From: Actinomycetales bacterium
GTDB taxonomy: Bacteria > Actinomycetota > Actinomycetes > Actinomycetales > Cellulomonadaceae
Assembly (NCBI GenBank): GCA_020444245.1
Contig: JAHLLI010000021.1
Span: 1 to 64,000, forward strand
DNA length: 64,000 nucleotides
Direction of reading: 5' to 3'
Under the pieces are notes generated by a model. That model had not been told where the DNA came from. It searched no databases and saw only the letters and a program-made list of their open reading frames with translations. Positions 1-64,000 of the stretch are shown in pieces; positions within the stretch are counted from its first letter, which is position 1, and the number at the start of each line of letters is the position of its first letter. The position numbers were made by a program, and so were the translations under genes.

Positions 1-8
1 CGCCGCCA

Positions 9-260
9 TCACGAACCCCACCGCAAGGCACTAAGCCGATTGACCCAACTCAGGTCGAACGCCAACGGCGCGATCGCCTGGACCCGCGCACCGACGTCCT
101 CCGCGAGGCGGCTCAGCTCGTCGGGCTGCCCCTCACCGTCGAACAGCCGGGCGGCCCGCGCGGCGCCCTCGGCGCCCCACCACGCCCAGAACGCGTCGAT
201 CGCAGCGTCCTGGCGGGCACGCACCTCGTCGGGGGACGGTGAACGGCGGAAGAGCGGCAT
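9..260 (-). CDS. Small hypothetical protein, possibly truncated C-terminus
   Basis: The 83-residue product begins MPLFRRSPSPDEV and is rich in Ala, Trp and acidic residues, with the run FWAWWGAEGAARAARLF near residue 20. I do not recognise a named family, although short proteins with an FWAWW segment seem familiar from actinobacteria. The ATG at 260 starts the stretch with coding-like high-GC third positions. The last dozen codons (agt, aat, ctt, agt, ttg) are unlike the rest of the window, so the natural C-terminus may be lost or frameshifted. An ATG overlaps the stop in a TGATG arrangement at 11-7 and could begin another gene that leaves the window. Confidence 0.6.
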   Translation of the reverse strand: MPLFRRSPSPDEVRARQDAAIDAFWAWWGAEGAARAARLFDGEGQPDELSRLAEDVGARVQAIAPLAFDLSWVNRLSALRWGS

Positions 261-307
261 GGCGTGACGGTAGCGGGCGCGCCCGCGACGGGGCTGGGAC
301 CCGCGGC

Positions 308-526
308 TCAGCGCTGAGGGTGCACGGCGCCGACCACACGGACCTCGACCGTCACCCCGGCGACCTCCCGGGGCACCGCCTCGCGGTCCGCCTCGCGGAC
401 CACGTTGACCCGCACGCACCAGTCGCCGTCGTGCGGCACCAGGCCGACGCCGCACACCCCTGCCTGGTCCTGCAGGTGCGCACGAAGCCGGGACTTGGCC
501 CGCCGAGCCCGTTGCAGGTCGGCCAT
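308..526 (-). CDS. Small protein partner of trypsin-like protease
   Basis: The gene encodes 72 residues, soluble, with no signal peptide or membrane segment. The core (LRAHLQDQAGVCGVGLVP, then DWCVRVNVV) has the pattern gly-val-gly-leu, polar turn, beta strand. It resembles residues 35-60 of the protease encoded just upstream on the same strand (GVALGLAP ... FGLAVRYRL). The two genes are 40 bases apart and probably co-transcribed. The ATG at 526 follows a purine-rich stretch (caggagcgagg). The function is unknown; a processing or inhibitory role is inference from position and similarity only. Confidence 0.65.
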   Translation of the reverse strand: MADLQRARRAKSRLRAHLQDQAGVCGVGLVPHDGDWCVRVNVVREADREAVPREVAGVTVEVRVVGAVHPQR

Positions 527-566
527 CGCGCACCTCGCTCCTGCCGGGCCGGCGTCGCTCGGCGCC

Positions 567-1667
567 CTACCCGGCCGACGAGCCGACCAGCCTGGCCCCG
601 AGCGCGTCGAGCACCCGCCCGATCGGGTTGAGGTAGGTCAGCCCCCGACCATTCTCGCCCCCGGTCTCCGACCCGGCAAAGAGCAGCCCCACCGCGGGGT
701 TCGGATCGGACTCGGCATCCGGCTCGCAGTCGTCGGCCGGCGAACCGGAACCGTCCAGGTCCGGCGCGGCGGCCGGCCCGGGAACCTCCAGGCCGCCCAC
801 CCGGTACACCAGCGACCCGCTGTCCCCGCCGCGCGAGAACGGCGCGACGCCCAGGCCCTCCACCTCGATCTGGTCGTCGAACGTGAGCTCACCGAGCTCG
901 TCGCCGTAGCCGACCACGACGTCGTCCAGCTCGATCGCGGTGATCCGACCACGCGTGACGCCGGTGGTCCGACCGATCTTCTCGACCTCCCAGGCCCCGA
1001 CCGGCGCCGCCGTGGTCGTCACCGAGCCGACCGGGTAGGTGGGGTCGACGTGCGGGTCGTCGAGCCGGGCGTACGCGGCGTCGACCACGAAGCGGCCGCC
1101 ATGGCTCAGCGGTGCGAACCCGGCGAGCTCGCCCACCTTGTCCTGCGGGTCCAGCCCGCCGTCGTACGGGCCCGGCTGGAGCACGTGGTCACCGATCCTG
1201 GCCGACGGTGAGCCGACCAGCACGTGGTAGTTGGACAACGCGCACACCGCGTCGTCCACCAGCACGAACGCGCCGAGCGTCCCGGCGGTCACCGTGACGT
1301 GCGCGATCGACACCCCCGGCCGCAGCGGGCGCACCCGCCCCGTCTCACCGGCCGCCTGCGCCGTGATCACCGGAGGTCGAGGGCCCACCGGCCCGAGCGG
1401 CGCGATCCGCCCGGTGCGACGCACGTCGGCCACCGGGCCGGCCTGCTCGGCGACCCGGCGCGCCACCATCCGCGCCGTCGGCACGCCGAGCCGGTAGCGG
1501 ACCGCGAGGCCGAAGCTCCCGTCGGGCTGCGGTGCGAGCCCCAGCGCCACCCCGGCCCTGGCCCGAACCGCCGAGGCCTCGACGCGGCGCTCCAGCAGCT
1601 CCTGCACGAAGCCGGCCAGCTCGGTCTTCAGGGCGCGGGCCGCGCCGTGCTCCAGGCCGTCGTCCAT
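567..1667 (-). CDS. Trypsin-like serine protease (nal1-like type)
   Basis: The 366-residue protein has a chymotrypsin-fold catalytic triad visible as His148 (ALSNYHVLV), Asp196 (VVDAAYARL) and Ser283 in GGDSGS. The segment KIGRTTGVTRG before the last domain is typical of this peptidase group. No signal peptide is evident, so it is probably cytoplasmic or exported in an unusual way. Residues 1-60 form a small extra domain resembling the neighbouring 72-residue protein. A Pro/Asp-rich insert (about 295-324) sits after the nucleophile strand and before AVGLLFAGS. The ATG at 1667 is used. A triad this intact argues for an active protease; the substrate is unknown. Confidence 0.85.
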   Translation of the reverse strand: MDDGLEHGAARALKTELAGFVQELLERRVEASAVRARAGVALGLAPQPDGSFGLAVRYRLGVPTARMVARRVAEQAGPVADVRRTGRIAPLGPVGPRPPVITAQAAGETGRVRPLRPGVSIAHVTVTAGTLGAFVLVDDAVCALSNYHVLVGSPSARIGDHVLQPGPYDGGLDPQDKVGELAGFAPLSHGGRFVVDAAYARLDDPHVDPTYPVGSVTTTAAPVGAWEVEKIGRTTGVTRGRITAIELDDVVVGYGDELGELTFDDQIEVEGLGVAPFSRGGDSGSLVYRVGGLEVPGPAAAPDLDGSGSPADDCEPDAESDPNPAVGLLFAGSETGGENGRGLTYLNPIGRVLDALGARLVGSSAG

Positions 1668-1797
1668 CTCCGGTCCCCCTCCCGGCCGGGCACGTCACCC
1701 GCCCGGACCAGTGTGCGCCCCCCTGCCGACAGCCGCCCCCGAAACGGCACCGGGCGATCGCGCCACGGAGCGGTTCGCAAACGATTCGTGAATCGGT

Positions 1798-1825
1798 GCA
1801 TCCAACCCGGCGTCCCCGGCCGTAG
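1798..1825 (+). promoter_or_regulatory. SigK-type ECF promoter candidate
   Basis: GCATCC at 1798-1803, a 16-base spacer and CCGTAG at 1820-1825 match the mycobacterial SigK pattern (CCATCC, 16-17 bases, CCGAAT) at 5/6 and 4/6 positions. It lies 65 bases before the DUF4397 gene. The near-palindrome GATTC-gt-GAATC at 1783-1794 overlaps its upstream side. Confidence 0.45.
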
Positions 1826-1890
1826 TGGGGGTGTCAGGAATTCCACGCCCGACCGGCACCGCTCGGCGGGCACGAACCAGGAGGACCCCC

Positions 1891-2727
1891 ATGCGCACCC
1901 GACTCCTCGCCGGCAGCGCAGCCGGCTTCACCCTTGCCCTCGCCGGGGCCCTGCCCGCCGCCGCCGTGACCGACGACAAGGCCTCGCTGTCCGTGCTCCA
2001 CGGCGTGCCGGGCCTCACCGTCGACGTGTACGTGAACGGTGAGCGCACGCTCGACGACTTCGCCCCGGGCGATCTCGCCGGCCCGCTCGAGCTGGACCCG
2101 GGCACGTACACCGTGGCGATCACGGCCTCCGACGCCGCCGACGACAGCTCGCCGGCGATCGGCCCCGTGGACCTGCCCCTCGAGGGCGGCATGTCCTACA
2201 CGGCCGCGGCCCACCTCGACGCCGACGGCAACCCGACGGCGACCCTGTTCACCAACGACATCGCCACCACCGCGGCCGGCGAGGGCCGGCTCACCGTGCG
2301 GCACGTCGCCGCGGCCCCGGCCGTCGACGTCCTCGCCGGTGGCAGCGCCGTCGTGACCAACCTGGCCAACCCGGACGAGGCGAAGCTCGACCTGCCGGCC
2401 GGCACCGTGTCCGCCGCGGTCGCGGCGACCGGGACCACCGACCCGGTGATCGGCCCGGCCGACGTCACGGTCTCCGACGGCGTGAACACGATCGTCTACG
2501 CCTGGGGCTCGCTGGCCGACGAGAACCTCGCGCTGGCGGTGCAGACCGTGGACACCCACAGCTCCGCCCCGGCCGGCGTCCCGACCGGTCAGCTCGGCCT
2601 GGCCGACGAGTCCGCGACCAGCTCCGCCTGGCTGCTCGCGGGCGTGGTGACCATCGGCCTGGCCGGCGCCGCGCTCGTGCTGCGTCGCCGCACCGCGGTG
2701 GTCCGGTCGGGCTCGAACCAGCACTGA
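1891..2727 (+). CDS. Secreted DUF4397 surface protein with C-terminal membrane anchor
   Basis: The 278-residue protein has an N-terminal signal peptide (MRTRLLAG then a hydrophobic run ending about residue 25, LPAAA). Two DUF4397 beta-sandwich repeats follow: about 31-120 (SLSVLHGVPGLTVDVYVNG) and 135-220 (RLTVRHVAAAPAVDVLAGG). The C-terminus has a hydrophobic helix (WLLAGVVTIGLAGAALVL) followed by RRR and a short polar tail. This resembles a cell-wall sorting signal, but no LPxTG is present. The ATG at 1891 is preceded by AGGAGGA. The class F sortase and sigma factor downstream suggest a surface-exposed, stress-regulated protein; the ligand is unknown. Confidence 0.85.
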   Translation: MRTRLLAGSAAGFTLALAGALPAAAVTDDKASLSVLHGVPGLTVDVYVNGERTLDDFAPGDLAGPLELDPGTYTVAITASDAADDSSPAIGPVDLPLEGGMSYTAAAHLDADGNPTATLFTNDIATTAAGEGRLTVRHVAAAPAVDVLAGGSAVVTNLANPDEAKLDLPAGTVSAAVAATGTTDPVIGPADVTVSDGVNTIVYAWGSLADENLALAVQTVDTHSSAPAGVPTGQLGLADESATSSAWLLAGVVTIGLAGAALVLRRRTAVVRSGSNQH

Positions 2728-2738
2728 CCATCTGAACC

Positions 2739-2775
2739 GGCGGGCCGCACCTCCACTCGCGGCGTGCGGCCCGCC
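2739..2775 (+). terminator. Hairpin terminator/attenuator after DUF4397 gene
   Basis: Perfect 12-bp arms GGCGGGCCGCAC and GTGCGGCCCGCC surround a 13-base loop, starting 11 bases past the stop codon. There is no U tract. It separates the DUF4397 gene from the promoter of the sortase gene. Confidence 0.6.
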
Positions 2776-2797
2776 ACCCGCCGCGGGCGGGTGCCCT

Positions 2798-2825
2798 CCA
2801 TCCGGACGGGGGCGCCCGCCCGTGG
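2798..2825 (+). promoter_or_regulatory. Second SigK-type ECF promoter candidate
   Basis: CCATCC (2798-2803, perfect match to the SigK -35 element) is followed by a 16-base spacer and CCGTGG at 2820-2825. It has the same geometry as the candidate at 1798-1825 and lies 20 bases upstream of the sortase start. It would drive sortase, sigma factor and anti-sigma together, that is, autoregulation. Confidence 0.45.
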
Positions 2826-2845
2826 CCCGTACCCAGGAGGTTCCC

Positions 2846-3547
2846 GTGCCGTCCCCGTCCCGCCTCAGGCTCGTCCTCGTCGTCGCGGCGGCGCTCGGCG
2901 CCGTCCTCGCGGCAGGCGTCGTCGGCATCCTCCGGTCCGGTGGGGACCAGGCCTCGGACGCCGCGACGTCGGCGCCGACCGCGCCCGGCCCAGCGCCCGC
3001 CGAGGCGACGGCGTCGAGCACCCCTCCGCCGGCTCCGGTCCCCGACATCCCGGTGCGCGACTCCTCGCTCGCCGCCCAGCCCGCCGTGGACACGCCCGCA
3101 CCGGTCGCCCTCACGCTCCCGGCCCTCGCGGTCGAGGTCCCGGTGGACCCGGTCGGCATCGACCCCGACGGCGAGATGGAGGTCCCACCGAACGCCGATC
3201 GTGCCGGGTGGTACCGCTTCGGCCCGGCCCCGGGCAGCGACCGGGGGGCAGCCGTGATCGCGGCGCACGTCGACTCGGTCGCCTCGGGAGGCCTCGGCCC
3301 GTTCGCCCGGCTCCGGGACCTGAACACGGGCGACGGAGCGGTCGTCACGCTGGCCGACGGCTCGACGGCGACCTACGAGGTCCGCGAGGTGACGTCGTCC
3401 CCCAAGACCGACGTGACCTGGCCCGACGTCTTCCTCCGGGACGGACCGCCGCACCTCGTCCTGGTCACCTGCGGTGGACGATGGCTGCCCGACGTGCGTC
3501 ACTACTCCGATAACGTCATCGTCTACCTGAGCCCTGTGGAGCCGTGA
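2846..3547 (+). CDS. Class F sortase
   Basis: The 233-residue membrane-anchored transpeptidase has one N-terminal helix (about residues 7-30) and a Pro/Ala/Thr-rich linker (35-85). The sortase barrel carries the catalytic residues His141 (IAAHVDS), Cys209 (LVTCGG) and Arg218 (DVRHYSDN). Spacing and length fit class F. The GTG at 2846 is chosen because AGGAGG lies six bases upstream; an upstream GTG at 2822 would place that Shine-Dalgarno inside the gene. The gene sits between the DUF4397 protein, its likely client or co-regulated partner, and the sigma gene, whose first in-frame ATG overlaps its stop (TGATG at 3545-3549). Confidence 0.9.
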
Positions 3548-3591
3548 TGGCGGCGCTCCACGTGGCACCGGACATCCGGCCGAGGAGGACC

Positions 3592-4170
3592 GTGAGCGGC
3601 GAGGTGACCCGCCTGCACCCGTCGTCGTCCTGGGACGACGACGCGGTCGGACGCGCGTTCGTCGCCGGCGACGACCTCGCCCTCGCCGAGGCGTACCGCC
3701 GCTGGTCCACGCTGGTGCACACCCTCGCCCTGCGGTCGCTGGGCGACCACGGCGACGCCGAGGACGTCACGCAGCAGGTGTTCGTCAACGCCTGGCGCGG
3801 GCGCTCCGGCTTCGACGCGTCACGCGGCCCGCTGGCCGCCTGGCTCACCGGCATCACGCGCAACGTCATCGCCGACGCCCACGCCCGGCGCGGTCGCGAA
3901 CGCCGCGACGCCCAGGCCGCGAGCGCTACCGTCGAGCCTGCCGCGGCTGCGGAGACCACCGAGCTCGCCGACCGGATCGTCGTCGCCGACGAGCTCGCCC
4001 GTCTCGGGGAGCCGCAGCGGACCATCATCGCCATGGCCTTCTGGGAGGACCTGACGCACCCGCAGATCTCCGAGCGGCTCGGCCTGCCGCTGGGGACCGT
4101 CAAGAGCCACATCCGGCGCAGCCTGCTGCGCCTGCGTGACAGGTTGGAGGTGGACGGTGCCGCATCTTGA
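3592..4170 (+). CDS. ECF RNA polymerase sigma factor, SigK-type
   Basis: The 192-residue ECF sigma has region 2 around residues 33-75 ([24 protein letters not shown]) and region 4 at about 130-180 ([14 protein letters not shown] ... [18 protein letters not shown]). A downstream zinc anti-sigma overlaps its 3' end, as expected for the SigK/RskA group. The GTG at 3592 is preferred because AGGAGG lies four bases before it; GTG 3544 and ATG 3547 are in frame and would add 15-16 residues coupled to the sortase stop. The two SigK-like promoters in this locus imply that it activates its own operon and the DUF4397 gene. The sigK name is by analogy only. Confidence 0.88.
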
Positions 4171-4894
4171 GCCCGAGCTGATCGCGCTCCTCGCGCTCGG
4201 CGAGCCCGCCGACGCGGACGCGCGTGCCCACCTCGACCAGTGCCCGGCCTGCGCGGCCGAGCTCGAGGCGCTGTCCACCACCGTCGTCCGCGCGCGCGCC
4301 GCCGGCCCCGGGCTGGCCGAGCTCGTCGAGCCGCCCGTGCGCGTCTGGGACGCCATCGCCGCGGAGCTGGACCTGCCCGCCCACGTGCGTCCGGGCGCTG
4401 CGACCCCCACCGTCGGGACGCAGGGCGCCCGGGAGCCGTCGGCACGCCGTGCCGGCCGGCGCCGCGTGGCGCCCGGCTGGCTCGCCGCCGCGGCCGCCGC
4501 CGGGATCGTGGTCGGCGGGATCGGCGTGGGCTGGTGGGACACGCGCACCCCCGCCCCGACGGTGATCGAGCAGGCGGCGCTGGACGCGTTGCCGGACTGG
4601 CCCGGCGCGTCGGGCACCGCCGTGGTCGAGAGGGCCGCGGACGGCACCCGCGAGCTCGTCGTCACCCTGAACGGCGCCGGGACGGACAGCGGGTTCCACG
4701 AGGTCTGGCTCATCGACACCGAGGTGTCCCGACTGATCAGCCTCGGGATGCTGCACGGGGACCACGGCGTGTTCCCGCTGCCCGACGACCTGGACCTGGC
4801 CGCCTACCCCGTGGTCGACATCTCCGAGGAGCCGTTCGACGGGAACCCGGGGCACTCCGGGGACAGCATCGTCCGGGGCGTCCTCCAGGCATGA
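4157..4894 (+). CDS. RskA-type zinc anti-sigma factor
   Basis: The 245-residue membrane protein starts at a GTG at 4157, overlapping the sigma gene by 14 bases, with GGAGG upstream. The cytoplasmic N-terminus carries the anti-sigma zinc motif His25-x3-Cys29-x2-Cys32 (HLDQCPAC). One transmembrane helix lies near residues 107-127 after an Arg-rich stop. The remainder is an extracytoplasmic RskA-like beta domain ([20 protein letters not shown]). It should sequester the SigK-type factor until regulated proteolysis or redox change releases it. It is the last gene of the operon and converges with the copper-type membrane gene 25 bases away. Confidence 0.88.
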
Positions 4895-4919
4895 GCGGGC
4901 GCCGGCCGTCGAGCCGGGC

Positions 4920-7070
4920 TCAGCGCCCCTGGTCGTGCTCGGTGAGCTTGGCGTCCTGCTCGGCGATCGCGGCGAGCCGGGCGTTGTAGGCCTCGAGCTC
5001 GGTGTCGCCGTACCGGTCCGCCGCGCGGTCGCGGCGCTTGGCGTGGCGCTCGTCGGCCCTGGTCCACGCCACCGCCAGGATGATCGCGACCGCGAGCATC
5101 GGCAGCTCGGAGATGCCCCAGACGATCGCCCCGGCGGTGCGCTGGTCGTCCAGCGCCGACGGGCCCCAGGTACGGCCCAGCAGCCCGTACCACTCGGGCA
5201 CCAGCAGGGCGGTGTCCATGGTGAGCGCGACGCCGAAGAACGCGTGCACGGCCATCGTCGCGAACAGCAGGACGAGCCTCATCGGGTACGCCGGCCGCTT
5301 GGGTCCGGGGTCGATGCCGATCAGCCCGTTGAGGAACATGTACCCGGCCAGGCTGAAGTGCACGACCATCGCCAGGTGCCCGATGTAGGTCTCCAGGGCG
5401 TACCTGAACAGCTCGGTGAAGTAGAAGACGTACATCGAGCCGGCGAAGTTGGCGGCGGCAACGATCGGCGTCGCGAAGAACCCCGCCCACCGCGAGTGCA
5501 CGATCCCCAGCAGCCACTCGCGCGGCCCGCGGGACCCGTCGTGCCGGCTGGGCAGCGCGCGCAGCGCGAGCGTCACCGGACCGGAGACCACCAGGAACAC
5601 CGGGATGATCAGCATGAGCGTCATGTGCTCGACCATGTGGGCGCTGATCATGAAGTGCCCGTAGACGGCGGGGCCGCCCGACGTCGCCCAGAAGAACACC
5701 GCCATGCCGACGAGCCAGCTGATCGTCCGGCCCACCGGCCAGCGGTCCCCGCGCGCGGCCAGGCGCCGCACCCAGCGCAGGTACACCACCGCCCCGGCGA
5801 GCGCGCCGAGGGCCAGCAGCAGGTCCCACCGGAACGCGGTGAGCCACTGGTCCGGCGTCGGCGGCGACGGCAGCGGGTGACCGGTGACGATCTCCGCGGG
5901 GGACAGCTCGCCGCTCGGCGTCTGCGGCACGGGCGGCTCGGCCGCCGAGAGCGCCACGGCCACGCCGGACACCGCGCCCATCAGGACGAGCTCGACCGCG
6001 ACCAGGCGCCAGAACACCCACGGGGCGCGCTCGGCCGCCCGCGCCGAGCCCGCGTCCACGGTCGCCCCGGCCGCATCGGCCCTGGCGTTCAGCGCGTCGA
6101 CCACCCGGCGCCGGTGCAGCCAGCCGATCACCCCCAGGCCACCCATCAGCAGGATCTTGGTGAGCACCAGGCGCCCGTACGTGGTGGTGACCAGCTGCCC
6201 GACGTCGGCCATCCGCATCGCGGCGTTGACCGCGCCCGAGGTGCCGACCGCGACGTAGCACCACAGCGCCACCGTCGAGAACCGTTCGACGGTCGGCGCC
6301 AGGTCCCGGCCCAGCCGCCCGGCGACCAGCGCGATCGCCGCGAGCCCACCGATCCACAGCGACGCCCCCACCAGGTGCAGGAACATCGTCGAGATGGCCA
6401 GCTCGTGGTTGGTGTCGCCGGACGCGTGGCCGGTCTGGGCCTGGAGCACCAGGGCGACCAGTGCGAGCAGCGCCGTCCACAGCGCCCCGACCGGGGTCCG
6501 CACGAGCACCGCGACCACGCTGGTCAGCGCCGCGACCGCGACCACGCCGAGCCCGATCTTGCCGAGCGAGATCGACGTGACGTAGACGCCGAGCTCCGGG
6601 CCGAACGACGGTGCGTCCAGCCGCCGGCCGGCGATCGCGCCGTAGCCGAGCACCAGGTCCGCGAGCGCGAAGACGGTCCACACCACCGAGGACACGGCGG
6701 CGACCCGCATCATCGCGGTGAACGACGTGCCCGTCCGCTCGCCCGACGACCCGCCCCGGCGCGCGGTGTCCCGCTTGCCGCGACCGGGCGGCCAGGGCAG
6801 CACGAACGCCGCCATCGCCAGCGCGCCCAGCGTCACCGCACCGGCCAGCTCGGTGAGCACGGTCGCGGTCGGCGAGCCCCAGCGGACCAGCGTGCCGGGG
6901 TCGAGCAGGTCGATCGTCCCCGACTGGGCCACGAGGGTGCCGACCACCACGCCCAGCACCGCCGCGACCGCCCCGGCCACCAGGCCGGGACGCACGGGGC
7001 GGTGGGCGGCGTCGGCGCGCGCCGGACGGCCCGGCGCGGGGGCGCGCGAGCCGCGCACGGTGGTGGTCAC
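4920..7070 (-). CDS. CopD / CtaG fusion membrane protein (copper resistance, cytochrome oxidase assembly)
   Basis: The 716-residue polytopic protein combines an N-terminal CopD-like domain (roughly residues 30-370) and a C-terminal CtaG-like cytochrome c oxidase assembly domain (about 420-690), joined by a loop with PVPQTPSGELSPAEIVTGHPLP. Met- and His-containing helices such as MISAHMVEHMTLMLI are visible in the second half. The predicted role is copper uptake or delivery to cytochrome oxidase at the membrane; this is from the family, not shown here. The GTG at 7070 is the start. It is transcribed away from the MFS gene, sharing a 113-base divergent region. Confidence 0.88.
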   Translation of the reverse strand: MTTTVRGSRAPAPGRPARADAAHRPVRPGLVAGAVAAVLGVVVGTLVAQSGTIDLLDPGTLVRWGSPTATVLTELAGAVTLGALAMAAFVLPWPPGRGKRDTARRGGSSGERTGTSFTAMMRVAAVSSVVWTVFALADLVLGYGAIAGRRLDAPSFGPELGVYVTSISLGKIGLGVVAVAALTSVVAVLVRTPVGALWTALLALVALVLQAQTGHASGDTNHELAISTMFLHLVGASLWIGGLAAIALVAGRLGRDLAPTVERFSTVALWCYVAVGTSGAVNAAMRMADVGQLVTTTYGRLVLTKILLMGGLGVIGWLHRRRVVDALNARADAAGATVDAGSARAAERAPWVFWRLVAVELVLMGAVSGVAVALSAAEPPVPQTPSGELSPAEIVTGHPLPSPPTPDQWLTAFRWDLLLALGALAGAVVYLRWVRRLAARGDRWPVGRTISWLVGMAVFFWATSGGPAVYGHFMISAHMVEHMTLMLIIPVFLVVSGPVTLALRALPSRHDGSRGPREWLLGIVHSRWAGFFATPIVAAANFAGSMYVFYFTELFRYALETYIGHLAMVVHFSLAGYMFLNGLIGIDPGPKRPAYPMRLVLLFATMAVHAFFGVALTMDTALLVPEWYGLLGRTWGPSALDDQRTAGAIVWGISELPMLAVAIILAVAWTRADERHAKRRDRAADRYGDTELEAYNARLAAIAEQDAKLTEHDQGR

Positions 7071-7171
7071 CGCACCAGGGTAGGTGGCCCGACGCTACGC
7101 CCAGGGCGGAATCCGCGCGGAACGGGACCTCCGACCCTGGACGTGGAGCGCGGAGTGTCTGCGACGAAACG

Positions 7172-7177
7172 TAATGT
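7172..7177 (+). promoter_or_regulatory. -10-like box, leaderless MFS transcript
   Basis: TAATGT lies exactly six bases before the GTG start at 7184 and no Shine-Dalgarno precedes that codon. Transcription would begin at or next to the start codon. Confidence 0.4.
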
Positions 7178-7183
7178 GGTCCG

Positions 7184-8986
7184 GTGAACCAGCCCGAACC
7201 GGTGCGCACCGTCGCACCCGGCGCCCCCGGCGGGGCGCCCGTCCGTACGTCGGCCCAGGCGGACAGCGGGTTCGTCCCACCGACCCGCCGCCAGATCCTC
7301 GCGATCCTCGGCGGGCTGATGATGGGCATGTTCCTGGCCGCCCTGGACCAGACCATCGTCGCCACCGCGATCCGCACCATCGGCGACGACCTGCACGGCC
7401 TGACCCTGCAGGCCTGGGTCACGACCGCCTACCTGATCACCTCGACGATCTCGACGCCGCTCTACGGCAAGCTCTCCGACATCTACGGGCGCAAGCCGCT
7501 GTACCTGACGTCGATCGGCCTGTTCCTGGCGGGCTCGCTGCTCAGCGGCACGGCCACCTCGATGTACCAGCTCGCCGGCTACCGGGCCCTGCAGGGCCTG
7601 GGCGGCGGCGGCCTGATGTCGCTGGCCATCACGATCCTCGGCGACCTGCTCAGCCCCCGGGAGCGCGCGCGCTACCAGGCGATGTTCCTGGCGGTGTTCG
7701 GCGTCTCCTCGGTCGCCGGGCCGATCATCGGCGGGTTCTTCGCCGACAGCGCCACGGTGTTCGGGATCACCGGCTGGCGGTGGATCTTCCTGGTCAACGT
7801 GCCGCTGGGGATCGCCGGCATGGTGGTCATCAGCCGGGTCCTGCACCTGCCCAGGCACCACGTCGACCACCGGATCGACTGGCAGGGCGCCGTCGCGCTC
7901 GCCGGTGGGCTGATCCCGCTGCTGGTCATCGCCGAGCAGGGCCGCGACTGGGGCTGGTCCTCCGCGGTCGCGTTCCTCTGCTACGGCCTCGGCGTCGTCG
8001 GGATCGCGCTGTTCATCCTCGCCGAGCGCGCCGCCAAGGACGAGGCGCTGCTGCCGCTCCGGCTGTTCCGCAACGCCACGTTCTCGCGCACCGCGATGAT
8101 CAACGTCGTGCTCGGGATGGGCATGTTCGGCGGGATCGCGACGCTGCCGCTGTGGCTGCAGATCGTCAAGGGCATGACGCCGACGCAGGCCGGCCTCGCC
8201 CTGCTGCCGTTCACCGGCGGGATCATGGTCGCCTCGGTGATCGCCGGTCAGACGGTCGGCCACACCGGCCGGTACAAGGTGTTCCCGGTCACCGGGACCG
8301 CGTTCCTGGTGGCGGGCGCCTACCTGCTCTCCCAGCTCGAGCCGTCGTCGCTGTACAGCGACGTGGCGTGGCGCTCGGCGGTGTTCGGGTTCGGCCTGGG
8401 CTTCTGCTTCCAACCGCTGGTGCTCGCGGTGCAGAACGCGGTGCCGCCACGGGACATGGGCACGGCGACGTCGTCCTCGCTGTTCTTCCGGCAGATGGGC
8501 GGGACGCTGGGCACCGCCGTGTTCCTCTCGATCCTGTTCTCCACCGTCGGGACCAAGATCGGTGCGGCGTTCCAGGCCGCCGCGAAGACCCCGGAGTTCC
8601 AGGCGGCGCTGGCGGACAAGGCGGTGACCGGCAACCCCGCGAACGCCCCGGTGCTCGACGCGCTGGCGAACCCGTCGAGCGCGAACATCTCGCTCAACGA
8701 CTCCTCGTTCATCGCCCACCTCGACCCGCGGCTCGCGGCGCCGATCCTGCAGGGCTTCTCCGACTCGGTCGCGCTGGTGATGCTCACCGCCGCCGCGGTA
8801 CTGGTGGTCGGGTTCCTGCTCTCGTGGTTCGTGCCCGAGCTGCCGCTGCGGATGGTGTCCGGCATCCAGAGCCGGATGGAGGAGGACGCGGAGGCGCTCG
8901 CCGAGGCCGCGATCGGCGGCCTGCCGCCGGAGGACGTGGCGGGCGACGCCGCCGATGATCCACCCGGAGACGCAACTCGGGGGTGA
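7184..8986 (+). CDS. DHA2-family MFS multidrug transporter (EmrB/QacA type)
   Basis: The 600-residue protein has about 14 predicted transmembrane helices. The family signatures LDQTIVATAIRTIGDDL (helix 1) and GKLSDIYGRKPLYL (motif A, loop 2-3) are present. A long extracytoplasmic loop, about residues 455-510, and an acidic cytoplasmic tail (EEDAEALAEAAIGG) follow. It should export drugs or toxic amphiphiles using the proton gradient. It starts at GTG 7184 with no Shine-Dalgarno but a -10-like box just upstream. It converges with the phosphoesterase gene through a shared hairpin. No regulator gene is adjacent. Confidence 0.92.
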   Translation: MNQPEPVRTVAPGAPGGAPVRTSAQADSGFVPPTRRQILAILGGLMMGMFLAALDQTIVATAIRTIGDDLHGLTLQAWVTTAYLITSTISTPLYGKLSDIYGRKPLYLTSIGLFLAGSLLSGTATSMYQLAGYRALQGLGGGGLMSLAITILGDLLSPRERARYQAMFLAVFGVSSVAGPIIGGFFADSATVFGITGWRWIFLVNVPLGIAGMVVISRVLHLPRHHVDHRIDWQGAVALAGGLIPLLVIAEQGRDWGWSSAVAFLCYGLGVVGIALFILAERAAKDEALLPLRLFRNATFSRTAMINVVLGMGMFGGIATLPLWLQIVKGMTPTQAGLALLPFTGGIMVASVIAGQTVGHTGRYKVFPVTGTAFLVAGAYLLSQLEPSSLYSDVAWRSAVFGFGLGFCFQPLVLAVQNAVPPRDMGTATSSSLFFRQMGGTLGTAVFLSILFSTVGTKIGAAFQAAAKTPEFQAALADKAVTGNPANAPVLDALANPSSANISLNDSSFIAHLDPRLAAPILQGFSDSVALVMLTAAAVLVVGFLLSWFVPELPLRMVSGIQSRMEEDAEALAEAAIGGLPPEDVAGDAADDPPGDATRG

Positions 8987-9009
8987 CGGTCGCGCCGCCA
9001 CCCCCGAGT
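8975..9009. terminator. Bidirectional hairpin between convergent genes
   Basis: Perfect 11-bp arms ACTCGGGGGTG and CACCCCCGAGT with a 13-base loop span the MFS stop codon (8984-8986). The element faces the phosphoesterase 3' end at 9041. There is no U tract on either side. Confidence 0.55.
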
Positions 9010-9040
9010 CTCGGCCGGCCACACCGACCGTCCCCTGCGG

Positions 9041-10720
9041 TCAGACGGGCTCGTCGCCGTCCCGGTCGTGGCCGTGGCCGTGGCCGCGCAGGTGCCCGGC
9101 GTCACGGCCGGACGCAACCGAGCCGTCGGAGTTGAGCAGCACCCGCGGGGCGCGGGCGTGGTGGAAGTCGAGCATCCCCAGCAGCGACCCGGCGCGCGCG
9201 TCGGCCGACGCGTCACCGATCCGGCCCAGGCCCCAGTTGTCCTCGATCAGCTTGAGGACGGAGGCCTGCTCGGTCTGGGTGTGGTCGACGTAGTCCGTCT
9301 TGGCGAACGGCGAGATGACCAGCAGCGGCTGGCGGGTACCCGGGCCGCAACGGTCCTGGTAGCCACCCGCGACGCCGACCGTGGCAGCGGCGTCCGTGCA
9401 GATCGCCGCGTCGTGGGCCGAGTCCGTCGAGCCGTTGAGGATCTTCGCCGCGACGTGGTCGTACCAGCCGTCGGAGTCGTCGTACAGCACGACGATCGCC
9501 GTCGAGCTCCAGAACCTCGAGGTCTGGATCGCGTTGATCTGCTTGACCAGGAAGTCCTGCTCGTCCAGCGGGTCGGAGTACGCCGCGTGGCCGTCCTGGT
9601 ACGCCGGCGCCTTGAGGAAGCTCACGGCCGGCAGGTTCCCGGCGGCGAGCGCGGCGTCGAAGTCGCTCATGTCGTACTGGTGGTTGGCCTGGTCGGTGCG
9701 CCCGATCATCGCCACCGAGGTGGGCGGCAGGTGGTGCGGGTTGGACGTCGAGGCGTAGTACTCGAACGGGTTGTGGTGCGGGCTGTAGTCCGTCGAGGAC
9801 ACCCCGGCGACGTTGTCGTGGCTCGTGCCGCACACGGCCTTGGTGCCGGTGGCCGCGTCGTAGGCGGTGGTGGGCCGGAAGCCGCCCTGGAACCAGCCCC
9901 AGGTCACGCCCTTGGCGTCGAGCAGGTCACCGACGTTGCGCCCGTGCATCACGGCGAGGTTGTAGCTCTTGGTGCCGTTGGCGTTCGCGCAGTCGTCGTA
10001 GTACGGGTCCGGGTCGTTGATGACGGTACCGACGCCGTTCGCGTCCGGGGAGACCACGGCGTAGGAGTCGGCGGTCGGGGTGCCGCCCGGCGTCATCGCG
10101 GTCGCACCGTGCGTCTGCCCGGAGACCAGGTTGAGGGCGCCCGGCGTCGACGGCCCGAAGGTGGTCGAGTACGAGTTGTCCGACATGGCGTAGTGCTGCG
10201 CGTAGTTCCACAGCGCCGTCACGGTGTTGCCGTCGTAGTAGTCCATCGTCAGGCCCGGCGCGCCGTACATCGGGCTCGAGCAGGTGTCGCGCGAGGTGTT
10301 CTCCACGAACAGGTTCATCAGCCCGCCGTTGAACGCCTTCTGCTCGGCCGAGTAGCCGTGGTCCTGGTCGCAGGTCACGGCCTGCTCCGGGCCCAGCCGC
10401 TGCGGGTCGTAGGCGTTCGGGTTGCCGGTCAGCAGGCCGGCGTTCGCGAGGTTGTCGACGGCCGGCGTGTGTGCCGACGCGGTGAACGTCGTGCCGTCGG
10501 TGTTGGCCGCGTTCGGGTATGTCGCGAAGTAGTGATCGAAGGAGACGTTCTCCTGGAAGATCACCACGAGGTGCTTGATCGGCGTCGTCGTGGCCACCTC
10601 GCGTCGCGAGCGATGGTGCGGCGCGCCGTGCGCCGAGGCCACGCCGGGGGTCGCGACGAGTGCCGCGACGCCCAGGCCGAGGGCCAGGGCTGCCAAGCGA
10701 GAGCGCTGTGCTGAAGGCAC
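9041..10720 (-). CDS. Secreted phosphoesterase / phospholipase C-like acid phosphatase family
   Basis: The 559-residue exported protein has a Sec signal peptide (residues 1-31, ending VASA). The mature phosphoesterase domain of the phospholipase C/AcpA superfamily begins with HLVVIFQENVSFDHYFATY, the metal-binding Glu-Asn and the SFDHYF signature. IVVLYDDSDGWYDHV near residue 415 supplies further metal ligands. It should hydrolyse phosphomonoesters or phospholipid head groups outside the cell. The GTG at 10720 follows GAGGAG. A direct repeat of TTCACC with 11-base period lies 90-105 bases upstream on its strand and suggests control by phosphate starvation. The C-terminus is His/Gly-rich (HLRGHGHGHDRDGDE). 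Confidence 0.88.
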   Translation of the reverse strand: MPSAQRSRLAALALGLGVAALVATPGVASAHGAPHHRSRREVATTTPIKHLVVIFQENVSFDHYFATYPNAANTDGTTFTASAHTPAVDNLANAGLLTGNPNAYDPQRLGPEQAVTCDQDHGYSAEQKAFNGGLMNLFVENTSRDTCSSPMYGAPGLTMDYYDGNTVTALWNYAQHYAMSDNSYSTTFGPSTPGALNLVSGQTHGATAMTPGGTPTADSYAVVSPDANGVGTVINDPDPYYDDCANANGTKSYNLAVMHGRNVGDLLDAKGVTWGWFQGGFRPTTAYDAATGTKAVCGTSHDNVAGVSSTDYSPHHNPFEYYASTSNPHHLPPTSVAMIGRTDQANHQYDMSDFDAALAAGNLPAVSFLKAPAYQDGHAAYSDPLDEQDFLVKQINAIQTSRFWSSTAIVVLYDDSDGWYDHVAAKILNGSTDSAHDAAICTDAAATVGVAGGYQDRCGPGTRQPLLVISPFAKTDYVDHTQTEQASVLKLIEDNWGLGRIGDASADARAGSLLGMLDFHHARAPRVLLNSDGSVASGRDAGHLRGHGHGHDRDGDEPV

Positions 10721-10790
10721 GGGTCGTGCTCCTCTCCGAAGGGGTGCGGGGCTGGTGCCCCACCCCCGAAGGTTGGCCCCGTCACCCGGT

Positions 10791-10824
10791 TTTCACCGGT
10801 ACGGGCCGGTGAAAGAACGGTGAA
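10791..10824 (-). promoter_or_regulatory. PHO-box-like direct repeat upstream of phosphoesterase
   Basis: On the minus strand TTCACC occurs at 10824-10819 and 10813-10808 with an 11-base period, the geometry of actinobacterial PhoP boxes (GTTCACC repeats). An inverted third copy at 10792-10797 makes a perfect dyad TTCACCGG-tacggg-CCGGTGAA. It lies 70-105 bases upstream of the phosphoesterase start. Confidence 0.5.
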
Positions 10825-11040
10825 GGGAGGGTGGACGCCAGGCGGCCGAGCAGGGCCTCGTGCTCGGGGGTTCGCGCCGCTGCACAGCGCGCCCTCAGCG
10901 TGCGTGGAGCCCCTGGTCAGCGCACGCGCAGCCCTCGGTCAGCCCACGTGCAGCGCGTCCTGTCACCACACCCCGCAACCCATCGCTCGACCGCCCGTCA
11001 ACCGTCGCCCGTCGCTGGTCGCCGAGGCGGCGGTGCGGGC

Positions 11041-11072
11041 GGGCGTGGGTGGGGCGGGTGGGGTGGGCGGGG
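11041..11072 (+). other. G-quadruplex-prone run
   Basis: Seven runs of three or four G separated by one or two bases occupy the plus strand immediately after the stop codon of the minus-strand GMC gene. The transcript of that gene would be C-rich here, so any quadruplex would form in the DNA non-template strand or in an opposing transcript. Confidence 0.5.
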
Positions 11073-12770
11073 TCAGGCGGGGGCGGGGACCGCCGGGGTG
11101 GCGGGCGGCACCGGGGCGAGGCGGCGGTAGGGCTCGCCGAGGGGCGGGCGGAGATCGGGCTCGCCACGGTTGGGCCACAGCGCCATCGCGCGCTCGGCCT
11201 GCGCGGTGATGGTCAGCGACGGGTTCACCCCGAGGTTGGCCGCGACGCTCGACCCGTCCAGCACGTGCAGGCCCGGGTGCCCGAACGCCCGGTGGTAGGC
11301 GTCGACGACGCCGGTCTGCGCCGAGTCCCCGATCACGCAGCCGCCCAGCAGGTGCGCCGTCATCGGGACGTCGAGGATCTCCCCGACGCTGCTGCCCGGG
11401 AACCCGCGCACCAGCCGCGCGGCCCGCGTCATCGCCTCGTACCCGGCGGGGATCCACGTCGGGTTCGGCGCGCCGCCCTGCCGCGAGGTCACGTGCAGCC
11501 CGCGCAGCAGCGAGCGCTTCGCACTCAGGGTGAGCGACGCGTCGGTCGACTGCATGACCAGCCCGATGATGGTGCGCTCCGACCAGTGCCGGATGCCCAG
11601 CACCAGCGACGGCAGCCGCAGCGGGTGCCGGACCAGCTGACCGAGCCAACGTGCCCAGCGCGGCACCCCGCCGCCCCCGGGCGTGCCCACCGTGGACAGC
11701 AGGGCCATGAGGTTCGACCCGGCGGCGTACCGGACGGGCTCGACGTGGGTGTGCGGCTCGGGGTGGAACGACGACGTGATCGCGACGCCGCGCGAGTAGT
11801 CGGCCTCGCGGCGGTGCCGCATCGCCGCGGTCGCCCCGCCCAGGGCCTCGCTGTTGGTGCGGGTCAGCTCGCCCAGCCGGTCGGACAGGTGCGGGAGCGT
11901 CCCGGTCGCCTTCATCCGGTGCAGCAGCTGCTGGGTGCCCCACGCCCCCGCGGCGAGCACCACCTGGTCCGCGGTGAACGTCCGCGCCGTCCGCGCGCTG
12001 CGCCAGGCTCCGGTGCGCTGCGTGCGCACCGTCCAGCCGCCCCTGGACCGCGGAGCCAGCCAGGTCACGGTGGTGAGCGGCTCGATGCGCACCCCGGCGC
12101 GCTCGGCGAGGTACAGGTAGTTCTTGACCAGGGTGTTCTTGGCCCCGTACCGGCACCCCGTCATGCAGCCGCCGCACTCGGTGCACCCGGTGCGCGCCGG
12201 CCCCGCCCCACCGAAGTACGGGTCCGGCACGGTGACGCCCGGCTCGGTGCGCCCCTCACGGCCGAAGAACACGCCCACGGGCGCGAGCCGGAACGTGTGC
12301 CCTACGCCCATCTCCTCCGCGACCTGGCGCATCACCCGGTCCGACGCGGTCATGGTGGGGTTGGGCACGACGCCGAGCATCCGCTCGGCCGTCGCGTAGT
12401 GCGGGTCGAGCTCGTCGCGCCAGTCGGTGAGGTCCGCCCACTGGGGGTCCGCGTAGTACTCGTCCGGCGCCCGGTACAGGGTGTTCGCGTAGACCAGCGA
12501 CCCGCCGCCCACGCCCGCCCCGGCCAGCACCACGACGTGCGGCAGCGCGTGCAGCCGCTGGATCCCGAAGCAGCCCAGGCGCGGCGCCCACAGGAAGCGC
12601 CGCACGTCCCAGCTGGACCGCGCGAACTCGTCGTCGGCGAACCGCCTGCCCGCCTCGAGCACCAGCACGGAGTAGCCCTTCTCCGCGAGCCGGAGCGCCG
12701 CGACGGACCCGCCGAAGCCGCTGCCGACCACGATCACGTCGACGTGGTCGGGTGCGACGGCCGCGCTCAC
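11073..12770 (-). CDS. GMC-family FAD oxidoreductase (cholesterol-oxidase-like)
   Basis: The 565-residue protein opens with an FAD-binding Rossmann motif (VIVVGSGFGGSVAALRLAEK, residues 11-30) and VLVLEAG. The GMC signature AGVGGGSLVYANTLY follows. Around residue 200 a Cys cluster C-x2-C-x2-C-x3-C (CTECGGCMTGC) precedes RYGAKNTL. I recall this as a feature of the ChoD-like branch; whether it binds iron-sulfur is not settled by sequence. LGGCVIGD and VNPSLTITAQAERA close the FAD domain. GTG 12770 overlaps the dehydrogenase stop by four bases (GTGA), so the two are translationally coupled. The likely substrate is an alcohol or sterol; the exact one cannot be read. Confidence 0.88.
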   Translation of the reverse strand: MSAAVAPDHVDVIVVGSGFGGSVAALRLAEKGYSVLVLEAGRRFADDEFARSSWDVRRFLWAPRLGCFGIQRLHALPHVVVLAGAGVGGGSLVYANTLYRAPDEYYADPQWADLTDWRDELDPHYATAERMLGVVPNPTMTASDRVMRQVAEEMGVGHTFRLAPVGVFFGREGRTEPGVTVPDPYFGGAGPARTGCTECGGCMTGCRYGAKNTLVKNYLYLAERAGVRIEPLTTVTWLAPRSRGGWTVRTQRTGAWRSARTARTFTADQVVLAAGAWGTQQLLHRMKATGTLPHLSDRLGELTRTNSEALGGATAAMRHRREADYSRGVAITSSFHPEPHTHVEPVRYAAGSNLMALLSTVGTPGGGGVPRWARWLGQLVRHPLRLPSLVLGIRHWSERTIIGLVMQSTDASLTLSAKRSLLRGLHVTSRQGGAPNPTWIPAGYEAMTRAARLVRGFPGSSVGEILDVPMTAHLLGGCVIGDSAQTGVVDAYHRAFGHPGLHVLDGSSVAANLGVNPSLTITAQAERAMALWPNRGEPDLRPPLGEPYRRLAPVPPATPAVPAPA

Positions 12771-14383
12771 CGACGCACCACCGGCAGTCGGCGCACCAGC
12801 CCGAGGTAGGCAGTGAGGAACCGCGCGTACCGCTCGGCCCCCACACCCGGGAGGTATCCGGCCGGCACCAGGTGCTGCACCGCGACGGTCTGGGACTCGG
12901 TCCAGGTGAGCAGGCCCTCGTGGCCGTGCCGACGGCCCTGCCCGGAGTCCCGGGTCCCGCCCATCGGGGCGGCATGGCTGGCCCAGGCCGACGTGTAGCC
13001 CTCGTTGATGTTGACAGTGCCCACGTGCAGCCTGCGCGCCAACCGCCGGGCCGTCCGCACCGGACCCCAGATGCTCGCGTTGAGCCCGTAGGCGGAGTCG
13101 TCGGCCCGGACCACGGCCTCGTCGGCGTCGGCGACCCGGTACACGCTGACCACCGGGCCGAAGGTCTCGTCGCGGCAGAGCGTCATCCCCTCGGTCACGC
13201 CGGCCAGGACCGTCGGGGCGTAGGCGAGCGGACCGACCTCCGGCAGCGGGTGGCCGCCGGTGAGCACGGTGGCACCCTTCGCGACCGCGTCGGCGACGTG
13301 CTCGGCCACTCGGGCGAGCTGCGACGGTGCGGTGAGCGAACCCATCTCCGCGTCCCACCCGGTGCCGACCCGCATCCGCTGCACCCGCTCGACGAACGCG
13401 GGGACGAACGCGTCGTAGATCGCGTCGGTCACGTAGAGCCGCTCCATCGAGATGCACAGCTGCCCCGCGTTGGCGAAGCACGCGTGCACGGCACCCTCCA
13501 CCGTCCGGTCGAGGTCGGCGCCAGGCAGCACGACCATGGCGTTCTTGCCGCCCAGCTCCGCGGAGAAGGTGATGAGCCGGCGCGCACACTGCTCGGCCAG
13601 GACCCGGCCGGTCGCAGTGGACCCGGTGAACATCAGCGCGTCCACCGCCCCGACGATCGTCGGGCCGAGCGCCGAGCCCGCGCCGGTGACCACCTGGACG
13701 AGGTCCCGTGGCACACCCGCGCGGTACATCAGGTCGAGCAGCGCCAGCGCGCAGAACGGGGTCTCGGAGTCGGGCTTGTGCAGGATGCCGTTGCCCGCGA
13801 GCAGGGCCGGCAGCGCATCGGACGACGCGAGCGTCAGCGGGTAGTTCCACGGGCTGATGACGCCGACCACGCCCTTGGGCCGGCGGTGCACCGTGGTCCT
13901 GGTGACCAGCGGCAGCGCGCCCGCCACCCGGCGCGGACCGAGCACCCGCGGGGCCGCGCCCGCGAACCAGCGGGCGGCGAGCGCGATGTCGGCGAGCTCC
14001 TCGAACGCGTCCCGACGCGCCTTGCCCGCCTCGAGCACCGCGATGTCCATGAGCGCGTCCTGCTCGGCCATCACGAGCGCGCCGAACCGGGACACGATCG
14101 CCGCGCGCTCCCGCAGCGGCCTGGCCGCCCACTCGCGCTGTGCGATCCGTACCCGCGCCGCCGCGGCCTCGACGTCCTGCGTGCTGCACACGGGGATGCG
14201 GCCGAACACCCTCCCGTCCAGCGGGCTGACCACCTCACGGTCCGCCAGGCCGTCGGTCGCGACGAGCGCCGCGAGGCGCGCGAGGTGGGCAGGGTCGACG
14301 GTGGGTCGCTCCGCACCGCGGACCGTTCCGTCGGCGGGCCGATCGGTGGTGCGCGGAGCCGGATCCGCGGCGACGTCGCTCAC
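12767..14383 (-). CDS. Succinic semialdehyde dehydrogenase (NADP-type, GabD2-like)
   Basis: The 538-residue aldehyde dehydrogenase has Asn180 in PWNYPLT, general base Glu276 in ELGGKN and nucleophile Cys310 in NAGQLCISMERL. The Cys-Ile-Ser-Met-Glu context and the MGGTRDSGQGRRHGHEGLLTWTESQTVAVQ tail resemble the actinobacterial succinate-semialdehyde group (the tail runs over about 30 residues near 485-515). It should oxidise succinic or another semialdehyde to the acid. GTG 14383 is preceded by GGGAG. It is the first gene of a two-gene operon with the GMC oxidoreductase, which suggests an alcohol-to-acid relay; this is inference. Confidence 0.85.
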   Translation of the reverse strand: MSDVAADPAPRTTDRPADGTVRGAERPTVDPAHLARLAALVATDGLADREVVSPLDGRVFGRIPVCSTQDVEAAAARVRIAQREWAARPLRERAAIVSRFGALVMAEQDALMDIAVLEAGKARRDAFEELADIALAARWFAGAAPRVLGPRRVAGALPLVTRTTVHRRPKGVVGVISPWNYPLTLASSDALPALLAGNGILHKPDSETPFCALALLDLMYRAGVPRDLVQVVTGAGSALGPTIVGAVDALMFTGSTATGRVLAEQCARRLITFSAELGGKNAMVVLPGADLDRTVEGAVHACFANAGQLCISMERLYVTDAIYDAFVPAFVERVQRMRVGTGWDAEMGSLTAPSQLARVAEHVADAVAKGATVLTGGHPLPEVGPLAYAPTVLAGVTEGMTLCRDETFGPVVSVYRVADADEAVVRADDSAYGLNASIWGPVRTARRLARRLHVGTVNINEGYTSAWASHAAPMGGTRDSGQGRRHGHEGLLTWTESQTVAVQHLVPAGYLPGVGAERYARFLTAYLGLVRRLPVVRR

Positions 14384-14460
14384 AAGGGCTCCCGTGACGT
14401 GGGGGTGATCGCCCTCAGCGTGGTGACCGCGCCCGCCCGGCGCAACTCGCTCCGGCGCGA

Positions 14461-15960
14461 TCAGTCTCCGACCGGTGCCGCCAGGGCGCCGCTGGAGTCG
14501 ATGTAGAGCCAGGTGCGGTGCTCCGCTCCCGGTCCGCTGACCACCGACGGCGCCTGCCAGGCGGGCCCGGCCAGGGGCGGCACCAGCACTGTCGTGGCCC
14601 CGTCGGCACCGTCCCAGCTGATCAAGGAGAGGGACTCGCTCCCGGGATCCGCGAAGGAGACGTTCGCGTCCTCGTCGAAGGAGACGACGACCGTGCCGTG
14701 CACCCACATGGTTCCCTGAACGGGGGCCTCGACGGGGGTCGCGGTCGTGGCGCTCATCCGCATGACGGGCGCGGCGGCGGACCCGTTCGCGAGGGTGACC
14801 CCGTCCTCGACGGCGACCACCACCGTCCCGTCCGGACGGCCGACCACTGGCGTGATGCCCCGCCAGCTCGTGGACGGCTTCAGCGGGAGCTGCCAGGTGG
14901 ACGCACCAGGGCTCGCGACGTACCAGCCCGAGCCGGGGCAGCTGGCGACGACGGAGCCCGTCGCGTCCAGCCAGCCCTCGACCCAGCACGTGACGCCGGG
15001 CAGCTCGACCGGAGCGCGGACCTTCAGCGTGTGGGGGTCTCGCCACTGCGGCGCCAAGCCCCACTCCAGCTGCTTCGTCAGACTGGAGGTTCCGGTGTCC
15101 AGCAGCAGGTTCCCGTCCGGGGTCGGGGTCAGGGAGACCGGGCCGTCGATGGATGCCGTGACCTCCCCGGCCAGGGTGCGCCGCTCGCCCAGCCCGGTGC
15201 CGTCACCGGACATCGAGACGATCAGGTCCGTCGTGCCGTCGCCCGCGAAGGCCACCCGGACGTCCACGTCGACCAGCCCCGCGTCGGCGGCGATGCCCTC
15301 GAGGTCGACGGGGGTGGTGGCGCCGGTCTCCAGGTCCACGACGACGACGGAGATGGGGGCCGGGATCGGGATGTTCGCGTTCTCGGTCGCCAGCGCCAGG
15401 CTCGTGCCGGGGAGCCACTCGATGAGGCTGGGGTCGTCGCCGGGCAGATCCGGGAGCTGGTACCGGACGCCGGTCGGGTCGATGAGGTAGTTCGCCGTGA
15501 CGGTGCGGTCGTAGGTCTGGCGATCGGAGGTGGCGCTCACCTCGACGATCAACCAGGAGGCGTCGGTGGTCGCCAGCAGCCCGCGCGTCAACGGCTCAGC
15601 CGTCGGCAGCAGCGGGTCGACCGTGGGGGTGGACAGCACCTCGGCCTTCGGCGGCGCGCTGGTCGAGGGTGTGGATGCGGTGGCCGTCGGCGTGGCGGTC
15701 GGCGACGGGGCGATGGTCTGCGTGGGGGCGTTGGTCTGCGTGGGGGCGGCCGGCGGGGGCGGCGTGCCACCGAGGTCCAGCAAGGACACGGCCAGCACCC
15801 CGGCCGCCGCCGCACCTGCCAGGCCGGCCAGCACCGTCCCGGTGACCCATCGGCGACCACGCCTGGTCTCGGCCAGGACGGAGTCCAGCTCGGCGTCCGC
15901 CAGCCCGCCGTGGCCGGCGGCACCGGCGGCGATCTGCTCCAGAGCGTCGGTGAGGTTCAT
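14461..15960 (-). CDS. SigE-linked membrane-anchored putative sensor/anti-sigma partner
   Basis: The 499-residue protein has a 40-residue cytoplasmic segment (MNLTDALEQIAAGAAGHG ... ETRRGRRW) and one membrane helix (about 41-62). A Thr/Pro linker (65-105) leads to a large extracytoplasmic beta-rich domain with repeated strand-turn motifs (VVVVDLETGATTPVDL, WYVASPGASTWQLPL). Its ATG overlaps the sigma stop by four bases. Position and topology suggest an anti-sigma or sensor, but no zinc motif or known anti-sigma domain is visible. Residues from about 95 on are paralogous to the divergent lipoprotein at 16639-17895, in places almost identical. Confidence 0.75.
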   Translation of the reverse strand: MNLTDALEQIAAGAAGHGGLADAELDSVLAETRRGRRWVTGTVLAGLAGAAAAGVLAVSLLDLGGTPPPPAAPTQTNAPTQTIAPSPTATPTATASTPSTSAPPKAEVLSTPTVDPLLPTAEPLTRGLLATTDASWLIVEVSATSDRQTYDRTVTANYLIDPTGVRYQLPDLPGDDPSLIEWLPGTSLALATENANIPIPAPISVVVVDLETGATTPVDLEGIAADAGLVDVDVRVAFAGDGTTDLIVSMSGDGTGLGERRTLAGEVTASIDGPVSLTPTPDGNLLLDTGTSSLTKQLEWGLAPQWRDPHTLKVRAPVELPGVTCWVEGWLDATGSVVASCPGSGWYVASPGASTWQLPLKPSTSWRGITPVVGRPDGTVVVAVEDGVTLANGSAAAPVMRMSATTATPVEAPVQGTMWVHGTVVVSFDEDANVSFADPGSESLSLISWDGADGATTVLVPPLAGPAWQAPSVVSGPGAEHRTWLYIDSSGALAAPVGD

Positions 15961-16490
15961 CGGCCCTCCTCCGTCAGGCGCACGGTGAGGCGCTCGTCCG
16001 ACCCGCTGACGGGGCCGAGCTCCCGCTCGAGCCGGCCGAGGGCGTCGGACAGGTAGCGCTTCGCGGTGCCCTCGCTGATCCCCAGGCGCCGAGCCAGCTC
16101 GGGCACCGTGAGGTCGTCGTAGAACCGCAGCACGACGCACGCCCGCTCCCGGGGCGGCAGGCCGGCGAGCGCCGCCTGGACCACGAGCTGGTCGTCGGTG
16201 CGCACCGTCGCGTCGGGTGCGACGGCGGGAGCCGCGGCCAGGTGCCGCCGTCCGGCCCAGCCGCGCTCGCGGCGGTGCTCGTCGAGGTAGGCGTTCAGCA
16301 CGGCGCGCCGCACGTATCCCTCGGTGGCCTGCGGGCCGAGGACCCGCGCTGGCGCCGTCCAGGAGCGCACCAGCGCCTCCTGCACCAGGTCGTGCGCGCG
16401 AGGCAGGTCACCGCACAGCAGGTAGGCGTAGCCGATCAGCGCCGCGCCCCGTCGGGTCGCGAGTGCAGTCAGCTCGTCCTGCCAGCCCAT
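15957..16490 (-). CDS. SigE-family ECF RNA polymerase sigma factor
   Basis: The 177-residue sigma shows region 2 at about 12-65 (RRGAALIGYAYLLCGDLPRAHDLVQEALVRSW) and region 4 at about 115-165 (LPPRERACVVLRFYDDLTVPELARRLGISEGTAKRYLSDAL). It belongs to the actinobacterial SigE/SigM-like short ECFs. The ATG at 16490 has GAGGGGG seven bases upstream. It heads an operon with the membrane-anchored partner (ATGA overlap) and is divergent from the lipoprotein paralogue. Two dyads lie in the 148-base divergent region and may be control sites. Confidence 0.9.
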   Translation of the reverse strand: MGWQDELTALATRRGAALIGYAYLLCGDLPRAHDLVQEALVRSWTAPARVLGPQATEGYVRRAVLNAYLDEHRRERGWAGRRHLAAAPAVAPDATVRTDDQLVVQAALAGLPPRERACVVLRFYDDLTVPELARRLGISEGTAKRYLSDALGRLERELGPVSGSDERLTVRLTEEGR

Positions 16491-16533
16491 GTCGCCCCCT
16501 CTCACCGACTCCAACGGCGGAGAGTGGCGAATC

Positions 16534-16550
16534 GTTGGGTGACGCCCAAC
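16534..16550. promoter_or_regulatory. Dyad in sigE / lipoprotein divergent region
   Basis: GTTGGG-tgacg-CCCAAC, a perfect 6-bp inverted repeat, lies 44 bases upstream of the sigma start and 89 bases upstream of the lipoprotein start. It is a candidate operator; the binding protein is unknown. Confidence 0.35.
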
Positions 16551-16568
16551 CCCGGACCGGTGGACCCA

Positions 16569-16604
16569 GGGTCCCATCCGTGGCCCGCACCGCGGATGCG
16601 ACCC
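16569..16604. promoter_or_regulatory. Large inverted repeat in divergent promoter region
   Basis: GGGTCcCATCCG at 16569-16580 and CGGATGcGACCC at 16593-16604 pair at 11 of 12 positions around a 12-base centre. The element is midway between the two divergent starts and could act on both. Confidence 0.4.
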
Positions 16605-16638
16605 TTGGTGGGAACGTCGTACGTCCAGGGGGCACCTC

Positions 16639-17895
16639 ATGAGGATCCGCATCGCCGCGGGCTCGGCAGCCGCAGCGTTCCTGCTCGCAGCCTTGACGGG
16701 GTGCGGCGCGGGACCCGCCGCGCCCACCACCGACACCCCCGCCCCCACGCCGACGGCCACCACGTCCACACCCTCGACCAGCGCCCCACCGACGCCCGAG
16801 GCGCTGTCCACCCCCACCGTCGACCCGCTGCTGCCGACCGCTGAGCCGTTGACGCGCGGGCTGCTGGCGACCACCGACGCCGGCTGGTTGATCGTCAAGG
16901 TGAGCCCCACCTCCGATCGCCAGAGCTACGACCGCACCGTCACGGCCACCTACCTCATCGACCCGACCGGCGTCCGGTACCAGCTCCCGGACCTGCCCAG
17001 CGGCGACCTGTACCTCTTCGAGTGGCTCCCCGGCACGGCTCTGGCGCTGGCGAGCTCGACGACGGGCAGCGGCACCTCGGTCGTCGTCGTGGACCTGGAG
17101 ACCGGCGCCACCACCCCGGTCGACCTCGGGGGGATCGCCGCCGACGCGGGCCTGGTCAACGTGGACGTGCTGGTGACCTTCGTCGGCGACGGCACGACCG
17201 ACCTTCTGGTCTCGATGTCGCGCGGCGGCACCGGGCTGGGCCAGAGGCGCACCCTGGACGGGCAGGTCACGGCGTCCACCGACGAGCCCACGATCCTGGT
17301 GCCGACCCCGGGCGGGCGGGTCCTGCTGAACGCCACGACCGGCGCGCCGCAGTGGGTGGACCCCGACACGCTCACGGTCCGCGCACCAGTCCAGCTGCCC
17401 GACACGACCTGCTGGGTCAGCAAGTGGCTGGACCTGACGGGATCGGTCCTGGCCACCTGCCCGGGCTCAGGCTGGTACGTCGCGAGCCCGGACGCGGCCA
17501 CCTGGCAGCTGCCGGTCGAGCCGTCGGTGACCTGGGGGGTCACACCGCTGGTCGCCTATCCGGACGGGACCGTGCTGGTCAGGAGCGGGGACGTCTCCGG
17601 GCCGGCGGACACCGTGCGGATGAGCGCCACGACTGCGGCCCCGGTGAAGGTCCCCGTCACGCTGGGCCGGTGGGTGCACGGCACCGTCGTGGCCGGGATC
17701 GCGGACGGCGACCAGACCGGTGCCGACGCCCTTGTCGCCTGGGACAGCGCCGACGGGACCACCAACGTGCTGGTTCCCGGCCTCGCCGCACCCGCCGGAC
17801 AGACGCTGTCGGTGGTCGACAGCCCTGACCGGCCGAACAGCCAGGGGTTCGTCATCGACCTGGGCGGAGCCCTGACCTTGGCCATGGGGAGCTGA
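16639..17895 (+). CDS. Lipoprotein paralogue of the SigE-linked membrane protein
   Basis: The 418-residue lipoprotein has the lipobox ALTGC, with Cys23 as the lipidation site. A Thr/Pro linker (30-60) leads to a beta-rich domain that closely copies the extracytoplasmic domain of the minus-strand gene at 14461-15960. The shared block runs from STPTVDPLLPTAEPLTRG through DPTGVRYQLPDLP. It has lost the cytoplasmic segment and transmembrane helix, so it would sit on the outer face as a diffusible or competing copy of the sensor domain. The ATG at 16639 is preceded by AGGGGG. The function is unknown. Confidence 0.8.
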   Translation: MRIRIAAGSAAAAFLLAALTGCGAGPAAPTTDTPAPTPTATTSTPSTSAPPTPEALSTPTVDPLLPTAEPLTRGLLATTDAGWLIVKVSPTSDRQSYDRTVTATYLIDPTGVRYQLPDLPSGDLYLFEWLPGTALALASSTTGSGTSVVVVDLETGATTPVDLGGIAADAGLVNVDVLVTFVGDGTTDLLVSMSRGGTGLGQRRTLDGQVTASTDEPTILVPTPGGRVLLNATTGAPQWVDPDTLTVRAPVQLPDTTCWVSKWLDLTGSVLATCPGSGWYVASPDAATWQLPVEPSVTWGVTPLVAYPDGTVLVRSGDVSGPADTVRMSATTAAPVKVPVTLGRWVHGTVVAGIADGDQTGADALVAWDSADGTTNVLVPGLAAPAGQTLSVVDSPDRPNSQGFVIDLGGALTLAMGS

Positions 17896-17916
17896 CGGGG
17901 GCCGGTCGCCCGGAGC

Positions 17917-19404
17917 TCAGCCCCAGACGAGCGCGCGCGCCGGGTCCTCGAGCACCGCTGCCACGTCCGCCAGCAGGCGCGAGCCCAGGCCGCCGTCGAC
18001 CAGCCGGTGGTCGAACGACAGCGCGAGCTGCGTGACGTGCCGGATCTTGACCTTGCCCTTGTGCACCCACGGCTGCTCGCGGATCGCTCCGAACGCCAGG
18101 ATCGCCGACTCGCCGGGGTTGAGGATCGGGGTACCGGTGTCGATGCCGAACACCCCGACGTTGGTGATCGTGATGGTGCCGTCGGACATGTCGGCAGGCG
18201 TGGTGCGGCCGGCGCGGGCCGTCGCGGTGAGGTCCGCGAGCGCGACGGCGAGGTCGTGCAGGCCCAGGCGGTGGGCGTCCTTGATGTTGGGCACGACGAG
18301 GCCGCGGGGGGTCTGCGCCGCGATGCCGAGATTCACGTAGTGCTTGTAGACGATCTCCTGGGTGTCGTCCCGCCAGGAAGCGTTGACCTCGGGGTGCCGG
18401 CGCACCGCGATGAGCAGCGCCTTCATGGCGATCAGCAGCGGCGTGACGCGGACGTCGGCGAACTCGCGGTCCTCGCGCAGCTCGGCGACCAGGCGCATGG
18501 TCCGGGTGACGTCGACGGTGTGGAACACCGACACGTGCGGCGCGGAGAACGCCGACGACACCATCGCCTCGGCGGTGCGCTTGCGCACGGACTTCACCGG
18601 GACGCGGGTGGTGCGACCGTCCGGCGAGACCGTGCCCGACTCCAGCCACGGCTCGTCGTCGTTGGGGTAGGTGGCCAGGGTCTGCGGCTTGACCTCGGTG
18701 GCACGGGCCAGGACGTCCTCGCGGGTCACGATGCCGCCGGGGCCGGTCGGGGTGACGGTGCCGAGGTCGACGTTGAGGTCGCGGGCGAGCTTGCGCACCG
18801 GCGGCTTGGCCAGCACCCGGTGGGCAGCGGCGTCGCGGCTCGCGACGGTGCTCGCGGGAGCGGGCGCGGGTGCAGGTGCAGCGGGCGCAGGTGCAGCGGG
18901 CGCAGGTGCCGGTGCAGCGGGCGCAGGTGCGGCGGGCGTCGCCGACTCAGCCACGGCCGGAGCCGATGCCTCCGCAGACGCCTCCGCCGGGCTCACCGCT
19001 GACGCGGCGCCGGCACCTGCCGCGGTCCGCCGACGCCGTCCGGGCGCCGTCTCGGTCACCCCGTAGCCGACCAGCACCGCACCGCCGCTGCCCGATGGCT
19101 CGTCGCCACCGGCCTCCGCCGCGCCGTCGGTACCGGGGGTCGCCGGCTCCGCGCCGTCCGGGTCGACGTCCACGGTGATGATCGGCGTGCCGACCTCGAC
19201 CGTCACACCCTCCTCGGCCAGCAGCGCGCTGACCACGCCGTCGAACGGGCAGGGCAGCTCGACCAGCGACTTGGCGGTCTCGATCTCGACGATCACCTGG
19301 TTGACGGCCACGCGGTCACCGACGGCCACCCGCCACTCGACGATCTCGGCCTCGGTCAGGCCCTCGCCGGCGTCGGGGAGGCGGAACTGCTCGTACCTGG
19401 GCAC
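17917..19404 (-). CDS. Dihydrolipoamide acyltransferase E2 of a 2-oxo acid dehydrogenase complex
   Basis: The 495-residue E2 has one N-terminal lipoyl domain with lipoylated Lys45 (IETAKSLVE) and a long Ala/Pro/Thr linker. The peripheral subunit-binding domain is about 180-220 ([21 protein letters not shown]). The C-terminal acyltransferase domain ends with the catalytic [10 protein letters not shown]. It transfers acyl groups from E1 to CoA. It is last in the E1alpha-E1beta-E2 operon. The substrate could be pyruvate or branched-chain 2-oxo acids: the same gene set is bkdABC in mycobacteria, and E3 is not encoded here. The ATG is at 19404, 25 bases after the E1beta stop. Confidence 0.92.
18868..18935. 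repeat. 15-bp period array in E2 linker
   Basis: About four copies of a ggtgcagcgggcgca-like unit encode Ala-Pro pentapeptides in the flexible E2 linker. Repeat number is expected to vary between strains by slippage. Confidence 0.7.
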
Positions 19405-19429
19405 AGGGGGTCTCCTGGTGGGCGGGGCG

Positions 19430-20461
19430 TCAGTGGGCCATGGCGCGGTCGACGGCGTCGAGCACGCGGTCCACGGACGGCAGGTACTCGTGCTCGATCC
19501 GCGACGGAGGGTACGGGGTGTGGAAGCCGCCGACCCGCAGCACCGGGGCCTCGAGCTCGTAGAAGCACTCCTCGGTGACCCGCGCGGCGACCTCGGCCCC
19601 CACGCCGTGGGACACCGAGGCCTCGTGCACCACGACGCACCGCCCGGTCCCGCGCACGGACTCCACGACGGTCGCGTGGTCCAGCGGGGAGATGGTGCGC
19701 AGGTCGATCACCTCGAGGCTGGTGCCCTCCTCGGCCGCGACCTGGGCGGCCTTGAGCGCGGTGTGCACGGTGGGGCCGTAGGCGACCACTGTGAGGTCGG
19801 TGCCGGAGCGCACGACGCGGGCCCGGTCCAGCCCGGCGCCCGGGGTCCCGTAGGGCGTGAGGGCGACCTCGGCCTTGTCCCAGTACCGGCCCTTGGGCTC
19901 GAGGAAGATCACCGGGTCGGGCGAGGCGATGGCCTCCTGGATCATCGTGTACGCGTCGGCCGGGGTGGACGGGGTGACGACCCGGAGTCCCGCGGTGTGC
20001 GCGAACAGCACCTCGGGCGACTCGCTGTGGTGCTCGACCGCGCCGATCCCGCCGCCGTAGGGGATCCGGATGACCACGGGCACGGTGATCCTCCCGCGCG
20101 AGCGGGCGTGGAGCTTGGCCAGCATCGTGGTGATCTGGTCGAACGCGGGGAACACGAACCCGTCGAACTGGATCTCGCACACCGGCCGGTAGCCGCGCAT
20201 GGCCAGGCCGATCGCGGTGCCGACGATGCCGGACTCGGCGAGCGGGGTGTCGACGACGCGGTCGGGGCCGAACTCGGCCTGGAGCCCGTCGGTGACGCGG
20301 AACACCCCGCCGAGGCGGCCGATGTCCTCGCCCATCAGCAGCACCTTGGGGTCGCCGGCGAGCGCGGCGCGCAGACCGAGGGTGATCGCCCTGGCGAGGG
20401 TGACCTTCTCGGTGGCGACGGCCGTGGCGGCGGTTCCGGTGCGGTCGGCGGTGGTGGTCAT
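19430..20461 (-). CDS. 2-oxo acid dehydrogenase E1 component, beta subunit
   Basis: The 343-residue transketolase-like subunit includes [20 protein letters not shown] and [20 protein letters not shown] (thiamine diphosphate-contacting Glu). [18 protein letters not shown] and [16 protein letters not shown] are the C-terminal transketolase domain signatures. It pairs with E1alpha to decarboxylate the 2-oxo acid. The ATG at 20461 overlaps the E1alpha stop by four bases (ATGA), so the two subunits are made in balance. The N-terminus carries 17 extra residues of low complexity. Confidence 0.93.
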
Positions 20462-21585
20462 CGGACGCCTCCGTCCTCGAAGCTCGCCTGGTAGTCGGTG
20501 AACCACGCCCGCTCGGCGTCGACCAGGGCGTGCGGCGTGGCGTAGACGTGGTCGAACATCGACGCCGCGGGCGGCGGCACCATCGCGTGCACGGCGTCGC
20601 GCACGTGGCGGGCCAGCGCCTCGGCGCGCTCGTCGAGGTCGGCGAGGAAGCCGGCGGGCAGCTCGCCCGCGGACTCCAGGTAGTGGCGGAGCCGGTCGAT
20701 CGGGTCCTTGGCGCGCCAGGCGGCGACCTCGGCCTCGTCGCGGTAGCGCAGCGGGTCGTCGGACGTGGTGTGCGCGCCCATCCGGTAGGTGACGGCCTCG
20801 ACGAACGTCGGGCCGCCGCCGCTGCGGGCGCGCTCCATGGCTTCGGCGGTGACCGCGTAGCAGGCGAGCACGTCGTTGCCGTCCACCCGGACCGTCGGGA
20901 TGCCGAAGCCCAGGCCGCGCTGCGCGAGCGGGACCTTGCTCTGCCCGGAGACCGGCACCGAGATCGCCCACTGGTTGTTCTGGACGAAGAAGACCACCGG
21001 GGCGTCGGACACGCCGGCGAACACGAGCGCCTCGTTGACGTCGCCCTGCGAGGTGGCGCCGTCGCCGAGGTAGGCGATCACACCGGCGTCGCGCTGCGGG
21101 TCACCGGTGCCGACCACGCCGTCGCGCTGCAGTCCCATCGCGTAGCCCACCGCGTGCAGCGGGTGGGCACCGACGACGAGCGTGAACAGGTGGACCCCAT
21201 GCTCGGCCGGGTCCCAGCCGCCGTGGTCGACGCCGCGGAACTGCTTGAGCACGTCGGTCAGGTCCAGGCCGCGCACGTGCAGCACGCCGTGCTCGCGGTA
21301 GGCGGGGAAGACGAAGTCCTGCGGGGCGAGCGCGTGGGCGGAGCCGATCTGCGCGGCCTCCTGGCCCAGGCTCGGGGTGAACAGGCCGAGCTCGCCCTGG
21401 CGTTGCAGGGCGGTGGCCTCGGTGTCGAACCGTCGCGTCAGCACCATGTCGGCGTAGAAGCGCCGCAGTGCGTCGGCGTCCAGGTGCGCGACACGCGGGT
21501 CGTACCGGGTGTCGGCGACGCGGGTGCCCTCGGGGGTGAGGAGCTGGACGGTCTCGATGGCCGGGTCGAGGTCGGGTTGGGTCAC
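20458..21585 (-). CDS. pdhA: 2-oxo acid dehydrogenase E1 component, alpha subunit
   Basis: The 375-residue E1alpha contains the thiamine diphosphate motif GDGATSQGDVNEALVF ending in the NN of FVQNNQWAIS. It also has the phosphorylation-loop-like YRMGAHTTSDDPLRYR. The family name used by annotation pipelines is pdhA, but sequence alone does not separate pyruvate from branched-chain substrates; bkdA is an equally good name. The GTG at 21585 has AAGGA upstream; in-frame codons further up are translated from non-coding-like repeat sequence. A palindrome GCGTAGgCTACGC lies about 80 bases upstream. It is the first gene of a three-gene operon. Confidence 0.9.
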   Translation of the reverse strand: MTQPDLDPAIETVQLLTPEGTRVADTRYDPRVAHLDADALRRFYADMVLTRRFDTEATALQRQGELGLFTPSLGQEAAQIGSAHALAPQDFVFPAYREHGVLHVRGLDLTDVLKQFRGVDHGGWDPAEHGVHLFTLVVGAHPLHAVGYAMGLQRDGVVGTGDPQRDAGVIAYLGDGATSQGDVNEALVFAGVSDAPVVFFVQNNQWAISVPVSGQSKVPLAQRGLGFGIPTVRVDGNDVLACYAVTAEAMERARSGGGPTFVEAVTYRMGAHTTSDDPLRYRDEAEVAAWRAKDPIDRLRHYLESAGELPAGFLADLDERAEALARHVRDAVHAMVPPPAASMFDHVYATPHALVDAERAWFTDYQASFEDGGVR

Positions 21586-21666
21586 GCGGAGGTCCTTCCG
21601 GTGGTGCCATCCGTCTGGCGTCCCGCCGGGGACGTCGGTCGATCGCCGCGCCGGCAGGTTACGCCA

Positions 21667-21679
21667 GCGTAGGCTACGC
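21667..21679. promoter_or_regulatory. Palindrome upstream of E1alpha
   Basis: GCGTAG-g-CTACGC is a perfect dyad embedded in AT-richer sequence, with a further CGTAGG copy at 21683-21688. It is 82 bases upstream of the E1alpha start and is a candidate operator overlapping promoter elements. Confidence 0.4.
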
Positions 21680-21786
21680 AACCGTAGGTAGCGCGTGCAG
21701 CATCGGCACAACTCGGGCGCGGGCCGGTTGTCGGGAGGAACCAAAGACGCGGTCCGCCGGCAGCATCCGCGCGGCTCGAGCGCGGG

Positions 21787-21846
21787 ATCGTCCTGCTCGA
21801 CGTCGTCCTGCTCGGCATCGTCCCGCTCGGCATCGTCGTGCTCGGC
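21787..21846. repeat. 15-bp tandem array after hisC-family gene
   Basis: Four units of the form atcgtcctgctcggc (21787-21801, 21802-21816, 21817-21831, 21832-21846) lie 19 bases past the aminotransferase stop. Read in that gene's frame beyond its stop they give AEHDD, AERDD, AEQDD, VEQDD. Confidence 0.75.
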
Positions 21847-21864
21847 CGACGCGACCTGCGCTGC

Positions 21865-22983
21865 TCAGCCTTCGGGCGCCCACTCCTCGGCCAGGGCGAG
21901 CACGGCGTCGTTGGCCTCGGGGGAGCCGATCGAGATCCGGACCCCGTCGCCGGCGAACGGGCGCACGAGGAGCCCGCGAGCGGCCGCGTGCGTCGCGAGG
22001 TCGGTGGTGCGGTCCCCGGTGGCGAGCCAGACGAAGTTGCCCTGGGCGTCGGGCACGTCCCAGCCCTGCACGCGCAGCCCGGCGACCACCCGCTGGCGCT
22101 CGGCGACCACGGCCCGGACCCGCTCGAGCAGGGCGTCCTCGGCCGCCAGCGACGCGACCGCGGCGGTCTGCGCCAGCTCGTTGACCCCGAACGGCGTCGA
22201 GGCGATCCGCACCGCCGCCGCGACCTCGGGGTGCGCGACCGCGTAGCCGACCCGCAGCCCGGCCAGACCGTAGGCCTTGGAGAACGTGCGCAGCAGCATG
22301 ACGTTGGGGTGCTCGGCGAGCAGCGCGGGCCCGTCGGCGGCCTGCGGGTCGGTGACGAACTCGGTGTAGGCCTCGTCGATCACCACCAGGACGTGCTCGG
22401 GGACCGCGTCGATCATCGCGGCCAGCTCGTCGTGGTGCACCGCGGGCCCGGTCGGGTTGTTCGGGGTGCACACGAGGACCGCTCGCGTGCGGTCGGTCAC
22501 GGCGTCGGCCATCGCGCCCAGGTCGTGCCGCGCGCCGGCGGCCAGCGGCACCTGCACGTGCTCGGCACCCTGGAGCCGGACCAGGATCGGGTAGGCCTCG
22601 AACGACCGCCACGCGGTGACCACCTGGTCGCCGGGCTCGCAGAACGCCTGGAGGACGTGGGAGAGCACCGCGACCGACCCGGTCGACGCGACGACTCCGG
22701 CCGCGCCGACGCCGAACCGCTCGCCGAGCGCCGCGACCAGGGAGTCGGCGTACATCTCGGGGTAGCGGTTGACCCGGCCGGCGGCGTCGGCGATGACCTG
22801 GCGCACCGGCTCCAGCGGCGGGTACGGGTTCTCGTTGGAGGACAGCTTGTGCGACCGGTCGTCGGCCGGACGCGCGCCCGGGACGTAGGCCGGCAGCGAC
22901 GCGACGGCGGGTCGGGGACGCACGGCGTGGGGACGCACGGCGTGGGGACGCACGGGGTGGGGGCGCTCGGGGTCGTCGTTCAC
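21865..22983 (-). CDS. hisC: Histidinol-phosphate / aromatic aminotransferase (HisC family)
   Basis: The 372-residue PLP enzyme of fold type I has substrate arm SSNENPYPP, the PNNPTG cofactor motif (VCTPNNPTGPAV), and Lys in TFSKAYGLAGLRVGYA forming the Schiff base. It transaminates histidinol phosphate or aromatic 2-oxo acids; actinobacterial genomes often have a second hisC-like gene (pat), and no other his genes are near, so the pat role is a real alternative. The GTG start at 22983 gives an N-terminal tail with pentapeptide repeats HPVRP-HAVRP-HAVRP encoded by a 15-bp array. It is separated from the E1alpha gene by 279 bases. Confidence 0.85.
   Translation of the reverse strand: MNDDPERPHPVRPHAVRPHAVRPRPAVASLPAYVPGARPADDRSHKLSSNENPYPPLEPVRQVIADAAGRVNRYPEMYADSLVAALGERFGVGAAGVVASTGSVAVLSHVLQAFCEPGDQVVTAWRSFEAYPILVRLQGAEHVQVPLAAGARHDLGAMADAVTDRTRAVLVCTPNNPTGPAVHHDELAAMIDAVPEHVLVVIDEAYTEFVTDPQAADGPALLAEHPNVMLLRTFSKAYGLAGLRVGYAVAHPEVAAAVRIASTPFGVNELAQTAAVASLAAEDALLERVRAVVAERQRVVAGLRVQGWDVPDAQGNFVWLATGDRTTDLATHAAARGLLVRPFAGDGVRISIGSPEANDAVLALAEEWAPEG
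22914..22973. repeat. 15-bp tandem array in hisC-family N-terminus
   Basis: Three near-perfect copies of ggggacgcacggcgt (from 22914) plus a decayed fourth copy encode basic His-x-Val-Arg-Pro units at the N-terminus of the aminotransferase. Confidence 0.75.
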
Positions 22984-23106
22984 GCGGCCAGCATGCCAGC
23001 GGCGCCGGGTCGCGACGGCGCCTTCCTCCTGTCGTCCCGGATCGCGAGCACCCGGGCTCGACGGACCGGCCACCGCACCCCGCCCGCGGATGCCAGGATG
23101 GACGCC

Positions 23107-23493
23107 ATGGGTTTCCTCGTCCGTCTCGTCATCCAGGCGATTGCGATCTGGCTCGCGACGTACCTGCTGAGCGGGTTGACCGTGACCGGCGGCGACTCGA
23201 CCGGGATCACCGTGCTGGTGTTCCTCGGCGTGGCGCTCGTGTTCAGCCTGGTCAACGCGATCGTCAAGCCGATCGTCAAGGTCCTGTCGCTCCCGCTGTA
23301 CCTCCTCACGCTCGGGTTGTTCGGGCTGGTGGTGAACGCGCTGATGCTCATGCTGGTCGGCTGGCTCAGCGAGCAGACCTCCTACGGGCTGCGGGTGGAC
23401 AACTTCGGCACCGCGGTGATCGGCGCGCTGATCATCGCGGTCGCGAACGTGGTGCTCACCGCACTGGTCCCGGCCGCGCGCAAGAAGGGCTGA
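23107..23493 (+). CDS. Phage holin family 4 membrane protein
   Basis: The 128-residue protein has four hydrophobic helices and the motif NAIVKPIVKVLSLPLYLLTLG typical of the PF04020-type superfamily IV holin-like proteins. These are chromosomal membrane proteins of uncertain function in actinobacteria; no lysis genes are nearby. The ATG at 23107 yields the usual MGFLVRL start; an in-frame ATG at 23098 adds three residues. It is divergent from the aminotransferase (123 bases) and converges with the lipase-like gene. Confidence 0.85.
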   Translation: MGFLVRLVIQAIAIWLATYLLSGLTVTGGDSTGITVLVFLGVALVFSLVNAIVKPIVKVLSLPLYLLTLGLFGLVVNALMLMLVGWLSEQTSYGLRVDNFGTAVIGALIIAVANVVLTALVPAARKKG

Positions 23494-23541
23494 GCCGGGC
23501 GGGCGTCGGCGTCACCCCGGCGCCGCACGGGCCGCACGGCG

Positions 23542-25026
23542 TCACGGCGGCGCCGGCGCCGACTCGGGCACGCGGTACCCGGTGAACGTGTGGGTGGTCG
23601 CACGCACCACGTCGGGGCCGAGCACTCTCGCCTCCGCGTCCCGGAAGCCCGCCACCGACAGGTCGTCGCCCGGCAGCAGCTCCGCGGTCCGCACGTAGCG
23701 ACCGATCGAGTGCGCGTCGCCCTCGTCGGCCACGCACCAGGGTCCGCGCTCCGCGCTCGTCGGCAGGTCCCGCACGACGGTCGTCCGGTGGAGCTCGTCG
23801 GGGTTCGGCAGGGCAGCAAGACCCGGCACGAAGTCCTGCGCGTGCTCCAGGTGTAGCGCGGCAGTGGTGGGCGGGATGTCGTACCCGGCCATCGGCGAGC
23901 CGGCCGTGACGACCGCCGCCACGTCGAAGTGCTGCGACAGCACGGGGTCGCTCGCGATCCGGCCCGCCACCATGCCGCCCTCGCTGTGACCCGCCATGAG
24001 CACCGGCTCACCCGGCTGGATCCCGGCCTGCGACATCGCACGGACCACGAGGGCGGTTGCGTCGTCAGGCATCGTGCCGACCAGCTCGACGTCGCTGAGC
24101 CCGTCCAGCGGGTTCGGGCCGCCGAAGGTCCATTCCTCCGTCCCCGGAACGGCCACCACCCAGCTCCGCGTGCCGTCGGCGTGGTCGAGGCGCTGCACGG
24201 ACACCTGGGCCTCCGTCGGCCCGTCGTCGCGGGCCCCGGTCACGTACAGGCCGGCGACCTGGCGGAGCAGGTCGGCCTCGGTCCTCGGCGGCCGCGACGC
24301 GTGAGCCGCGAGACGCGGGACCACCACGAGCCGCGTGTCGCCGCCCGTGAGTCGCGCCGCCCCCGCGAGCAGGTCGGCACCGCGGGGGACCGGGTCGCGC
24401 GGCACCGGCTGGAACCCCGGCTGGAGGGCCCAGACGTACGCCCCGAGCCCCGTGACGATGCCCTCGGTGGCCGTGCGGTCGATCAGTGGGAGCCGCGGCA
24501 CGATCCCGTCGTCGGCCATGGTCCGGCCGACCGCACCGAGCCAGTCGTCGCGGCCTGCGATGCCGGGGCTGCCGAGCCAGCGCAGCACGGCTCCCTGCGG
24601 GGTCGGGGTGTCGCGCCAGAACCGGGCGCTCAGCCACGCGCCCGCGACCACCACTGCGCCGCCCAGCACCCACAGCAGCGACTTCGGGCCCTGCTCGCCC
24701 AGGACGCTGCCGAGGTGGGCCGAGACCTGCCGCATCCGGGCCGCGGACTCCGCGTCGGCGTCGGTGTAGGCCGCCTCCGCCATGCGCACCCGCTCGGCCA
24801 GCACGCGCGCGTCGCGCTCGGACGCGGCCAGCCCGCTGCGCCCGTCGAACGGCGCGAGCGCCGATGCCGCCTCCGGTCCCGCCGCCGCTCCGAGCCGGCC
24901 TCGCGCCGCGACCGCCGCGTCGAGCGCCACCGCCGCGGCTTGCAGGGCGCCCGCGATCGCCTCGAGCTCGGCGAGCTGGGCCGTCGTCCCGCCCGCGCCG
25001 CCGCTGACCGTGATGCCGTCGCTCAC
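23542..25026 (-). CDS. Large alpha/beta hydrolase with WXG-like N-terminal helices
   Basis: The 494-residue protein has an Ala-rich helical N-terminus (about 10-115), one hydrophobic segment (LLWVLGGAVVVAGAWLS, about 125-142) and a C-terminal alpha/beta hydrolase domain. The nucleophile elbow is AGHSEGG, and Asp/His candidates are in HAQDFVPGL and DEGDAHSIGRY. The GTG at 25026 overlaps the small upstream gene by four bases (GTGA). A helical N-terminus coupled to a WXG100-like small gene resembles substrates or toxins of type VII secretion, but no secretion apparatus is in the window. Lipase or esterase activity is predicted. Confidence 0.8.
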   Translation of the reverse strand: MSDGITVSGGAGGTTAQLAELEAIAGALQAAAVALDAAVAARGRLGAAAGPEAASALAPFDGRSGLAASERDARVLAERVRMAEAAYTDADAESAARMRQVSAHLGSVLGEQGPKSLLWVLGGAVVVAGAWLSARFWRDTPTPQGAVLRWLGSPGIAGRDDWLGAVGRTMADDGIVPRLPLIDRTATEGIVTGLGAYVWALQPGFQPVPRDPVPRGADLLAGAARLTGGDTRLVVVPRLAAHASRPPRTEADLLRQVAGLYVTGARDDGPTEAQVSVQRLDHADGTRSWVVAVPGTEEWTFGGPNPLDGLSDVELVGTMPDDATALVVRAMSQAGIQPGEPVLMAGHSEGGMVAGRIASDPVLSQHFDVAAVVTAGSPMAGYDIPPTTAALHLEHAQDFVPGLAALPNPDELHRTTVVRDLPTSAERGPWCVADEGDAHSIGRYVRTAELLPGDDLSVAGFRDAEARVLGPDVVRATTHTFTGYRVPESAPAPP

Positions 25027-25253
25027 AGGACGCGATCCGGTCGGGTGGCCGCGACCACGGCGGGGCGGACGTCGCCGGCGACGGCACGCAGCCGGTGCAC
25101 GTCGAGACGCGCCTCGGCCAGCCGGGTCCTGAACCGGGTCGCGGCGACCGAGCGCCAGACCTGTGGTTCGGCGGAGGCGAGATGGCGTTCGGCGCTGCAC
25201 AGGTCCGCCTCGATCGCCTCGAGCTCCGCCAGCGCCCACCCCGTCGCATCCAC
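25023..25253 (-). CDS. WXG100-like small helical protein
   Basis: The gene encodes 76 residues, helical, with Trp-x-Ser in the middle of the helix pair (EPQVWRSVAATRFRTRLAEA). This is reminiscent of the WXG turn followed by the A-x2-F-R-x2-L pattern. There is no signal peptide. The GTG at 25253 has GGAGG seven bases upstream. It is translationally coupled to the large hydrolase, so the two proteins probably form a complex or one is the chaperone of the other. Family assignment is tentative because the exact WXG triplet is WRS here. Confidence 0.65.
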   Translation of the reverse strand: MDATGWALAELEAIEADLCSAERHLASAEPQVWRSVAATRFRTRLAEARLDVHRLRAVAGDVRPAVVAATRPDRVL

Positions 25254-25366
25254 TCGACCACCTCCGCCGACGGACGCTAGGCGCGCTCCGGGCGTGACGA
25301 CGGCGGTGGACCGGGCGACCTGTGGACGGGGCCGCCCACGGGTGGACCGGGGACAGAGCCGTCGAC

Positions 25367-25969
25367 TCAGCGCCGCCGGCGCGGCGACACCGCGCGCAGC
25401 ACCCCGACCAGCGCCACCACCGCGACCGCCCGCAGCGCCAGCGACATCAGGCTGCCGGACGGCACGTGGGCGCCGCGCACGAGCAACGCGGCCACCAGCA
25501 CCAGGGCCTGGCTCACCACCTGCACCGGCACGAGGTCAGCGGCCGCCCGACCCAGCGCCGCGGGATCCACCAGCGCACGCCAGGCCACGTGACGGGCGAG
25601 GCCGGCGGACGCCGCCACCAGGTGCACGCCGAGCACGAGCCCGGCGAGCAGCACCAGCCCGGGGTCGCCCACCGGCATCAGCCGCACCGCGAGGACCGCC
25701 GTCAGGCCGACCGGCACCAGCCCGCCGGGCCGCAACGTCGCGAGCGCCGCTAGCCCCAGGAGCACCGCCCAGGCCAGGGACTCGCTGGCGACCGTCGCGC
25801 CGACGGCCAGCACGAGCAGCGGCGGGACCAGCCGCACCACCCAGCCGGGGACCGCGCCGGGGAGCGTGACCACGAGCCGCCCGGCGGCGTCGTCGCGGGC
25901 CGCGCCGCGCCGCCACCCGCGCCGGGCCGGCCAGGCCCCGCGCGCCCGCTCCGCGACCCCGCCGCTCAC
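25367..25969 (-). CDS. Polytopic membrane protein of the MoxR/DUF58 operon
   Basis: The 200-residue, strongly hydrophobic protein has about five or six predicted helices (for example VPPLLVLAVGATVASESLAW and PVQVVSQALVLVAALLV) and an Arg-rich C-terminus (SPRRRR). I do not recognise a named domain. The GTG at 25969 overlaps the DUF58 stop by four bases. It is the last gene of the five-gene operon, so it probably belongs to the same membrane assembly. Confidence 0.75.
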   Translation of the reverse strand: MSGGVAERARGAWPARRGWRRGAARDDAAGRLVVTLPGAVPGWVVRLVPPLLVLAVGATVASESLAWAVLLGLAALATLRPGGLVPVGLTAVLAVRLMPVGDPGLVLLAGLVLGVHLVAASAGLARHVAWRALVDPAALGRAAADLVPVQVVSQALVLVAALLVRGAHVPSGSLMSLALRAVAVVALVGVLRAVSPRRRR

Positions 25970-27234
25970 CGGGGCCTCCGGCGGACGGTGAGCCGGCGCA
26001 GCACCGCGTCGGCGGACGCGTCGGCCCACCGCACCAGCTCCACGTCCGCGGCCTCGAGCGCGGCCAGGCGATCGGTCCGTTCGATGCGCACCAGCCGCAG
26101 GGCGAGCCGCTCGCGCGCGGACAGGTGGGCCGTGCGCAGCGTCGGCAGGACGTCGACGGCCAGCACGCGGTGGCCGATCCGTCGCCACAGGAGAGCCAGG
26201 TCGGCCGCCTCGGAGTCCAGGAACGTGGACGTCACCACCACGAGCGCCCCGCTCGGCACCCGCGGCGCCCGGACCAGCTCCCGCGGCGCGCCGAACGGCC
26301 GCACCAGCGACAGCCAGCGCCGCACCCGGTCGGCGTGCCGTCGCCCGGAGCCGGGGCGCATCGGGTGACGCAGCGCGCCGAGGTCCTCGACCCCCACCCG
26401 GTCGCCGGCCGCGAGGTAGGCCCGGGTCAGGCTGTCGGCGGCCTGCCGGGCGAGGTCGAGCGAGGTCGGCTCGTCGGGGTGGACGGCCGTGATCCCGCTC
26501 CAGGTGCGCGGGTCGGGGCCGACCTCGTCGCGCGAGTCGACCATGACCACCACGTGCGCCTCGGCGAGCGCGAAGCTACGGCGGACCCAGAGCTGTTCGA
26601 GGTCGGGCGACTGACGCGCGGTGACCTTCCAGTCGACCCGGCGCAGCGTGTCGCCCGGACCCATCGGGTTCAGGTCGCGCAGGCTCCCGCCCTCGCCCGG
26701 CCTGCGGGAGTCGTGCTGCCCGGTGTGCCCGCGCAGGCGGCGCGGGACCGGCACGTCGACCACCCGACGGGCACGGGGCGGCACGGCCACCACCCGGCCG
26801 GGGACGCGCACGACCTCGCTGGTCGCCGCGCCGCCGGACCCCACGCCCTGCAGGTCCACCGCGAGCAGCTCCTGCGGGCCGGTGCGCACCGAGCGGGCCG
26901 TGACCTCGAGCTCCGCTCTCGGGGCCAGCAGCACCTCGCGGGGGACGTGCCCGCTGCGGGACAGCCGCATCCGTACCCAGGTCGACCGCGCCGGCGCGTC
27001 CAGCAGGACCCGCGCGGTCCACGGGTCGGACCCGAGCTCCACCCGGGCGTCCGGCACCGGGCCGTACGGGTCGTCGGAGAGCTGCGCGTACCCGGCGGCG
27101 AGCACCAGCGGCACGCCGAGCAGTGCGACCGCCGGGCGGCCGGCGAGCACCCCGGCCAGGAGCACCAGCACCCCGCCGCCGAGCTGCAGGGCCACGGCGG
27201 GACCCAACCACCAGGTGCGAGGGCGCTCGTTCAC
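25966..27234 (-). CDS. DUF58 domain protein, MoxR partner
   Basis: The 422-residue protein has two N-terminal membrane helices (about 10-45), a beta domain, and the DUF58 core. The core includes GGSLRDLNPMGPGDTLRRVDWKVTARQ (near 205-230) and a VWA-like strand AHVVVMVDSRDE. DUF58 proteins act with MoxR ATPases as chaperone-like assemblies at the membrane, often in stress or envelope functions. GTG 27234 overlaps the MoxR stop (GTGA). Asp in VMVDS hints at a metal-binding VWA fold, but the full MIDAS motif is incomplete. Confidence 0.88.
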   Translation of the reverse strand: MNERPRTWWLGPAVALQLGGGVLVLLAGVLAGRPAVALLGVPLVLAAGYAQLSDDPYGPVPDARVELGSDPWTARVLLDAPARSTWVRMRLSRSGHVPREVLLAPRAELEVTARSVRTGPQELLAVDLQGVGSGGAATSEVVRVPGRVVAVPPRARRVVDVPVPRRLRGHTGQHDSRRPGEGGSLRDLNPMGPGDTLRRVDWKVTARQSPDLEQLWVRRSFALAEAHVVVMVDSRDEVGPDPRTWSGITAVHPDEPTSLDLARQAADSLTRAYLAAGDRVGVEDLGALRHPMRPGSGRRHADRVRRWLSLVRPFGAPRELVRAPRVPSGALVVVTSTFLDSEAADLALLWRRIGHRVLAVDVLPTLRTAHLSARERLALRLVRIERTDRLAALEAADVELVRWADASADAVLRRLTVRRRPR

Positions 27235-28217
27235 GGCCGGTCGGGCGCGGTCACCGGGCCCGGGGTGGAGTCCAGCACGGTACGGACCACGTCGGCCGCG
27301 TCGGTGCCTGCGGCCCATGCGCCCGCGCTGAGCGTGAGGCGGTGGGCGAGCGCGGCGACGCCGACGGCCTTGACGTCCTCCGGCAGCACGTAGCTGCGGC
27401 CGTCGAGCACCGCTGTGGCGCGAGCCACCAGCAGCAGGGACTGCGCACCGCGCGGGGAGACGCCGACCTCGACGTCGCTGTGCCGCCGGGTCGCGGCCGC
27501 GAGGTCCACGCAGTACCCGAGGATGTCGTGGTCCACGTCGACGGCCTCGACCCCGGCCTGCATGGCCAGCACGGTGCCGGGGTCGACGACGGTGCGCACG
27601 GGCGCGGCCTCCTGGCGCCGGTCGATCCGCCTGGCCAGCACGTCGATCTCCTCGTCGCGGTCCGGGTAGCCCACCGCGATCCGCACCATGAAGCGGTCGA
27701 GCTGAGCCTCCGGCAGCGGGTACGTCCCCTCGTACTCCACCGGGTTGGACGTGGCGACCACGTGGAACGGGGCGGGCACCCGGTGCGTCGTGCCGTCCAC
27801 GGTGACCTGCCGCTCGGCCATCGCCTCGAGCAGCGCGGACTGCGTCTTGGGTGCCGTCCGGTTGATCTCGTCGGCCAGCAGCAGACCGGTGAACACCGGC
27901 CCCGGGCGGAACGTGAACCCGCGCGTCGACGGGTCGTACACCGCCGAGCCGGTGATGTCGGCCGGCAGCAGGTCCGGGGTGCACTGCAGCCGCCGGAAGT
28001 CCAGGCCGAGCGCCGAGGCGAGGCTCCGCGCGGCGAGCGTCTTGCCCAGCCCCGGCACGTCCTCGAACAGCACGTGCCCGCCGGCGAGGATGGCGGCCAG
28101 CGCGACCCGCAGCGGCTCGGCCGCCCCGACCACGGCGGTGGCGACCTCGTCGAGCACCGCCGTGCCCAGGCGGGCCACGTCGGCCACCGGCAGCGGCGGG
28201 GTGTCAGGTGCGGTCAT
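27231..28217 (-). CDS. MoxR-family AAA+ ATPase
   Basis: The 328-residue ATPase has Walker A as the MoxR variant GHVLFEDVPGLGKTLAARSLA, Walker B as GLLLADEINRTAPKTQSALLEAM and sensor 1 in HVVATSNPVEYEGTYPLPEAQLDRF (first 20 residues only are diagnostic). The C-terminal lid ends at VDLAAATRRHSDVEVGVSPRG. It remodels or inserts client proteins with the DUF58 partner. The ATG at 28217 overlaps the previous gene by 14 bases. It is central in the operon with DUF4129 and three membrane proteins. Confidence 0.93.
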   Translation of the reverse strand: MTAPDTPPLPVADVARLGTAVLDEVATAVVGAAEPLRVALAAILAGGHVLFEDVPGLGKTLAARSLASALGLDFRRLQCTPDLLPADITGSAVYDPSTRGFTFRPGPVFTGLLLADEINRTAPKTQSALLEAMAERQVTVDGTTHRVPAPFHVVATSNPVEYEGTYPLPEAQLDRFMVRIAVGYPDRDEEIDVLARRIDRRQEAAPVRTVVDPGTVLAMQAGVEAVDVDHDILGYCVDLAAATRRHSDVEVGVSPRGAQSLLLVARATAVLDGRSYVLPEDVKAVGVAALAHRLTLSAGAWAAGTDAADVVRTVLDSTPGPVTAPDRP

Positions 28218-28740
28218 CGGCGTCCTCTCGTGCCGGGCGGTGGTCCAGGATCTGCTCGAGGGCGTGCACGCACTCCGCCACGTCGGCGACCGACGGCAGC
28301 CGCGAGCTCGGTGCGGCCAGCACGGACCAGGCTCGTGGGCCGAGAGCGGCCCGTGCCGCCCGGCGCTCGGCCTCGCCCCTGGCGTCCGCGGGCCCCTCGA
28401 ACCCCGCCGAGAGCGGCAGGCCGACCCGGGCCAGGCGGGCCGTGGCGATCTCCCGGATCCGGCGGACCCCGGGCTCGGAGACCCGGCCGTCGCGTCCGGC
28501 CAGCGACCAGGTCAGGCGCGAGACCTCGACCCGGCGCCCGTGGTGCGGGTTGGCGACGGGCGCGGGCCAGTCCATGTCCCGTCCGCTGCCCAGGTCCGGC
28601 AGCACGAGACCCGCGACCGCGACCGCTGCCCCGATCACCAGGGCGTCCGGCACGGGCACGGCGAGCACCCTGGCGATCGCCACCGCGGCCGCGGCGGCGA
28701 GCCAGAGCCGCCAGTCCAGCAGACGCCGGCCCACGCTCAT
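28204..28740 (-). CDS. Hypothetical membrane protein in MoxR operon
   Basis: The 178-residue protein has two N-terminal helices (about 10-30 and 32-50) and a soluble C-terminal domain with Arg-rich helices (VRRIREIATARLARVG, RAARAALGPRAWSVL). No known domain is recognised. The ATG at 28740 overlaps the DUF4129 gene stop (ATGA), and its own 3' end overlaps moxR by 14 bases. The tight packing on both sides argues that it is a structural part of the MoxR system. Confidence 0.78.
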   Translation of the reverse strand: MSVGRRLLDWRLWLAAAAAVAIARVLAVPVPDALVIGAAVAVAGLVLPDLGSGRDMDWPAPVANPHHGRRVEVSRLTWSLAGRDGRVSEPGVRRIREIATARLARVGLPLSAGFEGPADARGEAERRAARAALGPRAWSVLAAPSSRLPSVADVAECVHALEQILDHRPAREDADDRT

Positions 28741-29465
28741 GGCGTCGCGTCCCGTCGGTCCAGCGTCGCCGCGATCGCGCGCAGGTCCGCGGCGGCACGG
28801 TCGACGTCCTGGGGCGTGACCGGGATCTGCGAGAACCTCGCCCGCTCGTAGGAGGCCAGCAGCGAACGGGTCGCCCGACCGTCGGCCGGTGTGCGGTCGA
28901 GCACCTGGAGGGCGAACTCGGTCGGGGTGGCCGCCGGGTCCCGTGGCACCCCGCTGCGCCGCGCCGCGGCCTCCACCGCGACCCACGCCGCGATCACCGC
29001 GTCGGCCGGCTCGCCCTCCAGGCGCAGCCGGGCCTCGGCCTCGGCCACGCCGGCCTCGATCGTGGCCAGGTGCGGCTCGGGCCCGGTCAGGTCGGGCACC
29101 GGCTCGGCGGCGAGGGGCGCCCCGTCCTGGCGCAGCCGCCGGGCCAGCCCGCGGGCGACCCGGACGGCGAGGGCCAGCACCGCCGCGACGCCGATCCAGA
29201 TCAGGGGGCTCAGGTCCAGCGTGCTCGGGTTCTGCGCGTCCGACTGCACCCTGGTGCGGGTGGGTTCGGGCAGGGGGTTCGTCGGCTGCACGGCGGATGG
29301 CGAGTAGGTGATCAAGGCGCGCGGCTCGACGTTCACCACCCACGGCCCGGCGACGGCCGAGCCGAGCACGGCGAGCGACACGAGCACGGCGAGCACCGCC
29401 GCGGCGCCGACACCTCGGCGCGCTGCAACGGTCCCCCCGTGGCTCACCACGCCAGCATGCCGCAC
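28737..29465 (-). CDS. DUF4129 membrane protein, MoxR operon
   Basis: The 242-residue protein has an N-terminal helix (about 18-40), an extracytoplasmic segment, a second helix (LIWIGVAAVLALAVRVA, about 88-105) and a cytoplasmic DUF4129 domain. The DUF4129 core is AVIAAWVAVEAAARRSGVPRD and ATPTEFALQVL. It is first in the MoxR/DUF58 set, ten bases after the hydrolase gene. The start is uncertain: GTG at 29465 is the longest, GTG at 29450 or 29447 are also possible, and none has a strong Shine-Dalgarno. Confidence 0.82.
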   Translation of the reverse strand: MRHAGVVSHGGTVAARRGVGAAAVLAVLVSLAVLGSAVAGPWVVNVEPRALITYSPSAVQPTNPLPEPTRTRVQSDAQNPSTLDLSPLIWIGVAAVLALAVRVARGLARRLRQDGAPLAAEPVPDLTGPEPHLATIEAGVAEAEARLRLEGEPADAVIAAWVAVEAAARRSGVPRDPAATPTEFALQVLDRTPADGRATRSLLASYERARFSQIPVTPQDVDRAAADLRAIAATLDRRDATP

Positions 29466-29475
29466 CGTCGGCGGC

Positions 29476-30270
29476 TCACCCGGTCAGCTGCTCACGCAGG
29501 AATGCCACGACGGCGTCGTTGGCGCGCTGGGTGGGGTGCCCGGGGACCTCGGCGGACGGGTCGGTCAGGACGGAGTGCGAGCGCGCGGGGATCCCGTCCG
29601 GGTTGCCCGGCGAGGAGTCGATCTCGAACGCGCGCCAGCCGGGTCCGATGAGCGCGGCGAGGGTCTCGAACCGCTCGTCCGGCACGGCCCGGTCGCGGGT
29701 GAACCGCAGGCCCATGGCGCACAGGCCGTCGACCTCGACGCGCCGGGCGATCACCGCCTCCTCGTGCGCGGACAGCCCGGTGGCGACCTTGCCCGCGCCG
29801 ATCGGCGGCGGCATGGCCGGCTGGGAGAGCACCGGGGCGAGCACGGCCGGCTCCGCTGCCGCGGCGAGCGCGAAGCCGCCCGAGAAGCACATCCCGATCA
29901 CCCCGACGCCCGGGCCCCCGCACTCGGCGTGCAGGTCGCGGGCCAGCGACCGCAGGAACCTGGCGGCCGGACGGTCGGCCCGCCGGGCGAACGCCGCGAA
30001 CTCCCGCGACACGCACATCCGCGCGATGGAACCGGCCAGGTACCCGCCGCTCGGGGCGCGTCCCGGCTCGCCGATCACGGACGGGACCGCGACCCGGAAG
30101 CCCGCGTCGACCAGCCGGTTCGCCAGCGCCATCACCGCCGGCGTGGCACCGGGCAGCTCGGGAACCAGCACGACGCCCGGACCCGTGCCGCGGCGCAGCA
30201 CCTCGTGGCGCACGCCGTGCGCCTCGAAGGGCGCGCGCTGCCAGCCGGTGAGCACGTCGGGCTCGGACAC
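29476..30270 (-). CDS. Dienelactone-hydrolase-like alpha/beta hydrolase
   Basis: The 264-residue hydrolase uses a cysteine nucleophile in GMCFSGGFALA, as in dienelactone hydrolases. His of the triad is in IPARSHSVLT. The N-terminus (VVLVPELPGATPAVM) contains the oxyanion-side strand. The natural substrate is unknown; carboxylic ester or lactone cleavage is expected. The GTG at 30270 starts VSEPDVLTGWQ. The gene is divergent from purB by 96 bases and is followed closely by the DUF4129 gene, so it may be the promoter-proximal gene of the MoxR operon. Confidence 0.85.
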   Translation of the reverse strand: MSEPDVLTGWQRAPFEAHGVRHEVLRRGTGPGVVLVPELPGATPAVMALANRLVDAGFRVAVPSVIGEPGRAPSGGYLAGSIARMCVSREFAAFARRADRPAARFLRSLARDLHAECGGPGVGVIGMCFSGGFALAAAAEPAVLAPVLSQPAMPPPIGAGKVATGLSAHEEAVIARRVEVDGLCAMGLRFTRDRAVPDERFETLAALIGPGWRAFEIDSSPGNPDGIPARSHSVLTDPSAEVPGHPTQRANDAVVAFLREQLTG

Positions 30271-30366
30271 GGCACCAGTCCAGCACGCCCCCAGGTGGCC
30301 CGCCACGCAGGGGCGGGCCCGCGCGCGGCGGCGCTCGCGCGACCCGGGTTCTGGGAGGATGGCGCC

Positions 30367-31842
30367 ATGCCCGCCGAGGACCCCACCACACCCCCGGTCG
30401 ACGACGCGCCCGCGCCTTCCCGGCGCCCGCTGGCCCACGTCGTCCCGCCGATCGCCCTCGGCCCCCTCGACGGCCGGTACCGCGCCGTGGTCGCGCCGCT
30501 GGTGGATCACCTGTCCGAGGCGGCGCTCAACCGCGAGCGCGTGCACGTCGAGGTCGAGTGGCTCATCCACCTGACCTCGCACCACGTGGTGCCGGGTGCG
30601 CCGACGCTGTCCGGCGAGGAGCGCGACCACCTGCGCCGGGTGGTCCTGGACTTCGACGAGCACACCGTGGCCGAGCTCGCCGCGACCGAGAAGATCACGG
30701 TGCACGACGTCAAGGCCGTGGAGTACCTGCTCAAGGAGCGGCTGGCGGCGGCGCCCAGGGAGCTGGGTGCGGACACGGTGCTGCCGCAGGTGTCCGAGCT
30801 GGTGCACTTCGCATGCACGAGCGAGGACATCAACAACCTCGCCTACGCGCTGATGGTGCAGGGCGCGGTGCGACGCGTCTGGCTCCCGGCGGCCCGGGCG
30901 CTGGTCGACCAGGTCGCGTCGATGGCGCGCGAGCACGCCGCCGTGCCGATGCTCGCACGCACGCACGGCCAGCCCGCAACCCCGACCACGCTGGGCAAGG
31001 AGCTCGCGGTGCTCGCCCACCGGCTGCGCCGCCAGCTGCGCCGGGTCGAGGCCGCGGAGTACCTGGGCAAGATCAACGGCGCGACCGGCACCTACGGCGC
31101 GCACCTGGCGGCGGTGCCGGGCGCGGACTGGGTGCACGTGTCGCAGTCGTTCGTCGAGCACCTGGGCCTGACGTGGAACCCGCTGACCACCCAGATCGAG
31201 TCGCACGACTGGCAGGCCGAGCTGTACGCCGACATGGCCCGGTTCAACCGGGTGCTGCACAACCTGGCCACCGACGTGTGGACGTACATCTCGCTGGGCT
31301 ACTTCGCCCAGGTCCGCGGGCAGGGCACGGTCGGGTCGTCCACCATGCCGCACAAGGTGAACCCGATCCGGTTCGAGAACGCCGAGGCGAACCTGGAGAT
31401 CTCCTGCGCGCTGCTGGACTCCCTGGGCGCGACCCTGGTGACGTCGCGGATGCAGCGCGACCTCACCGACTCCACCACCCAGCGCAACATCGGCCCGGCG
31501 TTCGGCCACTCGCTGCTGGCGATCGACAACGTGCGCCGCGGCCTGGCCGGGCTGGACGCGGACGCCGACGCGATGGCACGGGACCTGGACGCGAACTGGG
31601 AGGTGCTGGGCGAGGCGGTGCAGTCCGCGATGCGCGCGGCGGGCGTCGCCGGGGTGCCGGGCATGGAGAACCCGTACGAGCGCCTCAAGGAGCTCACCCG
31701 CGGGCACCGGATCACCGGCCAGGAGCTGCGTGACTTCGTGCTCCGCCTGGGCCTGCCGGAGGCGACCGCGCGGCGCCTCGCGGCGATGACGCCGGCGTCC
31801 TACACGGGCGCGGCCGCGGACCTGGTGCGGTTCCTGGACTGA
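30367..31842 (+). CDS. purB: Adenylosuccinate lyase
   Basis: The 491-residue enzyme of the fumarase/aspartase superfamily carries the signature GSSTMPHKVNPIRFENAEAN (the Ser-loop). Active-site His candidates are in LARTHGQPATPT. HFACTSEDINNLAYALM is the usual conserved block. It cleaves SAICAR and adenylosuccinate in purine synthesis. The N-terminus has about 28 extra residues (DDAPAPSRRPLAHVVPP) before the conserved ALGPLDGRY. The ATG at 30367 has GGAGGAT ten bases upstream. It converges with hemA, the two stops being only seven bases apart. Confidence 0.95.
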   Translation: MPAEDPTTPPVDDAPAPSRRPLAHVVPPIALGPLDGRYRAVVAPLVDHLSEAALNRERVHVEVEWLIHLTSHHVVPGAPTLSGEERDHLRRVVLDFDEHTVAELAATEKITVHDVKAVEYLLKERLAAAPRELGADTVLPQVSELVHFACTSEDINNLAYALMVQGAVRRVWLPAARALVDQVASMAREHAAVPMLARTHGQPATPTTLGKELAVLAHRLRRQLRRVEAAEYLGKINGATGTYGAHLAAVPGADWVHVSQSFVEHLGLTWNPLTTQIESHDWQAELYADMARFNRVLHNLATDVWTYISLGYFAQVRGQGTVGSSTMPHKVNPIRFENAEANLEISCALLDSLGATLVTSRMQRDLTDSTTQRNIGPAFGHSLLAIDNVRRGLAGLDADADAMARDLDANWEVLGEAVQSAMRAAGVAGVPGMENPYERLKELTRGHRITGQELRDFVLRLGLPEATARRLAAMTPASYTGAAADLVRFLD

Positions 31843-31849
31843 CCGGCCG

Positions 31850-33145
31850 TCAGGCCGAGGTGGCCTGGGGGGTGGGGGACGTCGCGGACGTGGACGCCGC
31901 GGACGTGGGGGACGCGGACGTGCGCGGCTCGGCGGTGCCCTGCTCGACCGCGACGCCGAGGAAGGTCCCCAGTGCGGCCTCGAAGTCCGGCGCCTTGCCG
32001 AGCCGGGCGTAGGAGCGCGCGCGGTTGACCGGCTGGTGCAGCAGCGACGCGGCGAACTGGTGCAGCGCGCGCCGGACCTGCGGGTCGTCGGGGTAGCGCG
32101 CCGCGACGTCCGCGAGGGCGGCTTCGACGTGGTCACGCACCGCGCGCACCGCCGGGGCGGCGTCCCGCTCGGCCAGGACGGCGAGCAGCCGCGCGGTCTC
32201 GGCCTGGACGATCACGCGGCCGTCGGCGACCGCTGCGTCGAGCGCCGCCGGTGCGCGGCGGGCCACCTCGGCGAGGTCCACCAGGTGCACGCCGGGCACC
32301 TGGGCCACCGAGGGGTCGATGTCGCGCCGCAGCGCGAGGTCCACCAGCACCGCGGGGCCGCCTCCGCCGAGCCTCGCGCGGCGCACGGCCTCGGCGTCCA
32401 CCACCGAGCCACCGCTGCCGGAGCACGCCACCACCACGTCGGCGCGGGCGAGCGCGGCGTCCAACCCGCCGGGCGGTGCGGCCTCGAGCCCGTGCGACGC
32501 GGCGAACTGCTGCGCGCGGCCGGACGGGGAGTGCACGACCACCGACGAAGCCCCGCGCTCGCGCAGCGCCGCGACGCTCGCGCCGGCGTACGAGCCGGTG
32601 CCCACCAGCAGCACCCGCGCCCCGGCCAGCGGGCGCCACGCCTCCGCCTCGTCGAGGGCGACCGCCACCACCGACCGGCCGGCGTCGGCCAGCCCGGTGC
32701 GCCTGGCCACCGCCCGCGAGACCCGCGACGCGCCCTGGAACAGGGCCTCGAGGTCCGAGGACGTGGTGGCCGCCGCGTGGGCCTGCTCGAGGGCCCGCCG
32801 GACCTGGCCGGCGACCTCGCGCTCGCCGACGACCATCGAGTCCAGGCCGGCGGCGACGCTGAACAGGTGCTCGACGGTGGCCCCGCCGGTCACCACGCGC
32901 AGGCGGGCGCGGGCGTCGGCGACCTCGATCCCGGCCGCGCGGGCGATCGCGCCCACGGCGACCTGGGTCGCGCGCGCCACGTCCTGCGCGTCGAGGTAGA
33001 CCTCGAACCGGTTGCAGGTGGCCAGCACGACGGCGCCGCGCACGGCGGCGTCAGCCAGGATCTCGGGCACCACGGAATGCGCACCGACGCTGATCTGCTC
33101 GAGACGATCGAGATCGAGATGGCGGTGGCTGGCCGAGAGGTTCAT
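31850..33145 (-). CDS. hemA: Glutamyl-tRNA reductase
   Basis: The 431-residue enzyme makes glutamate-1-semialdehyde from glutamyl-tRNA, the committed step of heme synthesis. Catalytic Cys44 is in LATCNRFEVYL, and GGATVEHLFSVAAGLDSMVVGE is the conserved block (first twenty residues). The NADPH-binding Rossmann segment is VLLVGTGSYAGASVAAL. The C-terminal 30 residues are a Ser/Thr/Ala-rich tail ([17 protein letters not shown]) that other HemA proteins lack. The ATG at 33145 is used; two GTG codons at 33154 and 33151 are alternatives. It is divergent from hemE, sharing a 58-base promoter region. Confidence 0.93.
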   Translation of the reverse strand: MNLSASHRHLDLDRLEQISVGAHSVVPEILADAAVRGAVVLATCNRFEVYLDAQDVARATQVAVGAIARAAGIEVADARARLRVVTGGATVEHLFSVAAGLDSMVVGEREVAGQVRRALEQAHAAATTSSDLEALFQGASRVSRAVARRTGLADAGRSVVAVALDEAEAWRPLAGARVLLVGTGSYAGASVAALRERGASSVVVHSPSGRAQQFAASHGLEAAPPGGLDAALARADVVVACSGSGGSVVDAEAVRRARLGGGGPAVLVDLALRRDIDPSVAQVPGVHLVDLAEVARRAPAALDAAVADGRVIVQAETARLLAVLAERDAAPAVRAVRDHVEAALADVAARYPDDPQVRRALHQFAASLLHQPVNRARSYARLGKAPDFEAALGTFLGVAVEQGTAEPRTSASPTSAASTSATSPTPQATSA

Positions 33146-33190
33146 CAGCACCACAAGAATCCCGATTGAACCATTCCGCGCGGGATTCGG

Positions 33191-33196
33191 CACAAT
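33191..33196 (+). promoter_or_regulatory. -10-like box for hemE
   Basis: CACAAT lies seven bases before the hemE ATG at 33204, with TTGAAC at 33166-33171 as a possible but distant (19-base) -35. No Shine-Dalgarno is visible, suggesting a leaderless transcript of the heme operon. Confidence 0.35.
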
Positions 33197-33203
33197 CAGC
33201 CAC

Positions 33204-34259
33204 ATGCCTTCCACCCCGGCGGACGAGCCCGCCCTGCTCACGGCGCTCCGCGGCGAACGGCCCGCCCGCACCCCGGTGTGGTTCATGCGCCAGGCCGGGC
33301 GCTCGCTGCCGGAGTACCGCGAGGCCCGGGCCGGCATCGCGATGCTCGACGCGTGCCTGGACCCGGCGCTGGCCGCCGAGCTGACGCTCCAGCCCGTCCG
33401 GCGCCACGGCGTGGACGCCGCGGTGTTCTTCAGCGACATCGTCGTGCCCGTGCGCCAGGCGGGCGTGCCGATCGACATCCGGCCCGGCGTGGGGCCCGTG
33501 CTCGACACCCCGGTGCGCACGGTCGACGACGTCGCGGCACTTCCCGCGCCGGACCCGGACCTCGCGGCGGTCGCCGAGGGCGTGCGTACCGCGGTCGCCG
33601 GGCTGGGCGGCACCCCGCTGCTCGGGTTCGCCGGCGCGCCCTTCACGCTGGCCTGCTACCTGGTCGAGGGCGGGCCCTCGAAGGACCACCTGCGCACCCG
33701 CACGCTCATGCACGCCGACCCCTCGACCTGGCAGGCGCTGATGGCGTGGGCCGCAGACGTGACCGGTGCGTTCCTGCGCGCCCAGGTCGCCGCCGGGGCA
33801 GCGGCGGTCCAGCTGTTCGACTCCTGGGCCGGCGTGCTCAGCGCTGCGGACTACCGCGCGCACGTCGCTCCGTGGTCGCGGCGCGCGCTGGCCGGCGTCG
33901 GCGTGCCCGCGGTGCACTTCGCGGCGCAGGGCGGGGAGCTGCTCACCGAGCTGCGCGACGTGCTGATCGACGCGGCCGGCGACGCGGCGGCCGGTGCGGT
34001 GGGCATCGACCACCGGGTCCCGCTGGACGAGGCGTCCCGGCGGCTCGGCGGACGGACCCCGGTGCAGGGCAACATCGACCCGGCGATGCTCGCGGCGCCC
34101 TGGCCGGTGCTGGCCGAGCACGTGCGCGACGTGCTGCGCCGTGGCCGCGCGGCGCCCGGCCACGTCGTGAACCTGGGCCACGGCGTCCCACCGACCGCCG
34201 ACCCGGACGTGCTCAGCGCGATCGTCCGGCTGGTGCACCAGGAGGGCGAGCAGGTTTGA
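33204..34259 (+). CDS. hemE: Uroporphyrinogen III decarboxylase
   Basis: The 351-residue TIM-barrel enzyme has the invariant N-terminal WFMRQAGRSLPEYR. Active-site Asp is in VFFSDIVVP, and the conserved HFAAQGGELLTEL and PVQGNIDPAML blocks are present. It decarboxylates the four acetate chains to give coproporphyrinogen III. It heads the plus-strand heme operon. The next gene starts at a TTG inside its stop (TTGA, 34256-34259), so translation is coupled. Confidence 0.95.
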   Translation: MPSTPADEPALLTALRGERPARTPVWFMRQAGRSLPEYREARAGIAMLDACLDPALAAELTLQPVRRHGVDAAVFFSDIVVPVRQAGVPIDIRPGVGPVLDTPVRTVDDVAALPAPDPDLAAVAEGVRTAVAGLGGTPLLGFAGAPFTLACYLVEGGPSKDHLRTRTLMHADPSTWQALMAWAADVTGAFLRAQVAAGAAAVQLFDSWAGVLSAADYRAHVAPWSRRALAGVGVPAVHFAAQGGELLTELRDVLIDAAGDAAAGAVGIDHRVPLDEASRRLGGRTPVQGNIDPAMLAAPWPVLAEHVRDVLRRGRAAPGHVVNLGHGVPPTADPDVLSAIVRLVHQEGEQV

Positions 34260-35644
34260 GCCCACGGGTCGTGGTGATCGGCGGCGGGATGGCCGGGCTC
34301 ACCACTGCCCTGGACCTGGCCCGCGCCGGCGCGTCGGTCTCGTTGCTCGAGGCGTCGGAGCGGCTCGGGGGGTGCGTGGCGCCCGTGACGCCGGACGGGC
34401 TGCCGGACGGTGTCGCCCTGGACGGCGGCGCCGAGTCCTTCGCGACCCGCACCACCGCGGTGGCGGACCTGCTGACCGACCTCGGACTCGGCCAGGACGT
34501 CGTGGCGCCGGAGCGGCTCGGCGCGTGGGTGCTCCACGCGGACGGGCCGGTCCGGCTGCCGGCGGCCGGCCTGCTCGGCGTCCCGGTGGACCCGTGGGCG
34601 GCGGACGTGCGGCGCGCGGTCGGGGTGCTCGGCTCGGCCCGGGCGTGGCTCGACCGCCTGCTGCCCGCGCGGGTCGGTACGGCGGACGGGCCGATGACGG
34701 TGGCGGACCTGGTCCGGACCCGGATGGGCCGGCGGGTGCTGGACCGCCTGGTCGACCCGGTGGTCGCCGGGGTGCACTCCTGCCCGGCACGGGACCTGGA
34801 CGTGGACACCGCCATGCCGGGTGTCCGGCGGGGGTTGGCCGAGACGGGCTCGCTCGCCGGCGCGGTCGCCCGCCTGCGTGAACGCGCCCCGGCAGGTTCG
34901 GCCGTCGCAGGGCTGCGGGGCGGTCTGCACCGGGTGCCCGCGGCCCTCGCCGCGGAGCTGGCCCGGCACGGCGGGCGGGCGTGCACGGGGATCGAGGTCG
35001 AGGCCCTGCACCAGGGGCCGGACGGCGGGTGGAGCGTGCTGGCGAGCTACGGGCACCACGCCGCGGACCACGTCGTGCTCGCGGTCCCGGGTGCCGCGGC
35101 CGCGAGGCTGCTCGAGCCGTGGGTCGCGGTGACGCCCCCACCCGCGGTGCCGGTGTCGGTGGTCACCTTGGTGCTGGACGCCCCGGACCTGGACACCGCG
35201 CCGCGCGGCACGGGCGTGCTGGTCGCACCGGACGCCGGCGTGGCCGCCAAGGGGCTGACGCACGCGACCGCGAAGTGGGCCTGGCTCGCCGAGTCCGTCC
35301 CCGGTCGCCACGTCGTGCGGCTCAGCTACGGCCGGGGCGGCACGCTGCCCGAGCCGGAGATCACGACCGCGCTGGTCGATGCGAGCGTCGCGCTCGGTGT
35401 GGGCCTGACCCGCCGGAACCTGGTCGGCTGGGCCCGCACCGACTGGCCGGCCGGCCTGGGCGCCCCGCCGCCAGGGCATCGCGACCGGATGGCGGCGTTG
35501 CGCCGGGACCTACCCGGAGGGCTGTGGGTCACCGGGGCGTGGGTGGCCGGGACGGGCCTGGCCGCCGTGGTGGCCGACGCGCATGCGACCGCTGCCACCG
35601 TCGTCGGCGGCGAGTCCCCGCGCAGCGAGCGCAGGCAGAACTGA
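34256..35644 (+). CDS. hemG: Protoporphyrinogen/coproporphyrinogen oxidase (HemY/CgoX type)
   Basis: The 462-residue FAD enzyme has an N-terminal dinucleotide-binding motif (VVVIGGGMAGLTTALDLARA) and GGAESFATR. The C-terminal FAD-contact segment is LWVTGAWVAGTGLAAVVADA. In bacteria that carry hemQ this family oxidises coproporphyrinogen III to coproporphyrin III (cgoX, also called hemY). It starts at a TTG overlapping the hemE stop, with GGAGG about nine bases upstream; GTG 34271 is a less likely alternative. A 153-base gap with its own repeat and promoter elements separates it from hemQ. Confidence 0.9.
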   Translation: MSPRVVVIGGGMAGLTTALDLARAGASVSLLEASERLGGCVAPVTPDGLPDGVALDGGAESFATRTTAVADLLTDLGLGQDVVAPERLGAWVLHADGPVRLPAAGLLGVPVDPWAADVRRAVGVLGSARAWLDRLLPARVGTADGPMTVADLVRTRMGRRVLDRLVDPVVAGVHSCPARDLDVDTAMPGVRRGLAETGSLAGAVARLRERAPAGSAVAGLRGGLHRVPAALAAELARHGGRACTGIEVEALHQGPDGGWSVLASYGHHAADHVVLAVPGAAAARLLEPWVAVTPPPAVPVSVVTLVLDAPDLDTAPRGTGVLVAPDAGVAAKGLTHATAKWAWLAESVPGRHVVRLSYGRGGTLPEPEITTALVDASVALGVGLTRRNLVGWARTDWPAGLGAPPPGHRDRMAALRRDLPGGLWVTGAWVAGTGLAAVVADAHATAATVVGGESPRSERRQN

Positions 35645-35700
35645 CGCGATGCCCGGAGCGGTCGGGTCGGTCGGGCATTCTGACAACTCGTCATCATCGT

Positions 35701-35720
35701 CACAGGAATCGCACAGGAAT
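35701..35720 (+). promoter_or_regulatory. 11-bp direct repeat upstream of hemQ
   Basis: CACAGGAAT occurs at 35701-35709 and 35712-35720, one helical turn apart, in an AT-richer patch 80-100 bases upstream of hemQ. It is a possible activator or repressor site; the regulator is unknown. Confidence 0.35.
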
Positions 35721-35785
35721 GGCCCGATTCAGCCCGTCCGGCGACCTGATACCGGTCTCGTTGTGACGATCCGCCGCCGATCGCG

Positions 35786-35791
35786 CAGACT
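35786..35791 (+). promoter_or_regulatory. -10-like box for hemQ
   Basis: CAGACT is six bases before the hemQ ATG; TTGTGA at 35761-35766 may serve as a distant -35. No Shine-Dalgarno is visible, so the hemQ-hemL transcript could be leaderless. Confidence 0.35.
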
Positions 35792-35797
35792 TCGTCC

Positions 35798-36478
35798 ATG
35801 ACCCCCGCGAGCGCCATGCCCTGGACCCTGTGGACCGTCCTTCGCCGGACCGGCACCCCGCCGCCGGCCGACCCCGCCCGGGACCGGCAGACCGCCCCGA
35901 GCCTCGCCGCGGCGCTCGGCGAGCTGGGCGACGACGTCCGGCTGCGCGGGCTGTACGACGTGTCCGGCATGCGCGCCGACGCCGACCTCATGGTCTGGCT
36001 CAACGGGGCCTCGGCGGACGGGCTGCAGGCCGCCGCCCGCGCCCTGCGGCGCACCGCAGAGCTCGCACCGCTGGAGGCCCGGTGGGCCGTGATGGGCGTG
36101 CACCGCCCGGCCGAGTTCAGCGCCTCGCACGCGCCCGCCTTCATGCGCGACGCCGAGCCCAAGGCCTGGCTGACCGTCTACCCGTTCGTGCGCTCCTACG
36201 ACTGGTACGTGCTGCCCGAGGAGGAGCGTCGCGAGATGCTCAGCGAGCACGGCCTCAAGGGCCGGGAGTACCCGCAGGTGCTGTCCAACACCGTCGCCGC
36301 GTTCGCGCTGGGCGACTACGAGTGGATCCTCGCGCTCGAGGCCGACGACGTGACCGACCTGGTGGACCTCATGCGCCACCTGCGCGCGACGCAGGCACGG
36401 CGCCACGTCCGCGAGGAGGTGCCGTTCTTCACCGGGCGCCGGATCGAGGTCGGCGAGGTCGCGGAGGTCCTGGCGTGA
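35798..36478 (+). CDS. hemQ: Coproheme decarboxylase (HemQ/ChdC)
   Basis: The 226-residue chlorite-dismutase-family protein converts coproheme to heme b in the coproporphyrin pathway. Visible blocks are RLRGLYDVSGMRADADLMVW, YPFVRSYDWYVLP (with the reactive tyrosine region) and REMLSEHGLKGREYP (proximal-side His). FALGDYEWILALE is the fourth block. There is no signal peptide. The hemH gene overlaps its 3' end by four bases (GTGA). Its presence shows that this organism makes heme through coproporphyrin, not protoporphyrin. Confidence 0.93.
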   Translation: MTPASAMPWTLWTVLRRTGTPPPADPARDRQTAPSLAAALGELGDDVRLRGLYDVSGMRADADLMVWLNGASADGLQAAARALRRTAELAPLEARWAVMGVHRPAEFSASHAPAFMRDAEPKAWLTVYPFVRSYDWYVLPEEERREMLSEHGLKGREYPQVLSNTVAAFALGDYEWILALEADDVTDLVDLMRHLRATQARRHVREEVPFFTGRRIEVGEVAEVLA

Positions 36479-37668
36479 GCACCGTCGCCGGCCTCCCACC
36501 GGCCGACCCCCGGCCGCGCGTCCGGTACGACGCCGTGCTGCTGGTCTCGTTCGGCGGGCCGGAGCGCCAGGACGACGTCCTGCCCTTCCTGCGCAACGTC
36601 ACGCGCGGTCGCGGGATCCCCGACGAGCGGCTGGAGGAGGTCGCGCACCACTACCGGCACTTCGGCGGCGTCAGCCCGATCAACGCCCAGTGCCGGGCGC
36701 TGCGTGCCGCACTGGGTGAGGAGCTGACCCGCCGCGGGCTCGACCTGCCGGTGTACTGGGGCAACCGCAACTGGGACCCGTACCTGGCTGACGCGCTGCG
36801 CGAGGCGCACGCCGCGGGGCACCGCCGGCTGCTCGCCGTGGTGACCAGCGCGTACTCGTCGTACTCCTCGTGCCGGCAGTACCGCGAGGACCTCGCGGCC
36901 GCGCTCGAGTCGACCGGGCTGGCCGGCGAGCTCGAGGTGGACAAGGTGCGCCAGTACTTCGACCACCCGGGGTTCGTCGCCCCGTTCGTCACGGGCACGC
37001 GGGAGGCGGTGCAGGCCGTGCTCGCCGAGCTGGGCGCAGGCGCCCGCGCGAGCGACGTGCACGTGCTGTTCGCGACGCACTCGATCCCGACCCCGACCGC
37101 GCTGGCGTCCGGGCCGCCCGGCGCGGACCTGGGCCCGGAGGGTGCCTACGGTGCGCAGCACCGCGCCGTCGCCGAGGTGGTGATGGCGTCGCTGGCCAGC
37201 GGGGACCTCGGGATCGAGGCGCCGTGGTCGCTGGTGTACCAGTCGCGCAGCGGGAGTCCGCACAGCCCGTGGCTCGAGCCGGACGTGAACGACGCGATCC
37301 GCGAGCTCGTCGACCGGGGGGCCCGCGGCGTGGTGATCGTGCCCCTCGGGTTCGTGTCCGACCACATGGAGGTGCTCTGGGACCTGGACGAGGAGGCCAC
37401 CGAGACCGCACACGAGGCGGGCCTGGCCGTGGCCCGGGTGCCCACGCCGGGTGTCGACCCGGCGTTCGTGGCGGGTCTGGTGGACCTGATCGCCGAGCGC
37501 CACACGAACGACGGCGGGGACGGTGGCGAGGGCGCGTCCGGGAGCCCGATGGAGCGGCCCGCGCTGACGCCGCTCGGCCCGTGGTACGACGTGTGCCGGG
37601 CGGGCTGCTGCGCGAACCCGCGCGGCGAGCGTCCCGCGGTCGCGGGGCTGCCGACGGGCGAGGCGTGA
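36475..37668 (+). CDS. hemH: Coproporphyrin ferrochelatase (CpfC/HemH)
   Basis: The 397-residue enzyme inserts iron into coproporphyrin III. Blocks: LLVSFGGPERQDDVLPFL, FGGVSPINAQ, the catalytic-His segment VLFATHSIPT and VVIVPLGFVSDHMEVLWDLD. Cys residues in SSCRQ and in the C-terminal WYDVCRAGCCANP could hold the [2Fe-2S] cluster reported for some actinobacterial ferrochelatases; this is plausible but unproven here. The Gly/Asp-rich linker (HTNDGGDGGEGASGSP) precedes that tail. GTG 36475 overlaps the hemQ stop. Its TGA begins the 17-bp repeat chain leading to hemC. Confidence 0.93.
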   Translation: MSTVAGLPPADPRPRVRYDAVLLVSFGGPERQDDVLPFLRNVTRGRGIPDERLEEVAHHYRHFGGVSPINAQCRALRAALGEELTRRGLDLPVYWGNRNWDPYLADALREAHAAGHRRLLAVVTSAYSSYSSCRQYREDLAAALESTGLAGELEVDKVRQYFDHPGFVAPFVTGTREAVQAVLAELGAGARASDVHVLFATHSIPTPTALASGPPGADLGPEGAYGAQHRAVAEVVMASLASGDLGIEAPWSLVYQSRSGSPHSPWLEPDVNDAIRELVDRGARGVVIVPLGFVSDHMEVLWDLDEEATETAHEAGLAVARVPTPGVDPAFVAGLVDLIAERHTNDGGDGGEGASGSPMERPALTPLGPWYDVCRAGCCANPRGERPAVAGLPTGEA

Positions 37669-37747
37669 GGACGGGCGAGGCGTGAGGAACGGCACAGCGT
37701 GAGGACGGGCGAGGCGTGAGGAACGGCACAGCGTGAGGATCGGCACG
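37663..37747 (+). repeat. Five 17-bp units bridging hemH stop and hemC start
   Basis: Units GCGTGAGGACGGGCGAG and GCGTGAGGAACGGCACA alternate at 37663, 37680, 37697 and 37714; the fifth (37731-37747, GCGTGAGGATCGGCACG) is the hemC start. Each GTGA is both the stop of the preceding six-codon frame and the next start: hemH stop, then VRTGEA, VRNGTA, VRTGEA, VRNGTA, then hemC. Confidence 0.9.
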
Positions 37748-39529
37748 CGCGGCAGCGAGCTCGCCGTCACCCAGACCGGGATGGTCGCCGACGCGCTCGG
37801 CGACGCGATCGGGCCGGGCGCGCGCGACGCGATCGAGCTGGTCCGGATCCGCACCGACGGCGACCGGCTCACCGGGTCGCTCGCGTCGCTCGGCGGGACC
37901 GGCGTCTTCGTCACCGCGCTGCGCGATGCCCTGCTGTCCGGCGCGTGCGACCTTGCCGTGCACTCGATGAAGGACCTGCCCACCGCACCGCCGGAGGGCC
38001 TGCGGCTGGTCGCGGTCCCCGAGCGGGCCGACCCGCGCGACGCGCTGTGCGCCCGCGCCGGTCTCACCCTGGCGACGCTGCCGCCCGGCGCGCGGGTCGG
38101 CACCGGGTCGCCGCGGCGCGCGGCCCAGCTGCTCGCGGCCCGACCCGACCTGGAGGTCGTGGACCTGCGCGGGAACGTGCCCACCCGGCTCGGCCGGGTG
38201 CCCGGCCACCAGCGTCCCGGGCACGAGGACCCCGGCGACCTGGACGCCGTCGTGCTGGCGATGGCCGGGCTGACCCGGCTCGGCCTGCTCGGCGCGGTGA
38301 CCGAGGCGCTCGACCCGGCGACCGTGCGACCCGCTCCGGCCCAGGGGGCGCTCGCCGTCGAGGCAGCGGGCCCGCTCGACCCCGCAGCGGAGGCGGCGCT
38401 CGCCACGCTCGACCATCGGCCGACCCGGCTCGCGGTGATCGCCGAACGGTCGCTGCTGGCCACGCTCGAGGCCGGCTGCGCGGCGCCGGTCGGGGCGCTG
38501 GGCCGGGTCGAGGGCGACGTGCTGGTCCTGGATGCGGTCGTGTGCGCCACCGACGGATCCCGACGCCTGATCGAGACCGGAAGGGTGACGCTGCCGGGCG
38601 TCACGGAGCGGGCCGACGCGGACGAGGAGGCTGCGCGCGCCCTCGGCAGGCGGGTCGCGACGTCGCTGCTCTCGCTGGGTGCTGCGGACCTGGTCCAGGC
38701 GGCGCACGGCGCGCCGCCGGCGACCCCCTCCGCGACCGGCGCTCTCGCCGGCTGGCGCGTGCTCGTCCCTCGCGGCGGGGAGTGGGCCCAGAAGGTCGCG
38801 GACCTGCTGGCCCCGCACGGCGCGACCACGGTCGCGGTCCCGCTCATCGAGTTCGCCCCACCGCACGACCTCGAGCCGCTCGACGACGCCCTCGACCGGC
38901 TCTCCCTCGGGCGCTACGACTGGCTCGCGATCACCAGCGCCACCACCGTCAGCTCGCTGGCCGGCCGGGTCGCCGCACGCCGGTTGGTGCCCGGCAGCCC
39001 CGACCCGGGCGAGGCGCTCGCCGCGGTGGTCGGCACGACGCGAGTGGCCGCCGTGGGGCCGGCGACCGCCGCCCCGCTGCAACGCTCCGGCATCGACGTG
39101 AGCCTGATCCCGGCCACGCGCTCGGCCGCCGGCCTGGTCGAGGCGTTCCCGCCCGGTCCGGGCCGCGTCCTGGTCCCGCACTCCGACCTCGCCGACGCCA
39201 CCCTGGCCGACGGGCTGCGCGCTCGCGGGCTCGAGGTCGACGAGGTGGTCGCGTACCGCACCGTCGCCGGCCCGCCCGCGGCGCCCCCGGTGCGCGCCGA
39301 GCTCGCCGACGGCCGGATCCGCGCGGTGCTGCTGAGCTCGCCGAGCACCGTGACCCAGCTGCTGGAACTCGTCGGCAGCCCGCCGGCAGGCACGGTGGTC
39401 GCCTGCATCGGCCCGCGCACGACACGCGCCGCCGAGGACGCAGGCCTGACCGTGCACGTCACGCCACCGTCGTCGTCGACGGAGGACCTCGTCGACGCCC
39501 TCGTCCGCTTCGCCCAGGAGAACTCGTGA
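37733..39529 (+). CDS. hemC: Fused porphobilinogen deaminase / uroporphyrinogen III synthase (HemC-HemD)
   Basis: The 598-residue fusion has HemC at residues 1-325 with Asp81 (HSMKDLP), [11 protein letters not shown] and dipyrromethane-binding Cys249 ([12 protein letters not shown]). A short linker ([10 protein letters not shown]) leads to HemD at about 338-598 ([19 protein letters not shown] ... [14 protein letters not shown]). The fusion would channel hydroxymethylbilane directly into ring closure. An extra polar loop ([13 protein letters not shown], 157-169) interrupts HemC. The GTG at 37733 lies in the last unit of the upstream 17-bp repeat, whose GAGGC just before may act as a weak Shine-Dalgarno. 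hemB overlaps its stop (GTGA). Confidence 0.93.
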
Positions 39530-40506
39530 GCCCCGTCGTCCGCCCCCGCCGCCTGCGCACCACGCCCGCGATGCGCCGGCTCGTGGCCGAGACCCGCGTG
39601 CACCCCGCACAGCTCGTGCTGCCGCTGTTCGCCCGTGAGGGCGCGACCGAGCCGGTGCCGATCTCCTCGATGCCGGGCCAGGTGCAGCACACCCGCGACT
39701 CGCTGCGCGCGGCCGTCGTCGAGGCCGCCGAGGCGGGGGTCGGCGGCGTCATGCTCTTCGGGGTGCCGGCGACGCGGGACGCGACCGGCTCGTGCGCGAC
39801 GGACCCCGCCGGCGTCCTCGCCACCGCCGTGCGCGACGTGGTGGCCGAGGTGGGCGACGCGCTCGTCGTGCAGGCCGACCTGTGCCTGGACGAGTTCACC
39901 GACCACGGCCACTGCGGTGTGCTGGCCGCGGACGGCACCGTGGACAACGACGCGACGCTCGTCCGCTACGGCGACATGGCAGTGGTGCTCGCGGAGGCCG
40001 GGGCGCACCTGCTCGGGCTGTCGGGAATGATGGACGGCCAGGTCGCGGCGGTGCGCGGCGCGCTGGACGACGCGGGGCACGCCGACACCGCGCTGCTCGG
40101 GTATGCCGCGAAGTACGCGTCGGCGTTCTACGGGCCGTTCCGCGAGGCCGTGGAGTCGACGCTCGTCGGCGACCGGCGCACGTACCAGCTGGACCTGGCG
40201 AACCGCCGCGAGGGGCTGCGCGAGGCGTTGCTCGACATCGAGGAGGGCGCCGACGTCGTCATGGTCAAGCCGGCGGGCTCGTACCTGGATGTGCTGGCCG
40301 ACGTCGCGGGGACCTCGCCGGTGCCGGTGTGGGCGTACCAGGTGTCCGGCGAGTACGCGATGGTCGCGGCCGCCGCCGCGCACGGCTGGATCGACCGCCG
40401 CGCGGTGGTGACCGAGCAGGTGACCGGGATCGTGCGGGCCGGCGCCGACGCGGTGCTGACGTACTGGGCGACCGAGCTCGCCGGCTGGCTGCGGGAGGCG
40501 ATGTGA
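39526..40506 (+). CDS. hemB: Porphobilinogen synthase (delta-aminolevulinate dehydratase)
   Basis: The 326-residue TIM-barrel enzyme condenses two aminolevulinate molecules. The Schiff-base lysine motif [12 protein letters not shown] and second lysine [15 protein letters not shown] are present. The metal loop reads [14 protein letters not shown]: two of the three zinc cysteines are kept and the middle one is Asp, the usual actinobacterial version. GTG 39526 overlaps the hemCD stop by four bases, and hemL overlaps its own stop in the same way. Confidence 0.95.
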
Positions 40507-41924
40507 GCCACGCACCCACCGTGCCGACGACCAACCATGACGCCTTCGTCCGCGCGGCGGCGGCGATGCCCGGGGGCGTGAGCTCGCCGGTGCGCGCCTA
40601 CGGTTCGGTCGGCGGCGACCCGCGGTTCCTCGCGAGCGCGCACGGGCCGTACGTCATCGACGTCGAGGGTCGGGAGTACGTGGATCTCGTCGCGTCCTGG
40701 GGACCGGCGATCCTGGGTCACGCGCACCCCGAGGTGGTCGCGGCGGTGCAGGAGGCCGCCGCGCGGGGGCTGTCGTTCGGGGCGCCGACGCTCGCCGAGG
40801 TCGAGCTGGCCGAGGAGATCGCGCGGCGGGTGCCGTTCGTCGAGCGGCTCCGGCTGGTGTCGACCGGCACCGAGGCGACCATGACCGCGGTGCGGCTGGC
40901 CCGCGGGATCACCGGCCGCCCGCTCGTGGTGAAGTTCGCCGGGTGCTACCACGGCCACTCCGACGGCCTGCTGGCCGCGGCCGGGTCGGGCGTGGCGACG
41001 GCCGGGCTGCCGGGGTCGGCGGGGGTCACCGAGGCGACCGCGGCGGAGACCCTGGTGCTGCCGTACAACGACCTCGCCGCGGTGCGCGCCGCCTTCACGG
41101 CGCACGGCCACCGGATCGCCGCGGTGATCACCGAGGCACAGCCCGCGAACATGGGCGTGGTGCCGTCGCTGGTGGACTTCGATCCCGAGCTGCGGAGGAT
41201 CACCGCCGAGCACGGCGCACTGCTGATCTGGGACGAGGTGCTGACCGGGTTCCGGGTGGGTCCCGCGGGGTGGTGGGGGATCGAGGCCGTCGACGGAGGG
41301 CCCCGGCCCGGCGGTGGGCTCGCGGTCGGGCCTGGGGCAACCGCCGGGCTGAGCACCGGGTCGGCGGGTGCGGACTGGGACTGGGCACCGGATCTCGTGA
41401 CGTTCGGCAAGGTGGTCGGCGGCGGGTTGCCCGTCGCTGCGGTCGGGGGGCCCGCTGCGATGATGGACCGCCTGGCACCGCTCGGCCCCGTGTACCAGGC
41501 AGGCACACTGTCCGGGAACCCCGTCGCGGTGGCGGCCGGCCTCGCGACGCTCCGCCTGGCGGACGCCGGCGTGTACCAGCGGCTCGACGCGGTCGCCGAC
41601 GTGCTGCGCCGCGAGGTCCACGAGGCATTGGACCGAGTGGGCGTGCCCCATCGGGTCCAGCACGTCGGCAACCTGTTCTCGGTGTTCTTCGGTGAGCGCG
41701 CTGCGACCGCCGGCGTGCACGACTACGCCGCCGCCAAGCTCCAGGACACCGCCGCCTACACGCGGTTCTTCCACGCGATGCTCGACGCCGGCGTCGCGCT
41801 GCCGCCGTCAGCGTTCGAGGCCTGGTTCGTGACCGCCGCGCACGACGACCACGCCGTGGCGCGCATCGTCGAGGCACTCCCCGCCGCGGCCCGCGCGGCC
41901 GACACTGCAGGCGCCACGGAGTAG
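40503..41924 (+). CDS. hemL: Glutamate-1-semialdehyde 2,1-aminomutase
   Basis: The 473-residue PLP aminomutase forms 5-aminolevulinate from glutamate-1-semialdehyde. [11 protein letters not shown], the cofactor Asp in [13 protein letters not shown] and PLP Lys303 in [11 protein letters not shown] are visible. Residues about 264-294 are a Gly/Ala-rich insert ([16 protein letters not shown] then [11 protein letters not shown]) absent from typical family members, placed just before the cofactor lysine. It is the last gene of the plus-strand heme operon, followed by a 22-bp palindrome. Confidence 0.93.
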
Positions 41925-41944
41925 CGCACCGAACCGTCACGCAA

Positions 41945-41966
41945 CGAGCCGCAGCGCTGCGGCTCG
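41945..41966. terminator. Perfect 22-bp palindrome at heme operon end
   Basis: CGAGCCGCAGC joined directly to GCTGCGGCTCG, with no loop, lies 21 bases past the hemL stop. It could fold as a hairpin terminator (without U tract) or be a protein-binding dyad. Confidence 0.5.
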
Positions 41967-42032
41967 GCTGCACCGCGTCCCGCACACCACGCCGCGCACC
42001 ACCGCACCACCGGGCCACCGGCCACCGGCCAC

Positions 42033-42100
42033 ACCCAACCCCAGGCACCACGGGACCACCGAGCGCACCCAACTCCCAGGCACCACGGGGCCACCGAACA
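42033..42100. repeat. 34-bp A/C-rich direct repeat
   Basis: Two copies with 34-base period (acccaac-cccaggcaccacggg-ccaccga core, starting 42033 and 42067) lie in a purine/pyrimidine-skewed stretch between hemL and the HNH gene. The rest of 41967-42144 shows only short CCACCGG-type repeats and no gene. Confidence 0.65.
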
Positions 42101-42144
42101 CACCTACCACCTCGCAACCCGAGGGCCGCGCCGCGCCTACCGCC

Positions 42145-43566
42145 CTACGCGAACCCGCCGTCGCCGCGCGCCCGCGGATCGGGCCGGGGCACCGGCAGCA
42201 GCGGCTCGAGACTGACGACGTGGACCCGCCCGAGCGGGGAACGCCACAGCGTCGCGCCGCTGATCGGATCGCGGCTGACGTACCAGCCACCGTGCGTCTT
42301 GAGGCGGTGGTGGTGGCGACAGAGCGCCTGGAGGTTCTGCTCCACGGTCTGCCACCGTGCTGGGCGGTCGGGGTCGAACGGGTCCACGTGGTCGATGTCG
42401 CAGCGGTGGGCCGGGACACGGCACCCCGGGAACCGGCAGGTCCGATCGCGATCGACCACCGCGCGGGCCAGCTCCGCCGACGGCCGGTACCCGTCGGTCC
42501 CGGCCGCGTCGACCGCCGGCACGCCGTCCTCGTCGACCCGCACGACGCCCTGCGTCGCCCCGTCGAGCAGGTGCGCGACCGCGGCGAGGGGCACCGGGCC
42601 GTACCCCGCGAGGTGTGCCACGCTCCCGACGCCCGAGGGGTCGGTCCCGCCCGCGAGGGCCGAGGACGGAGACCCCGGAAGCGGCCGCGTCCCCGTACCG
42701 CCAGCGCCCACCCCGGCCACCGTGACGAGCAGGTGCGGCCGCCGGTGCTGGCGCACGGGCAGCGGCGTCCCGTCCGGGCCCAACCCGGAGTCGAGCACTC
42801 GACGCGCCATCGCCGTCAGCGCGTCGGCGCGCCGCTCGTCGGCGGTGCGCTCGTCACCCGGCTCGCGCACCGCGGTGGCGCCGTCGAGCGCGCTCATCAC
42901 CGTGGCGGCATCGGCGGCGGGTAGCAGGGCGTGGATCCAGGCCATCGCGTCGGGCGCCGGCACCATCCGCACGCAGCGCTCGCGGCGGGCCTCGGCGTGC
43001 CTGGCCGCTGCGGCCTCGGAGTCCAGCGCGAGCTCGGCAGCGCGCACGTCCGCGCGCAGCTGCGGGACCGTCCGCTCGTCGGCCGTGTCCAGGACGCGCG
43101 CGATCACCGCATCGGCCAGCGGGAACGGCAGGTGCTCGGTGTCGTGCAGGAGCACCTCGACCTTGCGCGCCGACACCGACCCCTCGTCGAGCGCGGCGGC
43201 GAGCCGCGGGTGACGCTGCAGCCCGGCTGCGAGCTCGACCTTGCGCTCCGCGGCCCGCCGCGTGATGCCGAGCCGGGTCGCGACCTCGTCCGGCACCAGA
43301 TCCACATCCGCACCGCGGGTCGCGCGGGCGCCGAGCTCGGCGACCCAGTGCGCCTGCTGGCGCGCCACCCACGCGCCCACCCGCTCCCAGCCGGCGACGC
43401 CCTCGACCACGCCCTCGCGGTCCACCGCCGCGGGGTCCAGCCCGGCCAGCCGGGTCACGAGCCCGACCGAAGCAGGCCGCATCTCGAGATCGGCAGCGAC
43501 CGGGTGGCGCTCGACCCAGGTCCAGGGCACGCTCGGCCCCGCGGGCTGCGCAGCGGCCACGGTCAC
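42145..43566 (-). CDS. DUF222/HNH endonuclease (13E12-repeat family)
   Basis: The 473-residue protein has an N-terminal DUF222 helical domain (about 40-260) and a C-terminal HNH domain with a zinc-binding Cys pair (CRFPGC), the catalytic CDIDHVDPF and NLQALCRHHHRLKTHGGW. This family is multi-copy in many actinobacteria and is reported as part of the mycobacterial DNA-damage response. The GTG at 43566 has GGGGGA upstream. A LexA-like box lies 16-31 bases upstream. DNA cleavage is predicted; the target and whether the gene is mobile are unknown. Confidence 0.88.
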   Translation of the reverse strand: MTVAAAQPAGPSVPWTWVERHPVAADLEMRPASVGLVTRLAGLDPAAVDREGVVEGVAGWERVGAWVARQQAHWVAELGARATRGADVDLVPDEVATRLGITRRAAERKVELAAGLQRHPRLAAALDEGSVSARKVEVLLHDTEHLPFPLADAVIARVLDTADERTVPQLRADVRAAELALDSEAAAARHAEARRERCVRMVPAPDAMAWIHALLPAADAATVMSALDGATAVREPGDERTADERRADALTAMARRVLDSGLGPDGTPLPVRQHRRPHLLVTVAGVGAGGTGTRPLPGSPSSALAGGTDPSGVGSVAHLAGYGPVPLAAVAHLLDGATQGVVRVDEDGVPAVDAAGTDGYRPSAELARAVVDRDRTCRFPGCRVPAHRCDIDHVDPFDPDRPARWQTVEQNLQALCRHHHRLKTHGGWYVSRDPISGATLWRSPLGRVHVVSLEPLLPVPRPDPRARGDGGFA

Positions 43567-43581
43567 CAGATCCCCCTGTCC

Positions 43582-43597
43582 TCGAACACCTGTACGA
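43582..43597 (-). promoter_or_regulatory. LexA/SOS-box-like element
   Basis: TCGAAC-acct-GTACGA matches the actinobacterial LexA consensus TCGAAC-N4-GTTCGA at 11 of 12 defined bases. It is centred about 23 bases upstream of the HNH gene start and 85 bases from the divergent small membrane gene. Confidence 0.55.
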
Positions 43598-43674
43598 TAT
43601 CGCGAGGGTCCGACACCCGTCGGCACGGCAGCCGACGCGATACCGGGCCAGGACGGACACACCTGGGGGCAACC

Positions 43675-43935
43675 GTGTTCCTGCTCGTAACGATCCTCGG
43701 CACCGTCCTGGGCATCGTCGCCGCGGACCGGGTCAACCAGCGCTTCGGCCCGCACGACCCGCGCCGCTGGTGGCTGCTCTTGCCGGTCTGGCTGACCTAC
43801 GGCGTGGTGCTGCTCACCGCGGACACGCGAGAGGCGTGGCCGCAGGCAGTCGGGCCATTCGCGTTCGCATCCCTCTTCATGACCGCGGTGGACCTCCTCG
43901 GCGCGCTCCGACGCCGGCGCCACGCCGAGCCGTAG
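43675..43935 (+). CDS. Small two- or three-helix membrane protein
   Basis: The 86-residue protein has hydrophobic segments at about 2-17 (FLLVTILGTVLGIVAA), 33-47 (LLLPVWLTYGVVLLT) and 58-75 (GPFAFASLFMTAVDLLGA), ending in RRRRHAEP. The family is not recognised. The GTG at 43675 has GGGGG six bases upstream. It is divergent from the HNH gene and converges with the GH6 gene. The LexA-like box between the divergent pair could in principle affect it too. Confidence 0.65.
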   Translation: MFLLVTILGTVLGIVAADRVNQRFGPHDPRRWWLLLPVWLTYGVVLLTADTREAWPQAVGPFAFASLFMTAVDLLGALRRRRHAEP

Positions 43936-44025
43936 CCGGAACCGCACCCGCCGTCGCCAATCCCCCAGATCGCGCAGCGACACGCCCAGTCACCCATCCG
44001 CGCGCAGCCGCCCGCCCATCCGCGA

Positions 44026-45129
44026 TCAACCAGCGGCGCGCGCCAGCTCCAGGGCGTTCGACTTCCAGAACTCGCCGGCCGCCGGGCCACCGTTGCAGGT
44101 CCCGTCGGACTCGCCGGGAATCTTCACCCAGAGGACCGCGTCGAGCACGCCCTCGCCCACGGCGCGCGGCACCTCGCCCAGCGCCCGTCCAGACGGGTTG
44201 CACCACTGGTGGTCGGCCGTGGGGCCGTTCCCGTTGCGCGACGTGTCCACCACGGCGTGCACCGTAGAGCCGTAGGCCGCCGAGATCCGCTCGGCGTAGT
44301 CGACGGAGTCGGCAGTGGTCTCGTAGTTGGACACGTTGAGGGCGATGCCGTCGAACGCGTCGGCTCCCACGGTGCGGAGCCTCGACGCCGCCTCGGTCGC
44401 CGGCAGCCAGGCCGCGTTGCCCACGTCGAGGTAGACCCGGTTGCCCCCCGCGCGCAGGATCACGCCGGCGTCGCGCAGGAGTCGCAGTCGGGTCGCGCCG
44501 CCGCACTGGTCCGACGCGGCCAGCCCGTCGGGCTCCAGGACCGCCCAGACCCGCCCGTCCATCCGGTCCGCCAACTGCTGCACCCAGGCCAGGTAGGCCG
44601 TCGGGTCCGCAGCGCCGCCGGCCGAGTACTGCGAGCAGTCCCGGGTCGGGATGTTGTAGAGCACGACGACCGGGACCGTGCCCTGGTCCGCCGACGTCCG
44701 GACCGCGTGATCGAGCGTCTCGGCGTCCCCGGCCTCGCCGTTGAGCCAGATCGCCTGCGGCTGGTCGGCGATCCTCGACAGGAGCGTGCGCTCGGAGTCG
44801 TCGGCGGCCTGCTCGAGGATGGCCCGCTGCGCCTCGTCGGCGTAGAACCGCAGGGACTGCCCGCTCGCAGCGGCCGAGGCCGGCGGCGTCGTGGCCGCGG
44901 CAGCCCCCTCCGGGGTGGCGGACGCCGTAGCCGCACCCTCCCCCGAGCTCGTCGCGGAACCCGCCTCCGCGCCCACCTCGGACGACGGCACCGCCGACCC
45001 GGACGCCACCTCGCCGCACCCCGACATGAGGACCAGCATGCCAACCACGAGCGACGGCAGCAGGACGCCGTGCCGTCGGGCCCCGGCTCGGCGCCCGGTC
45101 ACCGCGGCCACGGATCGCCGCCCGGTCAC
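44026..45129 (-). CDS. GH6 cellulase lipoprotein
   Basis: The 367-residue protein has an N-terminal basic region, a hydrophobic helix and lipobox LMSGC with lipid Cys38. A Ser/Thr/Ala/Glu linker (40-95) leads to a GH6 catalytic domain. Family blocks: IPTRDCSQYSAGG (general-acid Asp region), AVLEPDGLA, NVSNYETT, VVDTSRNGNGP and WVKIPGESDGTC. There is no carbohydrate-binding module. It cleaves beta-1,4-glucans at the cell surface. GTG 45129 overlaps the nadE stop by four bases (GTGA); an internal GTG would shorten the long basic N-terminus. Confidence 0.9.
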   Translation of the reverse strand: MTGRRSVAAVTGRRAGARRHGVLLPSLVVGMLVLMSGCGEVASGSAVPSSEVGAEAGSATSSGEGAATASATPEGAAAATTPPASAAASGQSLRFYADEAQRAILEQAADDSERTLLSRIADQPQAIWLNGEAGDAETLDHAVRTSADQGTVPVVVLYNIPTRDCSQYSAGGAADPTAYLAWVQQLADRMDGRVWAVLEPDGLAASDQCGGATRLRLLRDAGVILRAGGNRVYLDVGNAAWLPATEAASRLRTVGADAFDGIALNVSNYETTADSVDYAERISAAYGSTVHAVVDTSRNGNGPTADHQWCNPSGRALGEVPRAVGEGVLDAVLWVKIPGESDGTCNGGPAAGEFWKSNALELARAAG

Positions 45130-47216
45130 CGTTCCATCGCGTCCTGCACCCACACCCGCGGCACCGACGCCAGCTCGTCCAGCCACACCCGCGCGCTCGC
45201 GTCCGACGGCGCCCGCCAGTCACCCCGCGGCGACAACGACCCGCCCGACGACACCTTGGGCCCGTTGGGCATCGCCGACCGCTTGAACTGGCTGAACGCG
45301 AAGAACCGCTGGCAGAACACCCCGAGCCAACGCTTGATCGTCGCGAGATCGTAGGCCACCCGGCGCTCGGCCGGGAAGTTCTCCGGCCACGGCCCGAGCG
45401 CCGCGTCGTGCCACGCATGCCAGGCCAGGAACGCGATCGTCGACGGCGTCCGCCCCACCCGCAGGGTGTGGAACAGCGAGAAGTCCTGGAGCGCGTACGG
45501 GCCGATCCGCTCCTCGGTGGACTGCGGCCCCTCGCCGTCGGCGGCCGGCACCAGCTCCGGGCTGATCTCGGTGTCCAGGATGGCCTGGAGCACCGCGTCC
45601 ACGTCCGCGTCGAACTGCTCGCTGGTGATGACCCAGCGGATCAGGTGCTGGATCAGCGTCTTGGGCACCCCGGAGTTCACGTTGTAGTGCGACATCTGGT
45701 CGCCGACGCCGTACGTGGACCAGCCGAGCGCGATCTCCGACAGGTCCCCCGTACCCAGCACGATCCCGCCGCGCTGGTTGGCCGCGCGGAACAGGTAGTC
45801 GGTGCGCAGCCCGGCCTGGACGTTCTCGAACGTGACGTCGTACACCGGCTCGCCGTCCGCGAACGGATGGCCGAGGTCGGCGAGCATCTGCCGCGCCGCG
45901 GGCCGGATGTCGAGCTCGGAGAACGTCACCCCTAGCGCCCGCGCCAGGGCCGTCGCGTTGGCCTTGGTCTCGTCCGACGTGGCGAACCCCGGCATGGTGA
46001 ACGCCAGGATGTCCGACCGCGGCCGCCCCTCGCGGTCCATCGCGCGCGCCGCGACGATGAGCGCGTGGGTCGAGTCCAGCCCACCCGACACCCCGATGAC
46101 GACCTTCGCCCCGCCGATCGCCCGCAGCCGCTGCTCGAGCCCGGCGACCTGGATGTTGTAGGCCTCATAGCAGTCCTGGGCCAGGCGCGTGGGGTCCGAC
46201 GGCACGAACGGGAAGCGCTCCACCACACGCCGCAGCCCGACGTCCCGCGCGGGCGGGTCGAGCGTGAACGGCACCGTCCGGAACTCGTCCGGGCCCGGTC
46301 CCCACTCCGCCCGGTGCCGGCGGTTGTCGTCGAACGTGCCCATCCGCCGCCGCTCCGCCGCGATCGCCCCGAGGTCCACGTCGACGACGGTGCGGTGGTC
46401 GCCGTGCGCGAACCGCTCGCCCTCGGCGAGCGTCACGCCCAGCTCGTGCACCATGGTCTGACCGTCCCAGGCGAGGTCCGTCGTCGACTCGCCCTCGCCC
46501 GCCGCGGCGTACACGTACGCGGCCACGCAGCGCAGCGACGCGGCCCGCGCCAGCAGTGCCCGGGACTCGGCCCGGCCGATGGTGATGGGGCTGCCGGAGA
46601 TGTTGACCAGCACCGTCGCACCCGCGAGCGCGGCCTCGGCACTCGGCGGCACCGGCACCCACATGTCCTCGCAGACCTCGACGTGCACCACGAGCCCGGG
46701 CACGTCGTCCGCAGCGAACAGCAGGTCCGGACCGAACGGCACGTCCGCCCCGAGCAGCCGCATGGTCGCCCCGGCCAGGTCGTCCCCCGGCGCCATCTGA
46801 CGACGCTCGTAGAACTCCCGGTAGGTCGGCAGGTACGACTTGGGCGCCACCCCCAGCACCCGCCCGCGGTGCACGAGGACGGCACAGTTGTAGATCCGGT
46901 GCCGGTACCGCAGCGGCGCCCCGACCACGAGCACGGGCATCAGCTCCGCACTGGCCTCGACCACCCGGGCGAGCGCCGCCTCGACGTCGTCCAGGAGCGC
47001 GTCGGCGAGCAGCAGGTCGTCGATCGCGTAGCCGGTCAGCGCGAGCTCGGGCAGCGCGGCGACCGCGACCGCGTCGTCGTGACAGGCGCTCGCGGCGCGG
47101 ATCACGGCGACGGCGTTGGCCTGCGGGTCGGCGACGGCGCTCGGCATCGCACAGGCCGCCACGCGGGCGAAACCGTGCCGGTAGGCCGAGGCGAAGGGAA
47201 GGTCCACGATCGCCAT
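45126..47216 (-). CDS. nadE: Glutamine-dependent NAD+ synthetase
   Basis: The 696-residue protein has an N-terminal nitrilase-type glutaminase domain with the triad Glu (ALPELALTGY), Lys (APKSYLPTYREF) and Cys (VEVCEDMWVP). The C-terminal synthetase has P-loop GVSGGLDSTHALIVA and GTGDLSEIALGWSTYGVGDQ. It makes NAD+ from deamido-NAD+ using an internal ammonia tunnel. Length matches the mycobacterial enzyme. The ATG at 47216 follows a GGGAGA. The GH6 lipoprotein follows by overlap, an unusual pairing. Confidence 0.95.
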   Translation of the reverse strand: MAIVDLPFASAYRHGFARVAACAMPSAVADPQANAVAVIRAASACHDDAVAVAALPELALTGYAIDDLLLADALLDDVEAALARVVEASAELMPVLVVGAPLRYRHRIYNCAVLVHRGRVLGVAPKSYLPTYREFYERRQMAPGDDLAGATMRLLGADVPFGPDLLFAADDVPGLVVHVEVCEDMWVPVPPSAEAALAGATVLVNISGSPITIGRAESRALLARAASLRCVAAYVYAAAGEGESTTDLAWDGQTMVHELGVTLAEGERFAHGDHRTVVDVDLGAIAAERRRMGTFDDNRRHRAEWGPGPDEFRTVPFTLDPPARDVGLRRVVERFPFVPSDPTRLAQDCYEAYNIQVAGLEQRLRAIGGAKVVIGVSGGLDSTHALIVAARAMDREGRPRSDILAFTMPGFATSDETKANATALARALGVTFSELDIRPAARQMLADLGHPFADGEPVYDVTFENVQAGLRTDYLFRAANQRGGIVLGTGDLSEIALGWSTYGVGDQMSHYNVNSGVPKTLIQHLIRWVITSEQFDADVDAVLQAILDTEISPELVPAADGEGPQSTEERIGPYALQDFSLFHTLRVGRTPSTIAFLAWHAWHDAALGPWPENFPAERRVAYDLATIKRWLGVFCQRFFAFSQFKRSAMPNGPKVSSGGSLSPRGDWRAPSDASARVWLDELASVPRVWVQDAMER

Positions 47217-47250
47217 TCTCCCGTGATCGGGCGCCCGGATGTCACGGGGC

Positions 47251-48546
47251 TCACCAGGGCAGGTAGTAGCTGAGCACGTCGGCCGTCTGCGGCGGGAACA
47301 GCGCCTCGCCCACCTCGCGGTCGCCGTAGACGTCGGGTCGCAACCGTCGGAGGCCCGCGAACCCCCGCCCGCCCAGCAGCAGCGCACCGAGCTGGTCCGG
47401 CGCCACGCCGAACCCGCGGTGCACCCCGGGCCCCTGCATCGGCCCACCGGTCTCGACCGGTCCGAACCCGTCGCCCACGACCGGCAGCCGGTAGTGCGCG
47501 CCGAAGGTCGAGATCAGCAGCGCCCCGCCGAGCCGCTCGGCATCGAACTGCGCAGCCACCCTGCGCCGCGCGAGCACCGGCCGCAGCGCGTCCAGCAGCA
47601 CCGCGGGGTCGGCGATCCGCAGGTAGTACTGCTCCGCCGCGTCGTCGGCCGGCTCGAGCAACGCGTCCCAGCCCCGGCCGGTGACCGTCCCCGCACGGTG
47701 CACGACGCTCAGCGGCTCGCCGCTCGCGACGGCCTCGCCCGCGAGCGCGGCGAGCAGGTCCCGTGCGGCGGCCTCGTCGACCGCCGCCGGCTCGGCGACC
47801 AGCAGGCCGTCACCGGGCCGCACCCGCGCGGAGGCGACCACCGCCCCGTCCCGCTCCAGCACCCGGAGCGCGGACGCCGACTGCCCCAGCAACGCGCGCC
47901 ACCGCGCGGCCGGATGGGGCACCGCGACGTCGAACCCGGCCTGCGCAGCCTCCTGGAGCCGGGCGAGCGCGGGGAGGTCGGCGGTGGTGGCCTCGCGCAG
48001 CAGCGGCACCACGGGACCGCCCTGACCGGCGCCGGCCCCGACCTCGCCTGCGCGAGCGGCCCCTGCGGCGAGCCGCTCCGCCGCGTCGTGCGGGACCTCC
48101 CGCGCCGGAGCGATGTCGATCGCGTACTCGTACCCGAACAACCGGTAGAAGTACGGGATCCCGATCATCACCTGGAGCACGTGCCCGCGCTCGGCCGACC
48201 GGCGGTGCGCCCAGCCCATCAGCGCCCTCGCCAGCCCCCGGTGCTCGTGCGACGTCGCCACGGCCACCAGCTCGACCTGACCCGCGGGCAGCACGACGTC
48301 GCCCACCCGCACCGCCTCGTCCAGCAGCGTCGCCGTGGCGACCACCTGCGACCCGTCGACCACGACGGCGCACGCGCCCCACCCCAGATCCGGGTCGGTC
48401 ACGACGAGCCGGTGGTCGACGGCGTCGTCGGCCTCGCCGCGCTCGGTGAGCAGGGCGCCGATCTGGTCCAGGTCCGCCGGTGCGGCGGTGCGCAGGACGA
48501 GGCCGCCGTCCAGCATCCGGGCGGGGCGGTCTCCGGGTTCAGCCAT
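47251..48546 (-). CDS. GNAT acetyltransferase, Eis-like
   Basis: The 431-residue protein has an N-terminal GNAT fold with VELVAVATSHEHRGLARALM as the acetyl-CoA motif and GIPYFYRLFGYEY, a feature of the Eis group. A second acyltransferase-like domain with QFDAERLGGALLI follows, and a C-terminal region ends ADVLSYYLPW. Eis-type enzymes acetylate amino groups of aminoglycosides or proteins, but the substrate here is unknown. The ATG at 48546 is used. It is 34 bases upstream of nadE on the same strand and may be co-transcribed with it. Confidence 0.8.
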   Translation of the reverse strand: MAEPGDRPARMLDGGLVLRTAAPADLDQIGALLTERGEADDAVDHRLVVTDPDLGWGACAVVVDGSQVVATATLLDEAVRVGDVVLPAGQVELVAVATSHEHRGLARALMGWAHRRSAERGHVLQVMIGIPYFYRLFGYEYAIDIAPAREVPHDAAERLAAGAARAGEVGAGAGQGGPVVPLLREATTADLPALARLQEAAQAGFDVAVPHPAARWRALLGQSASALRVLERDGAVVASARVRPGDGLLVAEPAAVDEAAARDLLAALAGEAVASGEPLSVVHRAGTVTGRGWDALLEPADDAAEQYYLRIADPAVLLDALRPVLARRRVAAQFDAERLGGALLISTFGAHYRLPVVGDGFGPVETGGPMQGPGVHRGFGVAPDQLGALLLGGRGFAGLRRLRPDVYGDREVGEALFPPQTADVLSYYLPW

Positions 48547-48604
48547 GGCTGCAACCCTCGCGGCGATCCCGCCGCCGCGTCCAGCCGATTGCCTGCGCCG
48601 CCGC

Positions 48605-50224
48605 TCAGACCTTGAAGCGGGAGACCTCCGTCTGCAGCTCCGCGGCCATCCGGGCGAGCTCGGCGATGGCGGCTCCGGCCTGCGCCACACCCTCGGTGGT
48701 CGTCACCGCGGCCGACGCCACGTGGGTGACGTTCGCGGCGATCTCCGTCGAGCCGTTCGACGCCTCCGCCAGGCTCCGGTTCATCTCGCCGGTGGTCGCG
48801 GTCTGCTCCTCGACCGCGGCGCTGATGGTGGTCTGGTACTCGTGGATGCGGTCGACGATCGCGGAGATCCGCGCGATCGCCTCCACGGCGCCGGACGTGT
48901 CGCCCTGGATGGCCTCGACCCGCCGGGCGATGTCCTCGGTGGCCTTGGCCGTCTCCTGGGCCAGGTCCTTGACCTCACCGGCCACCACCGCGAACCCCTT
49001 GCCCGCATCCCCGGCCCGAGCCGCCTCGATCGTGGCGTTCAACGCCAGCAGGTTGGTCTGCTCGGCGATCTGGGTGATCACCTTGACCACGTTGCCGATC
49101 TCGGTCGAGCTCTCACCCAGCCGCGCCACCGACGCGGTGGTGTCGGAGGCCACGTCCACCGCCTCCGCGGCGACCTTGGACGCCTCGGTGGCGTTCCTGG
49201 CGATCTCGCGGATCGACGAGCCCATCTCCTCGGTGCCCGAGGCCACCGTCTGCACGTTGTTGCTGACCTGCTCGGCGGCGGCCGCCACCGCGCCGGCCTG
49301 CGCCGAGGTCTCCTGGGCCGCGGACCCGATCTGCGTGGACGTCGAGGACATCTGCTCGGTGGCCGCTGCGACCGCACCGGCGGACGTCGCGACGGTGCGG
49401 ATCACGTCCGCGATCTTGCCGACGAAGCGGTTGAACGCCGCGGCGACGGCACTCAGCTCGTCGTGGCCGGCGGCGTCGAGCCGGGCCGTGAGGTCGCCCT
49501 CACCCTCGGAGATGTCCTCCAGGCGGCGACGCAGCTCGGCGAGCGGGTTGGTGATCGACAGCGTGACGATCGCGATCAGAGTGACGAGCAGAGCCAGCGC
49601 GACGCCGGCGATGACCAGGAGCGCCGTGCGCGCCGTGGCCGCCTGCGCGGCGGCGTCCGCCGTGGCCGCGTCCGCGCGATCGGCCAGCTTCGTGGTCAGG
49701 GTCGCCATCGCGTCGGCGATGGCCTGGTACGTGGTGATCTCGTCATTGAGCACCAGGTTGTTGGCCTCCTCGATCCCGGCGGCGCTCGAGGAGCGGTAGG
49801 CGTCGATGATCTGCTGGTCCAGCCGCATGAACTCCTGGTAGCCGGCGCGTGCATCGGCGACGGCGGCGCGCTCGGTGTCCGTGAGCGACTGCTCCGCCTC
49901 GAGCACGGCGATCCCCGCGTCCATCGCGTCCGCCGCCTGGAGGAAGGCCGCGCGTGACCCGGTGTCCTGGGCGACCAGCGAGGCGTCGAGCACCGCGTCG
50001 AGCGCGTAGGCCGTCTGCCACCCGTTCCAGTCGGCGGCCAGGTACTTCAGGTTCGTGGCCTCGACGGCGAGCCGGTTCACCTCGGAGGCGTGCTCGGCAG
50101 CTCGGGTGGACGTCGCGAACGTCGTCAGCGACACAACGGTCACGGCGGCGACGGCGACCAGGGACACGACACCCACCAGGGCGAGGCGCAGGCGGATGGT
50201 GGTACGGCGAAGCAGACCGAGCAC
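48605..50224 (-). CDS. Methyl-accepting chemotaxis protein
   Basis: The 539-residue receptor has TM1 (about 12-33), a four-helix-type periplasmic sensing domain with an ALDAVLDAS-like helix (about 40-190), TM2 (about 195-220), HAMP, and a long signalling domain. The hairpin tip is [20 protein letters not shown] and [17 protein letters not shown]. It should control a CheA kinase in response to a small ligand. The GTG at 50224 has AGGAG nine bases upstream. No other chemotaxis genes are in the window. A diguanylate cyclase lies eight kilobases away. Confidence 0.92.
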
Positions 50225-50409
50225 GGGCTCACACTCCTCGAACGGGCGCGCCGATCGCCGCCCGGCACGACGCGGCGACCTGCCGGACCATCGACCGGCT
50301 CCCGCGGGACGCGAGGGTCCGGGCACGCGTTTCACCCCTTCGCCGACCCGGCCCCGGGACCCTTGACCGTCGCCAGGACCGCCCCCGGACCTCCGTCCCG
50401 ATCGACGAA

Positions 50410-50426
50410 ATACCCTACGGGGGTAT
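50410..50426 (+). promoter_or_regulatory. CsoR operator
   Basis: ATACCC-tacgg-GGGTAT is the canonical copper-sensing CsoR site (the Bacillus copZA type). It sits 36 bases upstream of csoR with TATGGT at its edge as a possible -10, so apo-CsoR should block this promoter. Confidence 0.8.
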
Positions 50427-50461
50427 GGTGTTGTGTGAACCCCAGGGACGAGGGAGCGCAC

Positions 50462-50743
50462 ATGCCGGGATACACCGGGACCAAGGATGAGTACCTCAAG
50501 CGGCTGCGCCGCATCGAGGGCCAGGTCCGAGGCATCGCACGCATGGTCGACGAGGACGTGTACTGCATCGACGTCCTCACGCAGGTTGCGGCGGTGACCA
50601 AGGCGCTCCAGGCGGTGAGCCTCGGGTTGATGGAGGACCACCTCGCGCACTGCGTCGTCGACGCGGCCCGCGAGTCGCAGGAGGCGGGCGACGCCAAGGT
50701 CCGCGAGGCGGCCGAGGCGATCGCCAGGCTCGTACGGAGCTGA
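50462..50743 (+). CDS. csoR: Copper-sensing repressor CsoR
   Basis: The 93-residue four-helix-bundle repressor has the Cu(I)-binding Cys35, His60 and Cys64 all present ([18 protein letters not shown]). [18 protein letters not shown] is the DNA-contact helix region. It binds the ATACCC-tacgg-GGGTAT operator just upstream and releases on Cu(I). The ATG at 50462 has GAGGGAG upstream. It is the first gene of a copper efflux operon with copZ and copA. Confidence 0.92.
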
Positions 50744-50783
50744 CCAGGGGCCGCCGGCCCCACCACCGAGGAAGGGAAACCCC

Positions 50784-51014
50784 ATGAGCACCCAGACCGT
50801 CCGCGTCGCGGGCATGACCTGCCACCACTGCGTGATGTCCGTGACCGAGGAGGTCAGCGAGATCGCCGGCGTGACCGGCGTCGACGTCGACCTCGTGGCC
50901 GGCGGCACCTCGACCGTGACCATCACGGCCGACGCCCCCGTCGCCGACGAGGCGATCGCCGCCGCCGTCGCCGAGGCCGGCTACGCCGTGGTGAACGCCA
51001 ACTCGCTCCTCTGA
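50784..51014 (+). CDS. copZ: Copper chaperone CopZ
   Basis: The 76-residue heavy-metal-associated domain carries the Cu(I)-binding motif GMTCHHC near residue 13. It delivers Cu(I) to CopA and to CsoR. The ATG follows GAGGAAGGG with good spacing. It lies 40 bases after csoR and 98 bases before copA. Confidence 0.92.
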
Positions 51015-51112
51015 GGCGGCCGGAGCCACCCGCACCGGCCCCACCCGCCGGCCCCGCACGACGTGACCGGCACCAGCACCACCCAGCACACCCCACCGGG
51101 AGGTGGACCCGC

Positions 51113-53599
51113 ATGACCCAGCAGAACGCTGCGCCGACCCCGGCCCAGCAGTCCCCGCTCGAGCAGGCCTCCGCCGCAGGCGACCACCCGGTCGCCGTGC
51201 TCGACCTCGCAGTCCAGGGGATGACCTGCGCGTCCTGCGTGGCGAGGGTGGAGCGCAAGGTCGGCAAGATCGCCGGCGCGAGCGCGGTGGTGAACCTCGC
51301 CACCGAGTCCGCGCGCGTCGAGCTCAGCGAGGACATGGACGCGGACACGATCCTGGCGGCGATCGAGGCCGCCGGGTACTCGGCCACGGTCATGCGCGAC
51401 TCCCGGGCGGCCAGCGCCACCGCCATCGCCGACGCCGAGCACGAGCGCGAGATGGCGCTGTCCGGCCACTCGATGCCCGAGGGCGCCGACATGGCCGACC
51501 ACGAGGACACCTCCGACCCGGGCGAGGCGCGCGGCAAGGACCTGCGCCGTCGCCTCATCGGGGCGTCGGTGCTGACCGTGCCGGTGGTCGCACTGTCGAT
51601 GATCCCGGCGCTGCAGTTCGACGGGTGGCAGTGGGTCGTCGCCGCGCTCGCGCTGCCCGTCGCGACCTGGGCGGCGTGGCCGTTCCACCGCGCCGCGGCG
51701 CGGGCCGGCCGGCACGGCTCGTCGACGATGGACACGCTGGTGTCCCTCGGCGTCATCGCGTCGACCGGCTGGTCGCTGTGGGCCCTGCTGTTCGGCGGTG
51801 CCGGCGCGATCGGGATGCGGATGACCCCGACGCTGCTGCCCCGTGCCGCGGCCGGCGCCGGCGGCATGCCGGAGCTGTACTTCGAGACCGCCGCCGTGGT
51901 CACGACGTTCCTGCTGGCCGGCCGCTACGCCGAGCACCGCTCGCGGCGCCGGGCCGGAGACGCGCTGCGCGCGCTGCTGTCCCTCGGGGCCAGCGAGGCG
52001 ACCGTCCTGGTGGACGAGGGCGGGCGGCGCGTCGAGCGCCAGGTCCCCACGTCCGCCCTGCGGGTCGGCGACCTGTTCGCCGTGCGGCCCGGCGAGAAGG
52101 TCGCCACCGACGGCGTCGTCGTCGAAGGCACGTCCGCGCTCGACACCTCGCTGCTCACCGGCGAGCCCGTGCCGGTGGACGTCGGCCCCGGCGACGCCGT
52201 GACCGGCGCGACCGTGAACACGTCGGGCTACCTGGAGGTCCGCGCCACCCGCGTCGGCGAGGAGACCACGCTGGCCCGGATCGGGCGCCTGGTCACCCAG
52301 GCGCAGACCGGCAAGGCTCCGGTGCAGCGGCTCGCGGACCGGATCTCCGCGGTGTTCGTGCCGGTGGTCATCTCGCTCGCGATCGTGACGTTCGTCGTCT
52401 GGCTGCTGATCGGCGCCGGCACGACGGCCGCGTTCACCGCGGGCGTCGCGGTGCTGATCATCGCCTGCCCGTGCGCCCTGGGCCTGGCCACGCCGACCGC
52501 CCTGCTGGTGGGCACCGGACGCGGCGCCCAGCTGGGCGTGCTCATCAAGGGTCCGGAGATCCTCGAGCAGACCCGGCGGGTGGACACCGTCGTGCTGGAC
52601 AAGACCGGCACGGTCACCGAGGGCCGCATGCAGGTCACCGACGTGCTGCCGGCCAAGGGCGAGGACGCCGACGAGGCCGTGCGGTTCGCCGGTGCCGTCG
52701 AGGCACGCAGCGAGCACCCGATCGCCCGTGCGGTGGTCGACCGGGCCCGCAACACCGTCACCACCGGCGGCGCTCCCGAGCCCGAGGTCCCGCAGGTGGG
52801 TGCCGACGGCGTCGAGATCGGCTCGGACCAGGTCACCGAGTTCCGCAACGACGCCGGGCGCGGCGTGGTGGGCGTGGTCCGCACCGCGCACCAGGGGGTC
52901 GAGGTCTCCCGGCGCGTGCTGGTGGGCCGCGGCACGTGGCTACGCGAGCAGGACGTCGACACCTCGGCGCTGGACGGCGTCGCGACGATGGCCGAGCGCG
53001 AGGGCTCGACGGTGGTCCTGGTGGCCTGGGCCGGCCGCGCGCGCGCCGCGATCGTGCTGAGCGACCCGATCAAGGAGACCTCACGCGCCGCCGTCGCCGA
53101 GCTGCGCGAGCTGGGCCTGCGGCCGGTCCTGCTCACCGGCGACAACGCCACCGTGGCCCGCACGGTCGCCCAGGACGTGGGCATCGCGGCGGAGGACGTG
53201 GTGGCCGAGGTCCTGCCGGAGGACAAGGTCGAGGCCGTGGTCGCGCTCCAGCGCGCCGGCCGGGTGGTCGCGATGGTCGGCGACGGCGTCAACGACGCCG
53301 CGGCCCTCGCCCAGGCCGACCTGGGCCTGGCGATGGGCACCGGCACCGACGTCGCGATCGAGGCCGCCGACATCACGCTGGTGCGCGGCGACCTGCAGTC
53401 GGCCGGTCAGGCGATCCGGCTGTCCAGGCGGACCCTGCAGATCATCAAGCAGAACCTGTTCTGGGCGTTCGGCTACAACGTGGCGGCGATCCCGCTGGCC
53501 GCGCTCGGCATGCTCAACCCGATGATCGCCGGTGCGGCGATGGCCTTCAGCAGCGTCCTGGTGGTGAGTAACTCCCTGCGCCTGCGCCGCTTCTCCTGA
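51113..53599 (+). CDS. copA: Copper-exporting P1B-type ATPase
   Basis: The 828-residue ATPase has an N-terminal metal-binding domain with MTCASC (Cys39, Cys42). A His/Met-rich stretch (about 115-145, MALSGHSMPEGADMADHE) and the membrane metal motif ACPCALG follow. The TGEP actuator motif, the phosphorylated Asp in LDKTGTVTEG and the DGVNDAAALAQAD hinge are in place. It exports Cu(I). It follows copZ under CsoR control. The ATG at 51113 has GGGAGG eight bases upstream. Confidence 0.95.
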   Translation: MTQQNAAPTPAQQSPLEQASAAGDHPVAVLDLAVQGMTCASCVARVERKVGKIAGASAVVNLATESARVELSEDMDADTILAAIEAAGYSATVMRDSRAASATAIADAEHEREMALSGHSMPEGADMADHEDTSDPGEARGKDLRRRLIGASVLTVPVVALSMIPALQFDGWQWVVAALALPVATWAAWPFHRAAARAGRHGSSTMDTLVSLGVIASTGWSLWALLFGGAGAIGMRMTPTLLPRAAAGAGGMPELYFETAAVVTTFLLAGRYAEHRSRRRAGDALRALLSLGASEATVLVDEGGRRVERQVPTSALRVGDLFAVRPGEKVATDGVVVEGTSALDTSLLTGEPVPVDVGPGDAVTGATVNTSGYLEVRATRVGEETTLARIGRLVTQAQTGKAPVQRLADRISAVFVPVVISLAIVTFVVWLLIGAGTTAAFTAGVAVLIIACPCALGLATPTALLVGTGRGAQLGVLIKGPEILEQTRRVDTVVLDKTGTVTEGRMQVTDVLPAKGEDADEAVRFAGAVEARSEHPIARAVVDRARNTVTTGGAPEPEVPQVGADGVEIGSDQVTEFRNDAGRGVVGVVRTAHQGVEVSRRVLVGRGTWLREQDVDTSALDGVATMAEREGSTVVLVAWAGRARAAIVLSDPIKETSRAAVAELRELGLRPVLLTGDNATVARTVAQDVGIAAEDVVAEVLPEDKVEAVVALQRAGRVVAMVGDGVNDAAALAQADLGLAMGTGTDVAIEAADITLVRGDLQSAGQAIRLSRRTLQIIKQNLFWAFGYNVAAIPLAALGMLNPMIAGAAMAFSSVLVVSNSLRLRRFS

Positions 53600-53702
53600 G
53601 CGCCGCCGAGCTGGGCAGCGAGGCGTGATCCCTGGGGGCTGATCCCTGGGTCGGCCCCGACGGGAACGGCGCCCCGACGCGCGCTCGTGCCGATGAGCGA
53701 GC

Positions 53703-53718
53703 ACGGCCCTCGGGCCGT
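53703..53718. terminator. Short GC hairpin after copA
   Basis: ACGGCCC and GGGCCGT around a two-base loop form a stable stem 104 bases past the copA stop, without a U tract. It may end copA transcripts. Confidence 0.35.
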
Positions 53719-53729
53719 CCACCTGCCAA

Positions 53730-53770
53730 CGTGGAAACTCCGGCGCGAGTACCGCGTCGGAAGTTCCACG
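53730..53770. other. Imperfect 13-bp inverted repeat with 15-base loop
   Basis: CGTGGAAACTCCG pairs with CGGAAGTTCCACG at 11 of 13 positions around a 15-base centre. It may be a bidirectional terminator between convergent genes or a protein site. Confidence 0.4.
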
Positions 53771-53898
53771 TACGCACCCGGCGGGGCGATCCGTCCCCTA
53801 CCTGCCGCAGCTCGTGCGCGCGCTGGCACGGCACGGCCCTGCGTCGCGCTGGACCGGGTTCTGTCACGGAACGCGCGACGGATCGTCCGCGCGGGCGC

Positions 53899-54696
53899 TC
53901 AGTGGAACCGGCGGCCCTCGTCGCGGCGGTAGGCGTATGCGGTCACGACGGCGAACAGCACCGTCCACGCGGCGAGCACCGGCAGGGCCGTCGCGGGCAG
54001 GGCGTCGCCGGTCACCGCGGACACCACCAGGTCCCGCGCGGCGCGGCTGGGCAGGTACGTCGACAGGGTGTCGAGCCACCCCGGGAAGGACTCCGGGGGG
54101 AGGAACAGGCCCCCGGCGAACGCGAGCGGGAACACCACGACCTGCGCCACCGCGACCGCGGCCTTGGAGCTCATCAGGTAGCCGATGGTCAGGCCGATGA
54201 GCAGGAACGGCACCCCCGACACCATCGCGAGCAGCACACCGGCGAGGAACTGCCCCCACGTCACCGACGCCTCGGTGAGGAACGCCGCGATGAGGATCGG
54301 CGGCACCAGGCCCAGCAGCGACCACACCGTGCCGTTCAGCACCCGCCCGGCCATCCGCGGCCATGGACCGCTGGGCAGCGTGCGCAGGTACGGGTCGAAC
54401 GGCTGGGCGCGGTCCTCTGCCACGCCGATGCCGTAGGTGAACACCGATGTCGACATCACCGCGAACACCGCGAGCTGCGCGGTGGCCGCGGCCGCGGCCA
54501 CCGGGTCCCCGGCGACCACGCGCTGCGGCACCACGAAGAACAGCAGCGCCAGCCCGGGGAAGAGCATCGTGCCGAGCACGGCCATCGGGACCCGGATCGT
54601 CTCCAGGAAGCCGTAGCGGAAGTGGACCACCGACAGGCGCAGCCCGGAGATGCGGGGCGCGCGCGCCGGTGTGCGGTCGGCGACGACGGCGGTCAT
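53899..54696 (-). CDS. ABC-2 type transporter permease
   Basis: The 265-residue membrane protein has six hydrophobic segments (e.g. VLGTMLFPGLALLFFVV and LLIGLTIGYLMSSKAAVAVA) in the ABC-2 pattern. It should form the membrane pore for the ATPase encoded just before it. The ATG at 54696 overlaps the ATPase stop (ATGA). It is last in a four-gene operon; the cargo is unknown. Confidence 0.88.
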   Translation of the reverse strand: MTAVVADRTPARAPRISGLRLSVVHFRYGFLETIRVPMAVLGTMLFPGLALLFFVVPQRVVAGDPVAAAAATAQLAVFAVMSTSVFTYGIGVAEDRAQPFDPYLRTLPSGPWPRMAGRVLNGTVWSLLGLVPPILIAAFLTEASVTWGQFLAGVLLAMVSGVPFLLIGLTIGYLMSSKAAVAVAQVVVFPLAFAGGLFLPPESFPGWLDTLSTYLPSRAARDLVVSAVTGDALPATALPVLAAWTVLFAVVTAYAYRRDEGRRFH

Positions 54697-55583
54697 GCCG
54701 CCACCTCCCTCGTCAGGGCCAGGAAGGCCTCCTCGAGCGTGGCGGTGCGCACCTCGAGGTCGCGGAACGCCACGTCGCGCCGCACCAGCTCGCGCACCAC
54801 CGCGTCGGCGTCCGGCGTGAGCAGGACATGGCGGCCCGACGTGTCGGTCTCGCGCCGCACCACGCCGGGCAGATCCACCACCGCGGCCGGCGCCTCGAGC
54901 GCCAACGTGACCCGGCGCAGCGCCACCCGCCCCAGGATCTGAGGCAGCGGGGCGTCCGCGAGCACGTGGCCGTGGTCCACCACGACGACGCGCTCGGCGA
55001 GCGCCTCGATCTCCTCCAGGTAGTGGCTGGTGACGACCACCGTCGTGCCCGCCGCGTGGAAGGCGCGCAGGGTGTCCCACAGGATCCGGCGGGCGTCGAC
55101 GTCCAGGCCGGTGGTCGGCTCGTCGAGCAGGACCAGGTCGGGCCGTCCGACGACGGCGAGCGCCACGGCCAGGCGGCGCTTCTCCCCGCCGGACATCCCG
55201 CCGGTCTGACGGCCGGCCAGCGCGGTGAGGCCGAAGGTGTCGAGCAGCTCGGCGGTCGGGATCGGGTGCGGGTAGTGGGCGCCGACGAACTCGACGACCT
55301 CGCGCACCTTGAGCGAGGCGGGCAGGCCGGTCTCCTGCGGCGTGGTGCCCAGCCGCACGCGGGCGACCGCGTCGCGCGGGTCGCGGCCGAACAGCCGGAC
55401 GGTGCCGGAGTCCGGCCGGCGCAGCCCCTCGACCAGGCTGAGCAGCGTCGTCTTGCCCGCGCCGTTGGGGCCGAGCAGCCCGACCAGCTGGCCGGGCGCC
55501 ACGGACAGGGACACGTCGTCGAGCGCGACGGTCGCGCCGAACCGGCGCGTCACGTGGTCGACGAGGATCGGGATGTCGCTCAT
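54693..55583 (-). CDS. ABC transporter ATP-binding protein
   Basis: The 296-residue ATPase has Walker A GPNGAGKTTLLSL, signature MSGGEKRRLAVA, Walker B LVLLDEPTTGLD and the H-loop in VVVTSHYLEE. The C-terminal region (VAFRDLEVRTATLEEAFLALT) is typical of drug or heme exporter ATPases (CcmA/DrrA-like). It is coupled on both sides by four-base overlaps with the regulator and the permease. Confidence 0.93.
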   Translation of the reverse strand: MSDIPILVDHVTRRFGATVALDDVSLSVAPGQLVGLLGPNGAGKTTLLSLVEGLRRPDSGTVRLFGRDPRDAVARVRLGTTPQETGLPASLKVREVVEFVGAHYPHPIPTAELLDTFGLTALAGRQTGGMSGGEKRRLAVALAVVGRPDLVLLDEPTTGLDVDARRILWDTLRAFHAAGTTVVVTSHYLEEIEALAERVVVVDHGHVLADAPLPQILGRVALRRVTLALEAPAAVVDLPGVVRRETDTSGRHVLLTPDADAVVRELVRRDVAFRDLEVRTATLEEAFLALTREVAA

Positions 55584-55942
55584 CGTTCCTCCTGGGGCGA
55601 CGTGGCCGAGCGATCGGCCTCGGGGTCGGTGCGGGCCGCGGGTGCGGCCGGTGGTGTCAGCAGGGCCTGGAGCGCGGCGAGGTAGTCCTCGAAGGCGCGG
55701 CGACCGTCGCGGGTCGCGCCGACCTCGGTGCTGGGCACACGTCCGCGGAAGGACTTGACCACCTCGACGTAGCCGGCGTCCTCGAGCTTGCGCAGGTGGG
55801 TGGACAGGTTCCCGGCCGTGGCGTCGAGGAGCTGCTGGAGCCGGGGGAAGGTGAGCCGGTCGCCCGCCGGCAGGGCGGTGAGCGTCGTCATGATCCGCAG
55901 CCGGGCCTGGGAGTGGATGACCGGGTCGAGGTCGGCGCTCAC
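55580..55942 (-). CDS. Winged-helix transcriptional regulator
   Basis: The 120-residue protein has the HTH_34-type fold (LDPVIHSQARLRIMTTL ... FPRLQQLLDATAGNLSTHLRKLEDAGYVEVVK) used by ArsR/MarR-like regulators. It likely represses this operon; a perfect TTTGCGtCGCAAA dyad in the promoter is the best operator candidate. GTG 55942 overlaps the membrane protein stop, and its stop overlaps the ATPase start. A Pro/Ala-rich tail follows the domain. Confidence 0.88.
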   Translation of the reverse strand: MSADLDPVIHSQARLRIMTTLTALPAGDRLTFPRLQQLLDATAGNLSTHLRKLEDAGYVEVVKSFRGRVPSTEVGATRDGRRAFEDYLAALQALLTPPAAPAARTDPEADRSATSPQEER

Positions 55943-56634
55943 GACGGCGCCCCTGGACGCCGGGCCCGCGACGGGCTCCGTGTGACGCGCAGGTGGTACA
56001 CCAGGGCGCCGATCAGCAGACCGCCGCCGCCCGCGACCGCCATCACCAGGTGCACGTGGGCCGGCCCGGACAGCGCCCCGGCGGCCGCCGCGACGCAGAT
56101 CCAGGCGCCCAGCCCGAACTGCATCGAGTCGCCCCACACCGCGCCACCGGCCATGTACAGGGCCCCGACCACGAGCGCCGGCACCACCGAGGTGACCACC
56201 GCCATCACCTGGTCGCTCGCGCCGCTCATGCCCAGCGAGGTGTTGAGCGCGGCGACCGCGCTGAACGACAGGCCCCACGTCCAGCCGAGCATCTGACGCT
56301 GGGCCTTCGACGAGCCGCTCAGCCCTGAGCTGCGGCGGGTCAGGTGCACGGCGGTGACCACGACGCCCACGAGCATGAGGGCGCCGAACCCGGCATAGGC
56401 CGCGCCGACCGTGAGCCCCGAACCGCTGCGGTCCGCGAGCCAGAGCAGGCCGAACCCGACGAGCCACGCGGCACCCCACACGCCGTAGAGCAGGCGCGCG
56501 TCGGGGTTCGTCGACCGGACCACGTGGGCGCGCTGCGCGGCGACCAGGGCCGCCATCGCGGCAGGGTCGGCCGGGCCGTCGGCGAGGTCGGCCGGGCCGT
56601 CAGCCGGGTCGACGTTCTCGGGGTGTGCCTGCAT
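55939..56634 (-). CDS. Membrane protein heading ABC exporter operon
   Basis: The 231-residue protein has an acidic N-terminus (VDPADGPADLADGPADPA) and about six predicted helices (LLYGVWGAAWLVGFGLLWLA, ALMLVGVVVTAVHLTRR and others). The family is not recognised. The ATG at 56634 has AGGAG six bases upstream. It is first in the operon with the regulator, ATPase and permease, so it may be a sensor or accessory subunit. Confidence 0.78.
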   Translation of the reverse strand: MQAHPENVDPADGPADLADGPADPAAMAALVAAQRAHVVRSTNPDARLLYGVWGAAWLVGFGLLWLADRSGSGLTVGAAYAGFGALMLVGVVVTAVHLTRRSSGLSGSSKAQRQMLGWTWGLSFSAVAALNTSLGMSGASDQVMAVVTSVVPALVVGALYMAGGAVWGDSMQFGLGAWICVAAAAGALSGPAHVHLVMAVAGGGGLLIGALVYHLRVTRSPSRARRPGAPS

Positions 56635-56653
56635 CGGATCTCCTACCAACTAC

Positions 56654-56666
56654 TTTGCGTCGCAAA
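56654..56666. promoter_or_regulatory. Operator-like dyad of ABC exporter operon
   Basis: TTTGCG-t-CGCAAA is a perfect palindrome 20-32 bases upstream of the first gene, in AT-rich promoter sequence. It is the likely site of the winged-helix regulator encoded in the operon. Confidence 0.5.
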
Positions 56667-56683
56667 CCACTCTGCAATCATCG

Positions 56684-56705
56684 TTGACGAGACGTTAACC
56701 GTCAA
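56684..56705. promoter_or_regulatory. Second dyad in ABC operon / zinc-ribbon divergent region
   Basis: TTGACG and CGTCAA flank agacgttaac, itself containing GTTAAC. It lies between the minus-strand operon and the plus-strand zinc-ribbon gene and could serve either promoter; the TTGACG half may be a -35 element. Confidence 0.35.
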
Positions 56706-56762
56706 GACCTCAAACCGCGTCACAGACGGGCCGATCCTCGACAGGACCCGAATGGAGGTCCC

Positions 56763-57080
56763 ATGACCCCGACACCGGCCTCGTCGTCCAGCACGACGAT
56801 CGACCTGACCGCCGAGCTGCTCGGCGCGCTCGAGTTCGCCGCGACCCTGCCGTGCGAGCACCGCGGGCACGCCATGGCCCACGCCGACGAACCCGCGCGC
56901 TGGCAGGTCCGAACGCACTGCCCGCACTGCAGCCGCGGCGGCCGCTACCTGCTGTGCGAGTCGGGCCGCCGGCACATGCAGTGGCCGGCGAACCTCGGCT
57001 GCGTGTGGTGCGGTGCGGTGGGCCACTGGGAGGACTTCGTCGTCGCGTGCGTCGCGCTCCCGGAGGCCGGTACGCACTGA
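56763..57080 (+). CDS. Small zinc-ribbon-like hypothetical protein
   Basis: The 105-residue protein has two CxxC pairs (Cys53-x2-Cys56 in CPHC and Cys80-x2-Cys83 in CVWC), 23 residues between them, as in a zinc ribbon. Extra Cys/His occur in PCEHRGH and at 65 and 96. The N-terminus is Ser/Thr-rich. I do not recognise the family. GGAGG lies six bases before the ATG at 56763. It is divergent from the ABC exporter operon and 57 bases before the CPBP gene. Confidence 0.75.
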   Translation: MTPTPASSSSTTIDLTAELLGALEFAATLPCEHRGHAMAHADEPARWQVRTHCPHCSRGGRYLLCESGRRHMQWPANLGCVWCGAVGHWEDFVVACVALPEAGTH

Positions 57081-57125
57081 CGCAGCCGCCCAGCGCGCGC
57101 CCAGCAGACACCCAGGATCGACCCG

Positions 57126-57131
57126 TACCGT
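57126..57131 (+). promoter_or_regulatory. -10-like box for CPBP gene
   Basis: TACCGT lies six bases before the GTG at 57138; no Shine-Dalgarno is visible. The arrangement is the same as at the MFS, LPG-synthase-like and photolyase genes. Confidence 0.35.
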
Positions 57132-57137
57132 GGGATC

Positions 57138-57983
57138 GTGGCCACCATGACCCCCTCGGACGAGGAGATCTCGCCGTCCGATCCGGGCTCGTCCGACCCG
57201 GGCTCGCCGGACGCGGTCCAGCCCAGCCGCGGACGCCTGACCGCCGAGGTCTGGATCGTCCTTGGGCTGTCGCTGGGCCAGGCAGGCGTCCGCGCGATCG
57301 TGGCCCTGATCGACCGCCTCACCCAGGCCGCCCCGCTGGGCGACCAGACCGCGACGATCGTGCCGAGCCAGTCGCCGCGGCCGTGGCTCGACCTGACCTA
57401 CCAGCTGCTCAACATCGGCTTCGGCCTCATGCCCGTGGTCCTGGCGATCTTCCTGCTCGCCCAGCCGCACGGGGTACGAGCGGCCCTGGCCAGGATCGGC
57501 CTGGACGCCACGCGTCCCGGGCGCGACCTGATCGCCGGGGCGGGGCTCGCCGCGGTCATCGGCATCCCCGGCCTGGGCCTGTACGCGGCCGGCCGGGCGC
57601 TCGGGCTCAGCGTGCACATCAACACCTCGGGCCTGACCGACCACTGGTGGACCATCCCGGTGCTGGTGCTCGCGGCGCTGTACAACGCGCTGCTCGAGGA
57701 GGTCGTGATCGTCGCCTGGCTGCTCGACCGGCTCGGCCGGCTGGGCTGGCGGATCCCCGCGGCCATCGCACTCAGCGCCCTGATCCGAGGCTCGTACCAC
57801 CTGTACCAGGGCCCCGCGATGGCGGCCGGCAACGTCGTCATGGGCGTGGTGTTCGCCCTCGCCTACCTGCGCTGGAAGCGGGTGGCCCCGCTGGTCGTGG
57901 CGCACTTCCTGCTCGACCTGGTCTCCTTCGTCGGTCCCGCCCTGCTGCCGGCGGGCCTGCTCGCGTCACTCGGACTGTCCTGA
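57138..57983 (+). CDS. CPBP-family intramembrane metalloprotease
   Basis: The 281-residue polytopic protein has a polar N-terminus (about 1-30) and eight or so helices. The CPBP/Rce1 motifs are EE in NALLEEVVIVAWLLDRL, the second motif with His in IRGSYHLYQG, and HFLLDLVSF (HxxxD). It may process membrane proteins or peptides. The GTG at 57138 is used (ATG 57147 is possible). It ends 145 bases before the diguanylate cyclase, with a foldable leader between. Confidence 0.85.
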   Translation: MATMTPSDEEISPSDPGSSDPGSPDAVQPSRGRLTAEVWIVLGLSLGQAGVRAIVALIDRLTQAAPLGDQTATIVPSQSPRPWLDLTYQLLNIGFGLMPVVLAIFLLAQPHGVRAALARIGLDATRPGRDLIAGAGLAAVIGIPGLGLYAAGRALGLSVHINTSGLTDHWWTIPVLVLAALYNALLEEVVIVAWLLDRLGRLGWRIPAAIALSALIRGSYHLYQGPAMAAGNVVMGVVFALAYLRWKRVAPLVVAHFLLDLVSFVGPALLPAGLLASLGLS

Positions 57984-57990
57984 CTCCGAA

Positions 57991-58031
57991 CGGGTGAAAG
58001 TCCGCGGTCATCGCCGCAGGTCAGCGACCTG
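57991..58031 (+). other. Structured leader of the diguanylate cyclase gene
   Basis: Three consecutive or mutually exclusive stems can form: CGGGT-GAAA-GTCCG (57991-58004, GAAA tetraloop), GCGG-tcatcg-CCGC (58004-58017) and CAGGTC-agc-GACCTG (58017-58031), the last competing with GGTCA-gcgacc-TGACC. It does not match the c-di-GMP-I riboswitch core. It is a candidate regulatory RNA of unknown type. Confidence 0.35.
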
Positions 58032-58127
58032 ACCGGGTGCGGGGGACGGATCACGAAAGGGTCACGCCCTGGCCATGCCGTCGCGCGCTGGGCAGACTTG
58101 GCGTCACCCCCGAAACTCGAGGTCCGC

Positions 58128-59690
58128 ATGCCGGCTCAGACCACCTCGATCCGCGTGCCCGGCGCGCTCGCCCTGGCGGGCGCCCTGCTGGGCGGTGTCG
58201 TCGCGCTGCCGGTCTTCGCCTGGATGCACGACCGGGACCTGATCACCGGCTCGCCGTGGGTCCTGGCCGTGCTCACGCCGCTGGTCGTGCTCGCCGGCAC
58301 CCGCCCCGTGCAGCGCTGGATCGGGTCCGGGCGGCTGGACAACCGCGCGCCCGTACGCCTGGCCGTCGCGTTCGGCCTGTTCGCCGCCTACACCTGGACC
58401 GCCGGCTGGAGCCTCGTGCTGCCCGCGACCGCCATCCTCGTCGCGGTGGTCCACATCCAACGGTCCGGGAGCAGCGCCTGGCTCCCGGCGGTCGCGCTCC
58501 TCGCCGCGACCACCGCACTGGGCCAGATCGGCGTCGCGCTCGGGCTGGTCGCCACGGTCGCGGCCCCGGCGGTCAGCCACGTCGCGGCGGTCGCGATCTT
58601 CCTGCTCGCCGCGAGCGGAGTGCTCACCGTCGGCCTCACCGTCGCCGAGCGCGAGCGCATCGAGACGGTCCTGGCCCGCACGGACGCGCGCCTGCGGGCC
58701 CTCATGGAGTCCTCGAGCGACGTGCTGACGGTCAGCGACGCGCGCCGCCGGCTGACCTACGTCAGCCCCGCCGTCGAGCGCGTCCTCGGCCGCTCGCAGA
58801 GCGAGCTGCTCGGCACCAACCTGCTCTCCCTGGTCGACGCCGAGCAGCGCGAGGCCGTCACCGCAGAGCTCGACGCCGTCGTGGCAGCCGGCCCCGGCGC
58901 CCGCACCAGCCTGGACGTCATGGTGATCCTCTCCACCCAGGAGCGCCGCTGGTACGAGTGGACCGTCCACAACCTGCTGGGCGACGCGCTCGTCGAGGGC
59001 CTGGTCATCGAGCAGCGGGACGTCACCGAACGCCTCCAGCACCAGGAGGCGCTGCGGTTCGCCGCGTCGCACGACGACCTGACCGGACTGCCCAACCGCA
59101 GCGGTCTGCTCGACCGGCTCGCCGCCGACCTCGCCGAGGCCGGTCCGGGCGCGGGCGTCGCGGTGCTGTTCCTGGACCTGGACCGGTTCAAGGCGGTCAA
59201 CGACACCTACGGCCACGCCGCCGGCGACCAGGTGCTCGTCGCACTCGCCAAGCGCCTGCGCGCCGGGCTGCGCCCGCACGACCACCTCGCCAGGATCAGC
59301 GGCGACGAGTTCTGCGCCATCCTCACCGAGGTGCGGGACACCGTCGAGGTCGGCGGCGTGATCGACCGCCTCACGGAGACCTGCGACCTGCCCGTCGCGC
59401 TGCTGGACGGCACCCGGGTCCACGTCGGCGCGAGCATCGGCGTCTCGCTGACGTTCAGCAGCGACCACGAGCCCGACGCGATGCTCGCCGAGGCCGACGA
59501 CGACATGTACGCCGACAAGCGCAGCCGACGCTGGCGAGCGCCGGACCGGATCGCCGAGGCCGGCGCGACGCGATCGTTGCTCGCGGTGGACGGCGCCCAC
59601 GACGCGCACGACCACTCCAGCCCGCTGCGCCGACAGCGTGACCTGGACGGCGAGGCGGGCTCGCGCGCCCGTAGGCGCGGGCCGGCATAG
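58128..59690 (+). CDS. Diguanylate cyclase with MHYT-like membrane part, PAS and GGDEF domains
   Basis: The 520-residue protein has five or six N-terminal helices (about 10-190; the exact sensor fold is uncertain). A PAS domain (about 205-305, LRALMESSSDVLTVSDARRR) and a GGDEF domain follow, with the active loop SGDEF (ISGDEFCAIL) and the inhibitory site RPHD just before it (RxxD). Both are intact, so it should make c-di-GMP with product inhibition. The GAGG before the ATG at 58128 supports that start over a TTG at 58098. It may set motility or biofilm output; a chemotaxis receptor lies eight kilobases upstream. Confidence 0.9.
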   Translation: MPAQTTSIRVPGALALAGALLGGVVALPVFAWMHDRDLITGSPWVLAVLTPLVVLAGTRPVQRWIGSGRLDNRAPVRLAVAFGLFAAYTWTAGWSLVLPATAILVAVVHIQRSGSSAWLPAVALLAATTALGQIGVALGLVATVAAPAVSHVAAVAIFLLAASGVLTVGLTVAERERIETVLARTDARLRALMESSSDVLTVSDARRRLTYVSPAVERVLGRSQSELLGTNLLSLVDAEQREAVTAELDAVVAAGPGARTSLDVMVILSTQERRWYEWTVHNLLGDALVEGLVIEQRDVTERLQHQEALRFAASHDDLTGLPNRSGLLDRLAADLAEAGPGAGVAVLFLDLDRFKAVNDTYGHAAGDQVLVALAKRLRAGLRPHDHLARISGDEFCAILTEVRDTVEVGGVIDRLTETCDLPVALLDGTRVHVGASIGVSLTFSSDHEPDAMLAEADDDMYADKRSRRWRAPDRIAEAGATRSLLAVDGAHDAHDHSSPLRRQRDLDGEAGSRARRRGPA

Positions 59691-59758
59691 GGCACGCCGT
59701 CCCCGCACGTCGCGTCGTCGGCGCGCGATTACCTGCTCGACTGCCGCTCGTCGCCGCC

Positions 59759-59764
59759 TAGACT
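59759..59764 (+). promoter_or_regulatory. -10-like box, leaderless start
   Basis: TAGACT is seven bases before the ATG at 59772, with TCGACT at 59737-59742 as a possible -35 (16-base spacer). No Shine-Dalgarno is present. Confidence 0.4.
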
Positions 59765-59771
59765 CGCGCTC

Positions 59772-62273
59772 ATGTCCGGTCCCTGGCGAGCCGGCCCGCC
59801 CGGACCGGCGGGGACCGAGCACTCCTCGCGGGGCGACCACGGCGTGCGCATCGTCGACACGCCGACGGCCCGGGTGCACCACCCCGCGGACCTCGTCGCA
59901 CTGATCATGTCCGCGGTCGGCATCGCGGTGGTGTGCATCCTCGCGGTCTACGCGCAGGGCACCACGACCGGCGTCACCGAGGACGTGCAGGGCTTCGCCT
60001 CGTTCGTCCGGCGGCTGGTCTTCATGCCGGTCGCGGTGCTCGAGGGGCTCATCACGATCGTCGCGCCGATCCTGGCACTCGGCGAGCTGCTGCTGCGGCG
60101 CCTGCTGCGGCACGCCGCCGAGGCCGTGCTCGCCGCGGTGCTCGGCCTGGTCGCGACGCAGGTCGCGGTCTGGCTCATCACGCACTTCGGCATCCCGGCG
60201 CTCCAGCAGGCGTTCTCGGTGTACCGCGGCGGGCAGGGCACCGTGACCATCCCGGCGGTGCTGGTCGCGGTGACCGCGCTGCTCACCGTGGCGGGCCCGC
60301 GCAGCCGACGGCGCACCGTGGCGTGGTCGTGGAACGCCGTCTGGCTGGGCCTGGGCGCCGCGATGGTCACCGGCCTGCTCACCCTGCCCGGCGCGCTGAC
60401 CACGGCCCTGCTGGGCCGGATGGTGGGCACCGGGGTGCGGTTCGCCTCCGGCGTGCAGTCCGAGCGCGCGTACGGCCGGGTGCTGGTCGAGGGCCTGCGG
60501 CGCGCGGGCTTCGACCCCGAGGCCCTCTACCGCGTGCACTCGGTCACCGAGGACCACCCGGGCGGCGAGGCCGCCTACGCCGGGGACCTGGCCAGCGTCG
60601 CGCTCGCCCGGCACTCCGACCAGCGGGTGTACGCGATGGTCGACCGGGACGGCTCCCGGCACGACGTGCTCGCGCTGGACGGCGACCGGCAGGTGGTCGG
60701 CGTCCTGGTGCGCTGGTGGCGGTCGCTGCGACTGCGCGGCATCGACGGGCGAGCGGTGGTCTCGCTACGCCAGCTCGCCGAGCGCGTCGCGCTGCTCAGC
60801 TACGCCGCGGCCTCCTCGGGGGTGCGCACCCCGCGTCTGCTGGCGATGTCCGAGGCCGACGACTCGATGCTCCTGGTGTTCGAGCACGTCCCGCGGGCCG
60901 TGCCGCTCGGCGACATCGAGGGCGCCGACCTGGACGACACCACCCTCGACGCGATCTGGAACCAGCTCCTCATCGCGCACCAGGCGGGACTCGCCCACCG
61001 CGCGCTGACCTCCGATGCGGTGCTGGTCGCGGGGGCTCCGCAGGGCCACGAGGTGCTGCTCACCGCCTGGGAGTCCGGCGACGTGGCGTCCTCGGAGCTG
61101 GCCCGCCGGGTCGACATCGCCCAGATGCTCGCCGTCCTGGCGCTGCGGGTCGGCGCGGCCCGGGCCGTCGCGTCGGCCGACCGCGTGCTCACCGGCGCGC
61201 ACCTGGCCACGATCGGCCCGCTGCTGCAGACGATCGTGATGCCCCGGGCCACCCGCGAGGCCGTCCGCGCCCAGCGCCGGCTGCTGGGCGACGTCCGCGA
61301 GGAGCTGCTCCAGCGGCTGCCCGAGGCGGACGTCGAGCCCGAGCGCCTGGTGCGTTTCGGCTGGCGGACGGTCGCGACGATCGCGGTCTCGGTCGCTGCC
61401 GGCGTCCTGGTGGTCACCACCATCAACATCGACGAGATCCGGCTCGCGCTCTCCGAGTCGCAGCCGTGGTGGGCGGCGGCGAGCTTCGGCCTGGGCATGC
61501 TGACGTTCCTGGGCGGGGCCATCGCGCTCGTGGCGTTCTCGCCGGTCCGGCTGCCGCTGTGGCGCGCGACGCTCGTGCAGTGCGCCGCGTCGTTCGTGGC
61601 ACTGGTCGCGCCGGCCGGGGTCGGTCCGGCCGCCCTCAACCTGCGGATGCTGACCCGCCGCGGGGTGGCCAACGGCCTCGCGGTCGCCTCGGTGGGTCTG
61701 GTGCAGATCAGCCAGCTGTTCACCACGCTGCTCGTGCTCCTGGTGCTGTCGCTGGTCAGCGGCTCGTCGCGGGCCCTGCACCTGCCCTCCAGCACGATGC
61801 TCGCGACCATCCTGCTCGTGCTGCTCGCGGTCGGGGCCGCCTTCCTGGTCCCTCAGGTGCGGCGCTGGGTCGCGGCGCGCACCGTCCCGATGTGGCGCCA
61901 GACGTGGCCACGGCTGGTCCGGATGATCTCCCAGCCCAAGCGGTTCGCGGTGGCGCTGCTGGGAAACCTCGTGGTGACGCTGTCCTACCTCGGCGCGTTC
62001 TGGGCCAGCCTGACCGCGTTCGGCCAGCACCTGTCGCTCATCGACCTGGCGCTGATCTACCTGGTGGGCAACGCGGCCGGCGCGATCATCCCGACGCCCG
62101 GCGGCCTGGGCACCGTCGAGGTCGCGCTCATCACCGGCCTGACCACCACCGGCGGGGTGCCCGCCGCGATCGCGACCAGCGTCGTCGCCCTGTTCCGCGG
62201 CCTGACGTTCTGGGGGCGCGTGCCGTTCGGCTGGGCGGCGATGCGCACCCTCCAGCGGACCGGCGAGCTGTAG
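59772..62273 (+). CDS. Pseudokinase fused to LPG-synthase-type flippase fold
   Basis: The 833-residue protein has N-terminal helices (about 40-210), a kinase-like domain (about 225-500) and a C-terminal UPF0104/LPG-synthase membrane domain (about 535-820, GNAAGAIIPTPGGLGTVEVAL). The kinase catalytic loop reads HRALTSDAVLV in place of HRD...N, and the DFG region reads AWESGD, so catalysis is probably lost. Family members with this membrane domain move or modify lipids, and the pseudokinase could be a regulator or aminoacyl-group binder. No peptidyl or tRNA-binding LysS-like domain is present. The substrate is unknown. Confidence 0.75.
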   Translation: MSGPWRAGPPGPAGTEHSSRGDHGVRIVDTPTARVHHPADLVALIMSAVGIAVVCILAVYAQGTTTGVTEDVQGFASFVRRLVFMPVAVLEGLITIVAPILALGELLLRRLLRHAAEAVLAAVLGLVATQVAVWLITHFGIPALQQAFSVYRGGQGTVTIPAVLVAVTALLTVAGPRSRRRTVAWSWNAVWLGLGAAMVTGLLTLPGALTTALLGRMVGTGVRFASGVQSERAYGRVLVEGLRRAGFDPEALYRVHSVTEDHPGGEAAYAGDLASVALARHSDQRVYAMVDRDGSRHDVLALDGDRQVVGVLVRWWRSLRLRGIDGRAVVSLRQLAERVALLSYAAASSGVRTPRLLAMSEADDSMLLVFEHVPRAVPLGDIEGADLDDTTLDAIWNQLLIAHQAGLAHRALTSDAVLVAGAPQGHEVLLTAWESGDVASSELARRVDIAQMLAVLALRVGAARAVASADRVLTGAHLATIGPLLQTIVMPRATREAVRAQRRLLGDVREELLQRLPEADVEPERLVRFGWRTVATIAVSVAAGVLVVTTINIDEIRLALSESQPWWAAASFGLGMLTFLGGAIALVAFSPVRLPLWRATLVQCAASFVALVAPAGVGPAALNLRMLTRRGVANGLAVASVGLVQISQLFTTLLVLLVLSLVSGSSRALHLPSSTMLATILLVLLAVGAAFLVPQVRRWVAARTVPMWRQTWPRLVRMISQPKRFAVALLGNLVVTLSYLGAFWASLTAFGQHLSLIDLALIYLVGNAAGAIIPTPGGLGTVEVALITGLTTTGGVPAAIATSVVALFRGLTFWGRVPFGWAAMRTLQRTGEL

Positions 62274-62326
62274 CGGCCCCCGGCGCGGGGCAGGCCCCGC
62301 GACGTGCGGCACCGCCGGGGCCGCCC

Positions 62327-62332
62327 TAGCCT
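62327..62332 (+). promoter_or_regulatory. -10-like box for photolyase
   Basis: TAGCCT lies seven bases before the GTG at 62340, with no Shine-Dalgarno, consistent with a leaderless transcript. Confidence 0.35.
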
Positions 62333-62339
62333 CGGCCCG

Positions 62340-63758
62340 GTGACCAGCGTCCTGTGGCTGCGCCGCGACCTGCGGCGCCGCGACCTGCCCGCGCTGGGCG
62401 CCGCGACGGAGGCGACCGCGGACCGCACGGTGCTCCCCCTGTTCGTGGTGGACCCGGCGCTGGCCGGCGGGGCCGGGCGCGCCCGGCTCGACGCGCTGCG
62501 CGAGGCCCTGACCGCGGCGCAGGAGTCCTTCGACGGGGCGCTCGTGGTGCGGGTGGGCCGGCCGGAGGACGTCGTCCCGCAGGTGGTGCGCGAGGCCGGC
62601 GCGGGCTCGGTGCACGTCTCGGGCGAGACCACTCCCTACGGGCGCCGACGCGACGAGCGGGTCGCGGCCGCGCTGCGCGACCAGGACGTGCCGCTCGTCG
62701 CCACCGGCAGCCCGTACGCGGTGACCCCGGGCCGGGTGCGCACCTCGGCCGGGGACCCGTACCGGGTCTTCACCCCGTTCTCGCGCGCCTGGCGTGAGCA
62801 CGGCTGGCGCGGGCCGGCCGCCGACCCCCCGGGCGTCCGCTGGGTGCGCCGGGTCGAGTCGGAGGCGCTCGACGACGCGCTCGGCACGGACCCCGGCGCC
62901 GGTGCCCCTGCGGAGGCCGCGAGCGCGGGCGCGGCGCACGACCCCGCCACCCCGGCGGGCGAGGCCACCGCGCTCGAGGCCTGGGCCGAGTTCCTGGACG
63001 ACGGCCTGGCGGGCTACGCCGACCACCGCGACCGCCCCGACCTCGAGGGCACCTCGCGGCTGTCCACCGCGCTCAAGCTGGGCACGGTGCACCCGCGGAC
63101 CCTGCTCGCGGACGTCGCGGCCCACCCGGCGGCCGGCACCGAGGGCGCGCGCACGTTCGTCACCGAGCTGTGCTGGCGTGAGTTCTACGCCGACGTGCTC
63201 TGGCACGCCCCCGGCTCGGCGTGGGCCGACTGGCGCGACCTCGGCCTGCGCTACGACGACCCGGCGGCCGACCCGGACGCGGCAGCGGCGCTGGACGCCT
63301 GGCGCGTGGGCCGCACCGGGTACCCGTTCGTCGACGCCGGGATGCGCCAGCTGCTGGCGACCGGCTGGATGCACAACCGGGTGCGGATGGTGACCGCGAG
63401 CTTCCTGGTCAAGGACCTGCACCTGTGGTGGGTGCACGGCGCCCGGCACTTCATGACCCACCTGCGCGACGGCGACCTGGCCTCCAACAGCCACGGCTGG
63501 CAGTGGGTCGCGGGCACCGGGACCGACGCCGCGCCGTACTTCCGGGTGTTCAACCCGGTCACCCAGGGTCGTCGGTTCGACCCCGACGGTGTCTTTGTGC
63601 GCCGCTGGGTCCCCGAGCTGCGCCACCTGCCCGGCGCCCGGGCCCACGAACCGTGGACGACGCCGGACGGCGACGCCGAGGGCTACCCCGGCCGCATCGT
63701 CGACCACGGGGCCGCCCGCGAGGAGGCGCTGGCCCGGTACCGGGATGCCCGGGGCTGA
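62340..63758 (+). CDS. phr: Deoxyribodipyrimidine photolyase
   Basis: The 472-residue enzyme splits cyclobutane pyrimidine dimers using FADH and light. The N-terminal alpha/beta domain (VLWLRRDLRRRDLPAL) is followed by a disordered Ala/Glu insert (about 180-215). The FAD-binding C-terminus has ELCWREFYADVLW, GRTGYPFVDAGMRQL, GWMHNRVRM and LRDGDLASNSHGWQWVAGTG. The GTG at 62340 is used, with a -10-like TAGCCT seven bases upstream. It converges with the MFS-like gene at the window end. Confidence 0.93.
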   Translation: MTSVLWLRRDLRRRDLPALGAATEATADRTVLPLFVVDPALAGGAGRARLDALREALTAAQESFDGALVVRVGRPEDVVPQVVREAGAGSVHVSGETTPYGRRRDERVAAALRDQDVPLVATGSPYAVTPGRVRTSAGDPYRVFTPFSRAWREHGWRGPAADPPGVRWVRRVESEALDDALGTDPGAGAPAEAASAGAAHDPATPAGEATALEAWAEFLDDGLAGYADHRDRPDLEGTSRLSTALKLGTVHPRTLLADVAAHPAAGTEGARTFVTELCWREFYADVLWHAPGSAWADWRDLGLRYDDPAADPDAAAALDAWRVGRTGYPFVDAGMRQLLATGWMHNRVRMVTASFLVKDLHLWWVHGARHFMTHLRDGDLASNSHGWQWVAGTGTDAAPYFRVFNPVTQGRRFDPDGVFVRRWVPELRHLPGARAHEPWTTPDGDAEGYPGRIVDHGAAREEALARYRDARG

Positions 63759-63817
63759 CGCCAGTCCCTCATCGCGACCCGGGCTGCCGACAGCCACCGC
63801 GTGCTCAGGCGGGGCGC

Positions 63818-64000
63818 TCAGATCCCGCGCGCGGTGTCCGGACCCGGCGGGCCGGGCACCGGAAGGTCCGCCGGGTCCCGCTGGGCCGGCGGCATGGGCG
63901 CCCTCGTGGTCAGCAGCAACCCGAGCACCAGCAGCCCCGACGTGAGCAGGAACGGCCAGGACCGGTCCATGCCGGACAGCCACCCGGCGATCCAGCCGAA
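63818..64000 (-). CDS. C-terminal part of an MFS-like transporter (cut by window end)
   Basis: The frame ends at TGA 63818-63820 and continues past 64000. The last 60 residues read FGWIAGWLSGMDRSWPFLL, then a hydrophobic helix TSGLLVLGLLLTTR, then a Pro-rich tail (APMPPAQRDPADLPVPGPPG). The Gly-Trp-x-Ser-Gly loop and final helix fit the end of an MFS permease, which is the most likely but not proven identity. It converges with the photolyase gene, 59 bases apart. Confidence 0.6.
   Translation of the reverse strand, partial: FGWIAGWLSGMDRSWPFLLTSGLLVLGLLLTTRAPMPPAQRDPADLPVPGPPGPDTARGI

What the first reader, a model, noticed from the sequence alone, without database searches (positions are those of the whole stretch)
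37663..37747. Chain of four overlapping six-codon minicistrons links hemH to hemC
Between the hemH stop and the hemC start lie five 17-bp units, the fifth being the hemC start itself. In units one to four GTG begins a frame of six codons (VRTGEA, VRNGTA, VRTGEA, VRNGTA) whose TGA overlaps the next GTG. A ribosome finishing hemH could terminate and restart step by step to hemC. Because 17 is not a multiple of 3, each unit shifts frame, which is exactly what makes each stop fall on the next start. The sequence looks like repeated copies of the hemC 5' end. This may tune HemCD level through unit number, a slippage-prone expression switch. I know of no described example in heme operons.
Basis: partly seen in the sequence, partly recalled or inferred. 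Interest (0 to 1): 0.75.

Follow-up and report, generated by a model that had tools for sequence, protein, structure and literature searches.

The report
Relay of mini-genes before hemC
Between two heme-making genes of an Actinotalea bacterium a short stretch of DNA was copied in tandem, so that four tiny six-codon genes, each ending where the next begins, form a stepping-stone path from one gene to the next; it looks like a locally born version of a known way of linking genes and could test whether ribosomes hop step by step.

Summary
Four 17-bp units (A-B-A-B) at 37665-37732 lead to the hemC start at 37733; each is a six-codon GTG frame whose TGA overlaps the next GTG (GTGA, the -4 overlap). 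The whole array has one match in the genome and is absent from 14 other readable Actinotalea junctions. It is best read as a local tandem duplication across an old hemH/hemC stop-start overlap: A units carry the hemH 3' end, B units resemble the hemC 5' end. Of 120 hemH ends fetched from the order, 62 have hemC next, and 58 of these overlap directly (54 by -4). A. subterranea has an independent, non-repeated two-minicistron relay (chance 1-6%). Actinotalea sp. M2MS4P-6 has another junction duplication (18 and 21 bp) that extends HemC in frame. hemC lies +64 nt from the hemH stop, beyond the reach found in native-gene tests, though other work reports longer reach. Stepwise termination-reinitiation is the likeliest reading; no ribosome data exist. 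A slippage-prone switch is unsupported: no strains were available, and unit number leaves both proteins unchanged. Closest known: MIRU repeats. New variant of a known kind.

The parts
36475..37668 (+). hemH (ferrochelatase); GTG start overlaps the hemQ stop (GTGA); its last residues TGEA are encoded by repeat sequence
   Evidence: NCBIfam ferrochelatase 467 bits, cut-off 408
37654..37664 (+). hemH 3' end, the same 11 nt as the end of each A unit (likely donor of A)
37665..37681 (+). unit 1 (A), minicistron VRTGEA*, stop at 37683-37685
37682..37698 (+). unit 2 (B), minicistron VRNGTA*, stop at 37700-37702
37699..37715 (+). unit 3 (A), identical to unit 1, stop at 37717-37719
37716..37732 (+). 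unit 4 (B), identical to unit 2, stop at 37734-37736 inside hemC codons 1-2
37733..39529 (+). hemC-hemD fusion; 37733 is the only in-frame ATG/GTG/TTG between the hemH stop and the conserved HemC N-terminus
   Evidence: NCBIfam hemC 280 bits, cut-off 164; hemD hits below their cut-offs; start list
39526..40506 (+). hemB, GTGA overlap with the hemCD stop
40503..41924 (+). hemL, GTGA overlap with the hemB stop

Best explanation
A tandemly expanded stop-start junction. Shown by sequence: the usual hemH/hemC link in the order is a direct stop-start overlap, mostly -4 (NTGA); here four 17-bp units sit in that overlap and put hemC at +64 nt; because 17 is 2 mod 3, every unit keeps a -4 overlap. Inferred history: duplications spanning GTGA copied the hemH tail (A) and the hemC head (B), and the A-B pair was then doubled. 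Inferred mechanism: a ribosome ending hemH restarts at the overlapping GTG, makes six residues, and repeats this four times before starting hemC. HemCD thus stays coupled to HemH, probably with some loss at each step, so the array should weaken HemCD relative to a direct overlap. Selection, if any, is for keeping the path, not for the peptides.
For: Unbroken -4 path from the hemH stop to the hemC frame. Of 15 readable Actinotalea junctions (19 genomes), 11 have NTGA at the hemH stop and all 11 reach the hemC frame by -4 steps: 9 directly, the window by 4 minicistrons, A. subterranea by 2 unrelated ones; the two relay species do not group (0% of 200 bootstrap trees). Direct overlap in 58 of 62 order-level junctions. 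The window, A. lenta (direct ATGA) and M2MS4P-6 (ATGA with in-frame 18/21-bp duplication) form a 100/100 clade in the HemC tree. Native-gene tests: about 20 nt almost abolishes coupling, +38 nt cuts it by 80-100% in E. coli, the last 15 nt of the upstream gene suffice (PMC10666635, abstract and passages). Unit-2 and unit-4 GTGs have the better-placed SD-like sites (-7.8, ending 6 nt upstream). hemE/hemY, hemQ/hemH, hemC/hemB and hemB/hemL are -4 too.
Against: No ribosome profiling or reporter data. The A. subterranea relay has a 6% chance under its own composition and 1% under iid 74% GC: suggestive only. 4 of 15 Actinotalea junctions have no overlap, so coupling can be lost. None of the 62 order-level junctions has a relay. 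Minicistron codon 2 is AGG, rare here (6 of 232 Arg codons). Better SD-like sites at units 2 and 4 than at hemC could also make decoys. Longer reach has been reported: a 73-nt gap (Yamamoto) and 150-850 nt (Levin-Karp), both as told in passages. A period of 2 mod 3 is one in three by chance.
Confidence: 0.55

Rival explanations
1. Neutral spacer: slippage lengthened the junction and hemC is now started on its own from the weak SD-like GAGGA 10 nt upstream; the chain is a by-product of period 17 and is not used.
For: Unit number leaves both proteins intact; strong tandem duplications at coding-like stops occur elsewhere in this genome (3 of 1560 besides the window score at least 14); 4 of 15 relatives do without overlap; SD-like energy at hemC is -6.0 kcal/mol, within the range of 9 relatives (-3.1 to -6.3).
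Against: The best SD-like site at hemC ends 17 nt upstream, whereas hemH and hemB here have stronger and closer sites (-10.2 and -7.4); overlap is the rule in the order (58 of 62).
Confidence: 0.3
2. Ribosomes that finish hemH slide or scan over the array and choose among five GTGAGG starts; only the last makes HemC, so the units are decoys that lower HemC.
For: Five identical GTGAGG starts; two of the decoys have better SD-like sites than hemC; a review passage tells of ribosomes taking the start nearest to the stop; coupling over a 73-nt gap has been reported (as told).
Against: Native-gene tests found scanning rare if it occurs at all (PMC10666635 abstract).
Confidence: 0.1
3. Contingency locus: unit number changes by slippage between cells or strains and sets the HemCD level.
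For: A 100% identical 34-bp repeat can slip; at senX3-regX3 the make-up of the MIRU run differs between two strains (three 77-bp units vs two 77-bp and one 53-bp; PMC4213456 passage).
Against: No strain data; absent from the 14 other readable Actinotalea junctions.
Confidence: 0.04
4. DNA- or RNA-level element (protein site, promoter, structured leader).
For: Repeats often bind proteins (general knowledge, no call).
Against: One match in the genome for the whole array; no sigma-70-like promoter or terminator by consensus (other promoter types not covered); stretches holding the array fold no better than shuffles (z +0.04 to +1.95).
Confidence: 0.01

Closest known systems
Mycobacterial interspersed repetitive units (MIRU), e.g. 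the senX3-regX3 run
   Same: [quoted passage not shown] at senX3-regX3 several units lie between two co-oriented genes, 77 and 53 bp (PMC4213456 passage), both 2 mod 3 like 17 (my arithmetic). That MIRU units also chain to each other was not stated in what I saw.
   Different: MIRUs appear mobile and are found in many mycobacteria; this array has one match in its genome, 17-bp units, and is made from its two neighbours. The senX3-regX3 region was reported to have promoter activity; no consensus promoter here.
Termination-reinitiation at -4 NTGA gene overlaps
   Same: Every step of the path is a GTGA overlap.
   Different: The cases in the passages seen are one step between two genes; here five in a row.
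Leader minigenes acting on the next gene (axe-txe mg2)
   Same: A tiny ORF before a gene acting in cis, distance-sensitive (PMC8708949 passages).
   Different: Two codons, 15 nt from the next start, no chain of overlaps.

Membership tests
-4 termination-reinitiation junction | start of the downstream ORF overlaps the upstream stop as NTGA | tested here: met
   five consecutive GTGA overlaps
-4 termination-reinitiation junction | translation of the downstream gene depends on upstream translation | not testable with these tools
   needs reporters or ribosome profiling
MIRU | repeat holding a small ORF coupled to the next gene at -4 spacing | tested here: met
   (the -4 spacing; coupling itself not tested); definition from a PMC12548453 passage
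MIRU | dispersed repeat family with many loci per genome (number recalled; 'repetitive' and 'appear mobile') | tested here: not met
   one genome match for the whole array; single units not searched genome-wide
MIRU | unit of tens of bp (77 and 53 bp seen) | tested here: not met
   unit 17 bp
MIRU | sequence homology to MIRU | not tested
   no MIRU sequence was fetched or aligned; the units match the hemH and hemC ends
phase-variable tandem repeat locus | repeat number varies within the species and changes expression | not testable with these tools
   one genome per species; no expression data

The most novel reading that the evidence does not exclude
Duplication of a -4 stop-start junction is a recurrent way to build a graded coupler: in Actinotalea the hemH-hemC link has more than once become a multi-step reinitiation relay (4 steps here, 2 in A. 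subterranea), the number of minicistrons sets the HemCD:HemH ratio, and duplications that break the path (period 1 mod 3) are lost.
Probability: 0.12. Interest if true: 0.75.

Novelty: new variant of a known kind. Interest (0 to 1): 0.5.

Why it matters
Whether a ribosome that has finished one gene can only restart on the spot or can scan onward is disputed (passages). Here hemC lies 64 nt from the hemH stop but is joined to it by five -4 steps, so single-base reporter changes would separate local reinitiation, scanning and independent starts. It also suggests how a MIRU-like arrangement could arise from a gene junction itself, without a mobile element.

Tried and rejected
RNA structure: stretches holding the array fold no better than shuffles (z +0.04 to +1.95). 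Promoter or terminator by consensus: none. Dispersed repeat: one match of the whole array. Array shared with relatives: 0 of 14 other readable Actinotalea junctions; 4 of the 19 genus genomes (G003, G005, G011, G015) gave no junction among the loci fetched. Homology with the M2MS4P-6 duplication: units differ in sequence and length, taken as independent. Is the junction a duplication hot spot? Leaving the window out, 1 of 14 Actinotalea junctions scores at least 14 against 3 of 1560 coding-like stops of the own-genome sample, and 2 of 14 at least 6 against 17 of 1560: suggestive, post hoc; the background stops were not checked as real genes. Order survey limits: 396 genomes searched, 146 with a hemH C-terminal match; I fetched 120 regions, mostly by rank, not at random; hemC beyond about 600 nt would be missed (58 of 120 show none). 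In one search one junction (L202) first counted as a -4 overlap out of frame; one search reads it as a -8 overlap. Coding-like ORFs were chosen by length and codon-position GC, with no gene caller. The hemE stretch given to began at a guessed place, not at a start codon. Paper searches (open-licence PMC; only the listed rows seen) showed no report of this array, of a serial minicistron chain in a heme operon, or of Actinotalea hemH-hemC coupling. The original MIRU papers were not seen.

Full report
OBSERVATION. The hemH stop TGA is at 37666-37668 and overlaps a GTG at 37665. Four 17-bp units follow (A GTGAGGACGGGCGAGGC, B GTGAGGAACGGCACAGC, A, B), then the hemC start at 37733. Each unit reads six codons to a TGA that overlaps the next GTG. 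Both A copies and both B copies are identical; A and B share 12 of 17 bases, B and the hemC head 13 of 17. The 34-bp periodicity has the highest tandem-repeat score in the window, and the whole array has one match in the genome. 37733 is the only in-frame hemC start between the hemH stop and the conserved N-terminus.

ARITHMETIC. For a duplication that spans GTGA, the GTG of one copy runs into the TGA of the next if the period is 2 mod 3 and no earlier stop occurs. 17 fits. In 1.1 Mb of this genome a second four-step chain, of unequal steps, turned up; Markov redraws give 0.2 four-step chains per set and no equal-step chain of 3 or 4 in 20 sets. Among junctions of coding-like ORFs in that sample, 214 are direct, 24 have one minicistron, 2 have two, and the window alone has four (no gene caller used).

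SURROUNDINGS. NCBIfam names hemE, hemQ, hemH, hemC, hemB and hemL above the curated cut-offs; the protoporphyrinogen oxidase and the hemD half match below them. hemE/hemY (TTGA), hemQ/hemH, hemC/hemB and hemB/hemL (GTGA) are all -4 overlaps. hemH and hemB have close SD-like sites (-10.2, -7.4 kcal/mol); hemC has a far, weaker one (-6.0), and the start at the hemH stop in 9 relatives has -3.1 to -6.3. The GTGs of units 2 and 4 have -7.8 at good spacing, which fits restarts inside the array but also decoys.

RELATIVES. Of 19 genus genomes, 15 have a readable hemH-hemC junction. Eleven have NTGA at the hemH stop, and all eleven reach the hemC frame by -4 steps: nine directly, the window by four minicistrons, A. 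subterranea by two unrelated ones of 6 and 21 codons. The other four have a CTGA stop, and hemC starts 32 nt or more downstream. The HemC tree puts the window with A. lenta and M2MS4P-6 (100/100) and A. subterranea elsewhere. M2MS4P-6 has its own duplication at the same place with spacings of 18 and 21, which gives HemC an in-frame N-terminal extension; G004 has a 15-bp duplication around the stop. A chance model gives the A. subterranea relay 6% (own composition) or 1% (iid, 74% GC).

FAMILY AND ORDER. Outside the genus, 0 of 25 family loci read have the hemH C-terminal motif within 900 nt upstream of hemC (one locus holds only 260 nt). A search of 396 genomes of the order found the hemH C-terminus in 146. 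I fetched 120: 62 have hemC next, 54 with a direct -4 overlap, 3 with -1, 1 with -8, 4 without overlap; none has a relay.

MECHANISM. Native-gene tests find coupling almost gone at about 20 nt, and cut by 80-100% at +38 nt in E. coli (PMC10666635, abstract and passages); the same passages cite coupling over 73 nt and over 150-850 nt in other work. hemC lies at +64 nt, so it starts alone, is reached by scanning, or is reached along the chain. The common overlap, the weak SD and the second relay favour the chain; without ribosome data I put it at about 0.55. If each step loses ribosomes, the array lowers HemCD relative to a direct overlap; that is inference.

KNOWN KINDS. [quoted passage not shown] senX3-regX3 carries three 77-bp units in one strain, two 77-bp and one 53-bp unit in another (PMC4213456, passage); both lengths are 2 mod 3 (my arithmetic), but that the units chain to each other was not stated in what I saw. 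The window array works like such a run and fails two defining features: one genome match instead of a dispersed family, and a 17-bp unit made of its neighbours' ends. Hence new variant of a known kind.

VERDICT. Real, correctly described, locally derived, plausibly a coupling-preserving relay; the expression-switch claim is unsupported.

Noticed in passing
L008 (A. subterranea, G018:C22 near 463560; also L034): Independent, non-repeated relay of two minicistrons (6 and 21 codons) with -4 overlaps between hemH and hemC.
   Followed up: partly
L004 / L032 (Actinotalea sp. M2MS4P-6): Separate tandem duplication at the hemH-hemC junction, spacings 18 and 21, giving an in-frame N-terminal extension of HemC.
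   Followed up: partly
L204 (G417, unnamed, same order) near the hemH stop: 18-bp near-duplication of the hemC 5' end (15 of 18), in frame, at a hemH-hemC GTGA overlap.
   Followed up: no
L127, minus strand near 4612 (own genome C6): 18-bp tandem duplication across an ATGA, followed by a 20-codon ORF, at what looks by eye like the start of an hspR-like gene.
   Followed up: no
window 42015-42104: 35-bp tandem repeat, 2.6 copies (TRF), downstream of hemL and before the end of a minus-strand ORF at 42145-43983.
   Followed up: no
window 18859-18938: 36-bp tandem repeat, 2.2 copies, 93% match, second highest TRF score in the window; not examined.
   Followed up: no
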